Below are positions 1-64,000 of a stretch of 64,000 bases of DNA, piece after piece. Below the pieces are notes generated by a model. It did not search any database. It had not been told where the DNA came from and saw only the letters and a program-made list of their open reading frames with translations. The DNA lies in assembly GCF_002161055.1 (NCBI RefSeq), contig NZ_NFLT01000001.1, forward strand, positions 248,001 to 312,000. Direction: 5' to 3'. Made by a program: the position numbers and the translations under genes. Positions within the stretch are counted from its first letter, which is position 1. Every line of letters begins with the position of its first letter. The DNA is from Tyzzerella sp. An114. Its GTDB lineage: Bacteria > Bacillota > Clostridia > Lachnospirales > Anaerotignaceae.

Positions 1-138
1 ATGCAAAAATATTATACCATTTAATGATGTACCTTGTATACAATAATATTAAAGCATATATTGTATAAAATCAATAAAATTACTAGACAAAAATAACAAT
101 ATAAATTTCATAAAATAGTCTTTAAAAGTGTTAAAAAA

Positions 139-170
139 ATAAAAATGTCCAAAAAATGGACATTTTTATC
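139..170 (-). terminator. Rho-independent terminator of the 187..1104 gene
   Basis: The inverted repeat AAAATGTCC / GGACATTTT has a short A-rich loop. On the minus strand it is followed by a run of T, just past the stop codon of the anchored-protein gene. The first 138 bases of the window are AT-rich and show no gene. Confidence 0.8.
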
Positions 171-186
171 AAATTATATACAAATC

Positions 187-1104
187 TCAATAAATTATAT
201 TTTGGCTGTAATCATAGTTTAGACTCTCAAAATTTCCATTTATAAATCCCATTTTTTCAACTATTTTTTCATAAATAAAACCGTTTTTATCCTCCACTAT
301 AATTTTAGCTGTGAATGTGTCATTTTCATCAATATTTATTTTCTCATCTATATTCCCTCTATATTCTAAATCATAAAAATTATCATTACTTTTAACTAAT
401 GGTATAGTTTTATACTCTTTATCAGAAACATATAAAACACAATCACATTTCTCAACAGAACTATTATCACTAGGATTTATGATATTAACATACATTTCAC
501 CTTGAAGTGATAAATTTTTACTTTTATATTCAAAACCTATACTTCCATCAAAATGACTATTTTCTATATTTAAAGCAAATTTATCTTTAGGTGATACAGT
601 TTCAACATACTCCTGACGTACATTATCACCATTTTCAACACTACCCCAAATATTAACATCAACACTAAAATCTAAATTTTCACATAATGCAATAAATTTT
701 CCCTGATTATTTACCGCTTCAAACTTGTTTCTGCTTCCATCTTCCATACTTTCAACTATAACATAAATTTTATCATTTTGAGTATACTCTCTAGGTGTCA
801 ATCTAACCTCAGCAGCATATGTTTTATTTTCAGGATTAAAACTTTTAATATCTATATAACTTTCGCTGAAAACTTCAACTTGTTTTTTAAGCTCGTTATG
901 AACATCATATTTTATGTTTGATATTTCATCTCTTATTCCATAAAATGAGTTAAGTGTATTATTCATATTATTTAATCTTTCTTTAAGTCCCATATTTTGA
1001 ATAAATATAGCACACAAAAACAATATAACAAAAACTCCAAAAACATTCCTCTTATTAAAAAAACTTTTTTTATTATTATCCTTATTATCAAAATTATTAT
1101 CCAT
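187..1104 (-). CDS. Membrane-anchored protein of unknown function
   Basis: I do not recognise this family. The product is about 305 residues: a short Asn/Lys-rich cytoplasmic head, one hydrophobic segment near residues 22-40 (VFGVFVILFLCAIFI), a probable coiled stretch at about 45-75, and a long polar region rich in beta-type sequence that should lie outside the membrane. It may be a type II anchored or secreted envelope protein. The start is placed at the ATG at 1104 because AGGAGGT sits 8 nt upstream; a GTG three codons earlier overlaps that site. It is a single-gene unit between two hairpin terminators, downstream of thrC. No catalytic motif is visible. Confidence 0.7.
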   Translation of the reverse strand: MDNNFDNKDNNKKSFFNKRNVFGVFVILFLCAIFIQNMGLKERLNNMNNTLNSFYGIRDEISNIKYDVHNELKKQVEVFSESYIDIKSFNPENKTYAAEVRLTPREYTQNDKIYVIVESMEDGSRNKFEAVNNQGKFIALCENLDFSVDVNIWGSVENGDNVRQEYVETVSPKDKFALNIENSHFDGSIGFEYKSKNLSLQGEMYVNIINPSDNSSVEKCDCVLYVSDKEYKTIPLVKSNDNFYDLEYRGNIDEKINIDENDTFTAKIIVEDKNGFIYEKIVEKMGFINGNFESLNYDYSQNIIY

Positions 1105-1134
1105 AATATACACCTCCTATAACTATTAGACGCA

Positions 1135-1170
1135 AAAGAAGGGATTTTTATTTCAAAATCCCTTCTTTTT
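1135..1170 (-). terminator. Terminator of thrC
   Basis: The stem AGAAGGGATTTT / AAAATCCCTTCT has flanking A and T runs, so it could work in both directions. It lies between the thrC stop and the start of the anchored-protein gene. Confidence 0.85.
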
Positions 1171-1181
1171 AAATATAAAAA

Positions 1182-2642
1182 TTAATTAAGTTTTTCTCTT
1201 ACAAAATTCTTTATACCGTCTTTTTCACATACATTATTATGGAGCACAGGTCTTGACTCAATTCCCTTTATAGGCTCTGGAATTGAAACTTTTGAAATAT
1301 TTTCAAGCTCTGTCATAAGTTCAAGAGCATCTCCACTTTCATATTTGCTGTCTATTGCACAGAGAACATCTTTTGTAAATTTATAAGGGCTTGCAGTTGA
1401 AACAATAACAGTCTTTGTTTCATCCTTTGTTTCAACTTTATATTTTTCATAAGCAGCATAAGCAACAGCTGTATGAGTATCAAGAACATAGCCTGTTTTT
1501 TCATACATATCTTTTATAGCTTTGAAAGTTTCGTCCTTTGTTGCAAACTCTCCAACAATCTCATCATTTTTAATGTCTACGCTATATTTACCCTCTTTTG
1601 CAAGAGATGCCATAAGTTCTTTTGTTTTTTCAGGTGATGTAAGTTTACAAAGAAGTCTCTCAAGGTTACTTGATATAAGTATATCCATTGAAGGAGAAAC
1701 AGTAACCATAAACTCTCTATTTTTGTCATAAGTTCCTGTTTTAAAGAAATCATAAAGAACTTTATTGTCATTTGATGCACATATAAATTTATTTACAGGA
1801 AGTCCCATACATTTAGCATAATATCCTGCAAGAATATTTCCAAAGTTACCTGTTGGAACAGTAAAGTTTATTTTTTCTCCAAGTTTTATTTCCCCACTTC
1901 TTACCATTTGCATATAAGCATAAAAATAATATACAACCTGTGGCACAAGACGACCTATATTTATTGAGTTAGCTGATGAGAACATAAAACCTTTATCATC
2001 AAGTTCTTTTATAAGCTCTGGGTCTGTAAATATGCTCTTTACAGCAGACTGGGCATCATCAAAATTTCCTTTTATACCAACAACACAAGTATTTTTTCCT
2101 TCCTGTGTAACCATCTGGAGTTTTTGAACAGGGCTTACACCGTCTTCTGGGAAAAATACCATTATTCTTGTACCTTCTACATCAGCAAATCCCTCAAGAG
2201 CAGCTTTTCCTGTATCTCCTGATGTGGCTGTAAGTATTACTATTTCTTTATCAATACCATTTTTCTTTGCTGCTGTCTTCATAAGATAAGGAAGTATTGA
2301 AAGAGCCATATCTTTAAAAGCTAAAGTTCTTCCATGGAAAAGTTCTAATATTGATACATCATTCTGTTTCACAAGAGGAGCTATTACATCTGTATCAAAC
2401 TTACTGTCATAAGCATTGTTTATACAATATTTTAATTCATCCTCTGTGTAATCGTTCATGTAAAGTTTCATAACCTCATAGGCAAGTTCCTGATAACTTA
2501 AATTTACAAGCTCCTCAAGGCTTTTATCCATTGTAGGAATTTTATCAGGCATAAAAAGTCCGCCGTCTTCACATATTCCTTTTAAAACAGCCTTAGAAGC
2601 CTCTGATATTATATTTGGGTTTCTTGTTCCTATATACTTCAT
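1182..2642 (-). CDS. thrC: Threonine synthase
   Basis: This PLP enzyme converts O-phosphohomoserine to threonine, the last step of the branch that also uses hom at 29853..31133. The product is 486 residues, the usual length of the long (fungal/proteobacterial-type) class. The N-terminus MKYIGTRNP is typical. The PLP-binding lysine is Lys110 in HGRTLAFKD, and the phosphate-binding TSGDTGKAA motif follows. The ATG at 2642 is chosen because GAAGGA lies 8-9 nt upstream; the open frame runs 17 codons further without a ribosome site. It appears monocistronic, with a TTGACA promoter upstream and a hairpin downstream. No T-box or other leader is visible in the short upstream gap. Confidence 0.95.
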   Translation of the reverse strand: MKYIGTRNPNIISEASKAVLKGICEDGGLFMPDKIPTMDKSLEELVNLSYQELAYEVMKLYMNDYTEDELKYCINNAYDSKFDTDVIAPLVKQNDVSILELFHGRTLAFKDMALSILPYLMKTAAKKNGIDKEIVILTATSGDTGKAALEGFADVEGTRIMVFFPEDGVSPVQKLQMVTQEGKNTCVVGIKGNFDDAQSAVKSIFTDPELIKELDDKGFMFSSANSINIGRLVPQVVYYFYAYMQMVRSGEIKLGEKINFTVPTGNFGNILAGYYAKCMGLPVNKFICASNDNKVLYDFFKTGTYDKNREFMVTVSPSMDILISSNLERLLCKLTSPEKTKELMASLAKEGKYSVDIKNDEIVGEFATKDETFKAIKDMYEKTGYVLDTHTAVAYAAYEKYKVETKDETKTVIVSTASPYKFTKDVLCAIDSKYESGDALELMTELENISKVSIPEPIKGIESRPVLHNNVCEKDGIKNFVREKLN

Positions 2643-2700
2643 AAAATAATCCTTCTCTCTATGTAAAATTATACTTTTAAAACAAATTGACATAGATATA

Positions 2701-2728
2701 TATTTACAGAAAATTTTAAAAATGTCAA
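2701..2728 (-). promoter_or_regulatory. Putative sigma-A promoter of thrC
   Basis: On the minus strand a perfect TTGACA (2723-2728) is followed after 16 bp by TAAATA (2701-2706). A second TATAAT-like box lies at 2668-2673, closer to the start, without a clear -35 element. Confidence 0.5.
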
Positions 2729-2776
2729 GTAAAAAAAATACATTTGTCCACCATAGAAAGCATGTTTTATTGACTA

Positions 2777-2805
2777 TTGTATTATAAGGACAAGTGTGCT
2801 AAAAT
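2777..2805 (+). promoter_or_regulatory. Extended -10 promoter of the stalk-domain gene
   Basis: TTGTAT at 2777-2782, a 17-bp spacer, then TAAAAT at 2800-2805 preceded by TG one base upstream. The AAAGGGGA ribosome site (2829-2836) and ATG (2844) follow at normal distances. Confidence 0.6.
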
Positions 2806-2843
2806 TTATTTTGTAATGTATTTTAATTAAAGGGGATTTTTTT

Positions 2844-3506
2844 ATGAAAAAAACAGTTACAATTTTACTTGCAGCTGCATTAACAATGGCATCTGTTCCA
2901 GCTTTTGCTGCTGATGCTGTTACTGCAACACCAAATTCATCAAGCGTACTTGTAAATGGTACAGACACAAAATTTGAAGCATACAATATCGGAGGATATA
3001 ACTACTTCAAACTTAGAGACATTTCTTATTCATTAAACGGAACAACAAACAGTTTCTCTGTTGCTTGGGACGCTGAAAACAATGCAATGTCTCTCACAAC
3101 AAAAGCTGAATACACAGCTGTTGGTGGTGAAATGGCTGTTTCTGAAAACACTGATAAAAAATCAGCTGTTGCAAGTGACTCAAAAGTATTAGTAGATGAA
3201 AAAGAAGTAACTCTTGAAGCATATAACATTGATGGATACAACTACTTCAAACTTAGAGACCTTGGAGATGCTTTAGGATTTACAGTAGATTGGAATGCTG
3301 AAACATCAACAATCTCAATAACAACAGCTGCTGAGACAACAGAAGAAGGTACTACTACTGAAACTCCTGCTGAAGGCACTGAAGAAGGTACTACTACTGA
3401 AACTCCTGCTGAAGGTACTGAAGAAGGCACTACTACTGAAACTCCTGCTGAAGGTACTGAAGAAGGCACTACTACTGAAACTCCTGCAACAGAATCTACA
3501 AAATAA
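2844..3506 (+). CDS. Secreted protein with two stalk (copper amine oxidase N-like) units and repeat tail
   Basis: The product is 220 residues. Residues 1-22 form a clear signal peptide (Lys-Lys, hydrophobic core, cleavage after AFA). Two copies of a unit with the shared core EAYNI-GYNYFKLRD follow, at about residues 35-90 and 115-160. These resemble the copper amine oxidase N-terminal / stalk domains seen in many Clostridia surface proteins. The C-terminus is a low-complexity Thr/Glu/Pro tail of near-identical 13-residue repeats ending in ATESTK, with no sortase motif or membrane anchor. The protein is probably exported and loosely wall-associated or free. It is a single-gene unit with a good promoter and terminator. 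The function is unknown; substrate or wall binding by the stalk units is inference. Confidence 0.8.
   Translation: MKKTVTILLAAALTMASVPAFAADAVTATPNSSSVLVNGTDTKFEAYNIGGYNYFKLRDISYSLNGTTNSFSVAWDAENNAMSLTTKAEYTAVGGEMAVSENTDKKSAVASDSKVLVDEKEVTLEAYNIDGYNYFKLRDLGDALGFTVDWNAETSTISITTAAETTEEGTTTETPAEGTEEGTTTETPAEGTEEGTTTETPAEGTEEGTTTETPATESTK
3342..3487 (+). repeat. 39-bp tandem repeat encoding a 13-residue Thr/Glu/Pro unit
   Basis: Nearly four copies of a 39-bp unit encode EEGTTTETPAEGT. The copies differ only at a few third positions (GGT/GGC), which suggests recent duplication. Copy number could vary by slippage or recombination. Confidence 0.85.
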
Positions 3507-3510
3507 TAAA

Positions 3511-3540
3511 ATAAAAAGCCCTAAAAAGGGCTTTTTTTTA
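3511..3540. terminator. Bidirectional terminator between the stalk-domain gene and the nitroreductase
   Basis: AAAAAGCCC-TAAAA-GGGCTTTTT lies between two convergent genes and carries A and T runs on both sides. It overlaps the stop codon of the minus-strand gene. Confidence 0.85.
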
Positions 3541-4329
3541 TTTCCAAATAACATCTGCTTTTTTCTTAGGTGTTGTCCTAAAATATTTTACATCAGGATA
3601 TCCAACAAGCATTGTCAAAAATATTTGTTTTTCATTTTCTATTCCTATATAGTTTTTAAGATTAGTCATAGCATCTGTAAGTCTTGCAAGGTATCCATTA
3701 TACAAAACTCCAAGACCTTGTAAAACAGCCATGTTCTCCATATTCTGACAAGCAAGTCCCACATCAACAGGTTTATCATTTGCAACAAAAATAACAGCAG
3801 GTGCATTTCTGAATATAAAGTCATCATCTGGATTTTTACGCTTGTTTTTCAAAAACATACGTATTTCTTTAGGTATATTTTTTGATTTTTCACTATCCTC
3901 AAAAATATTTTCAAGGCTTGTCCAAAACATTTCTTTAAATTCTTCTAAATCATTTTGAAGAACAACAAACTGGTTACTCTGTGTATTTTTTGCAGTAGCT
4001 GTATATCTTCCGGCTTCAATTATTTTTTCAAGTTTTTCTATTTCAACAGTATTATTTTTATAGTTTCTTATGCTTCTTCTTGTTTTTATCATATAAAGAT
4101 AATCATCTGGATTTATAGAAAACTCTCTGTTTAAGTCTAAAACTTCATTCATGTCATAATCTTCAATATAAACAGCATTAAATGGACAGGCAGCGACACA
4201 ATGACCACATTTCATACAATCAATATTATGGTTTCCGGCTTTTCCATTTCTCACAGATATTATTCCAAAAGGACACTCCGAAACACATTTTCCACATCCC
4301 ACACATTTTTCATTGTCAAATTTAACCAT
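3538..4329 (-). CDS. Ferredoxin-nitroreductase fusion protein
   Basis: The product is 263 residues. Residues 1-60 carry two [4Fe-4S] motifs, CVGCGKCVSECP and CMKCGHCVAACP. From about residue 75 follows a nitroreductase-family FMN domain (KTRRSIRNYK phosphate-binding start, then a conserved NTQSNQF segment). Such fusions are common in anaerobes and are expected to pass electrons from ferredoxin-type clusters to an FMN-bound acceptor; the natural substrate is not known. The ATG at 4329 is preferred over a TTG at 4338 because AAGGGGG lies 9 nt upstream of the ATG. It starts just upstream of the next operon's terminator-free end and appears to follow the YgiQ gene with a 23-bp gap, so co-transcription is likely. 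Confidence 0.85.
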   Translation of the reverse strand: MVKFDNEKCVGCGKCVSECPFGIISVRNGKAGNHNIDCMKCGHCVAACPFNAVYIEDYDMNEVLDLNREFSINPDDYLYMIKTRRSIRNYKNNTVEIEKLEKIIEAGRYTATAKNTQSNQFVVLQNDLEEFKEMFWTSLENIFEDSEKSKNIPKEIRMFLKNKRKNPDDDFIFRNAPAVIFVANDKPVDVGLACQNMENMAVLQGLGVLYNGYLARLTDAMTNLKNYIGIENEKQIFLTMLVGYPDVKYFRTTPKKKADVIWK

Positions 4330-4352
4330 CAAAAACAACCCCCTTTTAAAAA

Positions 4353-6317
4353 TTAGTTTTTCTTTTTATGAACATTTCTTATTGTTTTCTTTTTAGGTTT
4401 GTCATTTTTTGATTTTGCTGAATTTTTATTTTTAAAGTCGTTCACCTTTTTACCTGAAAAATAGTTATTTTGTTTTGAATTCTGTTTTGACCTATCTGTT
4501 TTAGAACCTTTAAATACTGCACCACCAAAATTTCTTGGTCTTATGAGACAATGCTTATCAAAACCAATAAGGTCTTCTCTGTGAGCCTTCTTTAGAGCTT
4601 CCATAACAAGGTCATAGTTATTAGGGTTTCTATACTGCATTAAAGCCCTCTGCATAGCTTTTTCATGAGGAGTTTTAGGAACATAAACTTTTTCTCCTGT
4701 TCTTGGGTCTTCCTCTGTATAATACATACAAGTTGAAAGAGTTCCCGGTGTAGGATAAAAATCTTGAACCTGTTCAGGCATATGTCCTATATCTCTCAAA
4801 TATTCAGCCAATTCTATTGCAGCGTCAAGGTCACTTCCTGGATGTGAACTCATAAGATAAGGCACAAGATACTGTTCTTTTCCTATATTTTTATTTATCT
4901 CATAATATCTCTTATAAAATCTATCGTAAACTTCCCTTGTAGGTTTACCCATTTTAGCCAAAACTCTTGGTGAAACATGTTCTGGGGCAACTTTAAGCTG
5001 TCCACTTACATGATATTTACAAAGCTCTTTAAAAAATGTTTCATCTTTATCATATATAAGATAATCGTAACGTATACCGGAACGAACAAATACTTTTTTA
5101 ACTCTTGGTATTTCTCTGAGTTTTCTTAAAAGTGAAACATAATCTTTATGGTCTATTTTAAGATTTTTACAAGGTGTTGGGAAAAGACACTGTCTATGTT
5201 TACAAACTCCCTCTGTCTCCTGTTTTTTACAAGCAGGACCTCTAAAATTGGCAGTAGGACCTCCAACATCATGAATATAACCCTTAAAATCAGGCTCCCA
5301 AACTATTTTTTCGGCTTCTCTTATAATAGAACTGTGACTTCTAGCTGTTACAACTCGTCCCTGATGAAAAGCCAAAGCACAGAAATTACAACTTCCAAAA
5401 CAACCTCTATTACTTATAAGACTGAATTTAACTTCCTCAATAGCAGGAATACCACCGTCTTTTTCATACATAGGGTGATATGTTCTCATATAATCAAGGG
5501 CATAAACACTGTCAAGCTCATTCATTTTTAAAGGTGGTGAAGGTGGATTTTGAACTACAAGCCATTCATCATATTCCTCCACAAGAGTTTTAGCAGTTAT
5601 TGCATCAGTGTTTTGATACTGTATCATAAAACTTTTAGAGTATTCTTTTTTAGATTTTAAGACATCTTTATACTTTGGAAGTTTTATAAAATCGAATGGT
5701 CTTGTCTCATCTTTTGTTTTATAAACAGAGCCTTTTATAAATGTAATTTCACTTACAGGAATACCACTGTCTAAAGCCTCAGCCAGTTCCACAATCTGAT
5801 GTTCACCCATACCATATAAAACAAGGTCTGCACCACTGTCAAGTAATATTGAGCGTCTAACTTTATTATCCCAGTAATCATAATGGGAAAGTCGTCTAAG
5901 GCTGGCTTCTATACCACCTAAAATTATAGGCACATCCTTATAAACTTCACGTATTTTATTTGAATATACAATAGCAGCTCTATCAGGCCGAAGTCCCATT
6001 TTCCCTCCTGGAGAATAGGCATCTTTCTGACGTCTCTTTTTAGCTACACTGTAATGATTTACCATAGAATCTATATTTCCACTACTTACAAGAAAACCAA
6101 GACGAGGTTTTCCAAGTTTCATAAACTCTTCTTTTTTATTCCAATCAGGCTGGGCAATAAATCCCACTTTATAACCCTTACTTTCAAGAACACGACATAT
6201 TATAGCCGCACCAAAAGAAGGGTGGTCAACGTAAGCATCACCACAGACATAAACAAAGTCAGCCTGTTCCCAGCCTCTTTCTTTCATTTCTTCCATTGTT
6301 ACAGGTAAGAAAGGCAT
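4353..6317 (-). CDS. YgiQ family radical SAM protein
   Basis: The product is 654 residues, close to the usual YgiQ length. The radical SAM cluster motif CFGSCNFC is at about residues 305-312, preceded by an N-terminal region typical of the family ([21 protein letters not shown]) that is related to cobalamin-binding folds. The C-terminal 60 residues are Lys/Asn-rich and disordered. The family is widespread but its reaction is unproven. RBS AGAGGA lies before the ATG at 6317. It sits between the RsmF-like gene and the nitroreductase with gaps of about 25-30 bp and no terminators, so the three may form one transcript. Confidence 0.9.
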
Positions 6318-6347
6318 ACTATTCCTCTTTTCTATTTTTTATATATT

Positions 6348-7718
6348 TTAATTCCATTTCCAACTTACAAAATATTTATTCTTAATTCTTCCATTTTTAA
6401 TTTTTCCCCAACCTAAAGGACTACCATCAACGAGAACAACACACCAGCCTTCACCGTCGCAGTCAACATCAATAGTCTCACCTTTAAGATATTTTATAAC
6501 GTTAGGGTCTGAAAGTGGAAGGTCTATGGCAATTTTTATATCTTCTTTTTTTAGCCCCATTACAAAAGCTTGAGAAGGTTCAAATCTATTCTTTTTAAGC
6601 TCTCCCAAAAGCCAACCACTTCTAATTACTCTAAGTCCTTTAAGGGCTGGAACACCTTTAGGAAGTAAATAAAGGTATGTACCATAAATTTTGAAAACTC
6701 CCTCAGGTCTTATATTGAGATACTTATCACAGAACTCATAAAAGAATTCAATTCTCTTATCATTATCACTTTTTTCCTCTACAAAAAGAGCTGATGAACT
6801 ATATTTTTCACCTTTATGTCTTAAAAGTGCTAAAAAGTGACCTTCTCCCTTTATTTTATGTGGGAAAAGTCTTGCACAGCCTTTAAGCTCCTCTCTGCCA
6901 TTTTCAATCCATTCAGGGTGTCCCGGCTCAAAACCGTATTCATCAGATATTTTAACAACTTCAAAATCCTCATGTTTATCAAGGAAATCATTTACACTCT
7001 TTTCGTTTTCCTCCGGTGCAAATGTACAAGTTGAGTAAAGTATCTCCCCACCACTTTTAAGCATAGCTGCTGCATGTTCCAATATATCAGCTTGCTGTTC
7101 AACACAGAATTTACTCATACTGTCACCCCATGCCTTTATAACATCAGGCTCTTTTCTGAACATACCCTCACCGGAACAAGGAGCATCTATAAGTATTTTA
7201 TCAAAATACCCTTCAAACTTTGTGCGAAGTTTTTTAGGTGACTCATTTGTTATTATTGTATTTTTTATACCGAATATTTCAATATTTTTAACTAGAGCTT
7301 TTATTCTACTTGTACTTATATCATTTGACACAAGAACACCTGTATTATTAAGTCTAGCTCCTACCTGTGTACTTTTTCCTCCCGGAGCAGCACATATATC
7401 AAGAACTCTGTCACCTTCCTCTATATCAATGACAGCTCCCGGTGACATAGCACTAGGCTCTTGAAGATAATACATTCCTGCATGGTAATAAGGGTGTTTT
7501 GAAGGTCTTTCACCCTCTTTATAATAAAATCCCTCTTTACACCAATGAACATCTTCTACTTCATATATACCTCTATTTAAAAACTCATCTCTTGAAATTT
7601 TCATTGTATTTATTCTAAGTCCGTATAAACGCTTATCATCAAAAGATTTTTCATAAGCTTCATACTCATCACCTAGCATATTTTTCATTTTTTCAACAAA
7701 CTTATCAGGCAAATTCAT
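6348..7718 (-). CDS. RsmF/YebU-like 16S rRNA m5C methyltransferase
   Basis: SAM-dependent RNA cytosine-C5 methyltransferase of the NOL1/NOP2/Sun family, about 456 residues. The SAM-binding motif CAAPGGKST is near residue 107, DAPCSGEGMFRK with the release cysteine is near residue 175, and STCTFAPEEN carries the catalytic cysteine. The C-terminal domain resembles RsmF (RNA-binding, PUA-like end). GAGGAG directly abuts the first ATG (7727), which leaves no spacing, whereas the ATG at 7718 is 9 nt downstream of it, so 7718 is chosen. It is the first gene of the 7.7-3.5 kb minus-strand series. Confidence 0.88.
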   Translation of the reverse strand: MNLPDKFVEKMKNMLGDEYEAYEKSFDDKRLYGLRINTMKISRDEFLNRGIYEVEDVHWCKEGFYYKEGERPSKHPYYHAGMYYLQEPSAMSPGAVIDIEEGDRVLDICAAPGGKSTQVGARLNNTGVLVSNDISTSRIKALVKNIEIFGIKNTIITNESPKKLRTKFEGYFDKILIDAPCSGEGMFRKEPDVIKAWGDSMSKFCVEQQADILEHAAAMLKSGGEILYSTCTFAPEENEKSVNDFLDKHEDFEVVKISDEYGFEPGHPEWIENGREELKGCARLFPHKIKGEGHFLALLRHKGEKYSSSALFVEEKSDNDKRIEFFYEFCDKYLNIRPEGVFKIYGTYLYLLPKGVPALKGLRVIRSGWLLGELKKNRFEPSQAFVMGLKKEDIKIAIDLPLSDPNVIKYLKGETIDVDCDGEGWCVVLVDGSPLGWGKIKNGRIKNKYFVSWKWN

Positions 7719-7864
7719 ACTTTTCATCTCCTCGAAAATTTTAGTCTGACATTTAATTTTACATAAAAAATATACTTATTACAACATTATTTTAAACTAT
7801 ATCCTTTACAAAATCAAAAACTTAATATAATATATTCACAGTAAAAATGAAGGGAGAAAACATA

Positions 7865-8503
7865 ATGGGAAAATCAGTATGGAAACCGGGCACAGTGATA
7901 TATCCTGTTCCTGCGGTAATGGTATCCTGTGGAGATATTGAAGGGGAGAAAAATATAATAACTGTTGCATGGACAGGTACAATAAACACAAACCCACCTA
8001 TGACCTATGTGTCAATACGTCCTGAACGTCATTCCTATGAAATAATTAAAAAAACCGGCGAATTTGTAATAAATCTTGTTACAGAAAATCTTGCTTATGC
8101 CTGTGACTTTTGTGGTGTCCGTTCTGGAAAAGATGTTGATAAATTTTCCGAAATGAAACTAACACCTTTTAAAGGAAATGTTGTGTCAGCACCTTTAATA
8201 TATGAGTCTCCTGTAAATATAGAGTGTAAAGTCAAAGAGATAGTTAAACTTGGAAGCCATGATATGTTTATAGGTGAAGTTGTGTCTGTTAGTGTAAGTG
8301 ATGAGTATATGGACGAAACAGGTAAATTCCATTTTAACAAATCAAAACCTATATGTTATTCTCATGGCGGATATTTTGGTTTAGGAAAACAGCTTGGAAC
8401 TTTCGGATATTCTGTAAAAAAACAAAAAGATGAAAATAAGCCTAAAAAAGAGCGTTGGAGAAAGACAGGAAGAAAAACAAAAAATAAAAAAGAGGGTAAA
8501 TAA
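7865..8503 (+). CDS. Flavin reductase family protein (FMN-binding split barrel)
   Basis: The product is 212 residues with the flavin-reductase/FlaRed-like N-terminus (YPVPAVMVSCGD, ITVAWTGTINTNPPMTYVSIRP) and a basic C-terminal tail from about residue 185. Members bind FMN and act as NAD(P)H:flavin reductases or flavoredoxins; the acceptor here is unknown. The ATG at 7865 is used because AGGGAG lies 8 nt upstream, while an ATG at 7847 would precede that site. A weak TTTACA / TAATAT promoter can be read at 7805-7833. It is a single gene transcribed against its neighbours. Confidence 0.85.
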   Translation: MGKSVWKPGTVIYPVPAVMVSCGDIEGEKNIITVAWTGTINTNPPMTYVSIRPERHSYEIIKKTGEFVINLVTENLAYACDFCGVRSGKDVDKFSEMKLTPFKGNVVSAPLIYESPVNIECKVKEIVKLGSHDMFIGEVVSVSVSDEYMDETGKFHFNKSKPICYSHGGYFGLGKQLGTFGYSVKKQKDENKPKKERWRKTGRKTKNKKEGK

Positions 8504-8516
8504 CCCTCTTTTATTT
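8489..8516 (+). terminator. Terminator of the flavin reductase gene
   Basis: AAAGAGGGT-AAAT-AACCCTCTTTT overlaps the stop codon and is followed by T-rich sequence. It may also serve the convergent minus-strand gene. Confidence 0.8.
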
Positions 8517-8523
8517 TTTATTT

Positions 8524-8829
8524 TTATATAAAATTATAAAATTTAGAAAAATTAAGCATTATATAGGTAAAAACCCACATTCCTAAAGATGTCATAATTA
8601 TTACAAAACACATTACAATACTTAAAAAATCAAATTTTATATCTTCATTTTTATGAAAATAACTGTTATACAAAATCTCTATACCCAAAATTATAAGAAA
8701 CAAAGGTGAAAACTTCATAATATGCCATATATCAGAATTTGGGAAAAGAGTAACTATAAGCATATATATACCATATACAATAAGGCATATACCCATTGTA
8801 ACACTGCCTACTCTCCTTGTACCTGCCAT
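8524..8829 (-). CDS. Small membrane protein, last gene of the ECF sigma operon
   Basis: About 101 residues with three hydrophobic segments (near residues 11-32, 38-55 and 70-95) and very little soluble sequence. I do not recognise the family; the layout resembles the small LiaI/LiaF-type membrane proteins found next to stress regulators, but this is only a resemblance. The ATG at 8829 has GAGGTGA about 9 nt upstream; an ATG six codons earlier would overlap the upstream stop. It is the fourth gene of the sigma / anti-sigma / membrane / membrane operon. Confidence 0.7.
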   Translation of the reverse strand: MAGTRRVGSVTMGICLIVYGIYMLIVTLFPNSDIWHIMKFSPLFLIILGIEILYNSYFHKNEDIKFDFLSIVMCFVIIMTSLGMWVFTYIMLNFSKFYNFI

Positions 8830-8843
8830 AATTATATCACCTC

Positions 8844-9419
8844 TCATTTTTCATAATCGTCATCTTTTCCTGTATATTCAATATAATCTTTTTCTTCAGA
8901 AGAATTTTTACCTTTAATAAGTCTAAATCCCAAGAATATTATAAATATTGATATTAAAACATCAGGAACCATATTAAATACACTGTGTATAAAATTAGCA
9001 ACAACCGGATTTATACTGTCCATAAGTCTATAAAAAGGATACTGCACAGTTTTAAATATAGCAACAAATCCAAAAATAATAAGTACAATACCGATAACTC
9101 TATTTCTGTTATCTAATTTTGAAAAAAATCCTCCATTTTCAAAAATACTGTCCATATTATAGAAAAATCTATCATCACATTCTTTTCTGTAATCTAATGT
9201 AAAATGTTTCATATTATGAGTTTCAAAGAATGAATAAAACCATATTACAGGTAAAGCAAACATTAAAATACTTGAATTTATACCCATACTCCCTGAAATA
9301 AAACTTATTCCCCAAAAAAGCCCCATTATAGTGGCACCTTTTTTCATCATATTTAGATACATCTCTCCGGCTCCTGGTATAAACGAAAATACCAGAACCA
9401 AAAATCTACTTTTCTCCAT
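8844..9419 (-). CDS. Multi-pass membrane protein of the ECF sigma operon
   Basis: 191 residues. Hydrophobic segments lie at about residues 5-20, 28-66 (two passes), 107-125 and 150-170. The N-terminal FIPGAGEMYLNMMKKG stretch recalls TM2-like domains (a GxGxxYLG-type turn between helices). The C-terminal tail is acidic. The start ATG overlaps the anti-sigma stop as TAATG, which implies translational coupling. No enzyme motif is visible. It is likely a membrane partner of the sigma/anti-sigma pair or part of its regulon. Confidence 0.75.
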   Translation of the reverse strand: MEKSRFLVLVFSFIPGAGEMYLNMMKKGATIMGLFWGISFISGSMGINSSILMFALPVIWFYSFFETHNMKHFTLDYRKECDDRFFYNMDSIFENGGFFSKLDNRNRVIGIVLIIFGFVAIFKTVQYPFYRLMDSINPVVANFIHSVFNMVPDVLISIFIIFLGFRLIKGKNSSEEKDYIEYTGKDDDYEK

Positions 9420-9871
9420 TAATATTCATCTCCAATCCTATCAAATGTAAATATTCGTCTAATGCTATCTGATATTTTTTCTGTAAAACTTGTATTTTTA
9501 TAATAAAATCTATCTGCATTTTCAACAACAGCATTTTTAGTAAAATTCTCAACTTTATTATTAAAATAAGAAAATGTTCCTGTTGTCCAAAGTACAAGAG
9601 CAAAACAAGCCGCCACTGCCACTGTACCATATTTATTTACAAATATTCTTCTAAGTCTCATTTTTATTCTAGACATAACACTGTCTGTAACACTTTCTTC
9701 CATATCTATAAGAACATCATTTGAAAGCCTTTCAGTATAGGCAAGAAGACATTCATCACAGAATGAAAGATGTTCGGATATTTCAAACCTCTGCATTTCA
9801 TCAGCCTTTTCATTTATAATCAAATCAAAAGCATAATCTGTAAGATGACCATCATTATTAAATAAATCCAT
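9419..9871 (-). CDS. Anti-sigma factor with zinc-finger (zf-HC2-like) domain
   Basis: 150 residues. The N-terminal cytoplasmic part contains HLSFCDECLLAY, an H-x3-C-x2-C pattern typical of ZAS anti-sigma domains. One membrane segment follows at about residues 76-98 (VAVAACFALVLW), then a short outer domain of about 50 residues. It should hold the ECF sigma factor encoded immediately upstream in an inactive complex at the membrane. The gap to the sigma gene is one base. The signal that releases sigma cannot be read from the sequence. Confidence 0.85.
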   Translation of the reverse strand: MDLFNNDGHLTDYAFDLIINEKADEMQRFEISEHLSFCDECLLAYTERLSNDVLIDMEESVTDSVMSRIKMRLRRIFVNKYGTVAVAACFALVLWTTGTFSYFNNKVENFTKNAVVENADRFYYKNTSFTEKISDSIRRIFTFDRIGDEY

Positions 9872-9872
9872 A

Positions 9873-10382
9873 CTATCCCTCCTCCTTGTCTATGTATTCT
9901 TTAAGCATATTTTTTGCCCTAAAAATTTGAGTTTGAACTGTTTTCTTTGGTCTTTTAAGTATGGAAGAAATTTCATCAATACTTTTTTCTTCTATAAAAT
10001 ACATAACAGAAACTTTATAATATGGTTCTTTCATATTAAGAATAAATTTCCGTATATTTTCAGCACCTTCCTTTGAAACTACAAGAGTTTCCGGCAAAGG
10101 TAAAAGACTTACTGCCGAACTTTCTTCACTTTCATCAGTTCCAAGCATAATACGTCTATTATAAGCACTTTTAAGATAATCTTTAGCTTTATTTGTTGCT
10201 ATTCTCGAAAGCCACGGCTTTATTGTATCCATATTGCAACTGTCAATATGAGTATAGGCAGAAATAAAAGTCTCCTGTGTAAGATTTTGAGCTTCTTGAT
10301 AATCTTTCACAAACTGAAAGCATATTGTAAAAATTAATTTCTCATATTTCTCAACTATATTCCTAAATTCCCTCTCTTTCAC
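9873..10382 (-). CDS. ECF-family RNA polymerase sigma factor
   Basis: 169 residues, the size of a group 4 (ECF) sigma factor. Region 2 is at about residues 10-75 (FVKDYQEAQNLTQETFISAYTHI) and region 4 at about 105-165 (YFIEEKSIDEISSILKRPKKTVQTQIFRAKNML), with the helix-turn-helix at its end. It heads a coupled four-gene operon whose second gene is the anti-sigma factor. An ECF-like promoter lies 60 bp upstream, so self-activation is likely. The regulon is unknown. Confidence 0.9.
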   Translation of the reverse strand: MKEREFRNIVEKYEKLIFTICFQFVKDYQEAQNLTQETFISAYTHIDSCNMDTIKPWLSRIATNKAKDYLKSAYNRRIMLGTDESEESSAVSLLPLPETLVVSKEGAENIRKFILNMKEPYYKVSVMYFIEEKSIDEISSILKRPKKTVQTQIFRAKNMLKEYIDKEEG

Positions 10383-10442
10383 AACCTGTACTCACCCCCC
10401 TTTTTTAAGCCGGCTTTTTTAATTAATTTTGATTACACTTAT

Positions 10443-10471
10443 AATACGACCAAAAATAATATATACCTTCA
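10443..10471 (-). promoter_or_regulatory. Candidate ECF-type, self-regulated promoter
   Basis: On the minus strand TGAAGG (10466-10471) and CGTATT (10443-10448) are separated by 17 bp. This resembles the TGAAAC-N16/17-CGTA promoters read by SigW-class ECF factors. It lies 60 bp upstream of the sigma gene. Confidence 0.45.
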
Positions 10472-10506
10472 AAAATTTATAAAATTTTATAAAATTAAGG
10501 GGTTAA

Positions 10507-10533
10507 AAAAAATCGGACAAACGTCCGATTTTT
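10507..10533 (-). terminator. Terminator of the relQ-phosphoesterase unit
   Basis: AATCGGAC-AAA-CGTCCGATT is followed by T's on the minus strand, four bases past the phosphoesterase stop codon. Confidence 0.85.
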
Positions 10534-10536
10534 AAT

Positions 10537-11229
10537 TCAAAGTACTTTGACAGGTGAGAAATCAACAAAATCAGCTGATGTAAGCATATATTTAACGCCA
10601 TTTTCAACACCGTTCATAATATTTTTAAAAGAGTCCTCTCCATGCAAATGACCATAAACAACATACTTTATATTGTTTTCCTCTATTATTTTAATAAATT
10701 CAGAGTATTCTTTTTTGTCATTTACGGGTGGATAATGTAGAACAAGTATTATATTATCTTTATATCCGGCTTTTAATGCTGCTTCTATTGATAAACGAAC
10801 TCTTATTATCTCCCTTTTATACAGTTTATCATCATTTTCTGTAAATCTTGTATCATTAGGACAAAGCCAACCTCTCGAGCCACAAAGAGCATAATTTTCA
10901 TATACAGCAAAGTCATTTTTTACAAATGTAAGCTGTGGGAAAGCCTTTCTAACCTTAGAGTTTGAACTCCACCAATAATCATGATTTCCGGGGAAAATAA
11001 TTTTTCTACCTTTTAAATTGCTTATAAACTCCAAATCAGGATAAGCTTCATCAATATTTAAAGCCCAAGAAACATCACCAGCAATAATAACTGTATCATC
11101 ATCAGATACAATACTGTTCCAATTATTTTTTATTTTTAAAAAATGGTCTTTCCAATTGTCTCCAAAAACTTCCATAGGCTTTTCTTTAAAAAAGCTTAAA
11201 TGTAAATCAGATAAAGCAAATAAACTCAT
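10537..11229 (-). CDS. Calcineurin-type metallophosphoesterase
   Basis: 230 residues with the full two-metal phosphoesterase motif series: SDLHLS near residue 7, AGDVSW near 50, PGNHDYWW near 77, then LHYPPVND and YGHLHGED towards the C-terminus. The YkuE/YpbG-like size suggests a cytoplasmic phosphodiesterase; the substrate is unknown. It follows the alarmone synthetase gene by 9 bp and is likely co-transcribed with it. Confidence 0.88.
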   Translation of the reverse strand: MSLFALSDLHLSFFKEKPMEVFGDNWKDHFLKIKNNWNSIVSDDDTVIIAGDVSWALNIDEAYPDLEFISNLKGRKIIFPGNHDYWWSSNSKVRKAFPQLTFVKNDFAVYENYALCGSRGWLCPNDTRFTENDDKLYKREIIRVRLSIEAALKAGYKDNIILVLHYPPVNDKKEYSEFIKIIEENNIKYVVYGHLHGEDSFKNIMNGVENGVKYMLTSADFVDFSPVKVL

Positions 11230-11238
11230 AAAACACTC

Positions 11239-12036
11239 CTAAACTTTATAAACCTCTGTCATAACATTAAGTTGTTGATTAAACTCTTTAAGTTTATCAA
11301 TGTCTCCTTCTTCCCATATGTCAACAAACTTTCTGTTTATATCGTCCATCTCCTCAAGTTTTGCTTTAAAGTATAAGTTATGGAGATTTTCTATTATCTC
11401 ATTAACAAGATTGCTTTTTATCTCATTAAGTTTCTGAACGTGCATTATCTCTTCTCTTATAGTGCCCATTTCCCCATCAAGTTTAAACGCAGCCTCAGCA
11501 CAATTTATAAGCCTTTTTTGTAAGTCCATAGGAATATTTCCACTATATTTATATTTGAGAGAATGTTCCGCAACAGCCCAGAAATTCATTGAAAGAGTTC
11601 TTATTTGTATCTCAGCAGGAACTTCCATATAACCCATAGCAGTATTCATAGGATATCTTATAATAATATGATAACTTCTATAACCGCTAGGTTTTGTATT
11701 TGTTATATAGTCTCTTTCCTCCTCTATAAAAAGGTCTCTGCCATTTCGTTCTCTTATAATGTCTATAACCTTTTGAATATCCTCAACAAACTGACAAAGT
11801 ATTCTTACACCTGCAATATCCTCAATTTTTTCTTTAATCTTATCAGGAGGAATTTTCTTTCTTGATGCTTTTTCAAGTATGCTTGACATTTTTTTAACTC
11901 TTCCAGTGACAGATTCAATAGGTGAATAAAGTCCTAAAAGTTTATATTCATTTCGTATGCCTTCAAACTTCAATGTAAGCTCTTTTACAGCCTGCTCATA
12001 AGGGAAAAGCATTTCTTTTAAGTTGTATATTTCCAC
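11239..12036 (-). CDS. Small alarmone synthetase (RelQ-like GTP pyrophosphokinase)
   Basis: 265 residues with a synthetase domain only and no HD hydrolase, TGS or ACT domain, as in the RelQ/RelP class that makes (p)ppGpp from ATP and GTP/GDP. Visible motifs: the basic RVKKMSSILEKA stretch, DIAGVRILCQF, the G-loop-like NTKPSGYRSYHII, and EIQIRTLSMNFWAVAEHSLKYK. A C-terminal helical tail of about 60 residues probably drives oligomerisation. I place the start at the GTG at 12036, because GGGGGTGA lies 4 nt before it; an ATG six codons upstream would leave that site inside the gene. Expression may change (p)ppGpp without stringent-type ribosome control. Confidence 0.88.
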   Translation of the reverse strand: MEIYNLKEMLFPYEQAVKELTLKFEGIRNEYKLLGLYSPIESVTGRVKKMSSILEKASRKKIPPDKIKEKIEDIAGVRILCQFVEDIQKVIDIIRERNGRDLFIEEERDYITNTKPSGYRSYHIIIRYPMNTAMGYMEVPAEIQIRTLSMNFWAVAEHSLKYKYSGNIPMDLQKRLINCAEAAFKLDGEMGTIREEIMHVQKLNEIKSNLVNEIIENLHNLYFKAKLEEMDDINRKFVDIWEEGDIDKLKEFNQQLNVMTEVYKV

Positions 12037-12148
12037 ATAGTCACCCCCAGGCATATTTTTATTATTATATTTTACTATTTTTATAAAATTTTATCAAATA
12101 TTATAACAAAATTAAAGGCTACAAGTTAAATTATAGATAATATAATAA

Positions 12149-12178
12149 AAAAAGACGTCGAAAAATTCGACGTCTTTT
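12149..12178 (-). terminator. Terminator of ptsHI
   Basis: AAAGACGTCG-AAAAATT-CGACGTCTTT lies just downstream of the ptsI stop codon on the minus strand and is followed by T-rich sequence. Confidence 0.88.
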
Positions 12179-12193
12179 ATATATCAATAGATA

Positions 12194-13873
12194 TTAGTCA
12201 AGAAGTTCTTTGATTTCAGCTATTGTGCTCTTTGAGCATACATTTTTTGCAAGCTCTTTGCAATCTTCATATTTAAGATTTCTTACTTTATATCTTGAAG
12301 ATGCAATTTCTGTTGCAGCCATACTGAACTCATCAAGTCCCATACCGAGAAGTACAGGAAGTGCTTTTTCATCACTAGCGAACTCACCGCACATACCAAC
12401 CATCTTGCCATATTTATGACCTGCTTCAATAACTCTATTGATAGCACGAAGAACAGCTGGGTGGAATGAATTGTACATCTTAGAAATTTTCTGATTTCCT
12501 CTGTCTACTGCAAGCATGTACTGTGTAAGGTCGTTTGTACCAATACTGAAGAAGTCAACCTCTTTTGCAAGGTCTTCAGCACACATAACACCTGCTGGAG
12601 TTTCAATCATAATACCTGTCTGGATACTGTCGTTGAAAGGTATATTGTCTTTTCTAAGCTCTGCTTTACATTCCTGAAGGATTTCGTTAGCAGCTCTAAA
12701 TTCTTCAACAGAAATAATCATAGGGTACATAATTCTTATGTCACCATATGCACTAGCTCTTAATATAGCACGAAGCTGTGTTTTAAATACGTCTTTGAGG
12801 TCAAGAGATATTCTTATAGCTCTCCAACCAAGGAATGGGTTTTCCTCTTTGTCAAATTCATAGTATGAAAGCTCTTTGTCACCACCGATATCAAGAGTTC
12901 TGATAATCATAGGGTGTTTAATTGTTTCGATAGCTTTTTTATAAGTATCAAACTGTTCCTGTTCTGTTGGGAACTTTGTATTTTCCATGTAAAGGAATTC
13001 ACTTCTGAAAAGACCGATACCTTCAGCACCTCTTGTAACAGCGTTTTCAACATCTGTAAGGCTTCCTACGTTAGCAAAAAGCTCTACTGTTCTTCCGTCA
13101 AGAGTTGTTGCAGGAAGTCCATTCATGCTTTCAAGCTCAGCTTTCATAGCTTTGTATTCTTCAGCTTTCTTTGTGTATTCCTCTTTTGTTTCATCATCAG
13201 GATTTACAATAATTTCGTTTCCAAGAGCATCAAGAATGATATAATCTTCATTTGTGACATTCTTTCTGAAATCAACAACACCAACAAAAGCAGGAATTTC
13301 CATACTTCTTGCCATAATTGCAACGTGGCTTGTTACACCACCAGCTTCTGTTATAAATCCTTTTATAAATTTGAAATCCATATTTGCTGTATCAGAAGGA
13401 GCAAGGTCTTCAGCTATAACAATAACTTCTTCGTCAATTCCTTCAAAAGGATTGCTCTTTACTCCTTTAAGTTTACACATCATTCTCTTACCAACGTCTT
13501 TAATGTCAGCAGCTCTTTCTCTTAAATATTCGTCATCAAGACTTTCAAACATTGTTACGATTTCAGCAACAGATTCCTCAAGAGCAAGCTGTGCATTTTT
13601 GTTTTCACCATTGATTTTTCCTTCAACAGAATCAGATAAAACTGCGTCTTCTGCAACGTCAAGATGTGCTGCAAAAATTTCATTGTCTTTTGCAAGAACT
13701 TTAATTTCTTCAACAGCATCTTTTACAGCTTTCTGGAATTTAAGAATTTCAATTTCTTTTTCTGAATCTTTTATTATTCTAGTGTCAGCCTCAAGTTTCT
13801 CCTGAACAGCAACAAATGCTTTTCCCATAACGATACCTTTTGATGCTGCTTTAGATACAGTAAATTTTTTCAT
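12194..13873 (-). CDS. ptsI: PTS enzyme I (phosphoenolpyruvate-protein phosphotransferase)
   Basis: 559 residues. The enzyme transfers phosphate from PEP to HPr, feeding all PTS permeases including MtlA here. The N-terminal swivelling domain has the phospho-histidine motif GGVTSHVAIMARS near residue 190. The C-terminal PEP-binding barrel has RSEFLYM, GGDKELSY, MIETPAG, FSIGTNDLTQY and the GMCGEFASD loop. The ATG at 13873 is preceded by GAGAGGT at 8 nt; a TTG two codons earlier is too close to that site. It lies 49 bp behind ptsH and is followed by a strong terminator. Confidence 0.97.
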   Translation of the reverse strand: MKKFTVSKAASKGIVMGKAFVAVQEKLEADTRIIKDSEKEIEILKFQKAVKDAVEEIKVLAKDNEIFAAHLDVAEDAVLSDSVEGKINGENKNAQLALEESVAEIVTMFESLDDEYLRERAADIKDVGKRMMCKLKGVKSNPFEGIDEEVIVIAEDLAPSDTANMDFKFIKGFITEAGGVTSHVAIMARSMEIPAFVGVVDFRKNVTNEDYIILDALGNEIIVNPDDETKEEYTKKAEEYKAMKAELESMNGLPATTLDGRTVELFANVGSLTDVENAVTRGAEGIGLFRSEFLYMENTKFPTEQEQFDTYKKAIETIKHPMIIRTLDIGGDKELSYYEFDKEENPFLGWRAIRISLDLKDVFKTQLRAILRASAYGDIRIMYPMIISVEEFRAANEILQECKAELRKDNIPFNDSIQTGIMIETPAGVMCAEDLAKEVDFFSIGTNDLTQYMLAVDRGNQKISKMYNSFHPAVLRAINRVIEAGHKYGKMVGMCGEFASDEKALPVLLGMGLDEFSMAATEIASSRYKVRNLKYEDCKELAKNVCSKSTIAEIKELLD

Positions 13874-13922
13874 AAACAATACCTCTCTCTAATGTTATAA
13901 TTTCCTTTTTCCCCACAAAGAA

Positions 13923-14186
13923 TTACTCTTCAAGAGTCTCTATGAATTTTACAATTTCGTCTAAAGCTACTTCTTCGTTTTCGCCTTCAACAATAACTTC
14001 AAGTTCTGTACCCTGTTTTGCACCAAGTGTAAGAACATTGATTATACTTGCAGCATTTGCTTTTTTCTCTCCGTTAACGATAGAAACTGTGCAGCCTTTA
14101 AATTTCTTCACAAAAGATACAAGGCTTGATGCTGGACGAGCATGAAGTCCTGTCTTATTATTTACTACAACTTTTTTTGATACCAT
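13923..14186 (-). CDS. ptsH: HPr phosphocarrier protein
   Basis: 87 residues. The active-site His15 lies in TGLHARPAS. A regulatory serine (Ser47 in AASIINVLTLG) aligns with HPr Ser46, the target of HPr kinase in Firmicutes, so it probably also reports carbon status to CcpA-type regulation. Its good RBS (AAGGAGA) and its place before ptsI give the classic ptsHI pair. It lies downstream of mtlD behind a hairpin, so part of its transcription may come from the mannitol operon. Confidence 0.97.
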   Translation of the reverse strand: MVSKKVVVNNKTGLHARPASSLVSFVKKFKGCTVSIVNGEKKANAASIINVLTLGAKQGTELEVIVEGENEEVALDEIVKFIETLEE

Positions 14187-14247
14187 AAAAATTCTCCTTC
14201 TTTCTCTTAAAATTTCCTCAACCTATATAACACTGAATAAAAAAATT

Positions 14248-14275
14248 CAGGTGTATAATAAATATTATACACCCA
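14248..14275 (-). terminator. Hairpin between mtlD and ptsH
   Basis: A perfect inverted repeat GGTGTATAAT / ATTATACACC, followed on the minus strand by TGAATTTTTTT, lies in the 110-bp gap. It probably ends or attenuates mtlD transcription before ptsH. Confidence 0.65.
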
Positions 14276-14296
14276 AATTGAATATTTTTAAATATA

Positions 14297-15448
14297 TTAG
14301 ATTAAATTTTTTACTTCTCTGTAAGCGTTTTCAACATTTTCAAGAAGTTTTTCATCTGTAACCCCTGAAATTTCAGAGAAAGCAGCCTTTAAGCCTTTTT
14401 CTTTTATTTTAGCCTGAAGTTCAACACTCTGAGCATCAGCTTCATTATCATAGTTTAAAGCAGCTCCTATACCAATTATAAGATTATCAACTGGGAAACC
14501 GTATCCAGCAGCTGTCATAAGAGGTTTTACAAGTCTATCTGTTGCACTAAGTTTTCTTAAAGGCTCTCTGCCAACTCTTGCAACATCATCCTGAAGATAA
14601 TGATTTTTGAAACGTCCAATAATTTTATCAATATATTTTAAATGGGCCTCTCTGTCAAAGCCATATTTTTCGATAAGTCCGTTACCGCTTTCAGTCATAG
14701 CTGATTTTACTATGTTGTATATTTTCTCATCTTTTATACTTTCATCAACTGTTGAATATCCTTTTATAAATCCAAGATATGATGTTATAGCATGACCTGT
14801 ATTGAGTGTGAAAAGTTTTCTTTCAATATAAGCCATAAGATTTCCTGCAAGGTTCATACCTTTTATCTGTGGGATTTCGCCTTTGAATGCAGCTTCTTCA
14901 ACATTCCATTCATAATAATTTTCAACAACTACATCAATAAAGTTTTCACTTTTTACAGGAGGAACAATTCTATCTACTGAACAATCTGGGAAACCAACAT
15001 ATTTATCAGCATATTCTTTACCTTTTTCATCAAGTGAAGCATAAACTGCGTCTTTAAGCTGTGAGCTTGCTTTAATAGCGTTTTCACAAGCTATTATGTT
15101 GAGATATTCATTAACTCCACTTTCCATACGAAGAGTAATTCCTTTTGCTATTGTTGGAGCAATTCTTGGAAGTATAACAAGACCTACTGCTGTTGTAATT
15201 ATTTCAGCGTCTTTCATCTCATCAATCATTTCAGGTTTTGTTGAGTTTACACCACTAATATTTGTTATTTTCTGTTCACTACATTCAACGTCCATAACAT
15301 GAACTGTATAACATTTATCTGCATTGATTTTGTCTATAACGGCATCATTTACATCAGCAAAAACAACATGATAACCAGCTTGTTCAAGTAATGCACCTAT
15401 AAATCCTCTACCTATGTTTCCTGCACCAAACTGTATAGCTTTTTTCAT
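14297..15448 (-). CDS. mtlD: Mannitol-1-phosphate 5-dehydrogenase
   Basis: 383 residues, the normal length. It oxidises mannitol-1-phosphate from MtlA to fructose-6-phosphate with NAD+. The N-terminal nucleotide-binding motif is AIQFGAGNIGRGFIGALL. The C-terminal helical domain contains the conserved KLFTLNTGHAITSYLG segment with the catalytic-lysine region. It follows mtlA after a 127-bp gap that contains a hairpin, so its expression is probably lower than that of mtlA. Confidence 0.96.
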   Translation of the reverse strand: MKKAIQFGAGNIGRGFIGALLEQAGYHVVFADVNDAVIDKINADKCYTVHVMDVECSEQKITNISGVNSTKPEMIDEMKDAEIITTAVGLVILPRIAPTIAKGITLRMESGVNEYLNIIACENAIKASSQLKDAVYASLDEKGKEYADKYVGFPDCSVDRIVPPVKSENFIDVVVENYYEWNVEEAAFKGEIPQIKGMNLAGNLMAYIERKLFTLNTGHAITSYLGFIKGYSTVDESIKDEKIYNIVKSAMTESGNGLIEKYGFDREAHLKYIDKIIGRFKNHYLQDDVARVGREPLRKLSATDRLVKPLMTAAGYGFPVDNLIIGIGAALNYDNEADAQSVELQAKIKEKGLKAAFSEISGVTDEKLLENVENAYREVKNLI

Positions 15449-15482
15449 TTTAAATTCCTCCTCTTAAAAACTATCAATTTTT

Positions 15483-15524
15483 AAAAAAGAGCGTACCTAT
15501 AATTTAGGGCACGCTCTTTTTTTG
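15483..15524 (-). terminator. Internal hairpin between mtlA and mtlD
   Basis: AAAAGAGCGT and ACGCTCTTTT-type arms, extended by CCT/AGG pairs inside, are followed by a T run on the minus strand. It should stop a share of transcripts leaving mtlA. Confidence 0.75.
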
Positions 15525-15575
15525 CAATCGCCCGTAAGCAATATGCTTTTTATTTTATTATTAATTTACACAAAA

Positions 15576-17420
15576 TTATTTAAACATTGCAAGAACTTCT
15601 TCTGCTGTTTTTGCATTTTTAAGTTTTGCAAGATTAGCTTCATCTTCGATAACAGTACCGATTTTTGCAAGAAGGTCAAGATGTTCATCACCAATACCAG
15701 CAATACCAAATACAAGATATGCTTTTTCTTCGCCAAAATCTACACCTTCAGGGTACTGAAGAAGAACGATACCTGTTTTCTTAACTTCATTTTTAGCACT
15801 TGATGTACCATGAGGTATAGCAACACCAAGTCCCATATATGTTGAAACAGTTCTTTCTCTCTCAAGCATAGCTGGGATATAGCTTTCATTTACATATCCA
15901 AGTTTGTTGAGAAGTTTTCCAGCAGCTTCAATCGCTTCTTCTTTTGAAACTGATTTAAGACCTGTTTTAATACCTTCTGCTACCATTATTCCGTCATTTG
16001 ATTTTCCAGAAGGTGCTTCAGACTTTTTTGTACTTGAATTACCACTGTTTCCACCTTTAGCTTTAGCTTCAAGAGATGCATAGAGAGCGTCAAGGTTTGC
16101 ATCAGCAAGGAAGTTTCCTATTGTAACAAGCTGTGCCTGTGGAGCACTCTTTTTAGCTCTATCCTGAAGAACTGTCTGACAAACAACTATATCTGTATCA
16201 CCAGGAACATTATCAACTGATGTGTTTATAACTGTAATTCCAAGGTTTAAAGGAGCTATTCTGTTTCTAAATTTTGTAGCACCCATAGCACTTGAACCCA
16301 TACCAGCATCACAAGCAAATACTATTTTTTTGATTTCGCCAGTTGTTCTAGCAATACCTTTTGCTTCAGCTTTCATGTCTTTCATTTTTTCTGTTGCTTC
16401 GTTAAGATTTTTGTCTCCTGTCATTTTAACGATTGGAGAAGCTACAAGGAATGATATAACAGTTGCTATTAATACACCAGCAAGAACTATAAGTGTTTCA
16501 CCTTTTGGTGCAACAGCAAGGAAAGCTATAATTGAACCTGGAGAAGCAGGGCTTACAAGTCCAGCACCTGTAATTGAATAGAAGAATATAGTTACTATTG
16601 AAGCAACGATAGGAGCTATAATAATTACAGGGTTCATAAGTATGTATGGGAAGTAAATTTCATGAATACCACCAAAGAAGTGGATGATTACTGCACCAGG
16701 AGCAGAACTTTTTGTTGTTTTATCTTTAGAAAATGCCCAGTATGCAAGGAGAACACCAAGACCAGGACCAGGGTTCGCTTCAAGCATATACATAATTGAT
16801 TTTCCAGCTTCTGCTGCCTGTTCTATACCAATTGGTGTAAATATACCATGGTTTATAGCGTTGTTTAAGAAAAGTACTTTTGCAGGCTCTACAAATATAG
16901 CTGTAAAAGGAAGAAGATTGTTATTTACAAGTACATCAACGCCTGCTGTAAGGAATGCAAGTATTGCAGTCATAACAGGTCCTATTACATAGTATCCTAT
17001 TATTGCAAGTATCATACCTAAAATACCTACTGAGAAGTTGTTTACAAGCATCTCAAATCCAGCTGGTATTTTTCCTTCAACTGCATTATCAAATTTTTTG
17101 AGACAGAAACCAGCGATAGGTCCCATTAACATACCACCGATAAGCATTGTCTGTTCAGCACCACATATAACACCAACGGTTGCTATGGCACCTATAACAC
17201 CGCCACGGTCTCCGCCCATCATCTTACCGCCTTGATATGCAATAAGAATTGGAAGAAGATATGTAAGCATAGGTGGCTGTATACTAGCAAGTCTCTCATT
17301 AGGGAACCAACCTTCTTCAATGAATAAAGCTGTAATAAAACCCCAAGCAATAAATGCACCGATATTTGGCATAACCATTGAGCTTAAGAACTTACCAAAT
17401 CTCTGAAGCTTATTTTTCAT
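15576..17420 (-). CDS. mtlA: PTS mannitol permease, fused EIICBA
   Basis: 614 residues. IIC (about 1-340) has the mannitol-type start FLSSMVMPNIGAFIAWGF and the GGIHEIYFPYIL motif. IIB (about 362-455) carries the phospho-cysteine Cys370 in ACDAGMGSSAMG. IIA (about 478-614) carries the phospho-histidine His537 in AIPHGTS. A Ser/Gly/Lys linker joins IIB and IIA. It imports and phosphorylates mannitol using phosphate from PtsH and PtsI encoded just downstream. It starts 3 bp after the mtlR stop, so the activator and permease are translated from one transcript. Confidence 0.96.
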   Translation of the reverse strand: MKNKLQRFGKFLSSMVMPNIGAFIAWGFITALFIEEGWFPNERLASIQPPMLTYLLPILIAYQGGKMMGGDRGGVIGAIATVGVICGAEQTMLIGGMLMGPIAGFCLKKFDNAVEGKIPAGFEMLVNNFSVGILGMILAIIGYYVIGPVMTAILAFLTAGVDVLVNNNLLPFTAIFVEPAKVLFLNNAINHGIFTPIGIEQAAEAGKSIMYMLEANPGPGLGVLLAYWAFSKDKTTKSSAPGAVIIHFFGGIHEIYFPYILMNPVIIIAPIVASIVTIFFYSITGAGLVSPASPGSIIAFLAVAPKGETLIVLAGVLIATVISFLVASPIVKMTGDKNLNEATEKMKDMKAEAKGIARTTGEIKKIVFACDAGMGSSAMGATKFRNRIAPLNLGITVINTSVDNVPGDTDIVVCQTVLQDRAKKSAPQAQLVTIGNFLADANLDALYASLEAKAKGGNSGNSSTKKSEAPSGKSNDGIMVAEGIKTGLKSVSKEEAIEAAGKLLNKLGYVNESYIPAMLERERTVSTYMGLGVAIPHGTSSAKNEVKKTGIVLLQYPEGVDFGEEKAYLVFGIAGIGDEHLDLLAKIGTVIEDEANLAKLKNAKTAEEVLAMFK

Positions 17421-17423
17421 AAA

Positions 17424-19562
17424 CTAACACTCCATTCTTTTTAATATTGTTTTCCTGTAAAATTTAAGAAGACTTTTTTCAAGCTCTGTTGAAATCTGGT
17501 CTTCACCCTTATCCCTGACAGCAAGGAAAAAGGCTTCATTTTCTATAAGTGCACCGCTCACTTCACTCATAATATCCATATGTACCCTATTATTTTCTTC
17601 AGGAACAAGCATTACTATTGCTCCCAATACAATACCCTCTTTAAATTCCATAGGATTTTCAAGTCTTACATATCCAAAACAACACTGGTCCGTACCTTTT
17701 GTTTTACAATGGAGAAGCATCATTTTAAAGTCGCTTATATATGTTCCAGCGACACGCTCTCTTTTTTCAAGACTTTCGGCTATAAGTCTTTTAGCTTCAA
17801 AGTTACGGGCAAAAAGTCCGGAGGCCTTATCAATAAGCTCATCTCTGTCACTTACAGAGTGAATATTTAATAGCTTTATTGTTGTAAGAAGATTTAAAAT
17901 TTCACTGCCGAGTTTACTAATATAAATAATTTCATTTTTATCAATGTTCTTCTTGCCTTCAGGTCCTTTTTTTGCTGTTTTATTTTTGCTTATACTTCCT
18001 ATGGCATTTTTAATAAGTATTTTATCTTGTTCAAGAAGTATAGGATTGACACAGACACTTGGAAAATCCACATCAAGATGAACTGTTGAAACAATAAGGT
18101 CAATACCCTCTCTTGATAATCTGTCAACATCAATATTAATAGCAGATACAATATCTTTTATCTCGATATTATGAAAATATTTTGTGATGTTTACCGCAAG
18201 CATTCTTGAAGTTCCAAGACCGGTAGGACAAACCACAACAACAGAAATTTGATTTTCCGCTGAATGAATTTTTTCAACTGCCGCACAAAAATGCATTGCT
18301 ATAAATGCAATCTCTGTTTCTGGCACTTTTTTTACTCCAGCCGCATCTTTTAAAATTTCACAACCCTTTTCCGTCGCTCTATAAATGTCACCATAATTTT
18401 CTTTTATAGTTTTTAACTGTGAATTTTTTATTTTAACATTCATTGAAAGCCTGCTTAAAACAGGTGCAATATGATTACAAAGGTCTTCAACAAGCATTTC
18501 ATTATCTCTAAGATATATGTCAAGCTCTTTTTCAACAAGCATTATCAGAGTGAGAACAAGCTGTCTTATATTTATATTGTCCGAATCAAATCTGCCCTTT
18601 TTCTCTGTAATCCATATCTTAGCACTTACAAGATGCATTGTTATAAAACCAATTTCATCCTTTGGAACTGATATTTCCAAACTACTTTCAAGAGCTCTGC
18701 CTATTTCTTCTGCAACAGAAAATTCAGGCATCATTTCAAGCTTTGAAAGTTTTTCCTTTTCCATTTCAATTTTTTCAAAATTTTGTATTCTCTTTACCGC
18801 CAAAGATATATGAACTATAAGTCCCATATATGCACTGTCGGTATATTTAATATGCATTTTTTGCTCTGTATTGATGAGTATTTCTTCAACAATTTTCATT
18901 GTATAATCATCAATAAAGTTAAAAAGCCTACTTTGTGATTTAAGAGCTATTGTTGAGTTCTCAAATGTATCTTTTTTACCATTTAAAAGAGCAAGAATGT
19001 CTTCCTCACTCATAAACTCATAAACTGCATTGACTATTGCCTGTCTATAACTACTCTCACTTCCATCAATATAAACACCAAGACCAGGTTTTCTTATTAT
19101 ACTTACACCATAATTTCCAAGCCATTCGCTTAAAAAGTCTAAGTCATTACTAAGTGTACCCTCGGAAATTTTAAATTTTGATGTAAAATAGAATGATTTT
19201 AAAGGTTCTTTGGCTGAAAGAAGTTCAACAAGTATAAGTTTTCTTCTGTCATCTTTAGAATAATCATTTTCTATATTTTCAATTTCAAGAAGTTCAAGTA
19301 TAAGTTTCTGATTTTCAAGACTCTCATCAAGTACAAGACCAACTCCCGGCTTTCTTATAAATTTGAATTCATTATCAGAAAGCCATTTTTCTATTTTAGG
19401 CATTTCCCTTAAAATTGTTCTTGAGCTTAATTTAAGTTTTTCTGAAATAGCAGATACTGTTACAGGATTAGCCGCAGTAAATTTTGTTAAAATCTCAATG
19501 ATTGCTTTTTGTCGTGAGGTTAATCCGGATTTTTTGTTCTCACGTTTTTTCACTAGTGACAT
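17424..19562 (-). CDS. mtlR: MtlR-type PRD transcriptional activator
   Basis: 712 residues. Two N-terminal helix-turn-helix domains (about 15-75 and 95-165) are followed by two PRD domains (about 190-290 and 310-400), an EIIB-like domain near 415-500 (VVCPTGLGTSRMLA) and an EIIA-like domain from about 570. Such regulators respond to PTS phosphorylation and activate mannitol genes. It is the first gene of mtlR-mtlA-mtlD. The SD (AAAGG) is weak. Inverted repeats upstream, described separately, are candidate binding sites. DNA-binding rather than RNA antitermination is inferred from the MtlR-like domain order. Confidence 0.93.
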   Translation of the reverse strand: MSLVKKRENKKSGLTSRQKAIIEILTKFTAANPVTVSAISEKLKLSSRTILREMPKIEKWLSDNEFKFIRKPGVGLVLDESLENQKLILELLEIENIENDYSKDDRRKLILVELLSAKEPLKSFYFTSKFKISEGTLSNDLDFLSEWLGNYGVSIIRKPGLGVYIDGSESSYRQAIVNAVYEFMSEEDILALLNGKKDTFENSTIALKSQSRLFNFIDDYTMKIVEEILINTEQKMHIKYTDSAYMGLIVHISLAVKRIQNFEKIEMEKEKLSKLEMMPEFSVAEEIGRALESSLEISVPKDEIGFITMHLVSAKIWITEKKGRFDSDNINIRQLVLTLIMLVEKELDIYLRDNEMLVEDLCNHIAPVLSRLSMNVKIKNSQLKTIKENYGDIYRATEKGCEILKDAAGVKKVPETEIAFIAMHFCAAVEKIHSAENQISVVVVCPTGLGTSRMLAVNITKYFHNIEIKDIVSAINIDVDRLSREGIDLIVSTVHLDVDFPSVCVNPILLEQDKILIKNAIGSISKNKTAKKGPEGKKNIDKNEIIYISKLGSEILNLLTTIKLLNIHSVSDRDELIDKASGLFARNFEAKRLIAESLEKRERVAGTYISDFKMMLLHCKTKGTDQCCFGYVRLENPMEFKEGIVLGAIVMLVPEENNRVHMDIMSEVSGALIENEAFFLAVRDKGEDQISTELEKSLLKFYRKTILKRMEC

Positions 19563-19629
19563 TTTTAAAAACCAACCTTTCGATGAGTTAATTATATTAT
19601 GTATTTTCAGCAGTTACAACTATATGATG

Positions 19630-19660
19630 TGTCACTTTTGTCTCTAACAGATAGTGACAT
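19630..19660. promoter_or_regulatory. Candidate MtlR operator, proximal
   Basis: TGTCACT (19630-19636) and AGTGACA (19653-19659) form an inverted repeat with a 16-bp spacer, 70-100 bp upstream of mtlR. The right arm is part of AGATAGTGACA, which recurs exactly in the distal site. Confidence 0.5.
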
Positions 19661-19838
19661 TTTTTGAGATGGCATTTCTCACAAAAAACCTTTCATAAGA
19701 CAATATGTTAAAATATACAAAATAAACTATATATTTTATATACATTTTGCATATAGATTTGCATTTGTATGTTTTTTCCAGTATAAAAATATACTGTATA
19801 AACCCATTTTTAAACATTTACATTTATATTATATAGTA

Positions 19839-19902
19839 AGTGACAAATTTTTAGAATATAAAAATATAAATTATAAAATTGTCATAAATTAGATAGTGAC
19901 AA
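19839..19902. promoter_or_regulatory. Candidate MtlR operators, distal
   Basis: TTGTCA (19879-19884)-N12-TGACAA (19897-19902) is a perfect inverted repeat, and a further AGTGACA half-site lies at 19839-19845. The pattern resembles TTGNCA...TGNCAA boxes of MtlR activators, as recalled. The 399-bp gap between mtlR and glmS otherwise holds only AT-rich DNA and the glmS terminator. Confidence 0.5.
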
Positions 19903-19921
19903 AATTGAAGAAAAAAACTAT

Positions 19922-19953
19922 AAAAAAACGCTGTCAAAAGACAGCGTTTTAAA
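19922..19953 (-). terminator. Terminator of glmS
   Basis: AAAACGCTGTC-AAAA-GACAGCGTTTT directly follows the glmS stop codon on the minus strand and ends in T's. Confidence 0.9.
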
Positions 19954-19961
19954 ATCATAAA

Positions 19962-21785
19962 TTATTCAACTGTAACTGATTTTGCAAGGTTTCTTGGTTT
20001 ATCAACATCACAGCCTCTTTCAATTGCAACATAATATGCAAAAAGCTGCATTGGTATAGCATTAAGAGAAGCTGTAAATTTATCATCAACATGAGGTATA
20101 TATATTACCTTGTCAGCAACTTCTCCAATTTCTGTGTTGCCTTCCTTAGCAATAGCGATAACATAAGCACCTCTTGCTTTTACTTCCTTAACATTACTTA
20201 CAAGTTTTTCATATAAATTATCCTGTGTAGCAACAGCAACAACTAAAGTTCCATCCTCTATAAGTGAAATTGTACCATGTTTAAGTTCACCTGCTGCATA
20301 TGCTTCACTGTGAATATATGAAATTTCTTTTAATTTAAGAGAACCTTCAAGGGAAGCAGCATAGTCAATTCCTCGACCAATTATAAATACATCATTTGAA
20401 TTATGATGTTCTTTTGCCATAACCTTTATATCTTTTTCAAGGTCAATAAGTTTTTCTATATATTCTGGAAGTTTGTCAAGCTCACCAATAAGCTCTGAAA
20501 CTCTTTCATCAGAAATATATCCTCTAACCTGACCAAATTTAAGACCTATAAGATACATAAGAGCAACCTGTGTTGAATATCCCTTTGTTGTGGCAACTGC
20601 AATTTCAGGACCAGCCCATGTATAAAGAACATCGTCACTTTCACGAGCAATAGAACTTCCAACAACATTTACTATTGAAAGTATTCTTATTCCCTGTCTC
20701 TTAGCCTCTCTTAAAGCTGCAAGAGTGTCGGCAGTCTCTCCAGACTGGCTTATTATTATACAAACATCATTTTTATTTAAAATAGGATTTCTGTATCTAA
20801 ACTCAGAAGCAAGGTCAACTTCAACAGGTATTCTTGCAAAGTCCTCAATAACATACTTTCCTACAATTCCTGCATGGTAAGCACTACCACAAGCAATAAT
20901 GTGAATTCTGTTTATATTTTTTATATCTTCATCAGTATATTTTACATCATCAAGTTTTATTGTTCCATCAGCAATTCTTGGGTGTATTGTATCTTTTATA
21001 GCCTTTGGCTGTTCCATTATCTCTTTAAGCATGAAATAATCATAACCGCCTTTTTCAGCTGCAGAAATATCCCAAGTTACATTATAAACATCTTTTTTAA
21101 TCTCATTTTTATTCATATCAAGGATTTTTACACTATCCTTTTTAAGAACAACGATTTCATTATCATTTAAAAGATAATAATTTTTTGTATACTCAAGTAC
21201 TGCAGGAATATCAGAAGCAATATAATTTTCTCCTTCACCTAAACCTATAAGCATAGGACTGTCTTTTCTGACAGCAACAATCTCATCTGTTTTTTCTGTA
21301 CACATAACAGCTAAAGCATATGAACCTCTTATTCTCTCTATAACCTTTATAAGAGTATCAACCATATCACCGTTATAATAGTAGTCAAAAAGCTGTGCTA
21401 CTACTTCTGTATCAGTTTCTGAAGCAAAAACATATCCGTTTTTCTCCAGTTCAGCCTTGAGCTGAATATAGTTTTCAATAATACCGTTATGAACAACTGT
21501 AATTCTTCCGTTCATACTTGTATGAGGGTGAGAGTTTACATCACTTGGTGCACCATGAGTTGCCCATCTTGTATGACCTATACCCATTGTACCTTTAACG
21601 CCGCCTAAACTCTGAACCTTTTCATCAAGGTCAGCAAGTCTACCTTTTGTTTTAACAACGTTGATACTATCACCATAAACAGCGATACCTGCAGAATCGT
21701 ATCCTCTATACTCAAGTTTCTTAAGTCCTTTTATAAGTATAGGTGCTGCCTCATTTCCTCCGATATATCCAACTATTCCACACAT
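19962..21785 (-). CDS. glmS: Glutamine-fructose-6-phosphate aminotransferase (isomerising)
   Basis: 607 residues. It makes glucosamine-6-phosphate from fructose-6-phosphate and glutamine, the first step to UDP-GlcNAc. The N-terminal glutaminase begins MCGIVGYIGG; removal of Met exposes the catalytic cysteine. Two SIS sugar-isomerase domains follow (IIACGSAYHAG, SQSGETADT, IGRGIDYAAS), and the C-terminus ends DKPRNLAKSVTVE. The start at 21785 has GGAGG 11 nt upstream. The frame stays open for 53 codons further upstream, but that stretch is the glmS ribozyme and must not be read as protein. Expression is expected to fall when GlcN6P cleaves the leader. Confidence 0.97.
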   Translation of the reverse strand: MCGIVGYIGGNEAAPILIKGLKKLEYRGYDSAGIAVYGDSINVVKTKGRLADLDEKVQSLGGVKGTMGIGHTRWATHGAPSDVNSHPHTSMNGRITVVHNGIIENYIQLKAELEKNGYVFASETDTEVVAQLFDYYYNGDMVDTLIKVIERIRGSYALAVMCTEKTDEIVAVRKDSPMLIGLGEGENYIASDIPAVLEYTKNYYLLNDNEIVVLKKDSVKILDMNKNEIKKDVYNVTWDISAAEKGGYDYFMLKEIMEQPKAIKDTIHPRIADGTIKLDDVKYTDEDIKNINRIHIIACGSAYHAGIVGKYVIEDFARIPVEVDLASEFRYRNPILNKNDVCIIISQSGETADTLAALREAKRQGIRILSIVNVVGSSIARESDDVLYTWAGPEIAVATTKGYSTQVALMYLIGLKFGQVRGYISDERVSELIGELDKLPEYIEKLIDLEKDIKVMAKEHHNSNDVFIIGRGIDYAASLEGSLKLKEISYIHSEAYAAGELKHGTISLIEDGTLVVAVATQDNLYEKLVSNVKEVKARGAYVIAIAKEGNTEIGEVADKVIYIPHVDDKFTASLNAIPMQLFAYYVAIERGCDVDKPRNLAKSVTVE

Positions 21786-21831
21786 ATTTAATTTTACCTC
21801 CAAATATTTTATTAGCACGTTATCTTTATTT

Positions 21832-21962
21832 TGTAAGCCCGATTTCTCAAACTCTTTGTTAAAGACCTGCGTCCCTGTGCTAATGGGCGGGAAGCATCCG
21901 CCGAAAACTTCGATAACTTCCACCTCGTCAGCCAATATCTGCACTATGGCTCTGGCGCTTAA
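21832..21962 (-). ncRNA. glmS ribozyme-riboswitch
   Basis: The minus-strand leader contains the conserved glmS ribozyme core in order: the cleavage-site element AGCGCCAGAGC, TGACGAGGTGG, TTATCGAAGTTTTCGGCGG, ATGCTTCCCG, a P3-type CCC/GGG stem around GCACA, and the AACAAAGAG 3' domain closing with CGGGC. Glucosamine-6-phosphate acts as cofactor for self-cleavage 5' of the G at 21958 (between 21959 and 21958), after which the mRNA is degraded. The 3' limit is approximate. About 50 nt separate it from the glmS start codon. Confidence 0.95.
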
Positions 21963-22067
21963 AAATACAATTTATTTATTAAAACTAACCTCCCTATTAA
22001 ATATTCTCTGTGCAGAAGGATTTATAAATTTATAAAAAACCATTATTATGGATTTTTATACTTTTGA

Positions 22068-22096
22068 ATTATACCATTAAAGAATAAAGTGGTAAA
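22068..22096 (-). promoter_or_regulatory. Sigma-A promoter of glmS
   Basis: On the minus strand TTTACC (22091-22096), a 17-bp spacer and TATAAT (22068-22073), the latter with a TG one base upstream. Transcription would begin about 100 bp before the ribozyme cleavage site. From 22097 to 22287 I see only AT-rich DNA without a gene. Confidence 0.65.
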
Positions 22097-22287
22097 GAAA
22101 AAAATTTATATCACAAATAATGTAAATAACAAAACATTCTAAAAAAATGATATTTATAATGGTGTAATCATTTCACACAATATAAAAAAATAATACTAAA
22201 AAAATATATAATTTCCATATTTATATAATATTCTAAACTTTTGTCCAATGTTTATAATTTTATTTCTATAATTTTGTCATTAATATA

Positions 22288-22328
22288 CAAAATCCCCTTT
22301 TATATACAAAACAAAAGAGGATTTTTCA
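22288..22328 (-). terminator. Terminator of the 44-residue peptide gene
   Basis: AAAATCC-CCTTTT and AAAAG-A-GGATTTT arms pair with one bulge or mismatch around an AT-rich loop, about 40 bp past the stop codon of the small gene on the minus strand. Confidence 0.6.
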
Positions 22329-22368
22329 GATTTAAAACTACTATTTTATATGGATTTATGTATTTACA

Positions 22369-22503
22369 TCACTTATTTATACTCTCATATGTCAAATAAT
22401 TAGAATTTATATCAGAAAATTTTTCTGCACCAAAAACCTTATTTCCATAAATAGCACTAAAACTTAATATAACACTCAAACAAAAAGCTGTCATTTTCTT
22501 CAT
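22369..22503 (-). CDS. Small secreted peptide, 44 residues
   Basis: A short gene with a strong ribosome site (AAAGGGG, 8 nt before ATG). Residues 1-26 look like a signal peptide: MKKMT, a hydrophobic core, then a possible cleavage after VFGA. That leaves a mature part of about 18 residues rich in Ser, Asn and Tyr. A hairpin follows the stop codon. I do not recognise it. The residues AEKFSDI recall the beginning of an S-layer-homology unit, so it could be the stump of a truncated surface protein; equally it may be a real short exported peptide. Nothing downstream in frame continues such a domain. Confidence 0.5.
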   Translation of the reverse strand: MKKMTAFCLSVILSFSAIYGNKVFGAEKFSDINSNYLTYESINK

Positions 22504-22730
22504 ATACAAATCCCCTTTCAAAAAAATCTATCATCAATAAAAATTAAAATACATAATAATTTATAATGTTTTTCAAAAACTTTTCAGAATTCTTAAAATA
22601 TAAATTTATACTTTTATGTACGACTTTTCACAATCAAAGTTTACAATTGTAATTTTGAAATTTAAAAATATATTTTTTATTGCATAAAAATATTTTAAAA
22701 AGTATAATCTCTAAAAAGGAGATGAATATA

Positions 22731-23873
22731 TTGGTTTCAATTTTAAAATGTGATAACTATGATTTTGAGTTATTAAAAGACACTATAAAAAAATCCTTCG
22801 AAAATTTAGGAGGAATTGAAAGATATATAAATAAAGGTGAAACAGTTCTTTTAAAAGTAAATCTTGTAATGAAAAAGCCTCCTGAAATGGCAGCAACAAG
22901 TAATCCTGAATTTACAGGAGCTTTAGCTTCAATACTTTCAGAATACGGAGCAAAAGTTATAATAGGAGACAGTCCGGGAGGACCTTTCTCTCCAATGTTA
23001 TTAAAATCAATATACAATGTATGTGAAATGGATAAAGCAGCAAAAATGGGAAATGCAGAGCTTAATTTCAATACAGAACATATAGTATGTGAATTTCCTG
23101 ATGGTAAAGTTTTGAAAAAAATAACAGCAGGAGCATATATTAAAAACTGTGACAAAATAATATCCGTCTGTCGTTTAAAAACTCACTGTATGACAAAAAT
23201 GACAGGTGCTGTAAAAAATATGTTTGGAACAATACCAGGAACAACTAAAGCAGAATATCATTTTAACTGTCCTGATGTAAATAATTTCGCCGACTGTTTA
23301 ATAGATATATGTTTAAATGCAAATCCTGTATTATCATTTATGGATGCCATTGTTGGAATGGAGGGAGAAGGTCCAACAGCAGGAAAACCAAGAAAAATCG
23401 GTGCTATTATTGCCTCTGAAAATCCTTTCCATGTTGATTTTGTAGCTGCAAAAATTATAAATACTGAAGCTGAAACAATACCTGTATTAAAAAATTCAAT
23501 AGATAGAGGATTATGTCCTAATAATATAGAAGAAATAGAAATGATAGGAGATAATTACAAAGATTTTATAATTACAGATTATGATGTTCCAAAAACAAAA
23601 AGTATGCATTTCTTAGGTGGTAAACCACCAAAATTTTTGGAAGGCTTTGTGGATAGACACATACAGCCAAGACCTGATTTTGACTATAAAAAATGTATAG
23701 GCTGTGGAGACTGTGCCAGAAACTGCCCTGCAAAAACAATAGAAATGAAAAATCACAAACCTTTTGTACATACATCAAAATGTATAAGATGTTATTGTTG
23801 TCAAGAACTTTGTCCAAAGGAAGCTGTTTCAGTATATAGACCGCTCATATTGAGAATAATGTCAAAATTATAA
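22731..23873 (+). CDS. DUF362 protein with C-terminal 2[4Fe-4S] ferredoxin domain
   Basis: About 380 residues. The DUF362 domain fills residues 1-300 (MVSILKCDNYD, VLLKVNLVMKKPPE, GDSPGGPF, VCRLKTHCMTKMTGAVKNMFG, FMDAIVGMEGEGPTAGKPR). Two cluster motifs follow at the C-terminus, CIGCGDCARNCP and CIRCYCCQELCP. The family is common in anaerobes; its reaction is unproven. I choose the TTG at 22731, 9 nt after GGAG, over the ATG at 22722 that abuts the site and a TTG at 22680 with no site. It is a single gene, ended by a hairpin shared with the convergent sigma-54 activator gene. Confidence 0.82.
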   Translation: MVSILKCDNYDFELLKDTIKKSFENLGGIERYINKGETVLLKVNLVMKKPPEMAATSNPEFTGALASILSEYGAKVIIGDSPGGPFSPMLLKSIYNVCEMDKAAKMGNAELNFNTEHIVCEFPDGKVLKKITAGAYIKNCDKIISVCRLKTHCMTKMTGAVKNMFGTIPGTTKAEYHFNCPDVNNFADCLIDICLNANPVLSFMDAIVGMEGEGPTAGKPRKIGAIIASENPFHVDFVAAKIINTEAETIPVLKNSIDRGLCPNNIEEIEMIGDNYKDFIITDYDVPKTKSMHFLGGKPPKFLEGFVDRHIQPRPDFDYKKCIGCGDCARNCPAKTIEMKNHKPFVHTSKCIRCYCCQELCPKEAVSVYRPLILRIMSKL

Positions 23874-23874
23874 T

Positions 23875-23903
23875 TAAAAAGGTGTCATAAGACACCTTTT
23901 TTA
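23875..23903. terminator. Bidirectional terminator
   Basis: AAAAAGGTGTC-ATAA-GACACCTTTTTT lies between the convergent DUF362 and sigma-54 activator genes. Confidence 0.88.
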
Positions 23904-25307
23904 ATTTAAACCTTTCTTTTTTAATATGTATGAAATTTTGTAATAAGGCATATTTATGCCCTCTTTTTCTAACATTCCTGATATTTTTCTTGCACCTAAT
24001 CCCTGTTTTCTCAATTCTTCTATGTACTCATCAATGTTTATATTTTTTGTTTCTTTTTTATTTTTATTATTTTTTACAGTATCTCCACCCAATGAATTAA
24101 AAGGTATATGTTCCATACCTACAATAGTTGTTATCTCACTTTGGAAACCTATATCCTCAATCAAAGGGGCTGCCGCATCTATACTGAAATTTATAACATC
24201 TCTAAATTGACGTATATTTCTTGGATAAACTGCTGAAAGTAAAGCCTCCTTTGCCTCATCTGTAAATTTAACATGGTATACAACTTTATGGGACTCCCAA
24301 ACAGCCTGCTCATATTTTTTCACAAAATGAGAAAAAAGCATTTCTTTTTCTTCTTTTGGTCTCTCATTAAGGGAAGGCAAATGCATTTCATACTGGGCAA
24401 GTCTCTGATACAATTCTGGAAGAAAAACTTCATCAAGATTTCTTGTTGATGCAGCTATTATTATAACATTACTGCTTATTTCTTTTGTATCTCCTATTCT
24501 TCTAACTTTTCCCGACTCAATAGCTTTTAAAAGTAAATTTTGATAGTTTTCTATTGTATGTGCTTCATCAAGAAATAATATTCCACCATTTGCCTGTTCA
24601 AAAAGTCCCGATTTCTTTTTTGAACCTGTAAAAGCACCTTCAACACTGCCGAAAATCTCCATAGCAGCAATATCCGGATTTACGAACTGGGCACAGTTTA
24701 CCTCTATAAAAGGAGCATTTTTACCTATAACTCCAATTCTCTTTGCATAGTTATATATAAGTGTTGCAAGCATTGTTTTTCCTGTTCCCGACTCACCAGT
24801 AATTATAGAATGTCTTGGACCACCTAAAGAACCAACTATTTTCTTTGCCTGTTTAAAAACATTTTTTATACTTCCCATATCAACAACACCACTTATATTT
24901 TCTTCAGGCTTTATAAGTTTTACTTGCATTTGAAGATATTTAATTTTTCTGTTAAGTTCATCAATCTCATCAAGACCATTAAAAACAGAATATGCCCCCA
25001 AAAACTCACCATCTCTGAATATAGGATAAGAGTCAACAACATATCTTTTTCCAAAAACGTCATGTATACGTTTATCCAAAAGTGGCTCATGACTTTCAAG
25101 AACTGTTAAAAGTACAGCTCTTGGATAAAAATCTGTAATTTTTCTTCCTATCATATCTTCTTTTGTAGACTTGGCATAATGAGCTGAAATTTCATTGGCA
25201 AATATTATATTTCCATTTATATCAACAGCATTAACAGCATCATTACAGTTATCCAATATCTCCTCAAACATATTCATTTCAATAAAACCTTTCGGTGTAA
25301 GTAACAT
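23901..25307 (-). CDS. Sigma-54-dependent enhancer-binding activator with PAS domain
   Basis: About 468 residues. A PAS domain lies at about 10-115 (ILDNCNDAVNAVDINGNIIFANE), followed by an AAA+ domain at about 135-375 with Walker A GESGTGKT, the sigma-54 contact loop GAFTGSKK and Walker B GGILFLDEAH. The C-terminus (last 45 residues) holds a helix-turn-helix-like segment (LRKQGLGARKISGML), not a typical Fis end. GGGGG 7 nt before the ATG at 25307 fixes the start. It is divergent from porCDAB, which has a perfect sigma-54 promoter, so it almost certainly activates that operon. The PAS ligand is unknown; a metabolite or redox signal is inference. Confidence 0.92.
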   Translation of the reverse strand: MLLTPKGFIEMNMFEEILDNCNDAVNAVDINGNIIFANEISAHYAKSTKEDMIGRKITDFYPRAVLLTVLESHEPLLDKRIHDVFGKRYVVDSYPIFRDGEFLGAYSVFNGLDEIDELNRKIKYLQMQVKLIKPEENISGVVDMGSIKNVFKQAKKIVGSLGGPRHSIITGESGTGKTMLATLIYNYAKRIGVIGKNAPFIEVNCAQFVNPDIAAMEIFGSVEGAFTGSKKKSGLFEQANGGILFLDEAHTIENYQNLLLKAIESGKVRRIGDTKEISSNVIIIAASTRNLDEVFLPELYQRLAQYEMHLPSLNERPKEEKEMLFSHFVKKYEQAVWESHKVVYHVKFTDEAKEALLSAVYPRNIRQFRDVINFSIDAAAPLIEDIGFQSEITTIVGMEHIPFNSLGGDTVKNNKNKKETKNINIDEYIEELRKQGLGARKISGMLEKEGINMPYYKISYILKKKGLN

Positions 25308-25340
25308 AAATATTTCCCCCAACATAAAAAATTACAACAA

Positions 25341-25400
25341 TTATAACATTCTATGTGATAATTATAACATTATTCTAACACTATTTTGTTATAATAACAA
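25341..25400. promoter_or_regulatory. Candidate upstream activating sites for the sigma-54 activator
   Basis: TTATAACATT occurs at 25341-25350 and again at 25362-25371, exactly 21 bp (two helical turns) apart. The inverse TGTTATAA lies at 25387-25394, inside the perfect palindrome TTGTTATAATAACAA (25386-25400). The cluster is 110-170 bp upstream of the -24 element, the usual range for enhancer sites. Confidence 0.55.
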
Positions 25401-25510
25401 TAAAATCACTTTATTAAACTTATTTTTTAATTAAAATTGAGAATTATTTTACCTTTAAAATACATTGTTTCTTTAAAAATACACAAAAAATTTATTTATT
25501 TCTTTCATTT

Positions 25511-25526
25511 TGGCACAAAGTTTGCT
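25511..25526 (+). promoter_or_regulatory. Sigma-54 (-24/-12) promoter of porCDAB
   Basis: TGGCACAAAGTTTGCT matches the sigma-54 consensus TGGCAC-N5-TTGC, with GG (25512-25513) and GC (25524-25525) separated by the required 10 bp. The porC ATG is about 50 bp downstream. Confidence 0.88.
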
Positions 25527-25576
25527 AATATATATAAACAACAATAATTTAAAAATATATTAAGGGGGTTATTTCA

Positions 25577-26149
25577 ATGGCTAATGCAGTAGAAATCAGA
25601 TGGCACGGCCGTGGCGGACAGGGTGCCAAAACAGCATCTCTCCTTTTGGCAGATGTTGCTTTCAACACAGGTAAATTCGTTCAAGGGTTCCCTGAATACG
25701 GCCCTGAAAGAATGGGTGCACCTATCACAGCATATAACAGAATAAGTGATGAAAGAATAAGAGTTCATTCAAATATTTATGAGCCTGATTACGTTGTTGT
25801 TGTTGACGAGACACTTCTTGACTCAGTAGACGTAACAAAAGGACTCAAAAAAGAAGGTGCAATTGTAATTAACACAGCACAGCCTAAAGAGGAAATAATT
25901 AAAAAACTTAAAGGCTATGAAGGAAAAGTTTTCACAATTGACGCTAGAAAAGTTTCCATTGAAGCTTTAGGAAAATATTTCCCTAACTCTCCTATGCTTG
26001 CTTCAATAGTAAAAGTAACAGGAATTATGGACGAAGATACATTCTTAAACGAAATGGAAGGTTCATTCAAACATAAATTTGCTTCAAAACCTGAAGTTAT
26101 CGAAGGAAACATGAAAGCTCTCAGATTAGCTTTACAGGAGGTGAAATAA
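25577..26149 (+). CDS. porC: Pyruvate:ferredoxin oxidoreductase, gamma subunit
   Basis: 190 residues, the gamma domain of 2-oxoacid:acceptor oxidoreductases (IRWHGRGGQGAKTAS near residue 7, FPEYGPERMGAPITAYNRI, VVVDETLL). In the four-subunit enzyme it helps hold CoA and closes the active site. It is the first gene of porC-porD-porA-porB; RBS AAGGGGG lies before the ATG and the stop codon abuts the next start. Codon use is richer in C-ending codons than in neighbouring genes, which fits high expression. Confidence 0.92.
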   Translation: MANAVEIRWHGRGGQGAKTASLLLADVAFNTGKFVQGFPEYGPERMGAPITAYNRISDERIRVHSNIYEPDYVVVVDETLLDSVDVTKGLKKEGAIVINTAQPKEEIIKKLKGYEGKVFTIDARKVSIEALGKYFPNSPMLASIVKVTGIMDEDTFLNEMEGSFKHKFASKPEVIEGNMKALRLALQEVK

Positions 26150-26455
26150 ATGTCAAGAGCATTTAAAGATATAAACGAATTTAACACTTGGCAGGAAATG
26201 AATGAAGGCTGTAATGTATATGAAAGTGCAACATCACAATACTTTAACACAGGTGAGTGGAGAGTAGATATGCCTACATTCATAGCTGAAAAATGCAAAC
26301 AGTGTCTCCTCTGTGTGCCTGTATGCCCAGACAGCTCAATACCTGTAAAAGATATGAAGAGACTTGACTTTGACTTTGACCACTGTAAAGGTTGCGGAAT
26401 ATGTGCTAAAGTCTGTCCTTTCGGAGCAATTGAAATGAAGAAGGAGGAGAACTAA
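26150..26455 (+). CDS. porD: Pyruvate:ferredoxin oxidoreductase, delta subunit (2[4Fe-4S])
   Basis: 101 residues. Two cluster motifs, CKQCLLCVPVCP and CKGCGICAKVCP, identify the ferredoxin-like subunit that carries electrons from the TPP site to free ferredoxin. It begins directly at the end of porC, with its GGAGGTG site inside the porC 3' end, and is followed by porA after one base. Confidence 0.92.
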   Translation: MSRAFKDINEFNTWQEMNEGCNVYESATSQYFNTGEWRVDMPTFIAEKCKQCLLCVPVCPDSSIPVKDMKRLDFDFDHCKGCGICAKVCPFGAIEMKKEEN

Positions 26456-26456
26456 A

Positions 26457-27638
26457 ATGTCTATCAGAGAAAGATTATCAGGAAATGAAGCAGTTGCAGT
26501 AGCGATGAGACAGATTAATCCTGACGTTATGCCTGCCTTCCCTATCACACCATCAACAGAAATACCACAGTATTTTTCAGCTTTCGTTGCAAATGGACAG
26601 GTTGATACAGTTTTCGTACCTGTTGAAAGTGAACACAGTGCAATGAGTGCTGCTATCGGAGCAGAAGCTGCCGGTGCTAGAACACTTACAGCAACATCAT
26701 CATGTGGTCTTGCCCTTATGTGGGAAGAACTTTATGTTGCAGCATCAGACAGACTTCCAATAGCTCTTGCCCTTGTAAACAGAGCTTTATCAGGCCCAAT
26801 AAACATCAACTGTGACCATTCAGACGCTATGGGTGCAAGAGATGCTGGTTGGATACAGATTTTCTCAGAAAGCAATCAGGAAGCATATGACAACTTTGTA
26901 CAGGCTTACAGAATAGCAGAACACAAAGACGTTAGACTTCCTATTATGATATGCCAGGACGGTTTCATCACAAGCCACGCTGTTGAAAATATCGAACTTA
27001 TAGAAGATGACAAAGTAAAAGAATTTGTTGGAGAATATTGTCCAGAAAATTATCTTCTTAACGACAATGGAACAATGGCAGTAGGTCCTTATGCTATACC
27101 TGCATACTACATGGAAACAAAGAGAGCTCAGCTTGAAGCATTAAAAAATGCAAAAAAAGTTGCTCTTGAAGTTGCAGAAGACTTTGAAAAGATTTCCGGA
27201 AGAAAATACGGATTATTTGAAACATACAAAACAGAAGATGCTGATTACATAATGGTTATAATGGGCTCAGCAGCAGGAACAGGAAAAGAAGCTGTTGACG
27301 AATTAAGAGCAGAAGGCAAAAAAGTTGGTCTTCTCAAAATAAGACTTTTCAGACCATTCCCAGCTGAAGAAATTGTTGAAGCAATAAAACACGTTAAATA
27401 TATTGCTTGTATGGATAGAACAGAAAGCTTTAACGCACAGAGCGGTCCTATCGGTAACGATATAAGAACAGCTTTATACAATGCAAAAGCTGACTGTGAA
27501 GTAATCAACTATGTATACGGTCTTGGTGGACGTGACGTAACAGTTGAAAGCCTTAAATCAGTTTATGAGGCACTTATGGAAATTGAAAAAACAGGCGATG
27601 CAGGTGAAAGATATCGCTATTTATCATTAAGAGATTAA
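26457..27638 (+). CDS. porA: Pyruvate:ferredoxin oxidoreductase, alpha subunit
   Basis: 393 residues, the pyrimidine-binding TPP fold. Motifs include FPITPSTEIPQYF, the conserved VESEHSAMSAAIGAEAAG, TATSSCGLALMWEELY and a C-terminal transketolase-C-like domain (LKIRLFRPFPAEEIVEA, DRTESFNAQSGP). With beta it forms the TPP active site that cleaves pyruvate to acetyl-CoA, CO2 and reduced ferredoxin. GGAGGAG precedes the ATG. Nothing points to a different 2-oxoacid, but substrate choice cannot be proven from motifs. Confidence 0.93.
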   Translation: MSIRERLSGNEAVAVAMRQINPDVMPAFPITPSTEIPQYFSAFVANGQVDTVFVPVESEHSAMSAAIGAEAAGARTLTATSSCGLALMWEELYVAASDRLPIALALVNRALSGPININCDHSDAMGARDAGWIQIFSESNQEAYDNFVQAYRIAEHKDVRLPIMICQDGFITSHAVENIELIEDDKVKEFVGEYCPENYLLNDNGTMAVGPYAIPAYYMETKRAQLEALKNAKKVALEVAEDFEKISGRKYGLFETYKTEDADYIMVIMGSAAGTGKEAVDELRAEGKKVGLLKIRLFRPFPAEEIVEAIKHVKYIACMDRTESFNAQSGPIGNDIRTALYNAKADCEVINYVYGLGGRDVTVESLKSVYEALMEIEKTGDAGERYRYLSLRD

Positions 27639-27651
27639 GGAGTGAAAAACA

Positions 27652-28584
27652 ATGGCATATAACTTTAAAGAAGTAATGAACAAAGAAGAACGTTTAGCTC
27701 CTGGTCACAGAATGTGTGCAGGCTGCGGCGGTACTATCGCAGTAAGAAATGTACTTCGTGCACTTCACGATGAAGATAAAGCTGTTATAACAAATGCAAC
27801 AGGCTGTCTTGAGGTTTCTACATTTATGTATCCATATACAGCTTGGAAAGATTCATATATCCACAATGCTTTTGAAAATGCAGCAGCTACTTGTTCAGGT
27901 GTTGAGGCTGCTTACAGCGTACTCAAAGCAAAAGGAAAAGTTAAAAACAATTTCAAATTCATAACATTTGGTGGTGACGGTGGTACATACGACATCGGTT
28001 TCCAGTCACTTTCAGGTGCTATGGAAAGAAATCATGACATGGTTTATGTATGTTATGACAATGGTGCTTACATGAACACAGGTATACAGCGTTCATCAGC
28101 TACACCTATGTATGCTGATACAACAACAACACCTGTTGGAAAAGAGTCAAACGGTAAAACTCAGAACAGAAAAGACCTTGCTGCAATAATAGCAAACCAT
28201 GACATTCCTTATGTTGCACAGACAACATTTGTACAGAATTTCAGAGACCTTCACTTAAAAGCTGAAAAAGCTATTTATACACCAGGTGCTGCATTCCTTA
28301 ATATCATGGCTCCATGTCCACGTGGTTGGAGATATAACACTCCTGACATCATTGACATATGTAAACTTGCTGTTGAGACATGCTACTGGCCATTATTTGA
28401 AGTTGAAAAAGGAAAATGGACACTTAACTACAAACCAAAAAATAAACTTCCTATTGAAGACTTCTTAAGACCACAGGGAAGATTTAAACATCTTTTCAAA
28501 AAAGGTAATGAACATCTTATTGAAGAATTCCAGGCCGAAGTTGATAGACGTTGGGAACTTCTTCTTAAAGCTTGTGAAGAATAA
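27652..28584 (+). CDS. porB: Pyruvate:ferredoxin oxidoreductase, beta subunit
   Basis: 310 residues with the cluster/TPP motifs HRMCAGCGG, NATGCLEVST, FGGDGGTYDIG (GDG TPP motif) and NGAYMNTGIQRS. The pattern, including GHR-C-GCG, FMYPYTAWKDSYIHNAFENAAAT and the end EVDRRWELLL, matches Thermotoga-type PorB as I recall it, and supports pyruvate as substrate. It is the last gene of the sigma-54-controlled operon, followed by a hairpin. Confidence 0.93.
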   Translation: MAYNFKEVMNKEERLAPGHRMCAGCGGTIAVRNVLRALHDEDKAVITNATGCLEVSTFMYPYTAWKDSYIHNAFENAAATCSGVEAAYSVLKAKGKVKNNFKFITFGGDGGTYDIGFQSLSGAMERNHDMVYVCYDNGAYMNTGIQRSSATPMYADTTTTPVGKESNGKTQNRKDLAAIIANHDIPYVAQTTFVQNFRDLHLKAEKAIYTPGAAFLNIMAPCPRGWRYNTPDIIDICKLAVETCYWPLFEVEKGKWTLNYKPKNKLPIEDFLRPQGRFKHLFKKGNEHLIEEFQAEVDRRWELLLKACEE

Positions 28585-28596
28585 AAAATCTATATT

Positions 28597-28627
28597 AAAC
28601 GGTGGTATTTTGCCACCGTTTATTTTT
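28597..28627 (+). terminator. Terminator of porCDAB
   Basis: AAACGGTGG-TATTTTG-CCACCGTTTATTTTT follows porB by about 12 bp. Confidence 0.88.
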
Positions 28628-28649
28628 GTATTTAAGGAGTGATTTTAAA

Positions 28650-29132
28650 ATGTTCAAAAAAATGAGAAGAATAAAACAACAATTAAGTGACAATAACACA
28701 ATAGAAATATTAGAGAAATGTAAAACAGGAATATTAGGTGTATTGGACGAAAATGGTTATCCCTACACAATACCTTTAAATTATGTTTATAAAAACAATA
28801 AAATATATATCCACTCTGCAAAAGAAGGTCATAAAATAGACGCTATAAAAAATTGTGATAAAGTTTCATTCTGTGTAATTGATAAAGATGATGTTGTTCC
28901 TGAAAAATTGACAACATATTTTAGAAGTGTAATTGTATTTGGAAAAGCCAAAATATTAGAAGATGAAAAAGATATATTTGAAGCTGCAAAAATATTAGGA
29001 TTAAAATACAATAGTGATATTGATTTTATAGAAAAAGAAATAAAAAGATTTTGGAATTCTTTATCATGTATAGAAATTACAATTGACCACATGACTGGAA
29101 AAGAAGCAATAGAGCTTGTTAAGACAAATTAA
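28650..29132 (+). CDS. Pyridoxamine 5'-phosphate oxidase family protein (NimA-like)
   Basis: 160 residues. The N-terminus MFKKMRRIKQQLSDNNTIEIL with GILGVLDENGYPYTIPLNYVY matches the small split-barrel flavoproteins annotated as PPOX-type or nitroimidazole-resistance (Nim) proteins; IYIHSAKEGHKIDAI follows. It probably binds FMN; the substrate is unknown. The ATG at 28650 has AAGGAGTGA at 8 nt; earlier in-frame codons overlap the porB terminator. Some transcription may read through from porB. Confidence 0.85.
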   Translation: MFKKMRRIKQQLSDNNTIEILEKCKTGILGVLDENGYPYTIPLNYVYKNNKIYIHSAKEGHKIDAIKNCDKVSFCVIDKDDVVPEKLTTYFRSVIVFGKAKILEDEKDIFEAAKILGLKYNSDIDFIEKEIKRFWNSLSCIEITIDHMTGKEAIELVKTN

Positions 29133-29166
29133 AAAATACCTCCTTATTATAGGAGGTATTTTTTTA
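29131..29166. terminator. Bidirectional terminator
   Basis: AAAAATACCTCCT-TATT-AGGAGGTATTTTT separates the convergent PPOX-type and XRE genes. Confidence 0.88.
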
Positions 29167-29493
29167 CTGTTTATTTTTTAATATAGCTTTTGCAACATCA
29201 AGCAATAATTTTTTATCATTTGAATTAAACTCTTTAACTATATCACTAAGTTCATTTCCTAAAAAATTATCCATACTATCAACTGTTCCTGTCAAAAGTA
29301 ATGATATTGGTATGTTTAAAACATCAGATATTCTTCCTAACATTTCAAGACTTATCTTTGTAGCTCCTCTTTCCATTCTACTTTCATAACTTATAGATAT
29401 ACCTAATTTTTCTGCTAATTCTTCCTGAGTTAAATTTGCACATTTTCTGTTACTTTTAATTCTATTTCCTATAACTTTATAATCAATAGCCAT
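29164..29493 (-). CDS. XRE-family helix-turn-helix regulator
   Basis: 109 residues. A Cro/CI-type DNA-binding domain spans about residues 8-62 (RIKSNRKCANLTQEELAEKLGISISYESRMERGATKISLEML). The remaining 45 residues are helical and could dimerise. The start has AGGAGGT upstream. It is divergent from a 50-residue membrane protein gene, and two copies of an ACTTATAAGT-like palindrome lie between them, so it probably represses itself and/or that neighbour. Confidence 0.88.
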   Translation of the reverse strand: MAIDYKVIGNRIKSNRKCANLTQEELAEKLGISISYESRMERGATKISLEMLGRISDVLNIPISLLLTGTVDSMDNFLGNELSDIVKEFNSNDKKLLLDVAKAILKNKQ

Positions 29494-29540
29494 TTTTGCA
29501 CCTCCTGTTTCAAATTAGCATATAGACATATTTGCAAACA

Positions 29541-29573
29541 GAAACTTATAACTTCAATATAGAACTTATAAGT
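29541..29573. promoter_or_regulatory. Two candidate XRE operator sites
   Basis: ACTTATAAGT (29564-29573, perfect palindrome) and ACTTATAACT (29544-29553, one mismatch) have centres 20 bp apart, so they lie on one face of the helix between the divergent XRE and small membrane protein genes. Confidence 0.5.
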
Positions 29574-29585
29574 GCTATTTTTGTA

Positions 29586-29614
29586 TTGACTTTCCATTTA
29601 ATGCATGATATTAT
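29586..29614 (+). promoter_or_regulatory. Strong promoter of the 50-residue membrane protein gene
   Basis: TTGACT (29586-29591), 17 bp, TATTAT (29609-29614) with a TG one base upstream. The candidate operators end 13 bp before the -35 box. Confidence 0.7.
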
Positions 29615-29661
29615 AATAAAAAATATTTACAAGTTTTGTCATATTTTAAGGGGGTAGAACT

Positions 29662-29814
29662 ATGATAATAAGAGCAATGTTTATCGGTTTCATAATAGGA
29701 GCTTTGATAGGTCTTTTTACAACAGGTATACAAGGTGCTTTGTCAACTGGTTTTGTTTTTGCAATATTTGCTGTACCAATTAGAAAATGGTTATTTAGAA
29801 CTTTTTGGCATTAA
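29662..29814 (+). CDS. Small hydrophobic membrane protein, 50 residues
   Basis: A complete small gene: strong promoter, ribosome site AAGGGGG, ATG at 29662, 50 codons, TAA and a hairpin. The protein starts MIIRAMFIGFIIGALIGL, has two likely membrane segments (about residues 5-20 and 24-40) and a basic, aromatic end (RKWLFRTFWH). I do not recognise it. Size and charge pattern recall small membrane-active peptides, but also ordinary short membrane proteins. It is divergent from an XRE regulator. Confidence 0.72.
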   Translation: MIIRAMFIGFIIGALIGLFTTGIQGALSTGFVFAIFAVPIRKWLFRTFWH

Positions 29815-29850
29815 AAAAAAGCTCCTTTATTTTTAATAAAGGAGCTTTAA
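29814..29850. terminator. Bidirectional terminator
   Basis: AAAGCTCCTTTAT-TTTTA-ATAAAGGAGCTTT, with A and T runs, lies between the small membrane protein gene and the convergent hom gene. Confidence 0.88.
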
Positions 29851-29852
29851 TA

Positions 29853-31133
29853 TTAATAAACTCTTATAATACTTGAAACCTTATTTACAATAGAAAGTCC
29901 CTCAAGTATTGTTATTGAGTCTTTAAGGTTTTTCTCTTTTACAGAATCTGTAATTATAACTATTTCAGCAAAATTATTATCTCTTTTCTTTTTCTGCATC
30001 ATCTGATAAATACTTACACCATTATTTCCAAGTATACTAAGTACACTGGCAAGAGTTCCTGGTTTGTCAAGAAGCTGCATTCTTATAAAATATTTTGAAT
30101 ATATATCATCCATATTTTTAATAGAAAGCTCTTTATAACAAGTGCAACCTATTCTGCCACAACAATTAAAGTTTATGTTTCTTGCAACGTCCAAAACATC
30201 TCCCATTATAGCACTGGCAGTTGGAAGCTCTCCAGCTCCTTTTCCATAAAACATTGTGTCACCAACAGCGTCACCCTTAACAAAAACAGCATTAAAGGAG
30301 TCTTTAACCCCTGCAAGAGGGTGGTCACTAGGTATAAGCATAGGGTGAACTCTAACTTCAATTCCCCCCTCTGTATTGGCAGCAACACCGAGAAGTTTTA
30401 TATCACAATCAAGTTCTTTAGCATATTTAATATCTTTAGCAGAAATTTTTGATATACCTTCTGTATATACATCGTCAAAAGTAACCCTTGAATTAAAGGC
30501 GATAGAAGCCATTATGGCAACTTTTCTTGCAGCGTCATATCCTTCAATATCAGCAGTTGGGTCAGCCTCAGCATAGCCTAAATCCTGAGCTAATTTAAGG
30601 GCATCAGCAAACTCCATTCCCTCATCAGTCATTTTACTCAATATAAAGTTTGTAGTACCGTTCACAATACCCATAACTTCTTCAATTCTATTAGCCGCAA
30701 GACACTGTTTTAAAGGTCGTATTATAGGTATACCACCAGCAACAGCAGCTTCAAATAGAATATCGCATTTATTTTCCTTAGCAAGGTCAAGAAGTTCATG
30801 ACCATAGGAAGCAATAAGGTCTTTATTTGCAGTTACAACAGATTTTCCTTTTTTCAAAGCTTCTGTTATATATGTTCTAGCAGGTTCAATTCCTCCCATA
30901 ACTTCAATTATAATACTAATACTGTCATCGTTTATGATTTCTGACCAATCATCTGTAATTAAAGACTCATCAACGCCTTCTCTTTTCTTATTCTTATTTC
31001 TAACAAGAATTTTTGAAACTTCCAACTGTGAACCTGTTTTATATGGAAATTCATCTTTTTGACTTTCAATTATTTTATAAGTACCGCTTCCAACAGTACC
31101 AATCCCAAGTATAGCAACTTTTATACAATCCAT
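29853..31133 (-). CDS. hom: Homoserine dehydrogenase
   Basis: 426 residues. It reduces aspartate semialdehyde to homoserine, upstream of ThrC. The NAD(P)-binding start is VAILGIGTVGSGTY. Catalytic-domain motifs are VVTANKDLIASYGHEL, FEAAVAGGIPII and GTTNFILSKM with GYAEADPTADIEGYDAARK. A C-terminal ACT domain (about 348-426, LLDKPGTLASVLSILGNNGVS) suggests threonine feedback. It is monocistronic; no T-box or leader structure is visible upstream. Confidence 0.96.
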   Translation of the reverse strand: MDCIKVAILGIGTVGSGTYKIIESQKDEFPYKTGSQLEVSKILVRNKNKKREGVDESLITDDWSEIINDDSISIIIEVMGGIEPARTYITEALKKGKSVVTANKDLIASYGHELLDLAKENKCDILFEAAVAGGIPIIRPLKQCLAANRIEEVMGIVNGTTNFILSKMTDEGMEFADALKLAQDLGYAEADPTADIEGYDAARKVAIMASIAFNSRVTFDDVYTEGISKISAKDIKYAKELDCDIKLLGVAANTEGGIEVRVHPMLIPSDHPLAGVKDSFNAVFVKGDAVGDTMFYGKGAGELPTASAIMGDVLDVARNINFNCCGRIGCTCYKELSIKNMDDIYSKYFIRMQLLDKPGTLASVLSILGNNGVSIYQMMQKKKRDNNFAEIVIITDSVKEKNLKDSITILEGLSIVNKVSSIIRVY

Positions 31134-31198
31134 TTATAAACACCAGCCTTTTTCATTCTCCCTCTAATAAATACATTTGTATTTGTGAGACAAACAGT

Positions 31199-31207
31199 AT
31201 TATACCA
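31199..31207 (-). promoter_or_regulatory. Extended -10 promoter of hom
   Basis: TGGTATAAT on the minus strand (-10 at 31199-31204) has no good -35 box. It lies 65 bp before the hom start. Confidence 0.5.
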
Positions 31208-31300
31208 CAAAAAATATAAACATAGAACATTTAATTTAAAAAAATATTGTATAAATTAGAAAACAATATTATAAAAATTTACAGCACTTTATTAAAACAA

Positions 31301-31328
31301 AATAAGGTATGACTCTCGTCATACCTTA
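31301..31328 (-). terminator. Terminator of the glycosyltransferase gene
   Basis: AAGGTATGAC-TCTC-GTCATACCTT is followed by TTTTG on the minus strand, just past the stop. Confidence 0.85.
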
Positions 31329-31330
31329 CT

Positions 31331-32596
31331 TCATTTATTTTTCTTGAAAAATTGCAAGAAACTCATATAAAGGCTATCCTCATCATTTGACTGCTTTTCA
31401 AAATTATCAATCTGTTTTTCAACCTCATTCATTATTTTTTCTTTAAGTTTCAGCCATTCTTCCATTTTTTTATTTTTCTTTTTGTCTTTCTTTTTAAATT
31501 TAAGTTTTTTATAGAGTTTTCTCTTTTTCTTTTTAACTTTAACTTTTAATTTTTTCTTACCCTTAAAATCTTTAGTCTCTCTATAAACTCTATCATAAAA
31601 ATCTTCCCACATTTTCAGTACATTTTCTCTTGAATAAAATTTATGTCCTCTGTCAGAGTTTTTGCTCCATTCATCATAAAAATCTTTATCATTTTTTAAC
31701 TTTTCAAGTAGTTCCAAAAACTCATCAACAGAATTTCCCTTTAAATAATAGTCGAAAAGTATGTCATTATATATGTCTAAATCTCTCAAAAGTATAGGAA
31801 TTTTAACACACATTGATTCAAGTATAGTCATAGGGAAAAGCTCACTGTATGAAGGAAGAAACATAACATCAGCTAAATTATAAATACTGTTCATTTCATT
31901 TCTGTCAACTATACCTGTAAATATAACATTTTCAGGGGGATTTTCCATAAGCTCTTTAAGTTCCTTATATCCATCTGTCATAGGTCCAAAAGAGAAACCT
32001 CCAGCCCAAACAAAAACCGCATCAGTAAACTTTTTAGCACATTCTACAAAGTCAAATATACCTTTTCTAGTTTGTACCTGTCCAACACCTAAAACAACAA
32101 AAGCATTTTTATCTATATTCCATTTTTCTCTTATACTATCTTTTTTAATTTTATCATAGGGATAAAAAAAGTCATCTGAAACATAATTAGGTATATATGT
32201 TACTTTGCTTCTAGGTATACCATATTTTTCAAGCTCACCTATGAAATAAGGGTTTACTGTTACAAGATAATCCATACTTTCATAAAATTCTATCATATAT
32301 TTATAAAAAAGCTGTTTTATAGTCTTTGGTATATCAAGACTATCTTCAACCGTTTCAGGTAAAAAATGGACATATCCAACATTGGCAGAATTTTTTTTAT
32401 CAAGTATAACAGGTATAAAATATTCGGGGTTTATTGTATGAAAATGTTGTATATCACATTTCTTTTTTGAATTTATAAGGACTTCATACTTATCCTTAAG
32501 ACCTTCACTGACAAGACTTACCTGTTCAAGATATGCAGAACCTACACCTTGTCCCTTGACGGAGTCTGCTGATGAAAGCATATTTATTGTAGGCAT
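31331..32596 (-). CDS. GT4-type glycosyltransferase with lysine-rich C-terminal tail
   Basis: 421 residues with a GT-B fold: N-terminal acceptor domain to about residue 165, then a donor domain (VLGVGQVQTRKGIFDFVE, FTGIVDRNEMNSIYNLADVMFLPSYSELFPMTILESM with the E-x7-E-type motif). The size and motifs fit glycolipid or cell-wall glycosyltransferases; donor and acceptor are unknown. Residues about 330-400 form an unusually basic, Lys-rich tail ending in an acidic helical stretch, probably a peripheral membrane anchor or a nucleic-acid/teichoic-acid contact. AAAGGAGG precedes the ATG. It is a single-gene unit. Confidence 0.85.
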   Translation of the reverse strand: MPTINMLSSADSVKGQGVGSAYLEQVSLVSEGLKDKYEVLINSKKKCDIQHFHTINPEYFIPVILDKKNSANVGYVHFLPETVEDSLDIPKTIKQLFYKYMIEFYESMDYLVTVNPYFIGELEKYGIPRSKVTYIPNYVSDDFFYPYDKIKKDSIREKWNIDKNAFVVLGVGQVQTRKGIFDFVECAKKFTDAVFVWAGGFSFGPMTDGYKELKELMENPPENVIFTGIVDRNEMNSIYNLADVMFLPSYSELFPMTILESMCVKIPILLRDLDIYNDILFDYYLKGNSVDEFLELLEKLKNDKDFYDEWSKNSDRGHKFYSRENVLKMWEDFYDRVYRETKDFKGKKKLKVKVKKKKRKLYKKLKFKKKDKKKNKKMEEWLKLKEKIMNEVEKQIDNFEKQSNDEDSLYMSFLQFFKKNK

Positions 32597-32661
32597 TTAT
32601 TATACCTCCTTTGTATCTTTTATAAATATAGATACGTATTTTTTTGATTTTATATTACTGA

Positions 32662-32690
32662 TTATTAACATATGAAAAATAATTATTCAA
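32662..32690 (-). promoter_or_regulatory. Putative promoter of the glycosyltransferase gene
   Basis: On the minus strand TTGAAT (32685-32690), 17 bp, TAATAA (32662-32667), 66 bp before the start codon. Confidence 0.4.
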
Positions 32691-32691
32691 T

Positions 32692-32724
32692 AAAAAAACT
32701 GCCGCACAAAATGTACGGCAGTCT
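32692..32724 (-). terminator. Terminator of the ispH-rpsA operon
   Basis: ACTGCCG-TACATTTTGTG-CGGCAGT is followed by TTTTTTT on the minus strand. Confidence 0.88.
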
Positions 32725-32755
32725 AAATAACACTATAAAATGTATTTTTTAATAA

Positions 32756-34714
32756 TTATTCAGCAGGTGTTTCCTCTACTTTAGCTTCCTCAACAGCTGG
32801 AGCTTCAGCAGCTTTCTTTGAAAGGCTGATTTTTTTCTGTTCTGGATTAACTTCAAGAACTTTAACTTTGATTGTTTCACCAATCTTAAGTTCATCTTCA
32901 GGTTTAACAACGTGTTTTTCAGCAATCTGAGAGATGTGAACAAGTCCGTCTACACCTGGTTCAAGTTCGATGAATGCACCAAATGGTACCATACGAACAA
33001 CTTTACCTTCAACAACTGTTCCAACAGCATATTTTTCAACAGCTATTTTCCATGGGTTGCTGTCAGCATCTTTAAGTGAAAGAGAAATTTTTCCTTTTTC
33101 TTTGTCAACGTCAAGAACGATAGCCTCAACTGTCTGTCCTTCTTTTAATACGTCTTTAGGATTTGAGATACGTCCCCATGACATTTCTGAAATGTGGATA
33201 AGTCCGTCTACTCCACCAAGGTCAACGAAAGCACCAAAGTCTGTAAGTCTGCTTACAGTACCTGTAACTTTCTTTCCAGCCTCGATAGAATCAAATAAAG
33301 CAGCTTTCTTTTCGTTAGCTTCTTTTTCAATAAGAGCTTTACGTCCACCGATTATACGGTTTTTAGCTCTGTCAAGCTCGATAATATTGAATGAAAGTTC
33401 CTGGTCTTTGAAAACGCTAAGGTCATCAATGAATTTATTTGAAACCTGTGAAGATGGTATAAATACACGAACACCATTAACAACAGCTATAAGTCCGCCT
33501 TTAACAACGCTTACTACTTTACCTGTAACAACAGCTTTTTCATTGTAAGCTTTTTCGATTTCTTCCATGCCTTTCTGTGCTTCAATACGTTTCTTTGAAA
33601 GTAATACGTTTCCTTCGCCGTCATTTACACGAATAACAAATACTTCTATTTCATCTCCTGGTTTTACAACCTGGCTTGGGATAACGTTAACATCACTGCT
33701 GAATTCTCCTCTTGAGATGATTCCGTCAGATTTATATCCAAGGTTTACAGAAACCTCTTCATTCACAACACTAATAACTGTTCCTTTAACTATATCGCCA
33801 GTGTGTAAACTTACAAGAGACTGGTCCAGTAATTCCTGGAATGAAAGTTCTTCCCCTTCCTCAATATTTCCGTTTCGAGTTTCGAATTCGCTCATAGTAC
33901 TAATTACCTCCTTAATTATTGCTGATGGGGTTGATGCACCAGCAGTTATTCCTATTTTATCATTAGAACTGAAAATATTCAACACTAAATCGCAAATAGT
34001 TTCAATGTAATATGTATTCTGACAATATTTTTTGCATATTTCGTAAAGTTTTTGTGTATTTGAACTGCCCTTGTCACCTATTACAATCATTTTGTCAACT
34101 TTCTTTGAAAGTTCAACGGCTTCACGCTGTCTCTCATCAGTAGCGGAACATATTGTATTGTAAATTTTTACATTTGATATATGAGATTTTATAGCTTCTG
34201 TTATATCATTAAACTTTGAACCTCTAAATGTTGTCTGAACAACAACAGCAGTATCATTATCATTGTCAAAATATATATTTTCTACATCTTCAACATTTTC
34301 TATAATTGTTGCAGAGTTATCACACCAACCATTTATACCCATAACTTCAGGGTGATTTGGATTTCCTACAATTATAATGTTATTATTATTGTCATAATTC
34401 TCTTTTACTATGTTATGGATTTTTTTTACAAAAGGACAAGTTCCGTCAATATATCTAATTCCTTTTTTTTCAAATTCATCATATAAAAACTTTCCAACAC
34501 CATGAGAACGTATTATTACAGTACCTTCATCAATACCATCAAGACTTTCTATAATTTTAACACCTTTATTTTCTAAATCTTTTGTAACTTCCTTATTATG
34601 AATAAGAGAACCATAAGTATATATTTTTCCTTTTCCTATTTCATCATAACAAGCTTGTATTGCCCTATTTACTCCAAAACAGAAACCGGCAGATTTTGCA
34701 ACAGTAATTTCCAT
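32756..34714 (-). CDS. ispH-rpsA: IspH / ribosomal protein S1 fusion
   Basis: 652 residues in two parts. Residues 1-285 are IspH (LytB), the [4Fe-4S] enzyme that makes IPP and DMAPP from HMBPP (GFCFGVNRAI, RSHGVGK, TCPFVKKIHNIV, NHPEVMGINGW, and the late ITAGASTPS). From about residue 305 there are four S1 RNA-binding domains; the third and fourth (GLIHISEMSWGR, GLVHISQIAEKH) are the most canonical. The tail is acidic (EEAKVEETPAE). This fusion is well known in Clostridia. AGGAG before the ATG at 34714 fixes the start, ten codons inside the open frame. It is the last gene of a six-gene housekeeping operon. Confidence 0.95.
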   Translation of the reverse strand: MEITVAKSAGFCFGVNRAIQACYDEIGKGKIYTYGSLIHNKEVTKDLENKGVKIIESLDGIDEGTVIIRSHGVGKFLYDEFEKKGIRYIDGTCPFVKKIHNIVKENYDNNNNIIIVGNPNHPEVMGINGWCDNSATIIENVEDVENIYFDNDNDTAVVVQTTFRGSKFNDITEAIKSHISNVKIYNTICSATDERQREAVELSKKVDKMIVIGDKGSSNTQKLYEICKKYCQNTYYIETICDLVLNIFSSNDKIGITAGASTPSAIIKEVISTMSEFETRNGNIEEGEELSFQELLDQSLVSLHTGDIVKGTVISVVNEEVSVNLGYKSDGIISRGEFSSDVNVIPSQVVKPGDEIEVFVIRVNDGEGNVLLSKKRIEAQKGMEEIEKAYNEKAVVTGKVVSVVKGGLIAVVNGVRVFIPSSQVSNKFIDDLSVFKDQELSFNIIELDRAKNRIIGGRKALIEKEANEKKAALFDSIEAGKKVTGTVSRLTDFGAFVDLGGVDGLIHISEMSWGRISNPKDVLKEGQTVEAIVLDVDKEKGKISLSLKDADSNPWKIAVEKYAVGTVVEGKVVRMVPFGAFIELEPGVDGLVHISQIAEKHVVKPEDELKIGETIKVKVLEVNPEQKKISLSKKAAEAPAVEEAKVEETPAE

Positions 34715-34718
34715 AAAA

Positions 34719-35303
34719 TTATGGCTCCTTTCTAAGTTTTTCAACTTCAGACATAATTTCTTCTGTTATCTTTTCAAGAGTTTCAGTTCTTGCACGTTTT
34801 CCTCTGTATTCATCAAGATTTACAGGTTTTCCATAATTTATTTTAACTTTTGAAAAAAGTTTATAATTTCCTGAAATTCCCGCAGGTATAACAACAGCGT
34901 TTCCCTTTAATGCAAAAAGAGCAACTCCAGCTTTAGGGTCTGCTGTCTCACCTTCTTTTACTCTTTTACCCTGTGCAAATATTCCCAAAACTTCACCTTT
35001 TTTGAGTATTTCAAGAGTTGTTTTAAAAGATTTCATATCAGCAGCCTCTCTATCAACAGGGAAAGCATGAAGACTATACATAAGTTTTTTCATGAAATTA
35101 TTTCCAAAAAGTTCTTTTTTGGCCATAAAATTTACAGGTCTTTTAACATATATAGCTGCAGAAATAGGGTCAAAATTACTGCTATGATTTGCACATATTA
35201 TAACAGGACCGTCTTTTGGTATATTTTCTTTACCTCTAACCTCAACTCTAAACATAACAAGATACATAAGTCTCAAGGCATATTTTGCTATATTATAAAA
35301 CAT
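34719..35303 (-). CDS. plsC: 1-acyl-sn-glycerol-3-phosphate acyltransferase
   Basis: About 194 residues with the acyltransferase motifs ANHSSNFDPI (NHx4D) and FAQGKRVKEGE (glycerophosphate binding), plus VVIPAGISG. An N-terminal hydrophobic stretch (YALRLMYLVMF) should anchor it to the inner membrane face, where it makes phosphatidate. GGAGG lies 5 nt before the ATG at 35303; ATG codons further upstream overlap that site. It is tightly packed between cmk and ispH-rpsA, as in other Clostridia. Confidence 0.92.
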   Translation of the reverse strand: MFYNIAKYALRLMYLVMFRVEVRGKENIPKDGPVIICANHSSNFDPISAAIYVKRPVNFMAKKELFGNNFMKKLMYSLHAFPVDREAADMKSFKTTLEILKKGEVLGIFAQGKRVKEGETADPKAGVALFALKGNAVVIPAGISGNYKLFSKVKINYGKPVNLDEYRGKRARTETLEKITEEIMSEVEKLRKEP

Positions 35304-35314
35304 ATTAACCTCCA

Positions 35315-35986
35315 TCAACTAATTTTTTCTCTTATAATATCTGAAATTTTATCTATAACCTCATCTATTGTCATTCCTGTTGTATCAATCTCAACAGCAT
35401 CTTCAGCTTTTCTTAAAGGATTATGTTTGCGGTTTGTATCGTTTTCATCTCTTTTTCTTATCTGTTCTTTTACTTCATCAAAATCAGGATTTTCACCAAG
35501 AGCCAAAAGTTCGCCCACACGTCTTTTTGCTCTCTCCTCAACACTGGCATTTAAAAATATTTTAACTTCAGCCTTTGGAAGTACATTTGTACCTATGTCT
35601 CTACCATCCATAATTACAGATGTACCTTTAGCCATATTTCGCTGTATCTGGACAAGTTTTTCTCTTACAGCAAGTATAACAGCCACATCAGAAGCAGCAC
35701 GACCAGCTTCTTGAGTTCTAACCTTTGAAGTAACATCAACACCATTTAAAAATATAGTCTGACCACCCATTTGGGCTTTTATATCCATCTTAATATCATC
35801 AAGTACAGAACAAACAGCTTTTTCATTTTTTGTGTCGATACCATTTTCAATACAGTAAAGGCCAACAGTTCTATACATAGCTCCTGTATCTATATATACA
35901 ATATTCATATTTTTAGCAATAAGTTTTGCAACAGTGCTTTTTCCACTTCCGGCAGGTCCATCTACTGCAACAGCAATATTTTTCAT
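35315..35986 (-). CDS. cmk: Cytidylate kinase
   Basis: 223 residues. P-loop AVDGPAGSGKST near residue 7; the CMP-kinase pattern MYRTVG, VIMDGRDIGTNVLP, FLNASVEERAKRR and RDENDTNRKHNPLRKAEDA is complete. It phosphorylates CMP/dCMP. GAAGGA upstream selects the ATG at 35986. It sits in the operon aroH-cmk-plsC-ispH/rpsA. Confidence 0.96.
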   Translation of the reverse strand: MKNIAVAVDGPAGSGKSTVAKLIAKNMNIVYIDTGAMYRTVGLYCIENGIDTKNEKAVCSVLDDIKMDIKAQMGGQTIFLNGVDVTSKVRTQEAGRAASDVAVILAVREKLVQIQRNMAKGTSVIMDGRDIGTNVLPKAEVKIFLNASVEERAKRRVGELLALGENPDFDEVKEQIRKRDENDTNRKHNPLRKAEDAVEIDTTGMTIDEVIDKISDIIREKIS

Positions 35987-36008
35987 AATAAAATTTCCTT
36001 CTTTCCTG

Positions 36009-36371
36009 TTATTTTGCAAGGTCAGGTCTCAAAACTTTAGCACCTTCAAGATAAATATGTTTTACATCTTTCTGTTTACAATCCATTTCACAGGTATACA
36101 TTACTCTTATACATTTTTCAAGACTTCCCTCAATATCAAGCTCCTGATAACAAAGCAAAGCTGCCTGTGTTATACCAATTTTTCTTGCAGCAACAGCAGG
36201 ATAAACCTTATTAAGGTCTTTTGTCATAGTAAAAACTATTGAAACAATGTTTTCATCTTTTATATTATTTTCTTTGTTTATCTCATTAAGTAAAATTTCT
36301 GTTTTTTTCAAAATTTCCTCTTTTGTATTTTCCTGTGCTGTTATAGCACCTCTTATACATACAACTGACAT
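36009..36371 (-). CDS. aroH: Chorismate mutase, AroH type
   Basis: 120 residues, the monofunctional AroH length. Motifs: VCIRGAITAQENTKEEIL at the N-terminus, VSIVFTMTKDLNKVYPAVAARKIG in the middle, and CYQELDIEGSLEKCIRVMY near the C-terminus, including the active-site arginines of the trimeric AroH fold. It converts chorismate to prephenate. AAGGGGG lies upstream of the ATG at 36371. It lies in the same operon as cmk. Confidence 0.92.
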   Translation of the reverse strand: MSVVCIRGAITAQENTKEEILKKTEILLNEINKENNIKDENIVSIVFTMTKDLNKVYPAVAARKIGITQAALLCYQELDIEGSLEKCIRVMYTCEMDCKQKDVKHIYLEGAKVLRPDLAK

Positions 36372-36385
36372 TAAAATATTCCCCC

Positions 36386-37621
36386 TTATTCCTCCAAAGC
36401 ATACATACCGGCACAATAACCTGTTGAAAAAGCTATCTGAAGATTAAAACCTCCAGTATAAGCATCAACATCTATAACCTCACCGGCAAAATGAAGATTT
36501 TTTATTATTTTTGATTCCATTGTAGCAGGATTTAACTCATCTATATTAATTCCGCCACTTGTCACAACAGCCTCATTATATCCTGTTGTACCTGTTATTG
36601 TTAATGTTAGACCTTTTATAAGTCTACAAAGATTTTTTCTCTCCTCTTTTGTTATATCATGGACTTTCTTTTCAGGAGAAATTTTTGAAAGGTCTATTAT
36701 TACAGGTATAAGTTTCTGTGGGAGAAGGTCATCAAGAGCATTTTTAAAGTCTTTATTTATATACTTTTCAAAATCTCTCAAAAGTCTCTCATCAAGTTTC
36801 TTTTCATCTAAAGCCGGCTTAAGGTCTATTATAAGAGTATTACCCTCATCAAGTTTTCCCAAAAGATGACGGCTTGCACTTAATATTACAGGGCCACTTA
36901 CACCGTAATGAGTGAAAAGCATTTCTCCAAAATCTTTATAAACAGCTTTTCCCTTATTATTTTTAATTACTATTGATATATTTTTAAGACTAAGTCCCAT
37001 AAGTCTTTGACACCAATTTTCTTTAGCTCTTAAAGGCACAAGAGAAGGATAAAGTTTTGTAACAGTATGTCCCATATCTTTTGCAAAACGGTATCCATCA
37101 CCAGTAGAACCTGTTCCCGGATATGAAAGTCCACCTGTTGCCACAATAACAGCATCAGCAGTAATTTCATTACCATTAGCAAGTCTTATACCTTTTACAA
37201 CTCCATTTTCAGAAAGTATATCTTTTACACAGCTTTCAAGATGAAGTTTAACTTTATTCTTTTTAACATATTTTTCAAGGGCAGCAACAATATCTCCCGC
37301 CTTATCAGACACAGGAAAAACTCTGTTTCCCCTTTCAACCTTTGTTTTAACTCCAAGATTTTCAAAAAACTCAATTGTAGCTTTATTGTCAAAGGTATAG
37401 AATGCACTGTACATAAAATAAGGATTTCCCGGAATATTTTCCATAAAATCGTCAATATCCCCTGCATTTGTAACATTACATCTGCCTTTTCCTGTTATAT
37501 ATATTTTCTTTCCAAGTCTATTATTTTTTTCATAGATATGCACCTCATGGCCATTTTCAGCGGCACGACCTGCCGCAATAAGACCAGCTGCACCTCCACC
37601 TACAACTATTATTTTTCCCAT
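36386..37621 (-). CDS. HI0933/BaiN-like FAD-dependent oxidoreductase
   Basis: 411 residues. The N-terminal dinucleotide motif is VVGGGAAGLIAAGRAAENGHEV; other family marks are GRCNVTNA, GGLSYPGTGSTGDGY, MLFTHYGVSGP and the C-terminal GEVIDVDAYTGGFNLQIAFSTG. Relatives are called aminoacetone oxidase or BaiN flavoproteins, but the real substrate of most members is unknown. It sits between the histidine phosphatase and aroH with gaps of about 13 bp, inside the long operon. Confidence 0.9.
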   Translation of the reverse strand: MGKIIVVGGGAAGLIAAGRAAENGHEVHIYEKNNRLGKKIYITGKGRCNVTNAGDIDDFMENIPGNPYFMYSAFYTFDNKATIEFFENLGVKTKVERGNRVFPVSDKAGDIVAALEKYVKKNKVKLHLESCVKDILSENGVVKGIRLANGNEITADAVIVATGGLSYPGTGSTGDGYRFAKDMGHTVTKLYPSLVPLRAKENWCQRLMGLSLKNISIVIKNNKGKAVYKDFGEMLFTHYGVSGPVILSASRHLLGKLDEGNTLIIDLKPALDEKKLDERLLRDFEKYINKDFKNALDDLLPQKLIPVIIDLSKISPEKKVHDITKEERKNLCRLIKGLTLTITGTTGYNEAVVTSGGINIDELNPATMESKIIKNLHFAGEVIDVDAYTGGFNLQIAFSTGYCAGMYALEE

Positions 37622-37633
37622 TATTTATATCAC

Positions 37634-38260
37634 CTATTTAAAATTAAAATTTTCAAGATGTGCTATGTCATTAAAAGTTCTGAGACGAGGTTTTCCATTG
37701 TCAAATATCTCTATTAAAGATATACCAGTATTGTCAATCCATACTTTTCTATAAAAATCCCCAGGAAGTCCCATAATATAAAGGAATAATATTTTTAAAA
37801 GACCACCATGGGAAACTATTGCAATACTCTTTCCTTTATCCTCAACAAGAATTTTTTCAAGTCCTTTTGCCATTCTTTTTTCAACATTTTCAAAAGAACC
37901 ATCACCAGGGAAAGGATAAAAAGCAGGATTTTCAAAGAATTTTATAAAAGTATCACCATATTTTTCTTTAAGCTCGTCAACAGTTCCTCCTTCCCACTCA
38001 CCAAAATTTATTTCCTTAAAACTTTCACTTATTATAGGTTCAATTCCCAAAACTTTAGCCATAGGCTCTGCTGTCTGTCTAGCTCTTTTTAAAGGTGAAA
38101 CATATATTTTATCTAATTTTATATTTTTAAATCTTTCACCTAAAAGCTCTGATTGTTTTAAACCAACAGGAGAAAGTTCAATATCAGTCCAACCCTGATA
38201 TCTTTTTTCAGTATTCCAGACAGTTTCACCATGTCGTATAAAATATATTTTAGTTCTCAT
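37634..38260 (-). CDS. Histidine phosphatase family protein (phosphoglycerate mutase-like)
   Basis: 208 residues with the RHGE catalytic motif (YFIRHGETVWNTEKRYQG) near the N-terminus, SPLKRARQTAE, FGEWEGGT and the second histidine in IVSHGGLL. The pattern fits cobC/PhoE-type phosphatases more than a true mutase. The substrate is unknown. It is the first gene of the six-gene operon ending with ispH-rpsA and has a strong promoter upstream. Confidence 0.9.
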   Translation of the reverse strand: MRTKIYFIRHGETVWNTEKRYQGWTDIELSPVGLKQSELLGERFKNIKLDKIYVSPLKRARQTAEPMAKVLGIEPIISESFKEINFGEWEGGTVDELKEKYGDTFIKFFENPAFYPFPGDGSFENVEKRMAKGLEKILVEDKGKSIAIVSHGGLLKILFLYIMGLPGDFYRKVWIDNTGISLIEIFDNGKPRLRTFNDIAHLENFNFK

Positions 38261-38297
38261 ATTAACCGCCTTCTTAATTGTCTTTTATATCTTTCAT

Positions 38298-38326
38298 ATT
38301 ATAATGCAATAACAATATCTATTCAA
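38298..38326 (-). promoter_or_regulatory. Strong promoter of the phosphatase-to-ispH/rpsA operon
   Basis: On the minus strand TTGAAT (38321-38326), 17 bp, TATAAT (38298-38303), 38 bp before the first start codon. It should drive about 5.5 kb. Confidence 0.7.
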
Positions 38327-38367
38327 GATAAAAGGGATTTTTAAAGGTTTTTTCAAATATTATACAA

Positions 38368-38401
38368 AAAAATAGAACTGAATTTTAATTCAGTTCTATT
38401 A
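38368..38401 (-). terminator. Terminator of rluB
   Basis: AATAGAACTGAATT / AATTCAGTTCTATT form a long stem just past the rluB stop, followed by T's on the minus strand. Confidence 0.85.
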
Positions 38402-38409
38402 AAAATATT

Positions 38410-39120
38410 TTAAAGATTTTTAAGGTATCTTATTTCTTTTTCAGTCAAATATCTATATTTTCCCTTTGGAAGGTCACCAAGCTCCAAATCACCAGTGGCA
38501 ACTCTCTTAAGCATAGCAACAGGGTGTTTTATAGCATCACACATTTTTCTTACCTGTCTATTTCTGCCTTCCTTTATAGTAATTTTTGCATAACAATATT
38601 TTTCTTCTTTTTCAATAATCTCTATTTTAGCAGGAAGTGTTTTTCTTCCATCAACATGGACACCATGTTTAAATTTATTTATATCATTTATATCAGGAGT
38701 TCCAAAAAGTTTAGCAATATATGTCTTCTCAACTTCATGTTTGGGATGTGTAAGTTTATAAGTCAAATCACCGTCATTTGTTAAAATAAGAAGTCCTGAT
38801 GTATCATAATCAAGTCTACCTACTGGAAAAACTCTCTCTTTAACTTTTACAAGGTCTGTAACAGCTGGTCTGTTAAACTGGTCTTTAACTGTTGTAACAA
38901 AACCTTCTGGCTTATTAAGCATAATATAAACGTATTTTCTTTCTATATTAACAACTTTTCCATTATATGTTACAGTATCTGTTTTATCATCAACCTTTGT
39001 TCCAAGCTCTGTTACAACTTTTCCATTAACAGCAACCTTTCCACGCTGTATAAGTTCTTCCGCTTTTCTTCTAGAAGCAATACCTGCATCAGCAAGGTAT
39101 TTTTGCAATCTTATTTCCAT
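38410..39120 (-). CDS. rluB: Ribosomal large subunit pseudouridine synthase B family
   Basis: 236 residues. An N-terminal S4 RNA-binding domain (MEIRLQKYLADAGIASRRKAEELIQRG) precedes the RsuA/RluB catalytic domain with VGRLDYDTSGLLILTNDG (catalytic Asp). KEGRNRQVRKMCDAI near the C-terminus is typical. RluB versus RsuA cannot be decided with certainty; RluB is the usual Firmicutes form. GGAGG before the ATG at 39120 fixes the start. It is the last gene of the unit that includes the antiporter and dehydrogenase. Confidence 0.92.
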   Translation of the reverse strand: MEIRLQKYLADAGIASRRKAEELIQRGKVAVNGKVVTELGTKVDDKTDTVTYNGKVVNIERKYVYIMLNKPEGFVTTVKDQFNRPAVTDLVKVKERVFPVGRLDYDTSGLLILTNDGDLTYKLTHPKHEVEKTYIAKLFGTPDINDINKFKHGVHVDGRKTLPAKIEIIEKEEKYCYAKITIKEGRNRQVRKMCDAIKHPVAMLKRVATGDLELGDLPKGKYRYLTEKEIRYLKNL

Positions 39121-39144
39121 ATTTACCTCCAATTAAAAATAAAT

Positions 39145-40737
39145 TTAACTATAAAAAATAACTTTATCCCCTTCATGTATTACAGTCTTACCACTAGGAA
39201 TAATATTTTCATTTCCTCTCTTTATAAGAGCAATAAGAGTATTATTATCAGAAAAATCAATCTCTGAAATTTTTCTATCTTTCCACTTACTCGTCTTATC
39301 AACAATAATTTCTTTAAGGAAAACATCCGATGTCTCTGTATAGTAAGGAACATTCAAGATTATACTATCACCGGCATATATTATTGTATCTCCTTTAGGA
39401 ATAATATTTTCTTCCCCTCTTTTTATCATAATAGCCAAAGAGCCATAAGGCATACTTACATCCTCTATCTTTCTATTTTCCCAATTATGACCTTTAGGTA
39501 TATACATTTTCATAAGAGTCATCTCAGCTTCTTCCTGATAGTCATTGAAAGTCTTTCCTACATCTTCATCATAGTCTACCATTGAAAGAGTTTTCGCAAC
39601 CTTTGGAAGAAGTGCTCCTTGAAATGATACAGATATCAATGAAACAACAAAAACTATGTGGAATATATCATATTTCATACTAATTCCTGAAACGAGAGCC
39701 ATTATTGAAAAAACTATTGATGCAGCTCCTCTTATTCCAGCCCATGATATTAAAAGACACTGTTTTGTACTACATTTGAAGATTTTTAATATTAAAAACA
39801 CAACAATAGGGCGAACTACAAAAATCATAGATATTGATATTAATAGAGCCGGAATTATAACTGTTCCCATTTTATGTGGAAATGAAAGAAGACCAAGTAT
39901 AAAGAAAAGTATTATTTGAGAAATTCCAGTTATACTGTCAAAGAAATGTATTATTCCTTTTTTATTATTTATAGGACTATTACCCATAATTATACCTGTT
40001 ATGTAAACACTTAAATATCCATTTCCACCTATAAGAGAAGGAACGGAATAGGATATAAGAGCAACTGCTATTATAAATATAGTATCAAGACCATCTGCCG
40101 AAAAGTTTAATTTTCTTAAAGATTTTACAGCAAGAATAGCTGCGGCAACACCTATAACAACTCCATAGGCTATTTGAGAAAACACTACACTTATAACAGA
40201 TACATTTTCTCCAGAATTCATGAGACTTATAGCAATTACTGTCAACATATAAGCAAAAGGGTCATTACTTCCGCTTTCAATTTCAAGTATTGAAGATGAA
40301 CCCTCCTTCAAACTTAATTTTTTTGAACGAAGTATTGAAAAAACAGAAGCCGCGTCTGTTGAACCTAAAACTGAACCTATAAGAAAACTTTCTTTCCATT
40401 CCACATTCAATACAAATTTACAAAATACAGCCGTTCCCATTACAGTCAACAAAACGCCTATTGTAGATAAAGCAACAGCCTTTTTTACAACAGGTTTTGC
40501 AACAGACCATTTTGTACAAAAACCGCCATAAAACATAATAAATATAAGAACGAAACTACATACATTTTCTGTAAGTGTATAATCACTAAAACTTATTTTA
40601 AATATTCCATCAGAACCAAAAATCATTCCAAGCATCATGAAAAGAAGAAGGGCTGGCATTCCGAATTTATCAGAAAATCTTGTAGCTCCTATACAGAGAA
40701 GTATTACACTGGCAAATAATAATATCCCCATTATCAT
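39145..40737 (-). CDS. NhaP2-type K+/H+ antiporter with TrkA-C domains
   Basis: About 530 residues. Some 12 membrane segments to about residue 385 match the CPA1 antiporter fold (GSTDAASVFSILRSK with the ion-binding Asp pair region, EIESGSNDPFAY). The cytoplasmic end holds two tandem TrkA-C-like units sharing IKRGEENIIPKGDT and IKRGNENIIPSGKT, probably a nucleotide-sensing gate. It likely exports K+ (or Na+) for protons. ATG at 40737 is chosen over an upstream GTG that overlaps AAAGGTG. It is 62 bp behind the dehydrogenase gene. Confidence 0.88.
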   Translation of the reverse strand: MIMGILLFASVILLCIGATRFSDKFGMPALLLFMMLGMIFGSDGIFKISFSDYTLTENVCSFVLIFIMFYGGFCTKWSVAKPVVKKAVALSTIGVLLTVMGTAVFCKFVLNVEWKESFLIGSVLGSTDAASVFSILRSKKLSLKEGSSSILEIESGSNDPFAYMLTVIAISLMNSGENVSVISVVFSQIAYGVVIGVAAAILAVKSLRKLNFSADGLDTIFIIAVALISYSVPSLIGGNGYLSVYITGIIMGNSPINNKKGIIHFFDSITGISQIILFFILGLLSFPHKMGTVIIPALLISISMIFVVRPIVVFLILKIFKCSTKQCLLISWAGIRGAASIVFSIMALVSGISMKYDIFHIVFVVSLISVSFQGALLPKVAKTLSMVDYDEDVGKTFNDYQEEAEMTLMKMYIPKGHNWENRKIEDVSMPYGSLAIMIKRGEENIIPKGDTIIYAGDSIILNVPYYTETSDVFLKEIIVDKTSKWKDRKISEIDFSDNNTLIALIKRGNENIIPSGKTVIHEGDKVIFYS

Positions 40738-40799
40738 TTTTATCACACCTTTTCACACCAATAAAATTGCTATCTAATGTCTTATCCAATGTCAAATTA

Positions 40800-41771
40800 T
40801 TATTTTAAAGTTTTATATCCTGTTTTAAAGTCTACAATATTATTTATATCTTTTCCATTTATATAATTACATATATTTTCTGCTGAAATATTTACAATTC
40901 TGTCTAAAGTCTCTTTAATATGATGACCACCAGAAACATGAGGAGTTATAAAAATATTTTCAACATCCCATAAATTACTGTCAGAAGGTAAAGGTTCTAC
41001 CTCTGTAACATCAAGAAAAGCACCTGCAATATGACCACCTTTCATTACATCATAAAGAGCCTTTGTATCAATGGCATTTCCTCTACCTACATTTATAATA
41101 AAAGCATCTTTTTTCATTAATTTAAGACGTCTTTCATCCATAATATGATATGTTTCAGGTGTTCCCGGCAAACTCATAGCAATAATATCAGCACAAGGTA
41201 TAAGTTTATCAATATCCTCTGTCATGTAAAGTTCATCTATAAACTCAGGTTTACGTGCATCTTTTCTTCTAACACCTATTGTATATCCGCCCATAGTTTT
41301 TATAATTTTGGCAAAACTTCCTCCAATATCGCCAAGTCCAAGTATGAGAACTTTTGAGCCATATATTGATTTAACCTGCCCCAAATCTGTCCAACTATGT
41401 TCTTTTTGACATTTTCTATATCCATCAAAATTCTTCATCATATAGAGAATTGCTCCTACCATGTACTCACCTATTGCAACACCATAGGAACCTGTTGCAT
41501 TTGAAAGTATAATATTATTATCTTTTATAAAATCACAGTTTATATACTTATCAGCTCCAGCAGTTTCAAGCTGTATAAATTTAAGATTGCTAGATTTTGA
41601 AATATCATCAACAGATATATTTCCAACAATTATCTCTATATCTTTTAAAATTTCTTCATTAACATTTGAAGGGTTAATATATATAACTTCTCTTCCTTCT
41701 CCAGCTTTCTCAATTATTTTTTTATGTTCATCGTTAATTCCCTCAATAGCAACAAGTATTTTTCCTGACAT
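40800..41771 (-). CDS. D-isomer-specific 2-hydroxyacid dehydrogenase family
   Basis: 323 residues. NAD-binding motif LGLGDIGGSFAKI near residue 145, the INVGRGNAIDTKAL segment, DVTEVEPLPSDSNLW and TPHVSGGHH with the catalytic histidine. It should reduce a 2-keto acid to a D-2-hydroxy acid or the reverse; glyoxylate/hydroxypyruvate-type and lactate-type enzymes cannot be told apart here. AGGAGAGG lies before the ATG at 41771; 23 codons of upstream open frame run over the rsfS terminator and are excluded. Confidence 0.88.
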   Translation of the reverse strand: MSGKILVAIEGINDEHKKIIEKAGEGREVIYINPSNVNEEILKDIEIIVGNISVDDISKSSNLKFIQLETAGADKYINCDFIKDNNIILSNATGSYGVAIGEYMVGAILYMMKNFDGYRKCQKEHSWTDLGQVKSIYGSKVLILGLGDIGGSFAKIIKTMGGYTIGVRRKDARKPEFIDELYMTEDIDKLIPCADIIAMSLPGTPETYHIMDERRLKLMKKDAFIINVGRGNAIDTKALYDVMKGGHIAGAFLDVTEVEPLPSDSNLWDVENIFITPHVSGGHHIKETLDRIVNISAENICNYINGKDINNIVDFKTGYKTLK

Positions 41772-41814
41772 AAAACCTCTCCTTTCCATATTTTTTAAAC
41801 TATATATAAATCTG

Positions 41815-41845
41815 CAAAAAATGCCGGTAAAAACCGGCATAAAAA
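41815..41845 (-). terminator. Terminator of nadD-yqeK/rsfS
   Basis: ATGCCGGT-AAAA-ACCGGCAT is followed by TTTTTT on the minus strand, five bases after the rsfS stop. Confidence 0.88.
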
Positions 41846-41849
41846 TTTA

Positions 41850-42185
41850 TTACATTTCTTTTGCGTCTCCCCAAACTCTGTCAAGGCTATAAAACTCTCT
41901 TTCAGATTTATTAAAAAGATGTATAAGAAGATTACCAAAATCAAGTAATATCCATGTTCCACCTGTATATCCTTCTGAGTGATGAAGTTTATATCCCTCT
42001 TTAAAAAGTTTTTCTTCAACCTCATCAGCCATAGCTCTAAGCTGATTTGGATTATTTCCACTGGCAATAACGAAACAATCTGCTATATTTGAAAGTCCTT
42101 TTATATCAAGAACTTTAATGTCCTCACCTTTTTTATCTTCAAGAGCTTCTCTTGCGATTTTTGCTGCTTCTAAAGTATTAATCAT
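41850..42185 (-). CDS. rsfS: Ribosomal silencing factor RsfS
   Basis: 111 residues, the normal length. It binds ribosomal protein uL14 and blocks subunit joining in poor growth conditions. Motifs: DIKVLDIKGLSNIADCFVIASG, EGYTGGTWILLDFGNLLIHLF and the closing YSLDRVWGDAKEM. AGGAGGA precedes the ATG at 42185. It follows the nadD-yqeK gene by 20 bp, the standard neighbourhood in Firmicutes. Confidence 0.95.
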   Translation of the reverse strand: MINTLEAAKIAREALEDKKGEDIKVLDIKGLSNIADCFVIASGNNPNQLRAMADEVEEKLFKEGYKLHHSEGYTGGTWILLDFGNLLIHLFNKSEREFYSLDRVWGDAKEM

Positions 42186-42205
42186 AAAATTCCTCCTTGT
42201 TTTCA

Positions 42206-43447
42206 TTATTTATTCTTATAGTATTCTAAAGCTTCAGCAGATAACGGATGAAGCTTTAATTTTCTTTCCTCAACATAGTCTATTGTATGTTCAAGTATAA
42301 ATTTCATAGCCAAATCAAGGTCTATATAAGCAAGTCTTCTTGCCTCCTCAAGACCTTCAAAAGGTTTTCTATTCTCCTCAATATAATCTGCAATAAAAAC
42401 AATCTTCTCAAGGAGAGACATATTTTTTCTACCTGTTGTATGATATTTTATAGCATCAAGTATATCCTCATCATCTACAAGATACTCTCTCTTTGCAACC
42501 TCAGCACCAAGGAAAGGATGAACAAGGTCAATCTGTTCTTTCATAATATCATTTAATTCAATATGATATTCTTTGCAAAGTCTCTTTTTAAGGTCAGCTG
42601 GATAATCCTTTGCACAATCGTGTAAAAGTCCAGCAACTTGTGCTTTTTCAACAACAGTACTATCACCATATATTTTAGCAAGTTTTTTTGCTTCCTTAAC
42701 AACACCCATAGTATGAATATATCTTTTTATGGATAAAGAGGACTGCAATTTTTCCTGCATAACACTCTTATCAAGCATAAATTTCACCTCAGATTTAACA
42801 GGTTTTTTATAAAGACCGAATTTTTCTATATATTCCTCTACACTTTCAGGAAGAAGATATTTTATAGGCTGACCGTCAGCAACACGTTTTCTTATATCAG
42901 AAGAAGATATTTCAAGGGCTGGAACCTGCATATAATATATTCTTCCCTTATATTTGCCCATAATTTCCCCTATTTCTTCATAAAGTTTATTTTTTTTATA
43001 TCCCGGACGGGTAACAGCTATAAAATCACATAAACTGAAAAGTTTTTCGGGATTTTTCCAGCTCATTATCTGTTCAATAGCATCAGCACCTGTTATAAAA
43101 TAAATATGCACATCAGGACCACACATTTTTTTTAATTCTTCTATTGTATCAACTGTATATGTCTTTCCTTTTCTGTCAATCTCAATTCTTGATGTGAGAA
43201 AATTTTTATTTCTTATAGTTGCAAGGGCTGTCATCATAAATCTTTGTTCATTAGGTGTAACTTTCTCTCCAACATCATCTTCTTTCATATAAGAATGTCC
43301 TGTTGGCATAAAAATAATCTTGTCCATATTAAAACGATGTAAAACCGCCTCAGCAGTAGCAAGATGACCATAATGTATAGGGTCAAAAGTTCCACCCATA
43401 ATGCCTATACTTTTATAGTTTTTAAGCTGTTCCTTTTCACTGTACAT
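42206..43447 (-). CDS. nadD-yqeK: Fused NadD / YqeK-type HD phosphohydrolase
   Basis: 413 residues in two domains. Residues 1-210 are NadD, nicotinate mononucleotide adenylyltransferase: GGTFDPIHYGHLATAE (ATP-binding HxGH-type), SRIEIDRKGKTYTVDT, SWKNPEKL and the end ISSSDIRKRVADG. Residues about 225-413 are YqeK: HTMGVVKEAKKLA, LLHDCAKDYP (HD metal site), HPFLGAEVAKREY and HTTGRKNMSLLEKIVFIADYIE. In many Firmicutes these are separate adjacent genes; YqeK hydrolyses Ap4A symmetrically. No stop or frameshift separates them here. RBS GGGGG lies before the ATG. Confidence 0.93.
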   Translation of the reverse strand: MYSEKEQLKNYKSIGIMGGTFDPIHYGHLATAEAVLHRFNMDKIIFMPTGHSYMKEDDVGEKVTPNEQRFMMTALATIRNKNFLTSRIEIDRKGKTYTVDTIEELKKMCGPDVHIYFITGADAIEQIMSWKNPEKLFSLCDFIAVTRPGYKKNKLYEEIGEIMGKYKGRIYYMQVPALEISSSDIRKRVADGQPIKYLLPESVEEYIEKFGLYKKPVKSEVKFMLDKSVMQEKLQSSLSIKRYIHTMGVVKEAKKLAKIYGDSTVVEKAQVAGLLHDCAKDYPADLKKRLCKEYHIELNDIMKEQIDLVHPFLGAEVAKREYLVDDEDILDAIKYHTTGRKNMSLLEKIVFIADYIEENRKPFEGLEEARRLAYIDLDLAMKFILEHTIDYVEERKLKLHPLSAEALEYYKNK

Positions 43448-43504
43448 TTTATTCCCCCAAAAAGCATAAAAGCCATATATTTTAAAATTTTAACTACAAA
43501 TTAA

Positions 43505-43533
43505 AGTATACTATTAAACTTCAATTAATTCAA
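43505..43533 (-). promoter_or_regulatory. Promoter of nadD-yqeK/rsfS
   Basis: On the minus strand TTGAAT (43528-43533), 17 bp, TATACT (43505-43510), 58 bp before the nadD start. Confidence 0.6.
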
Positions 43534-43546
43534 ACAAAATCATTAA

Positions 43547-43577
43547 AAAACGTCGTTCTTAAAAAAGAAACGACGAT
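43547..43577 (-). terminator. Terminator of yhbY
   Basis: CGTCGTTTCTT and AAGAACGACG arms with one bulge are followed by TTTTTT on the minus strand, past the yhbY stop. Confidence 0.85.
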
Positions 43578-43584
43578 TTACAAA

Positions 43585-43881
43585 TTATTTTTTAGGTAAT
43601 TCTATAACAGGCTTTGTTTTTGACTGTCTGAAAAGTACAAATCTATTTCCTATAACCTGTACAACATCAGAATGAGTTCTACCTGCAATAGTTTCAGCAA
43701 CTTCTCTAGCACCGAGAAGATTATTATCAAGAACATTAGCCTTAACAAGTTCTCTTGCCTCAAGGGCATTATCAATAGCCTCTGTAAGCTCTGGAGTAAC
43801 ACCTGCTTTTCCTACATGAAAAATTGTATCAATAGGATTTGCAAGTCCACGAAGATATGCTCTCTGTTTGCTTGTTAACAT
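43585..43881 (-). CDS. yhbY: YhbY family RNA-binding protein (CRM domain)
   Basis: 98 residues. MLTSKQRAYLRGLANPIDTIFHVGKAGVTPELTEAIDNAL, RELVKANVL and the GNRFVLFRQS end match the CRM-domain family (YhbY/YqeI), which binds pre-50S particles. RBS AGGAAAG lies before the ATG. It is a single gene upstream of nadD-yqeK; in other Firmicutes it sits in the same cluster. Confidence 0.93.
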   Translation of the reverse strand: MLTSKQRAYLRGLANPIDTIFHVGKAGVTPELTEAIDNALEARELVKANVLDNNLLGAREVAETIAGRTHSDVVQVIGNRFVLFRQSKTKPVIELPKK

Positions 43882-43976
43882 ATACTCTTTCCTTTCTATA
43901 AATATAACTATACTATTTTGCTCATCTAAATGAAGATTTTACAATATTTTAAATAATTAATCAACATAAAAATTTA

Positions 43977-44014
43977 AAAAACAGCGTAAAACACAAATAT
44001 TTCCGCTGTTTTTA
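43977..44014 (-). terminator. Terminator of the YjiH-type gene
   Basis: AAAAACAGCG and CGCTGTTTTT arms flank an AT-rich loop immediately after the stop codon on the minus strand. Confidence 0.7.
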
Positions 44015-44020
44015 ATAAAA

Positions 44021-45358
44021 TCAAAAAAGAATATGTGCAATAATAGCAATAATAGGCAAAGTAACTATTGTTCTTTCAAGGAATATTATAAAAAGATTTA
44101 ACAAAGATACAGGTATCTTACTACCCATAATAATACTTCCTATCTCAGACATATATATAAGCTGTGTAACAGAAGTAGCAGCAACAACAAATCTTGTGAT
44201 ATCAGACTCAATTGTACTTGCCATAACTGAAGGTAAAAACATATCGGCAAAACCTACTATAACAGTTTTAGAAGCCTCCACAGCATTAGGAATTTGAAGT
44301 AATTTATATAATGGTATAAAAGGAGCACCTATCCATGAAAATATAGGAGTATACTCTGCAATTATAAGAGCTGTTGTACCCATAGCAAGTATTACAGGTA
44401 GTGTTCCAAACCACATATCAAAAACATTTTCAAAACCTTCAACAAAAAAAGCTTTTATACTTCTACTATATTTAGCCTTTTCCATAGCCTTTTCAAGTCC
44501 CCATTTTGAAGGAGTATATCCTTTAGGTATATCCTCAACAAAAACTTTCTCACCATTAAAATTATCAGGTATTCGAGAAAGAGGAGGAAGTTTAGGAACT
44601 ATTATAGCAGCAACAATTCCTGCAAAAGCCACTGTCAAATAGAAAGGTATAAACATATGAGAAAGACCAACTTCACTTATTACAACAAGACTAAATGTTA
44701 TACTTACAGCTGAGAATGTTGTAGCAATAACAGTTGCCTCTCTCTTGCTGTAATAGCCTTCCTCATACTGTTTTGATGTCAAAAGAACACCTATTGAGCC
44801 ATCACCCAGCCAACTTGCCACACAGTCAATAGCACTTCTTCCAGGAAGATTAAAAACAGGTCTCATAACTTTTATTAAAAGTGCTCCAAAAAAATCAAGA
44901 AGTCCAAAATTTAATAATAGTGGAAGCAAAAGACCTGCAAGAAAAAATACACACACAAGTATAGGCATAAGGTCATTTATAACAAGACTCCCTGTTGCAT
45001 CACTTATTATAAATTCTGGGCCAAAATCAAAATATATCATTGTTGCAAATATAAAACCTACAATTCTAACACCAAACCAAAAATGTGAAGGAGAAAAAAG
45101 TTTATTTAAAGGCTCTATAATAATAAAAGCTTTAAAATTAAATATTTTATGCAAAACAGTAACAATAGCACTTATACTTATAAGCACATATATAACTGTA
45201 AGAGAATTGTCACCCATAAAATTTAAAAGTCCATTTGCCATAACAGCAACTGGTATTGTAAGATTTCCATTGCTTCCTATTGGTGTAACAAAAAGAAATA
45301 TACCTATAAGAGATGGTATAAGAAACCTATAAAAATTTTTATTCTTCAGAATTTTCAT
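44021..45358 (-). CDS. YjiH family membrane protein (nucleoside-gate type)
   Basis: 445 residues, about ten membrane segments. The N-terminus FYRFLIPSLIGIFLFVTPIG and the motifs VASWLGDGSIGVLLTSKQYEEGYYSKREATVIATTFS and VGFADMFLPSVM match YjiH-type proteins with Gate domains, distant relatives of concentrative nucleoside transporters and the spore-maturation SpmA/B proteins. The substrate is unknown. It is monocistronic; the 270 bp upstream is AT-rich, with only the terminator of the phage-type cassette at its far end. Confidence 0.85.
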   Translation of the reverse strand: MKILKNKNFYRFLIPSLIGIFLFVTPIGSNGNLTIPVAVMANGLLNFMGDNSLTVIYVLISISAIVTVLHKIFNFKAFIIIEPLNKLFSPSHFWFGVRIVGFIFATMIYFDFGPEFIISDATGSLVINDLMPILVCVFFLAGLLLPLLLNFGLLDFFGALLIKVMRPVFNLPGRSAIDCVASWLGDGSIGVLLTSKQYEEGYYSKREATVIATTFSAVSITFSLVVISEVGLSHMFIPFYLTVAFAGIVAAIIVPKLPPLSRIPDNFNGEKVFVEDIPKGYTPSKWGLEKAMEKAKYSRSIKAFFVEGFENVFDMWFGTLPVILAMGTTALIIAEYTPIFSWIGAPFIPLYKLLQIPNAVEASKTVIVGFADMFLPSVMASTIESDITRFVVAATSVTQLIYMSEIGSIIMGSKIPVSLLNLFIIFLERTIVTLPIIAIIAHILF

Positions 45359-45587
45359 TATATCCCCCTAACGCAAAATATTTTAAAATAATTAAGTATA
45401 TCGTTCTATTAAAAAAGAAAGACATTTATAAGAGTTTACATAAAAAAACAATTTCCGTCAATGGTTTAATGAATATTTTTACATATTTTTATAATAAATA
45501 ATGCATTTTATTCAAAATATACAAAAAATGGCTGTAATTATATATAGCTATTTAATCATGTATTTTATATAACTGCATAAAAAAACA

Positions 45588-45618
45588 GACAATGTATAAA
45601 ACTTTTGTCTGTTTTTAT
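45588..45618 (-). terminator. Terminator of the phage-type lysis cassette
   Basis: AAAAACAGACAA and TTGTCTGTTTTT-type arms flank an AT-rich loop, 10 bp past the amidase stop codon on the minus strand. Confidence 0.8.
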
Positions 45619-45628
45619 TATTAAAATA

Positions 45629-46237
45629 TTATTTTATATTTTGTGCTATTCTCTTAACCAGTTCATCACCAAATTTATAACATAATAAAAATTGTATTGT
45701 ACTGTCCTCAAGACGTAAATTTTTCTTTAAAACAGCAACAGCCTCATCAGTAGTCATTTTATCCTCCTCTATAAGTTTTAAAATATTTTTCCATTCATCA
45801 GTATTTTTAACATAATATAAAGGACAATTTTTTCCTGTAACATCATAATGTCTTATTATATCCATATTTCCATATCTTGATATTATATCTTTACAAAGCA
45901 TAACAAGAGAATTTATTGTCTTATGGCTAAATTTACCGTCAGAATATTTATGACAACATTCTATTCCTATGTATTCATAATTAGCCTTTGAAGCATGATA
46001 TGCAACTTCCCCTTCAGGAACACACATTATTATTTCACCGTCAATTCCTATTATATAATGAGAAGAAGCATATATATTATTTGTACCATATTTTAGATTT
46101 TCAAAATAATTTCTATTAGCTTCCGCCGATGTATTAGGATTTCCAACATAATGTATAACTATTCCCTTTATTTTATCCATATAAATTCCTGGTCTACTAT
46201 ATTTATTTTTTGAAAGTAACATTTTATTTATATTCAT
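45629..46237 (-). CDS. Phage-type N-acetylmuramoyl-L-alanine amidase (endolysin)
   Basis: About 202 residues. An Amidase_2/PGRP fold: GIVIHYVGNPNTSAEANRNYF with the first zinc histidine, SSHYIIGIDGEII, GEVAYHASKANYEYIGIECCH, and late HYDVTGKNCPLYY with the second histidine and zinc cysteine. A C-terminal helical segment of about 45 residues (TTDEAVAVLKKNLRLED...) may bind the wall. GGAGG before the ATG at 46237 fixes the start, and the gene overlaps the holin end by 14 bp. It has no signal peptide, so export should need the holin. It is the last gene of the cassette. Confidence 0.9.
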   Translation of the reverse strand: MNINKMLLSKNKYSRPGIYMDKIKGIVIHYVGNPNTSAEANRNYFENLKYGTNNIYASSHYIIGIDGEIIMCVPEGEVAYHASKANYEYIGIECCHKYSDGKFSHKTINSLVMLCKDIISRYGNMDIIRHYDVTGKNCPLYYVKNTDEWKNILKLIEEDKMTTDEAVAVLKKNLRLEDSTIQFLLCYKFGDELVKRIAQNIK

Positions 46238-46697
46238 CTTTTCCTCCAACTGAAATATCTGCTGAATTTTCAATTATATCACTACATATTTCAAGACCTT
46301 TTATTAAAAATTCAGGAAGAACAATACCTATTTTAACTGAATTTTCAAGTATACTTCTTATTTCATTTACAATATAACTCGAAAGTACAAAATACCCAAG
46401 AAAATTCATAAACTGGAGTTTAATTCCCAAAATATCTCCCATTTTTTCAAAAGAAAAACCCATATAAAATGAAATTCCAATAACAATCCAATAGGCAACT
46501 TTTTTTACTATTCCCCTAGCACCTATTTTAGAGCTTTCCTCATTTCTCATATAAGCACAGTACCAACCACTCAACCAATCAACAATATTCATAATAAGAA
46601 AACCCATAAAAAGAAACCAAGCCGGACCAAAAACAGAAGAAAGAAAAGCCACAATAATTCCCCCTGTAATATTTATTTTGTCAAAAACTTTTGTCAA
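46224..46697 (-). CDS. Phage holin family protein (toxin-secretion/lysis type)
   Basis: 157 residues with three to four hydrophobic segments: about 10-35 (GIIVAFLSSVFGPAWFLFMGFLIMNIVDWLSGWY), 65-85 and 95-115. The pattern NIVDWLSGWYCAYMRNEESSKIGARGIVKKVAYW is typical of phi105-like holins that also include TcdE of C. difficile. The start is a TTG at 46697 with GGAGGTG 6 nt upstream. It is directly followed by the amidase gene (overlap), which is the classic holin-endolysin pair. Confidence 0.9.
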   Translation of the reverse strand: MTKVFDKINITGGIIVAFLSSVFGPAWFLFMGFLIMNIVDWLSGWYCAYMRNEESSKIGARGIVKKVAYWIVIGISFYMGFSFEKMGDILGIKLQFMNFLGYFVLSSYIVNEIRSILENSVKIGIVLPEFLIKGLEICSDIIENSADISVGGKDEYK

Positions 46698-46700
46698 ATA

Positions 46701-46844
46701 TTACACCTCCGAAAAGGGAATACCTGTTATATCAAAAAATTCTTCTTCTGTAATTTTTCCAAGTTCAACATATCTTTTTAACTGGTCATCTCTAACAAAA
46801 TTCATTTCATATCTTTTTTTAAGTATTTCAAACATATCACTCAT
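46701..46844 (-). CDS. XkdX-like small phage protein
   Basis: 47 residues starting MSDMFEILKKRYEM and ending QLKRYVELGKITEEEFFDITGIPF. The pattern of an aromatic helix followed by (V)-x-G-x-I-T-x-E-E-(F/Y)-x-x-I-T-G is the usual form of the XkdX family encoded between tail-fibre genes and holins in Firmicutes phages and in PBSX. GGAGGTA lies before the ATG. The stop is 3 bp before the holin start. Function unknown. Confidence 0.8.
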   Translation of the reverse strand: MSDMFEILKKRYEMNFVRDDQLKRYVELGKITEEEFFDITGIPFSEV

Positions 46845-46846
46845 AA

Positions 46847-47167
46847 TCAAATACCTCCCTCCAATATAGCAAGCTCAACATCTGTAATCTGCTGTGCAAT
46901 CAAAGCTCTCTCGTATTGAGCATCAAAAAGATTAAGTTCAATATCAGACTGTTGTTGCCCTAAAGTTTCAAAAGGATTTTCAAAATCATAAGTTCTATTT
47001 TTCCACTCATCACTCCACATTTTATTTTCAAAATCATACTTTCTTCCAACAAAACTCATATCATAACAATCAATACCAACACAATAAGGATTATTTCTCA
47101 AATTACCGTCAACACAAGAAGAAATCCCTATACAATAGCCATCAAAATCAACATTTGCAAAATACAT
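46847..47167 (-). CDS. Phage tail-associated protein of unknown function
   Basis: 106 residues. The N-terminus (MYFANVDFDGYCIGISSCVDG) and repeated DFEN/YDFEN segments in the middle are followed by a helical end (QQSDIELNLFDAQYERALIAQQITDVELAILEGG). That end looks like the short coiled segments that precede XkdX genes in Firmicutes prophages. AGGAGTGA precedes the ATG. It lies 2 bp before the XkdX start. No enzyme motif is visible. Confidence 0.75.
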   Translation of the reverse strand: MYFANVDFDGYCIGISSCVDGNLRNNPYCVGIDCYDMSFVGRKYDFENKMWSDEWKNRTYDFENPFETLGQQQSDIELNLFDAQYERALIAQQITDVELAILEGGI

Positions 47168-47188
47168 AAAATCACTCCTTTAATCAGT

Positions 47189-47467
47189 TTAATTAAACTC
47201 TATAATCTGCCAAATACATTTAGGTATAATCATTCCGTAACTAGTAATATAATTACCAAAAATCCTTAATGTATCACCATTAACAAGTTCAGCAATAGCT
47301 GTTGCATTAGGTACATTAGTTGAAGAATAATTTAAACAATTAAATATAACTATTGTTTTTTCAGGATTAACAGGATTTATATCTATCTCTATAAAAGTAC
47401 TATCCAAAACATTCTCTGCAACTACTCCTCTCTGAATAGACTTAATAACAGACTTATCATGTATCAA
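47189..47467 (-). CDS. Phage tail/receptor-binding accessory protein
   Basis: About 92 residues beginning MIHDKSVIKSIQRGV. The SIQRG motif followed by a beta-rich domain (FIEIDINPVNPEKTIVIFN, NGDTLRIFGNY) is common in small proteins next to tail fibres in Firmicutes phages. I choose a TTG start at 47467, 8 nt downstream of GGAGGTGA; the frame stays open nine codons further without a site. It lies 13 bp after the tail-fibre-like gene. The function is inferred from position only. Confidence 0.7.
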   Translation of the reverse strand: MIHDKSVIKSIQRGVVAENVLDSTFIEIDINPVNPEKTIVIFNCLNYSSTNVPNATAIAELVNGDTLRIFGNYITSYGMIIPKCIWQIIEFN

Positions 47468-47480
47468 AAAAATCACCTCC

Positions 47481-48806
47481 TTAAATAAGAACAAGTATAT
47501 TTCTTGTAATTCTAGTAGCAGCGCCTAAATGTTCCATAAAAAATGTCCCAAAACATACAATATCAAGCATATTATCGTCATAGTTCGATGAAGTAATAGT
47601 TTTTAAAAGTTTTGTTTTTTCAATATCAGCATAAAAATTTATATTTGACCTTAGAGTAGATTCGCCACCTTTAAACATATAAATTATACCTTTACCTTTT
47701 TTACCCACTGTTTCAGCACTACCATATTCCAATATTTTAATTGTTCTTGTAGTGAAAATTGTATTTTGAATATTGGCACGATATTTTTGAATATTTTTAT
47801 AAAAATCAAAATCTATTTCGCCTCCAGAAAGAGCAAGATTATAAAGACAATTTGGATTTTTGCTTATTAATACCATAATTTCATCATTATCTTTAAAAAC
47901 AGCTGTTGAATATTCATATTGCAAAACAGGAGCAAGTAAACCTATATTTTCTTTAAACAAGCTTATAATACTTTCATTTCCCAAAATGGTATTACAAGCG
48001 TTTTCATTTTCACATAAAATCTTTGTAGCAATAGCATTATTAAGAATATATTTGATAATATTGATATTTAATAAAAGTCTCTGATTAAACTGTTGTTTTT
48101 TAAATAACTTTTCCAAAAACTCACTATTTGAAATAATTTCAACATAATTTTCTTCATTCACAGAAAACATAAAATTTAAAAACTCTGTATTCTCTCCCAT
48201 ACTTTCAGCCATAACATTACTACTATAAACAACGTCTCTAATACGACTGTCATTTTTAAAGTACTTAAAGAAACCTTCATCAGCCAAAACAGTAGAAACA
48301 GCTGAAGAATTTTCAGCCAAAATTTTAAAAGCCTTTTCACTGGCATATATAAGTTTTTTAGATTTTTCATTATTCATAATTATTCCAAAAACAGTATCAG
48401 AAGATATAACACTCTCAATATCCGAAAGACTATCAAAAGAAGTGTCTCCACTTCCTGTTACTTTTTTAAAAAAATTTCCCATATGGATTTCACTGTCAAT
48501 CAACCCATCAAGTATAAAATTGACACAATATGCATCATTCAAAGCATTGTCATCATAAGCTAAATTTTCAAGAAATGTTGGATTTTTATAAATACCGCTT
48601 TTCTGACCGAAAACTCCTAATCTATGAGACATAACTCCTTTATCAATACAATCCATAATCTCTTTAGAAGCACTGTCAGAAAGCTGTTTTGCAAAATCTG
48701 AAAGAGTGGCATCTATAATATCAGAATTTCCATTCATATCAGCAATATCAAAAAAATCTGTATCTTCCGGCTTTTTCAAATTATAATAATCTGTAAAAGT
48801 TGCCAT
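47481..48806 (-). CDS. Tail-fibre-like protein with helical repeat region
   Basis: 441 residues. The N-terminus MATFTDYYNLKKPEDTDFFDIADMNGNSDIIDATLSDF is the usual attachment start of phage tail-fibre or tail-tip proteins. From about residue 115 to 350 a degenerate helical repeat of some 17-20 residues follows (patterns like SDTVFGIIMNNEKSKKLI, ENENACNTILGNESIISLF, KDNDEIMVLISKNPNCL). It contains many Asn/Ser caps and no glycosidase motif. The last 80 residues are beta-rich. AGGAGGT before the ATG at 48806 fixes the start. It heads the cassette ending with holin and amidase. Confidence 0.75.
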   Translation of the reverse strand: MATFTDYYNLKKPEDTDFFDIADMNGNSDIIDATLSDFAKQLSDSASKEIMDCIDKGVMSHRLGVFGQKSGIYKNPTFLENLAYDDNALNDAYCVNFILDGLIDSEIHMGNFFKKVTGSGDTSFDSLSDIESVISSDTVFGIIMNNEKSKKLIYASEKAFKILAENSSAVSTVLADEGFFKYFKNDSRIRDVVYSSNVMAESMGENTEFLNFMFSVNEENYVEIISNSEFLEKLFKKQQFNQRLLLNINIIKYILNNAIATKILCENENACNTILGNESIISLFKENIGLLAPVLQYEYSTAVFKDNDEIMVLISKNPNCLYNLALSGGEIDFDFYKNIQKYRANIQNTIFTTRTIKILEYGSAETVGKKGKGIIYMFKGGESTLRSNINFYADIEKTKLLKTITSSNYDDNMLDIVCFGTFFMEHLGAATRITRNILVLI

Positions 48807-48900
48807 AAAATAAACCTCCTTATATTTTTTAGGGCCCTGTACAATTAAAATAAAATAAAAAAAATCCAAAAAAGTCCCAGATTTTATTTTTTACAAAAAA

Positions 48901-48930
48901 ATAAGGCATTGAAATATTTCAATGCCTAAA
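48901..48930 (-). terminator. Terminator of the SHOCT-domain gene
   Basis: AGGCATTGAAAT / ATTTCAATGCCT, just past the stop codon of the upstream gene, is followed by TTATTTTTTT on the minus strand. Only about 95 bp remain before the tail-fibre start, in which I see no convincing promoter. Confidence 0.85.
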
Positions 48931-48933
48931 AAT

Positions 48934-49284
48934 TCAAATCTTATCTATAATTTCTTTACGTTTTTTGTCATACTCCTCTTTAGTTATAAGCCCCTCATCA
49001 TAAAGTTTTTTAATCTCATTGAGACGACTTTTTGAACTACTACTGTTAATAAAATCTTTTTCATCATCTTCAATTATTATATCATGTCCCATTATATTTT
49101 TATCTTTAAAATACGCATAGCCATTTGAAACCGTTATAACAACAGCAAAAAGTGTCCAAATAGCTCCGAAAGCTCCAAACATAGGTGTGACAAAAAATAA
49201 ACCTACAAAACAGAAAACGCCTCCCATTATCATTCCCATAAAAGATGAACCTTTGCTAGGTTGAATTCTATATCTCTTTTTCAT
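48934..49284 (-). CDS. Small membrane protein with C-terminal SHOCT domain
   Basis: 116 residues. Two membrane segments at about 15-35 and 38-55 are followed by a soluble part that ends in SRLNEIKKLYDEGLITKEEYDKKRKEII, a clear SHOCT (short C-terminal oligomerisation) motif. The role is unknown. GGGGGGTT precedes the ATG. It is probably a host gene rather than part of the phage-type cassette, because its terminator separates it from the tail-fibre gene. Confidence 0.85.
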   Translation of the reverse strand: MKKRYRIQPSKGSSFMGMIMGGVFCFVGLFFVTPMFGAFGAIWTLFAVVITVSNGYAYFKDKNIMGHDIIIEDDEKDFINSSSSKSRLNEIKKLYDEGLITKEEYDKKRKEIIDKI

Positions 49285-49489
49285 GATAACCCCCCTTTCA
49301 TTTTGTTAAAATCATAACACAAAATACAAAATTTTTAAAGTATATAAACAAACCCATTGCAATATAAATAAACAAAGTGTATAATTTTAACAGGATAAAA
49401 TATACTATTTCAGTAAAAACACTCAAAAATAAGTATGTTCCACTGATTTTGAATTTATCCAAATGTATACATAAAAGGAGGATATATTT

Positions 49490-50068
49490 ATGGCTAAAAA
49501 AATATTAATGCTTACAGGTGACTTTACAGAGGATTATGAAACAATGGTTCCTTTCCAGGCTTTAGAAATGGTTGGCTATAAGGTAGATGCAGTATGCCCT
49601 GACAAAAAAGCTGGTGACATTGTGAAAACAGCAATTCATGACTTTGAAGGAGAACAAACATACTCCGAAAAAAGAGGCCATAATTTTGCTTTAACAGCTG
49701 ATTTTGACAGTGTTAATACAGCTGATTATGTAGGATTATTCATAACAGGTGGACGTGCTCCAGAATACATAAGACTTAATCCAAGAGTAATTGAAATCGT
49801 TCAGGAATTTTTCAAAGATAACAAACCTGTTGCTGCAATATGCCATGGTCCACAGGTTCTTACAGCAGCAAATGTTGTAAAAGGATACAAAGCAACAGCA
49901 TATCCAGCAGTAGGTCCAGACATTACAATGGCTGGCGGAGAATATGTTGAAGTTCCTGCTACTGAAGCAGTTGTTGATAGAAATCTTGTAACATCACCAG
50001 CATGGCCTGGAGATACAAAAATCTGTGCTGAATTTATAAAACTTCTTGGAGCAAAAATAGAAATCTAA
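49490..50068 (+). CDS. DJ-1/PfpI family protein
   Basis: 192 residues with the nucleophile elbow AAICHGPQ (Cys118, His119), plus [15 protein letters not shown] and the acidic residue at the start typical of PfpI-type proteins ([15 protein letters not shown]). Members act as deglycases, glyoxalases or chaperone-type stress proteins; the exact activity is not readable. AAAGGAGG precedes the ATG. It is monocistronic and convergent with the aminotransferase gene. Confidence 0.92.
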
Positions 50069-50074
50069 TAAATA

Positions 50075-50108
50075 TTAAAAGGTGTCCTAAAAAGGACACC
50101 TTTTTTAT
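50075..50108. terminator. Bidirectional terminator
   Basis: AAAAGGTGTCC-TAAAA-GGACACCTTTT lies between the convergent PfpI and aminotransferase genes. Confidence 0.9.
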
Positions 50109-50123
50109 ATAAAATAAATTTAA

Positions 50124-51320
50124 TTATTTAAGTTCGTTAACAAATTCTTCAATTCTGTCCATACCTTTTTTGATTGTCTCAATAGATGTTGCATAAGAAA
50201 GTCTTATGTGGTCAGGCATACCAAAGTCTGCACATGGAACAACAGCAACAAATTTCTTCTCAATGAGGAGAGCAGCCATATCAGCAGCTGAATTAATTTC
50301 AACTCCCTCATATTTCTTACCATAAATTTCTGAAACATCAATAAAGAGATAGAAAGCACCTTCAGGTTTTAAAGCTGATATAAATGGTATTTTTTCTTCT
50401 CTCTCAAAAATATAGTCACGACGTTTTTTAAATTCTTTACACATCTCAACTACACAATCCTGAGGACCTTCAAGTGCTGCAAGAGTAGCTTTCTGAGCAA
50501 TAGAGTTTATATTTGAAGTCATATGTGACTGTAATGAGCTTATAAGTTTTGCAATTTTAGGATTTGAAGCTGTATATCCAACTCTCCAACCTGTCATAGC
50601 ATAACTTTTTGAAACACCATTTACAAGTATAGTTCTATCATAAATATCTTTTCCAAGAGAAGCAATACTTATATGTTTTTTATCTTCATCATATATGAGT
50701 TTTTCATACATTTCATCGGCAACAACAAATATATCTTTTTCAATTGCAAAATCTGCAATCATTTTAAGGTCATCCATGCTTGAAACCATACCAGTTGGAT
50801 TTGAAGGGCTTACAAGTATAAAAGCTTTTGTTTTTTCTGTGTAAGCAGCTTCAAGCTCATCTTTAGTAACCATATAGTTATTTTCTTTACTTGTATTTAC
50901 TATTACAGGAACACCACCTGCAATGTTTACTATTTCAGAATAACTTAACCAGTAAGGAGCAGGTATAATTACCTCATCACCATCATTAAGTATAGCCATA
51001 AAGGCATTGACAAGAGCATGTTTTCCACCATTACTTATAACAATCTGTGAAAAATCATAGTCAAGTCCGTTGTCTTTTTTAAGTTTCTTAGCAACAGCTT
51101 TTCTAAGTTCAGGTATACCAGCAGCTGCTGTATATTTTGTAAATCCGTCTTTAATAGCCTGTATAGCTGCCTCTTTAATATGGTCTGGTGTGTCAAAGTC
51201 AGGCTCTCCAACTCCAAATCCAACTATATCAAGGCCCTGTGCCTTAAGTTCTGATGCTTTTGCTGATATTGCAAGTGTTGATGAAGGTTTAATACCTTCT
51301 GCTCTTCTTGATAATTCCAT
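50124..51320 (-). CDS. PLP-dependent aminotransferase, aspartate aminotransferase-like
   Basis: 398 residues, class I fold. N-terminal MELSRRAEGIKPSSTLAISAKASELKAQG, FGVGEPDFDTP and YTAAAGIPELR are typical of AspB. The PLP lysine is Lys238 in NGVSKSYAMTGWR, and SPSNPTG and ADEMYEKL are present. It most likely interconverts aspartate/oxaloacetate and glutamate/2-oxoglutarate, feeding the hom/thrC branch; other substrates are possible. GAGGTGA precedes the ATG at 51320. It is monocistronic. The 365 bp to the lactate permease stop hold only AT-rich DNA and one long hairpin. Confidence 0.92.
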   Translation of the reverse strand: MELSRRAEGIKPSSTLAISAKASELKAQGLDIVGFGVGEPDFDTPDHIKEAAIQAIKDGFTKYTAAAGIPELRKAVAKKLKKDNGLDYDFSQIVISNGGKHALVNAFMAILNDGDEVIIPAPYWLSYSEIVNIAGGVPVIVNTSKENNYMVTKDELEAAYTEKTKAFILVSPSNPTGMVSSMDDLKMIADFAIEKDIFVVADEMYEKLIYDEDKKHISIASLGKDIYDRTILVNGVSKSYAMTGWRVGYTASNPKIAKLISSLQSHMTSNINSIAQKATLAALEGPQDCVVEMCKEFKKRRDYIFEREEKIPFISALKPEGAFYLFIDVSEIYGKKYEGVEINSAADMAALLIEKKFVAVVPCADFGMPDHIRLSYATSIETIKKGMDRIEEFVNELK

Positions 51321-51587
51321 TATATTCACCTCTAAAAATTTATACTCATTGTATTCCAAGTGTATACATCTGTCCTTGTTCAGTACACAATGTTACACTA
51401 ATTTTAAAAAACTTTCAATACCAAAAATTAATAATAAACTTCAAATTCAAACAAAATATATGTTTAAAGTATACAATCACCTTTCTTAATGTATTATATT
51501 ATCAAAAATCCGTTATAAAATCCACATTTTTATAAATTAATTTTATAAATAGAGACCATAAGCAAGCCTTATACCATAATAACAAAA

Positions 51588-51635
51588 AAGCAAGAAAAAA
51601 GTCTAGGGAAAAATCCCAAGACTTTTTTCTTGCTT
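51588..51635 (-). terminator. Long hairpin terminator of the pct-lctP operon
   Basis: Two 22-bp arms (51588-51609 and 51614-51635) pair with a single mismatch around a 4-base A loop. The inner part is a typical AGTCT-GGGA terminator stem with T's, about 50 bp past the permease stop. Its length is unusual compared with the other terminators here. Confidence 0.75.
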
Positions 51636-51685
51636 GATTGCGTTTTCATTAGACATTTTAAAGAGAGTTTATTATATTATTATTC

Positions 51686-53176
51686 TTATACCGGGAAAAG
51701 GACATAAGAATAAAGGAGTGCAAGTAAACAGTATACAACCCACAATATACATATAGGTTTAAATACTTTTCTCATAATAAGGCCTTCCTGTCCTCTAAAG
51801 CCAACTGTTGCACATACAGCAACAACATTGTTTGTACAAATCATGTTACCTAAAGCACCTCCAGCACTCTGTGCTGCAAATACAACAGGAACATTAAATC
51901 CTAATATATTACAAGCCTCATAATGCATAGGAGCAAAAAGTATATTTGAACCTGTTGTTGTACCAGCAACGAATGAACCAAGTGAACCGATAATAACAGC
52001 AACTGCTGGATAAACAGGACCAAGCACATCTGCAAGTGCTTTTGCTATTATTGAGAGAAGTCCACCAGATTTCATAAGGTTTGAAAGAGCAACAAGAGCT
52101 GCCATAGCTATAAGTGCGCCGAATACACTTAAGAAAGCTTCTTTCATATGTTTAGGCATAGCAGGTATATCTTTTAATATAACTGCTGATACAAGACAGA
52201 CACAAGTAATTGTTATACCAATCCAAACAGCAAATCCAAGTCCTATAAACCAGTCAGGAGCAAAAAATCTTACTGTTGGAAGAGCTACAAGAAGTATACC
52301 ATAAGCTGATAAAGCTTTATAGGCAGGCATTGTACTTCTTGGTTTTGTTGGGTCAGGAACATATCTATGTTCTTCTGGAACTACTTCATTTTTACAGAAA
52401 AGTTTTATATATAATATTGATACAACAAGTGAGCCTAATCCAGCACATATTGTAGGGAATTCAGCACCTACAAATGTAGCTACAAGAACCATACATCCAC
52501 CATATGCAAATCCTGTTACAAGAGCAAATTTAACAATTCCCTTATCTATTGCTTTTCTACCCCAAAGAATAACAAGAACTAATATTGGTGCAATTAATGA
52601 ACCAAAGAAATGGATAAATGATGTATATCTTGATATTTCCATAACATCTACAATAGGAGGATTAGTTGATACGAAAGCAGCAAAACCACCTATTGTTGTA
52701 AGACCAGCAGCACCTAATGATGCAGCAATACCATTAAAAACAAGTGCGCCAACTACTGCTGAAAGTGGAGGTATACCAAGTGCAACAAGGAATGGTGCAG
52801 CAATAGCAGCAGGAGTACCAGCACCTGCAACACCTTCAAGGAAACCACCAAAACAGAAAGCTATAATTATAAACTGTTTTCTTCTGTCAACAGTAAGGTC
52901 TGCTATAATTTCTTTAATTTTATCCATTGCACCTGTATTTATAAGAAGGTTAAGCACAAGGAATGCTGACCAAATCATAAATACCATTTTGGCACCTTCA
53001 ATCATACCATTTGTTGTCTGTGCAATTATAACACTATTTTCCATATGGAAATAAAGCATTCCAAGGAATATAGTATATATAAGTGATATTACAGAAACGA
53101 TTGTAGCAGGTTTTTTAAGACCTACAACACCTATTATTACAATGGCTATAGGCGAAATTGCTAATAATAGTTCCAT
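51686..53176 (-). CDS. L-lactate permease family transporter (LctP)
   Basis: 496 residues and about 12-13 membrane segments, somewhat shorter than the roughly 530-550 residues of typical LctP. Marks: GGFLEGVAGAGTPAAIAAPFLVALG, SLGAAGLTTIGG, GSLGSFVAGTTTGSNILFAPMHYEACNILGF and AAQSAGGALGNMICTNNVVAVCATVG. The family carries lactate or glycolate with protons. It is the third gene of pct-VOC-permease, which supports lactate uptake or export linked to CoA transfer. Gap to the VOC gene 117 bp with no terminator. Confidence 0.9.
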   Translation of the reverse strand: MELLLAISPIAIVIIGVVGLKKPATIVSVISLIYTIFLGMLYFHMENSVIIAQTTNGMIEGAKMVFMIWSAFLVLNLLINTGAMDKIKEIIADLTVDRRKQFIIIAFCFGGFLEGVAGAGTPAAIAAPFLVALGIPPLSAVVGALVFNGIAASLGAAGLTTIGGFAAFVSTNPPIVDVMEISRYTSFIHFFGSLIAPILVLVILWGRKAIDKGIVKFALVTGFAYGGCMVLVATFVGAEFPTICAGLGSLVVSILYIKLFCKNEVVPEEHRYVPDPTKPRSTMPAYKALSAYGILLVALPTVRFFAPDWFIGLGFAVWIGITITCVCLVSAVILKDIPAMPKHMKEAFLSVFGALIAMAALVALSNLMKSGGLLSIIAKALADVLGPVYPAVAVIIGSLGSFVAGTTTGSNILFAPMHYEACNILGFNVPVVFAAQSAGGALGNMICTNNVVAVCATVGFRGQEGLIMRKVFKPICILWVVYCLLALLYSYVLFPV

Positions 53177-53293
53177 AAAGAACCCTCCTAACCCGTGTAG
53201 TAAAACTTTATAACATTGTCATTTAGTCATTGCAAATAAATACAAAAATTTATTCAAACTAAAACATTATACCATATAAATATGTATTAAAAA

Positions 53294-53710
53294 TTAATCT
53301 CTTTTAATTTCTCCAACTGTCTGAACAAGTTCAACAAGTATTCCGTGAGAATATCTTGGTCTTAAGAAGTTTACAATAATATCACTTGTTCCTTCAACAG
53401 GAGCTTTTTCAAGCATTTCAAATCCTCTATCAATAAGTTCTTTACTGCAAGCTTCAATATCATCTACTTCAAAAGCGATGTGAGCAATACCACCTTTACC
53501 ATTATTGAATTTTGTAAGAACTCCTTCTTTAGGTATAATGAATTCTATTGGGCTTTCTTTTTCGCCGTATTTTGTGAAAATAAGGTCAGCATGATAAGCA
53601 TTAACAAATCCTTTATAATCAACTTCAAGACCAAACATATCAATTAAATCTTGTGCATAAGATAATTCTGGTAAAACAATTCCAACATGGTGCATTCTCA
53701 TAGGTTTCAT
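53294..53710 (-). CDS. VOC-fold protein, methylmalonyl-CoA epimerase-like
   Basis: 138 residues with two paired beta-alpha-beta-beta-beta units. Likely metal ligands are His8 in MHHVGIV, the His in GGIAHIAFEVDDIEA and the Glu in GILVELVQ. The GGIAHIAFEVDDI segment is very close to methylmalonyl-CoA epimerases, and the length fits. GGAGG before the ATG at 53710 fixes the start. It sits between pct and the lactate permease, 31 bp after pct. No methylmalonyl-CoA mutase is in the window, so an epimerase acting on another 2-substituted acyl-CoA, such as lactoyl-CoA, is an open possibility. Confidence 0.82.
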   Translation of the reverse strand: MKPMRMHHVGIVLPELSYAQDLIDMFGLEVDYKGFVNAYHADLIFTKYGEKESPIEFIIPKEGVLTKFNNGKGGIAHIAFEVDDIEACSKELIDRGFEMLEKAPVEGTSDIIVNFLRPRYSHGILVELVQTVGEIKRD

Positions 53711-53741
53711 AATATCATCCTCCATTTAATTAATCAAATTT

Positions 53742-55292
53742 TTATTTTATACCCATAATTTCATCTTTAAATATTCTCTCATCCATAACCCTTAAATCAC
53801 CTATAATAGGTTTAAAATCCATAAGGTCAATAATTTGTGTTTGTACATCTATTCCCGGTGCAACCTCTGTAAGATGAACACCGTCTTCTTTAAGTTCAAA
53901 AACAGCTCTTTCAGTTATATACATAACAGTCTGTCCTTTTTTGTTAGCATAGTTTCCGCTGAAAGTAATCTGTTCAACATCTTTTATAAATTTCTTTTCT
54001 CGTCCTTCCTGAAGTATCTCAACTTTTCCATCACCGGATTTTATTTTTAATCCTCCAGCAGTGAAAGTACCACAGAATATAACTTTCTTTGAATTTTGTG
54101 TTATATTTATAAATCCGCCACATCCGGCAATTCTTGGACCGAAACGGCTTACATTTATATTTCCTTTTTCATCACATTGAGCAAGTCCAAGGTATGCTAT
54201 ATCAAGTCCGCCTCCGTCATAGAAGTCAAACTGATAAGGTTGGTCAAGAAGACAATCAGGATTTAATGAAGAACCAAATCTAAGCCCACCCTGAGGTATT
54301 CCTCCAACAGGCCCAGACTCTACGGTAAGAGTCATATAATCTCCAATTCCTTCTTCAGCAGCAACCTTAGCAACATATTCAGGAGCACCAATTCCAAGGT
54401 TTACAGCACTTCCCTCTGTAAGTTCCATAGCTCCTCGTCTGCCTATGATTTTCTTTGCATCTAATTTTACAGGTTTAACATTATCTCCTGTTTCCTCTCT
54501 TATCTCACCTGTAAGAGCCGGATTATAATCACAGTCAAAACTCTGTTGATGGTCTATTGGGTCAGCCACAACAACGGCTGATACACATATACCTGGTATT
54601 TTTACAAGTTTAGGGTCAAGTGTTCCTGCTTTAACAACCTTTTCAACCTGTACAATAACAGTTCCACCTCTATTGCTTACAGCTTGTGCAACAGATGTAC
54701 CTTCAAGAGGAGTTATCTCTCTTTCAAAACTTATATTTCCACATTCATCAGCATATGTAGCTCTTATAAAAGCAATATCTATTGGATAAGCCTTATAAAA
54801 AATCTGTTCTGTTCCTTCTATCTCAATTATTTTTGATAAATCGTCTTTTGTAATGCTGTTAAGTTTTCCCCCGCCATTTCTAGGGTCAACGAATGTTTCA
54901 AGTCCTACCGTTGTTATTGTTCCAATTTTATTTCCTGCCAAGTCTCTAAACATATGAAGGAGAGTTCCCTGAGGAATGTTATATCCTTCAATTTTGTTAT
55001 CAAGGGCAAGCTGTGCAAGTTTTGGAGCTGTGTTCCAATGTCCTGCAATGGCTCTTTTTAAAAGTCCCTCATGAGCAAGATGGTCAGCTCCTCTGCCGTC
55101 TCTATTTCCCTGAGATGCAGCATATATAAGAGTAAGATTTTTAGGAGAACCTGTTTCAATAAATCTTTCTTCCAGTGCTTTACAAAGTGCTTCCGCATTA
55201 CAAGAGGCAACAAATCCACTTGTCGTAATAACGTCACCGTCCTTTACCAAATCGGCCGCTTGACGGGCAGTTAATATTTTTACTTTTTTCAA
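53742..55292 (-). CDS. pct: Propionate (acetate/lactate) CoA-transferase
   Basis: 516 residues, the fused alpha-beta class I CoA-transferase. The start KKVKILTARQAADLVKDGD, SQGNRDGRGADHLAHEGLLKR, DPRNGGGK, and FGPRIAGCGGFINITQN are nearly as in C. propionicum Pct, as I recall it. The catalytic glutamate is Glu325 in LTVESGPVGG. It exchanges CoA between propionyl-/acetyl-CoA and lactate or other short acids. I choose the TTG start at 55292, 7 nt after GAGGAG, which gives the family's N-terminus; the frame is open seven codons further. It is the first gene of pct-VOC-permease, with a long leader. Confidence 0.93.
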   Translation of the reverse strand: MKKVKILTARQAADLVKDGDVITTSGFVASCNAEALCKALEERFIETGSPKNLTLIYAASQGNRDGRGADHLAHEGLLKRAIAGHWNTAPKLAQLALDNKIEGYNIPQGTLLHMFRDLAGNKIGTITTVGLETFVDPRNGGGKLNSITKDDLSKIIEIEGTEQIFYKAYPIDIAFIRATYADECGNISFEREITPLEGTSVAQAVSNRGGTVIVQVEKVVKAGTLDPKLVKIPGICVSAVVVADPIDHQQSFDCDYNPALTGEIREETGDNVKPVKLDAKKIIGRRGAMELTEGSAVNLGIGAPEYVAKVAAEEGIGDYMTLTVESGPVGGIPQGGLRFGSSLNPDCLLDQPYQFDFYDGGGLDIAYLGLAQCDEKGNINVSRFGPRIAGCGGFINITQNSKKVIFCGTFTAGGLKIKSGDGKVEILQEGREKKFIKDVEQITFSGNYANKKGQTVMYITERAVFELKEDGVHLTEVAPGIDVQTQIIDLMDFKPIIGDLRVMDERIFKDEIMGIK

Positions 55293-55508
55293 ATGAATAC
55301 TCCTCCTCTGCAAAAATTTTATGACAGCTACGGCGGTAAATGGTTAGTTAGGGTTTAGGAATCTTATTGTAATATTATGTTTTATGATGTAAATTTTTAA
55401 AATGTTTTTTATTACTGTAAGAGTTAAATAAGTCGTCAGTTTTATTATTTTTATTGTGTTAAAAACTAAATACTTTTTTCCTTGGTTTGTTTGCCGTAGC
55501 TGTTTTAC
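55293..55508 (-). promoter_or_regulatory. Structured 5' leader of the pct operon (candidate cis-regulatory RNA)
   Basis: On the minus strand ACAGCTACGGC (55493-55503) and GCCGTAGCTGT (55324-55334) are perfect 11-bp inverse arms, 158 nt apart. The 5' arm starts about 5 nt after the predicted transcription start, and the 3' arm ends about 20 nt before the GAGGAG ribosome site. The enclosed RNA would be very poor in G and includes a C-rich CCTAAACCCTAACTAACC tract and a small ACTG/CAGT stem. No known riboswitch core was recognised. The closing-stem layout is that of a regulatory leader; the function is inference. Confidence 0.5.
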
Positions 55509-55514
55509 ACTTTT

Positions 55515-55520
55515 ATTATA
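55515..55520 (-). promoter_or_regulatory. -10 box of the pct operon
   Basis: TATAAT on the minus strand at 55515-55520; the matching -35 (TTATTT, 17 bp upstream) is weak, which may mean an activator is needed. The start would be near 55508. Confidence 0.5.
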
Positions 55521-55651
55521 GCCTCTACACAATTTGAAATAAAATACCAGTTATTGACTGATATTGAAACAATAAATTCAATAAAAACGATAAAATTTTG
55601 TGTATATTTGTAATTATACCTGTTTTTTATACACTTTTTATATTAATTAAT

Positions 55652-55676
55652 ATTGAATTCAATTGAATTCAATTGA
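55652..55676. repeat. Palindromic TTGAATTCAA tandem repeat
   Basis: TTGAATTCAA occurs twice in tandem (55653-55662 and 55663-55672 region) followed by TTGA, forming a perfect palindrome in the pct / HTH-protein intergenic region. It shares AATTGAATT with the palindrome at 55765-55783. It is a candidate operator. Confidence 0.55.
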
Positions 55677-55737
55677 TTTTTTATATATTTTTATAACGAA
55701 AAACATTAATATAAATGAAAATCTACTTAAAATTATT

Positions 55738-55783
55738 TTGAATTACACATATATGTATGCTATAATTTTAATTGAATTAAAAT
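55738..55783 (+). promoter_or_regulatory. Promoter and overlapping palindrome of the 497-residue HTH gene
   Basis: TTGAAT (55738-55743), 17 bp, TATAAT (55761-55766) with TG one base upstream: a near-ideal promoter. A perfect 19-bp palindrome (55765-55783, ATTTTAATT-G-AATTAAAAT) overlaps the -10 end and start site, as expected for an autorepressor site. Confidence 0.7.
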
Positions 55784-55880
55784 ATAGAACCTAGTCATAT
55801 ATAAAAAAGGCTCTTGAATTGTTCAACATATTCAACTTTATGTATAGTGATATATATAAAGGATTTTAAGGAGGTTATTT

Positions 55881-57374
55881 ATGAAATATGGTGAACTTCT
55901 AAAAAAACTTATTGTTTTTACTAATACAAAAATGGCGGTACTGGCAAGAGAAACCGGTTATGATATATCATACATAAGTAAATGGTGTAATAAAGGGCTT
56001 CTTCCTACCCCTCGAACAATATCTGTTATAAACAAGAAACTTTCTAAAGTTTTTGCTAAAGAAGTGATTTCTCAAGAAAGAGAAGATGACTTTTTTTTTG
56101 ATTTTGAAGATGTTATACTTCCTGCGGACGAAACAAGTGAAGATTACTGTATACAATTTGCAGAAAATATAGAGTCAGCACTTAATTCATGTTACAGAAG
56201 TTCATCAGGAAATGATATTTCAAAAAATTCAACAAAACCTGAAAATTTTCCTTCATTAACAAAAAAACAAGTTTTGGAAAATATAATTAAAAAAATAAAT
56301 AATGTAATAGAAAACTCTACTGATGATGTTAATATACTTTGGTCTGTTGATATTTGTAAATGTCTCAAATATATAAACACTCTTGACCCTTTATTAGAAA
56401 ATCCAAATATAAAAATAAAATTTCACATTGCCCTTGATATTGATGAGTTCAATGGTAATTCCCTTTCATACATAAAAGAGATTTATATGCTTATAAATAA
56501 TAATAACAATATATATTTTAATTTTTATGACGGCAGAGAACTTAAAAACGCAAATGTTATTGCTGTAAAAAATTCATTTGCAGAATTTATATCCTATGGA
56601 AATGATGGGCATATGGACTTTGGAGTAAGTATAACAGATGAAGATGATGTAAACAAAATATATTCATTCTTTAAATACAAATTCAAATCCCAAAGTCTCC
56701 TAATTCACAGTTGTTCTTCTGAGGAATTAAGTAAAAAATCATACAGAACAGATTTTTATTCAAGAACAAAATTCAATTTCTTTATAACAACAGGATTTGA
56801 ATTTTTATTGCCTGCAAGTGTTATAGATAACATTGTTGAAACAGCTAAAGAACAAATTCCTTATGACAATATAGAAGCTATGATACGTAATCTTCAGATT
56901 ACATGGGAAGAAATATTTGAAAAACGTCAAATAACATTCTTCATTTTAAGTTCTTCCGTTTTAAAATATATAAGCAATGGAGAAATATTCTATACAGATG
57001 TTATATATAATCTCACTGTTGATGAGAGAATGGAACATCTCAAAAAGATTATAGATATATCAAAGAGAAATCCAAATATAAGATTTGCTGTGATAGATGA
57101 TGAAGCAGTATTTTCAAACAACTATTCATTATTATTATCGGTTTTTGCCAACGACAAAAAAGCTTTCCTTAAAAACCACAAAGCATACAGAACAGGAAAA
57201 GGGCCAAATCTCTATACAATAAATAATAAATATATTGTATCAAGTATAAATGAATTTGCCTCCAAAACAATTGAAAATCAAACAGTCTGTCAGGAATATA
57301 ATGCAGAGTCATTAGAAAAACTTCTTGAAGAATATGGAACAATGGTTTATAGAATGATGAATATAGGCTTATAA
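55881..57374 (+). CDS. Large HTH protein of unknown family
   Basis: 497 residues. Residues 1-60 look like a helix-turn-helix domain (AVLARETGYDISYISKWCNKGLLPTPRTISVINKKLSKVF). The rest, about 430 residues, shows no motif I know: it is mixed alpha/beta, rich in Asn, Lys, Ile and Phe, without membrane segments or a signal peptide. An acidic linker lies at about 68-85. It is divergent from the pct operon and has its own strong promoter overlapped by a palindrome, so a regulator of itself and pct is plausible, with the large part as sensor. GGAGG precedes the ATG. A terminator follows. Confidence 0.75.
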   Translation: MKYGELLKKLIVFTNTKMAVLARETGYDISYISKWCNKGLLPTPRTISVINKKLSKVFAKEVISQEREDDFFFDFEDVILPADETSEDYCIQFAENIESALNSCYRSSSGNDISKNSTKPENFPSLTKKQVLENIIKKINNVIENSTDDVNILWSVDICKCLKYINTLDPLLENPNIKIKFHIALDIDEFNGNSLSYIKEIYMLINNNNNIYFNFYDGRELKNANVIAVKNSFAEFISYGNDGHMDFGVSITDEDDVNKIYSFFKYKFKSQSLLIHSCSSEELSKKSYRTDFYSRTKFNFFITTGFEFLLPASVIDNIVETAKEQIPYDNIEAMIRNLQITWEEIFEKRQITFFILSSSVLKYISNGEIFYTDVIYNLTVDERMEHLKKIIDISKRNPNIRFAVIDDEAVFSNNYSLLLSVFANDKKAFLKNHKAYRTGKGPNLYTINNKYIVSSINEFASKTIENQTVCQEYNAESLEKLLEEYGTMVYRMMNIGL

Positions 57375-57376
57375 AA

Positions 57377-57420
57377 TAAAAAAGATATTATTCCAAACAT
57401 TAGAATAATATCTTTTTTAT
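57377..57420. terminator. Bidirectional terminator
   Basis: AAAAAGATATTATTC / GAATAATATCTTTTT arms flank a short loop between the convergent HTH-protein and M20 genes. Confidence 0.85.
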
Positions 57421-57429
57421 TTTTAAATA

Positions 57430-58842
57430 TTATACAGGGAAAACATTTTCAGGTATACCACATATATAAGGATTTTCTTTTATACTATTTTCAAATTCCT
57501 CTCTTGCCTTTTCAACAAGTTTTTCATCACATAAAAATTCAAAAGCTGTTAAAGCTATTATTTTAGAAGCAGCAACTAATCCCTTAAAAGCTATTGAAGA
57601 AAGCCCCTGTGATGTAATCTGCCATGTATGTAAAGCTGTTCCCATAGCAAAACAAGTAAGTGTAAAATGTCCCAAAGGTGCAATATGGCTTACATCTCCC
57701 GCATCTGTTGAAGCATTAAAATGAACAAACTTAGGTAAATCCGTATAAATACTTTTAGATGTTAAAATATCAGCTTCACTTTGAGATATACCCTCTTTTA
57801 CAAATCTTGAAGCAACAGATTTTATAGCCATATCATCAAAAGTATTGCAGAATTTTTCAGCATATAAAAACTCATCTTCTGTATAATCTATTGGTAATAT
57901 ATAATTCATAACATTTTCAATAACATTATTTATAACACTGTTTGTTATAATGTCAGCATAAGAATTTACAGTTCTTTCACTTACTTCTGTTCCTGTCATA
58001 AGAGCAGCACCTTTTGCAATATTATCAACACGCTCTGTTATAGATAACACCATATCCATTTTAGGAGCTCTAACAGTGTATAAAACCTCTGCATTTTCCT
58101 GAACTATATTAGGAGACATTCCTCCAGCATTAGTTATAGCATAGTGTATTTTGGCCTCTGTTGGTATATGTTCACGAAGGAAATTTGAACCTACATTCAT
58201 AAGCTCCACAGCATCAAGAGCACTTCTTCCAAGTTCAGGAGCAGCGGCAGCATGGGAAGCCTTGCCCTTAAAACTATAATACTTTCCATTATGAGCATAA
58301 CAGCCAGAAGGAGTTATAGTAGTTATACACTCAGGGTGCCAAGCTAAAACTATATCCATTCCACCAAAAACTCCTTCTCTAACCATGAATGTTTTACCAG
58401 AGCCATTCTCCTCAGCAGGACATCCAAAAAAGTATATTGTACCCTTCAAATCACCCTTTTCAACAGCATATTTAAGGGCACAAGCAGCCATAAGAGCAGC
58501 CACACCAAGTATATTATGACCACAGCCATGACCTGAATTTTTACCCTCCAAAGGAGAGTAACAAAAAGTATCTCTCTTTTGACTTAAACCTTCAAGAGCG
58601 TCATACTCTCCCAATATTGCAATATAAGGCTTACCCTCTCCAAATTTACCACTAAAAGCAGTAGGTATTTTTCCTATTCCTCTTTCAACTTCAAAACCTT
58701 CATCTTCCAATAAATTTGCAAAAATTTCAGCTGATTTATATTCCTCATATCTACATTCAGCCAAATCCCATATATCTTTACTTACATCAAAAAATTTCTT
58801 TTTATATTTTTCTATATAATCTATTATTTCATATGAAAACAC
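57430..58842 (-). CDS. M20 family amidohydrolase (AbgB-like)
   Basis: About 470 residues. A dinuclear zinc amidohydrolase: GHGCGHNILGVAALMA near residue 110, FFGCPAEENGSGKTFM with the catalytic Glu, DIVLAWHPECITTITPSG, and the lid domain with GKASHAAAAPELGRSALDAVELM. The late FNASTDAGDVSHIAP motif matches p-aminobenzoyl-glutamate hydrolase subunit B. It cleaves an amide from an acylated or aminobenzoyl amino acid or dipeptide; the substrate is unknown. I choose the GTG at 58842, 8 nt after AAGGGG. It is divergent from the GntR regulator gene. Confidence 0.88.
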   Translation of the reverse strand: MFSYEIIDYIEKYKKKFFDVSKDIWDLAECRYEEYKSAEIFANLLEDEGFEVERGIGKIPTAFSGKFGEGKPYIAILGEYDALEGLSQKRDTFCYSPLEGKNSGHGCGHNILGVAALMAACALKYAVEKGDLKGTIYFFGCPAEENGSGKTFMVREGVFGGMDIVLAWHPECITTITPSGCYAHNGKYYSFKGKASHAAAAPELGRSALDAVELMNVGSNFLREHIPTEAKIHYAITNAGGMSPNIVQENAEVLYTVRAPKMDMVLSITERVDNIAKGAALMTGTEVSERTVNSYADIITNSVINNVIENVMNYILPIDYTEDEFLYAEKFCNTFDDMAIKSVASRFVKEGISQSEADILTSKSIYTDLPKFVHFNASTDAGDVSHIAPLGHFTLTCFAMGTALHTWQITSQGLSSIAFKGLVAASKIIALTAFEFLCDEKLVEKAREEFENSIKENPYICGIPENVFPV

Positions 58843-58944
58843 AACAAATTCCCCTTTAATAAATATTATCAATAAAGTTTTATTTAATTTTAGACCATAT
58901 ATTTCAATTTGTATATAACTTTAGTAAAATATAAGTGTATAACA

Positions 58945-58973
58945 TTTACAAAACATATTTATGTTAGTATAAT
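58945..58973 (+). promoter_or_regulatory. Promoter of the GntR regulator gene
   Basis: TTTACA (58945-58950), 17 bp, TATAAT (58968-58973). Several TGTATA(T)AAC-like repeats lie between this and the divergent M20 gene, possible GntR sites. Confidence 0.65.
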
Positions 58974-59029
58974 AATTTTAAAATACAAAGTTTACCAAAT
59001 AATAATGTATAAAAAAGTGGGGAATAAAA

Positions 59030-59674
59030 ATGGAACAGCCAACATCATTACTTGAGTACGCTCTTGCTGTCATACGTGAAAATATTCTTACAGGAAAATA
59101 TGAAGCAGGAAAAAAACTTTCTACACAGGATATTGCGGAGGAATTGGGGATAAGCCGTACACCTGTAAATGCAGCAATAAATAGGCTAGTTGCCGAAGGT
59201 CTTGCAGAGGCAATTCCAAGACGAGGAACTATTGTAAGACAGCTTTCCAAAAAACAAATAAAAGACATAATAGAAGTAAGAATGTTACTTGAAACATATG
59301 CTGTAAAAAAAGCAGTTGAAAATGTCTTAAAAAATCCTGATAAACTCAAATATATGAAAGACATTCTTCATAAATTTGATGAAATAAATGACGATGATTA
59401 CAGAATGGCATCTTCTATTGAGTCTGATTTTCATAGAGCACTTGTAGAACTTTCAGACAACGAACAGCTTTTAAGACTTTACGATACAAACTGGAGTGTA
59501 GGCTCAGCTTTCTATCTTTATACAATGGCAAAAATGCCTTCATCAAAACAGAGAAAACTTTTTGACGAACATAAAACTATTGTAAGACTCTTAGAAGAAG
59601 AAAACAAAGAAGAACTTGAAAATGTTATAAAATCTCATATATCAGCTGTAAAAGATGTTCTTGATTATATTTAA
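59030..59674 (+). CDS. GntR family regulator, FadR/FCD subfamily
   Basis: 214 residues. The N-terminal winged helix (about 8-75: LEYALAVIRENILTGKYEAGKKLSTQDIAEELGISRTPVNAAINRLVAEGLAEAIPRRGTIV) is followed by an all-helical FCD effector domain (about 80-210) with the usual Asp/His metal-site spacing (DFHRALVELSDNEQLLRLY, DEHKTIVRLLEE). It probably senses a carboxylic acid or amino acid and controls the divergent M20 hydrolase and the following dipeptidase-LrgAB genes. GTGGGGA precedes the ATG. A hairpin follows. Confidence 0.92.
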   Translation: MEQPTSLLEYALAVIRENILTGKYEAGKKLSTQDIAEELGISRTPVNAAINRLVAEGLAEAIPRRGTIVRQLSKKQIKDIIEVRMLLETYAVKKAVENVLKNPDKLKYMKDILHKFDEINDDDYRMASSIESDFHRALVELSDNEQLLRLYDTNWSVGSAFYLYTMAKMPSSKQRKLFDEHKTIVRLLEEENKEELENVIKSHISAVKDVLDYI

Positions 59675-59682
59675 AATCAAAT

Positions 59683-59717
59683 AAAACAGAGGCTAAATAT
59701 TTAGTCTCTGTTTTTTA
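59683..59717 (+). terminator. Terminator of the GntR gene
   Basis: AAACAGAG-CTAAATATTTAG-CTCTGTTTTTT: two nested inverted repeats with one mismatch, then T's. Confidence 0.85.
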
Positions 59718-59740
59718 GTTGTAATTTTAATATAGATTTA

Positions 59741-59749
59741 TGATATAAT
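59741..59749 (+). promoter_or_regulatory. Extended -10 promoter of the dipeptidase gene
   Basis: TGATATAAT (-10 at 59744-59749) has no good -35 box, about 30 bp before the start codon. Confidence 0.5.
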
Positions 59750-59779
59750 TTTATTATCATGTATCTAAGAGGTGTTTTT

Positions 59780-60718
59780 GTGAAAATGACAGAAAATATA
59801 AAAATAACAGATATGCATTGTGACACCATTGTAAAATGTAAAAGAGAAAATCAAAATCTTTTTAAGAACAATATTCATATTGACTTGGAAAGAATGAAAA
59901 ACACAGTTTCAACAGAAACATTTGCTATATGGCTTGAAAAAGAATACTATTCTGATGCATATAATGAAACTTGTCGTTGTATAGATTTTTATAATGCTGA
60001 AATCAATAAAAACAGCAATATTATATCTCATGTAAATACATACAATGACATAATTAAAAACAGAAAAAACAACATAATATCTTCAATATTATCAATTGAA
60101 GGTGGTGAAGCCATAGAAGGAAGTCTTGAAAAACTTGAAGATTTTTATGAAAAAGGTGTAAGACTTATGACTTTAACATGGAACTATAAAAATCATATTG
60201 GCTGTGGGGCTTTTTATGGTGATGAAAATCTTACAGACTTCGGAAAAAATGTTGTAAAACATATGAATAAAAAAGGTATGATTGTAGATGTATCTCATCT
60301 CTGTGACAAAGGTTTTTATGATGTTTTAAGAATTTCAGATAAACCTTTTATAGCAAGTCATTCAAATTCAAGGACAATATGTAATTCAAAAAGAAATCTA
60401 ACTGATGAACAAATCATTGAGCTCAAAAATATTGGTGGTGTTATGGGTATAAACCTTTACAGTAATTTTGTTTCAGAAAAAGAACATTGTAATATTGATG
60501 ATGTTATGAGACATATAGACCATATAATAAATATTGCCGGTGATGATATTATAGGTTTCGGCTGTGACTATGACGGAATAGAAAGTGCACCAGAAGGGCT
60601 TTTGGAAGTTTCATGTATATCAAAAATTGTAACTGAAATTTATAAAAGATATGGAAAAGAAACTGCTGAAAAAATAGCCTTCAAAAATTTTGACAGAATA
60701 TTTTCGCAGATACTTTAG
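59780..60718 (+). CDS. Membrane dipeptidase family protein (peptidase M19)
   Basis: About 312 residues with the M19 zinc motif set: DMHCDTIV near the N-terminus, SIEGGEAIEG, TLTWNYKNHIGCG, VDVSHLCDKGF, IASHSNSR and GFGCDYDGIESAP. It hydrolyses dipeptides, often with a D- or unusual C-terminal residue. There is no signal peptide, so it is cytoplasmic. I choose the GTG at 59780, 6 nt after AGAGGTG; an ATG seven codons earlier precedes that site. It is downstream of the GntR gene and upstream of lrgAB. Confidence 0.9.
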   Translation: MKMTENIKITDMHCDTIVKCKRENQNLFKNNIHIDLERMKNTVSTETFAIWLEKEYYSDAYNETCRCIDFYNAEINKNSNIISHVNTYNDIIKNRKNNIISSILSIEGGEAIEGSLEKLEDFYEKGVRLMTLTWNYKNHIGCGAFYGDENLTDFGKNVVKHMNKKGMIVDVSHLCDKGFYDVLRISDKPFIASHSNSRTICNSKRNLTDEQIIELKNIGGVMGINLYSNFVSEKEHCNIDDVMRHIDHIINIAGDDIIGFGCDYDGIESAPEGLLEVSCISKIVTEIYKRYGKETAEKIAFKNFDRIFSQIL

Positions 60719-60827
60719 TATGAAAAAACGAAATTAATTAATATAATAAAAATTTTTAATAATGGAGTTAGGGGTTAGGCTTTTATCAGGAAATTAAATA
60801 AATAAATTTATATGGAGGCGAATTTTT

Positions 60828-61187
60828 ATGAATGGACTAATTCAGTTTGGCATAATAATTGGTGTTTCACTTTTTGGAACATTTCTAAACAGTATAATAC
60901 CATTACCAGTGCCGGGCAGTGTATGGGGTATGATTGTAATGTTCATACTTTTATGTGTAAAAGCAGTAAAACTTGAGCAAGTTGAAATTGCCGCCGATTT
61001 TCTTCTTTCAATAATGACAATAATGTTTGTTCCAGTAGGTGCAGGACTTATAACAAGCTATGGAGCTATAAGAGGAGAAATATTTAAAATATTCGGTGTA
61101 ATAATAATATCGACAGTAATAAGTTTCTTTATCACAGGAAAGGTTGCGCAAATTATAATGAATATACAGAAAGGTGGTAAAGATTAA
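60828..61187 (+). CDS. CidA/LrgA family membrane protein
   Basis: 119 residues, four membrane segments. IIPLPVPGSVWGMIVMFILL and the following LLSIMTIMFVPVGAGLI are the standard LrgA/CidA signature. With LrgB it forms a holin-like or pyruvate/metabolite transport complex in the cell membrane. GGAGGCG precedes the ATG; the next gene starts at the stop codon. Confidence 0.9.
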   Translation: MNGLIQFGIIIGVSLFGTFLNSIIPLPVPGSVWGMIVMFILLCVKAVKLEQVEIAADFLLSIMTIMFVPVGAGLITSYGAIRGEIFKIFGVIIISTVISFFITGKVAQIIMNIQKGGKD

Positions 61188-61892
61188 ATGTTCTCAAATG
61201 TTTACAGTGATGTATTCGGAAACGGGCTTTTCGGTATATTCTTGACAATAATAGCTTTTCAAATAGGTATTATAATAAACCGTAAAACAAAACTTGTAAT
61301 ATTCAATCCTCTATTGATAGCTATAATATTTGTAATAGTTTTTCTATTAATAACAGGAATAGATTATGAAGACTATTATATAGGAGGAAGTATGTTTCAA
61401 TTTATGCTTACACCTGCAACCGTGGCTTTTGCCATACCTCTTTACAGACAGATGTCAATATTAAAAAAGAATTTATGGGCAATACTCATAAGTATATTTT
61501 GTGGCTGTATATCCTGTACAATGACAATATTTATACTCTCTAAACTTTGGAATATATCCGACTCAGTTTTTTATGGTTTAATGCCAAAATCAGTTACTTT
61601 AGCCATAGCTTTAGGAATAACAGAAGAACTTGGAGGAATTTCAGGTGTAACCTGTGTAGGCGTTGTTGTATCAGGAATTATAGGAGCTGCATTTATAACA
61701 GTATTTTCAAAAATATTTAAAATTGACAATAAAATAGCTCTTGGTCTATCTGTTGGAACAGCAACTCACGCCATAGGAACATCAAGAGCAATACAGATTG
61801 ATGAGCTTGTGGGAGCTATGGGAAGTTTATCAATAGTTATTGCAGGAGTTATGACAGTTTTTATAGTTCCAATAGTAAGCAGTTTTTATTAA
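61188..61892 (+). CDS. LrgB family membrane protein
   Basis: 234 residues, six to seven membrane segments. Marks: IGIIINRKTKLVIFNPLLIAI, LTPATVAFAIPLYRQ, LMPKSVTLAIALGITEELGGI and GTATHAIGTSRAIQID. It is the partner of the LrgA-type protein encoded directly upstream (start abuts stop). The pair is linked in other bacteria to murein-hydrolase control and to pyruvate uptake; the dipeptidase context slightly favours metabolite transport. Confidence 0.92.
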   Translation: MFSNVYSDVFGNGLFGIFLTIIAFQIGIIINRKTKLVIFNPLLIAIIFVIVFLLITGIDYEDYYIGGSMFQFMLTPATVAFAIPLYRQMSILKKNLWAILISIFCGCISCTMTIFILSKLWNISDSVFYGLMPKSVTLAIALGITEELGGISGVTCVGVVVSGIIGAAFITVFSKIFKIDNKIALGLSVGTATHAIGTSRAIQIDELVGAMGSLSIVIAGVMTVFIVPIVSSFY

Positions 61893-61896
61893 AACA

Positions 61897-61928
61897 AAAA
61901 AGTGCGTTTTTATAACGCACTTTTATTT
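61897..61928. terminator. Bidirectional terminator
   Basis: AAAAGTGCGTT-TTTAT-AACGCACTTTT lies between lrgB and the convergent small gene. Confidence 0.88.
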
Positions 61929-61930
61929 TT

Positions 61931-62236
61931 TTAGTTAAAATATCCGGCTTCGCATAAACTTTCAAAACAGAAATTAACTTCATCATCACTGAAAAGGGTT
62001 GAAAATCTACTGTCAGTCACAAGAGCCTCCACAGATAAATCAAGTCTGTTTTTTTCTTTTAACTGTAAAAATCCATTAAAATATTGTTTTCTTTTAAGAG
62101 TATTTCTACAAGCCTCAACAGCTCCAAATTTTTCAATATTCTGAATAAATTTCTCACCCTTTATTCCTGTTAATTTTTCACACTCAACAGTTTTTTCAAT
62201 CAAAAGTTTTTTAAAAAGCTCATCAGTTTTTGCCAT
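61931..62236 (-). CDS. Small protein of unknown function
   Basis: 101 residues, soluble, probably all-helical, with no signal peptide. The start AKTDELFKKLLIEKTVECEKLTGIKG and the end SLSVEAL-type to FSDDEVNFCFESLCEAGYF look like a compact helical domain; I recall similar C-terminal pieces (an F-L-F-x-D-E-V-x-x-C-x-x-x-L-x-x-x-G-Y pattern) in small Clostridia proteins but cannot name a family. GGAGGGA precedes the ATG. It is a single gene, with no terminator between it and the unit at 62343. Confidence 0.6.
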   Translation of the reverse strand: MAKTDELFKKLLIEKTVECEKLTGIKGEKFIQNIEKFGAVEACRNTLKRKQYFNGFLQLKEKNRLDLSVEALVTDSRFSTLFSDDEVNFCFESLCEAGYFN

Positions 62237-62313
62237 ATTATCCCTCCTTATTGTACTTATTATGTTTTATTGTGCTTCATAATTATAAATTGATAAAAAA
62301 TAAAATACAACTA

Positions 62314-62340
62314 AAAAAACGGCGGATATACCGCCGCAAA
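62314..62340 (-). terminator. Terminator of the 62343..62729 gene
   Basis: CGGCGG-TATAT-CCGCCG is followed by TTTTTTT on the minus strand, directly after the stop codon. Confidence 0.88.
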
Positions 62341-62342
62341 AA

Positions 62343-62729
62343 TTAATTTTCAAGACAAAGTTTATAAAAGTTATAATTATAGCTTTCAGGACCTATATCT
62401 ATTGAAAGAAGAAGTTCATCAACGCCCTCCTCCATAAGGAATTTATAGGCTCTGTTATAGCCGTCAAGTATTGATTTTTTCTCCACATAATATGTATAAA
62501 GCCAAAGTATATCTTTTTCCTCTCCGTCAATGGTAACAGTATCAATTTTACCTTCTTTAATCTTTTCTTTACACATCTCCATAGTAATTCCGGTTTTACT
62601 TTCCATAGTATTAAACTCATCAATGACCTTTTTACCTTCATTTACTAATTTTGCAAAGTCCTCATGAGTTGCCTTTAAATACCGTATGGTTTTAATTTTT
62701 CCGTCTTCTGTAAGATTCATGGTATTCAT
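62343..62729 (-). CDS. Small protein of unknown function near sigE
   Basis: About 128 residues, soluble and mostly helical (EDFAKLVNEGKKVIDEFN, MEMCKEKIKEGKIDTVTIDGEEKDILWLYTYYVEKKSILDGYNRAYKFLMEEG). I do not recognise the family. The ATG at 62729 has AGGGG 8 nt upstream; a GTG two codons earlier overlaps the site. It starts 76 bp after the sigE stop with no terminator between, so read-through from the sporulation operon is possible. No spore-protein motif is visible. Confidence 0.6.
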   Translation of the reverse strand: MNTMNLTEDGKIKTIRYLKATHEDFAKLVNEGKKVIDEFNTMESKTGITMEMCKEKIKEGKIDTVTIDGEEKDILWLYTYYVEKKSILDGYNRAYKFLMEEGVDELLLSIDIGPESYNYNFYKLCLEN

Positions 62730-62805
62730 TTCCACCGCCCCTTTACATTTTTATATACTTATTATATATAAACCATACAGCAAAAATATATAATCTGTCA
62801 ATAAA

Positions 62806-63540
62806 TTATACCATTTTATTAATTTCTTTTTTAAGACGAGAAATAATTTTCTTTTCGAGACGTGATATATAAGACTGTGAAATACCCAACATATCAGCAA
62901 CCTCTTTTTGAGTTTTTTCCTCACCGTCACCCATAACGCCAAATCTTAAACTTACAATCTTTTTTTCTCTCTTAGACAATTTATTCATAGCTTTTTTTAA
63001 AAGCTCTCTATCAACCTCATTTTCAATATCTTTATAAATAACATCATTATCGGTTCCCAATATATCAGATAAAAGAAGTTCGTTACCCTCCCAATCTACA
63101 TTCAAAGGCTCATCTATTGAAACCTCTAAACGTATACGGCTATTTCTTCTAAGGTACATAAGTATTTCATTTTCTATACATCTTGATGCATAGGTAGCAA
63201 GTTTTATTTTCTTTTCAGGATTAAATGTATTTATAGCTTTTATAAGTCCTATTGTACCAATAGATATAAGGTCCTCAACATTTATACCCGTATTTTCAAA
63301 TTTTCTTGCTATATAAACCACAAGTCTAAGATTTCTCTCAATAAGAACAGCTTTTATTGTATTATCCTCATCACCGCCTAATTTTTCCATAAGTGCATTT
63401 TCCTCCTCTGGTGTAAGAGGCGGAGGAAAAACATCACTTCCGCCTATGTAATATATTTCATCAAAAGTTTTTCTTCTCAATCTGTTAAAAATAATACGAA
63501 TTTCATACTTTATTTTAAAAATCCAAAATCGTATATTCAA
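62806..63540 (-). CDS. sigE: Sporulation sigma factor SigE precursor
   Basis: 244 residues, as pro-SigE. The N-terminal pro-region (about 1-30, with a basic amphipathic stretch) precedes [18 protein letters not shown]. Region 2 is at about 65-135 ([35 protein letters not shown]) and region 4 at the end ([25 protein letters not shown]). It drives mother-cell genes after cleavage by SpoIIGA. The TTG start has GGAGGGG upstream, 12 bp after the spoIIGA stop, the classical spoIIGA-sigE pair. Confidence 0.97.
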
Positions 63541-63552
63541 ATCAAACCCCTC

Positions 63553-64000
63553 CTAAAAATTACAACTCTCATAATCAAGTACAGCTTTATAAATTCTTTT
63601 AGGTGAAAGCTCTCCACCATACATTCCAACAGTAATATTTTCAATCTCTCTTTGCCGACCGTCCGACAAAGTTATTTTAATTTTATCTGCCAAAAATCCA
63701 ATCATAAGCCCTCTATCATTATCAATACTTTTAAAAGGAAGAAGTCTTATTTTTTTTAATAAATCACTATTTTTTATACTTCCTATTATTATTTCCGGCT
63801 CAGCTCTTGCATTTTCAAGTATTGATATAGCTGTATCAGTATCAAAAAGTTTAACTATATCTATTGTCTGGGCAATTATAGCCGATTTTCCGCTTAAAGG
63901 GTCTTTAAGTTCATTTCCTGTGTCTATAAGAGCTGTGAGTTTTATACTTTTATTATTAAAAAATATTTCTGCATTACAAAATTTTTCGCAATTAAGAGTT
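63553..64000 (-). CDS. spoIIGA: Sporulation sigma-E processing peptidase SpoIIGA, C-terminal part
   Basis: Partial: the start lies beyond the right edge. The visible 149 residues include ALIDTGNELKDPLSGK, with the aspartic-protease motif D-T-G that cuts pro-SigE, and the end IENITVGMYGGELSPKRIYKAVLDYESC. The membrane half is outside the window. The stop codon TAG is followed by the sigE ribosome site. Confidence 0.9.
   Translation of the reverse strand, partial: TLNCEKFCNAEIFFNNKSIKLTALIDTGNELKDPLSGKSAIIAQTIDIVKLFDTDTAISILENARAEPEIIIGSIKNSDLLKKIRLLPFKSIDNDRGLMIGFLADKIKITLSDGRQREIENITVGMYGGELSPKRIYKAVLDYESCNF

Follow-up and report, generated by a model that had tools for sequence, protein, structure and literature searches.

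The segment upstream of pct, a propionate CoA-transferase-type gene on the minus strand, very probably encodes a genuine leader RNA in which a perfect 11-bp stem (P1) encloses a G-poor core of 158 nt. With roughly even confidence, we read this leader as a 5'-terminal clamp, or message stabiliser, placed behind a promoter that would be controlled by a divergent regulator, a reading drawn from sequence comparisons. Below, "the window" denotes the whole stretch of 64,000 nucleotides that was analysed.

The P1 arms and the pct operon

The pct gene is followed by a VOC protein gene and a lactate permease gene. The operon and the arms of P1 are laid out as follows.

51686..53176, minus strand: lactate permease
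53294..53716, minus strand: VOC protein, methylmalonyl-CoA epimerase-like
53742..55292, minus strand: pct, propionate CoA-transferase type, TTG start
55300..55306, minus strand: Shine-Dalgarno of pct, GGAGGAG
55324..55334, minus strand: P1 3' arm, GCCGTAGCTGT; perfect complement of the 5' arm, conserved in the sister species, unique in the genome
55493..55503, minus strand: P1 5' arm, ACAGCTACGGC; perfect complement of the 3' arm, conserved in the sister species, unique in the genome

The TTG start codon of pct (55292-55290) lies downstream of GGAGGAG, and no upstream open reading frame was seen in the leader on inspection by eye. In other members of the family, pct adjoins lactoyl-CoA dehydratase-type genes.

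The preliminary description had reported perfect 11-bp arms around 158 nt, which the coordinates 55324-55334 and 55493-55503 confirm. It had also called the enclosed segment G-poor, and indeed the 158 nt contain 8 G, with 1.3% of the same-size stretches of the window being as poor. Its proposal that P1 fits both the transcript start and the ribosome site held at the 5' end, as the 5' arm begins 12 nt past TATAAT, about 5 nt past the start site predicted from this -10 box. At the other end, the 3' arm stops 17 nt upstream of GGAGGAG and 31 nt upstream of the TTG start, so that "just before" the ribosome site was slightly generous.

The 2.75-Mb genome contains just two copies of the 10-mer CAGCTACGGC, one in each P1 arm, and genome BLAST revealed the leader segment as a single copy. 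When the intergenic region was dinucleotide-shuffled 2000 times, 32 of the shuffles yielded a stem as strong as P1. Therefore, the stem by itself is only moderately beyond chance, and is suggestive.

Conservation in a sister species

Only one other genome of the family carries the same operon and leader, that of a sister species of the same genus (G002, record CALWGF010000013.1). The two Pct proteins are 93.6% identical and 35% of the pct fourfold-degenerate sites differ, which provided a neutral yardstick. Against this, the stretch from TATAAT through the P1 5' arm is identical, and 10 of the 11 bases of the P1 3' arm are kept. Furthermore, a 57-nt block located just before the P1 3' arm is free of substitutions and differs from G002 by a single 1-nt indel, an inserted A.

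55337..55393, minus strand: conserved 57-nt block, TTTACATCATAAAACATAATATTACAATAAGATTCCTAAACCCTAACTAACCATTTA

The remainder of the leader interior is far more diverged between the two species. Because the arms, the promoter and the 57-nt block are kept while over a third of the fourfold-degenerate sites of pct have changed, the leader is under selection. Relative to shuffled sequences, z for minus-strand folding was -2.4 (window) and -1.7 (G002), and folding of the plus strand was no better than shuffles (z = -0.5).

Over a sharply bounded tract of about 1.8 kb (51930-53725), which takes in the VOC gene together with most of the lactate permease gene, identity to G002 rises to 97-100%, compared with roughly 80-90% in the flanking sequence. 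This high identity and the sharp edges point to a recent exchange or recombination. Such an exchange does not account for the conservation of the leader, as the tract ends 1.6 kb away and the intervening pct gene is 73-94% identical per 100 bases.

Promoter and divergent regulator

Conservation around the start of the leader outlines a promoter and candidate control sites facing a divergent gene.

about 55508-55510, minus strand: predicted transcription start, 5-7 nt after the -10 box
55515..55520, minus strand: -10 box TATAAT, invariant in four close operons, with no good -35
55534..55581, minus strand: conserved element upstream of the promoter, proposed to bind an activator in place of a -35
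55651..55681: conserved palindromic repeats ATTGAATTCAATTGAATTCAAT, where the divergent regulator is proposed to have its operator
55881..57374, plus strand: divergent regulator with a weak XRE-type HTH, linked to pct/VOC/lactate permease operons

The conserved palindromes and the promoter-upstream element make the divergent HTH regulator the most likely controller of transcription. Beyond its weak XRE-type HTH, this protein had no match in Pfam, NCBIfam or solved structures. Its homologues were found in 12 of the 58 family genomes, where they repeatedly adjoin pct, VOC or permease genes, which suggests that the gene at 55881-57374 represents an undescribed family of regulators of lactate/acyl-CoA operons. 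In pct/VOC promoters of genus g3, and likewise in those of G311 from another family, a shared TTGATTTCATT-like element precedes the -10 box by about 30 nt (L067-L069, L075-L077). This element is likely an operator of the regulator. We discounted a second promoter within the leader, as its -10 box is broken in G002 (TACAAT to TACAAA) though the spacer is fully conserved.

A stem at the same position in another genus

In two genomes of another genus, g7 (G078 and G030), a homologue of the regulator faces a VOC gene located behind a closely similar promoter, and in G078 a lactate permease gene follows the VOC gene. At the g7 loci (L080 7464-7895, L065 and L066), VOC is driven by this promoter and regulator, followed in L080 by the permease, and pct is absent from the front. 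This absence suggests that pct was either acquired or lost at the front of the operon.

We compared the strongest helix whose 5' strand begins within the first 20 nt. In all four species it starts 12 or 13 nt after the -10 box (12 nt in the window, 13 nt in both G078 and G030), with different sequences: ACAGCUACGGC/GCCGUAGCUGU in the window, ACAUCA/UGAUGU in G078 and ACAGCAAU/AUUGUUGU in G030. When the four species were aligned, basal pair 4 was G-C, G-U or U-A and basal pair 6 was U-A or A-U, so that two of the six basal P1 pairs show compensatory changes (four sequences, basal pairs only). The covariation score was reached by 25 of 500 shuffles. Paired bases filled 95.8% of the alignment cells versus 10-63% when partners were slid, a control that is favourable by construction because the g7 3' arms were chosen by pairing. 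Taken singly, the g7 stems were not better than shuffles (fractions 0.445 and 0.10); the weight for P1 is carried by the common start position and the compensations, not by the single g7 stems.

A different stem at the same position, with compensatory changes, argues that P1 is an RNA stem rather than the end of a mobile element. The RNA that it encloses in g7 is a hairpin of 30-40 nt unrelated to the 158-nt core, and not all distant operons of the same regulator have a 5' stem (G029_C117 and G004_C9 are without one). Together with the single copy, the conservation in G002 and the homologous position in another genus, the basal-pair covariation supports the original proposal that P1 closes an undescribed leader RNA.

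The enclosed core

Two weak helices were predicted within the core from the two sequences available, those of the window and G002.

55464..55475, minus strand: P2 5' side, AAGUAUUUAGUU; one compensatory pair, two sequences only
55430..55441, minus strand: P2 3' side, two-sequence consensus
55410..55415, minus strand: P3 5' side, GUAAUA, invariant and hence without covariation
55369..55374, minus strand: P3 3' side, UAUUAC, invariant, two-sequence consensus

The C/A-rich tract CCUAAACCCUAACUAACC is invariant and mostly unpaired in the fold models of both species.

The range of the core was examined using blastn against the 58 family genomes, exact 18-mer matching in a collection of GTDB species, and covariance-model searches of 58 family, 392 order and 391 class genomes. 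None of these searches found the core outside the window species and G002; the large covariance searches used strict filters and may therefore have overlooked very diverged copies. Several matches were rejected: a BLAST match in G088 (8e-9), an AT-rich chance match without arms that adjoins unrelated genes; two other 18-mer matches inside G/T-rich simple repeats; and weak covariance-model matches in G038, G021 and G204 (E 0.04-0.6 per genome), treated as chance. The covariance search of related leaders that had been called for thus returned the core in two species. A pct operon without paired arms, which had been named as evidence against the leader, does exist: more distant pct operons lack the element, among them the pct-VOC operon of G005. 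This limits the range of the leader, and the evidence within the two species stands.

Alternative explanations

P1 might instead close a riboswitch, that is, an aptamer sensing lactate, lactoyl-CoA, propionyl-CoA or a related compound. A closing stem near the ribosome site, a highly conserved inner sequence and a metabolic operon would suit this explanation, and when P1 was blocked in the fold model of G002, a conserved UUCCU paired with the Shine-Dalgarno. However, this pairing is absent from the window species' own fold, and about half of the shuffled interiors equalled the anti-Shine-Dalgarno pairing of the interior in duplex energy. No terminator-like site was found in the leader, nor any relevant Rfam match at curated or permissive thresholds, in agreement with the initial statement that no riboswitch core was recognised. 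The sole Rfam match in the window was a full-length glmS ribozyme/riboswitch at 21811-21970 on the minus strand. Moreover, no species beyond the two sisters was found to carry the core, and where relatives share the promoter and regulator, a stem is present but not the core. Among the features of riboswitches, P1 covariation was observed (four sequences, basal pairs), whereas a match to an aptamer family, a core in diverse species and an expression platform were not. As the leader lacks a terminator, an Rfam match and anti-Shine-Dalgarno pairing above chance, a riboswitch is not supported and we consider it distinctly unlikely; the metabolite sensor suggested at the outset was thus not borne out.

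P1 could also merely present the C/A-rich tract as the target of a trans-acting RNA-binding protein or small RNA, or as a Rho loading site, with control exerted on translation, decay or premature termination. The invariance and exposure of the tract in both species and the excess of C (26) over G (8) in the 158-nt interior speak for this possibility, although no complementary RNA was found, genome BLAST gave no second match of the tract, and 0.8% of same-size window stretches are equally G-poor and equally C-containing, which makes composition weak as sole evidence. We regard it as rather unlikely. If the arms and the block were DNA sites, serving either as operators for looping or to bound a segment that inverts, the spacing of the arms would be apt, at 168 and 167 bp in the two species (close to 16 helical turns in both), and a promoter-like match lies within the segment. 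Yet the arm sequence is found nowhere else in the genome, the segment has the same orientation in the window and G002, the final T of the promoter-like match is not kept in G002, and the nearest tyrosine recombinase, the type covered by the search, is about 90 kb away. As the g7 covariation also fits RNA, this explanation seems very improbable. Inverted ends flanking a short non-coding segment could finally mark a small mobile element, a view that had already been argued against, and the check for multiple copies bore this out with one copy and unique arms. Since the segment occupies the same site in the sister species and its ends match the promoter and the ribosome site, a mobile element is extremely improbable.

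A proposed 5' clamp behind a probably regulated promoter

In the clamp model, the divergent HTH regulator would probably switch transcription through sites overlapping and upstream of the promoter, which has a perfect -10 and a poor -35. P1 would then clamp the extreme 5' end of the transcript, as supported by covariation across two genera, and would most likely shield the long operon message from RNases that depend on the 5' end (J/Y type), presumably leaving the ribosome site open. In the genus of the window, the clamp would enclose the G-poor core with its two weak helices and its C/A-rich tract, to which a protein or small RNA probably binds, modulating stability or translation. As expected of a 5' mRNA-stabilising stem, the helix lies near the predicted transcript 5' end, 12-13 nt after the -10 box in four species. 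On the other hand, a pure stabiliser would not need the invariant 57-nt core, which would count against a clamp alone. A bolder view, which we hold to be rather unlikely, takes the core for a novel G-poor regulatory RNA of narrow distribution. It would control the operon once the divergent regulator has licensed transcription, either by sensing lactate or a CoA thioester or through a protein dedicated to it.

Stem-loops in the 5' UTR are known to stabilise bacterial mRNAs, such as recA of Acinetobacter baumannii, vacA of Helicobacter pylori and ermC derivatives of Bacillus subtilis (PMC7509114). P1 resembles these in lying in the 5' UTR, close to where the mRNA is predicted to begin, and in leaving the downstream ribosome site free. 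Unlike these stem-loops, which have a short loop, P1 closes a conserved 158-nt core, and its stabilising effect is putative. The long-range helix around a conserved multi-helix core ahead of a metabolic operon recalls riboswitch leaders closed by a P1, for example the glmS of the window, but the pct leader has no expression platform or family match, is present in two species and has a G-poor core. The operon encodes the same enzyme class as the acrylate-pathway pct loci of Anaerotignum (PMC10053330); in contrast to those, this pct is associated with VOC and lactate permease genes, a divergent regulator and a P1 leader.

The leader provides a small example of a 5' closing stem that is kept by compensatory change while the RNA that it encloses is replaced between genera and the promoter and regulator are conserved. 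Should the core turn out to be a sensor, this would be, as far as our search of the open-access literature shows, the first report of a leader RNA for such lactate/propionate operons. Otherwise, the P1 leader would be a candidate for use as a native 5' stabiliser when propionate-forming Clostridia are engineered.
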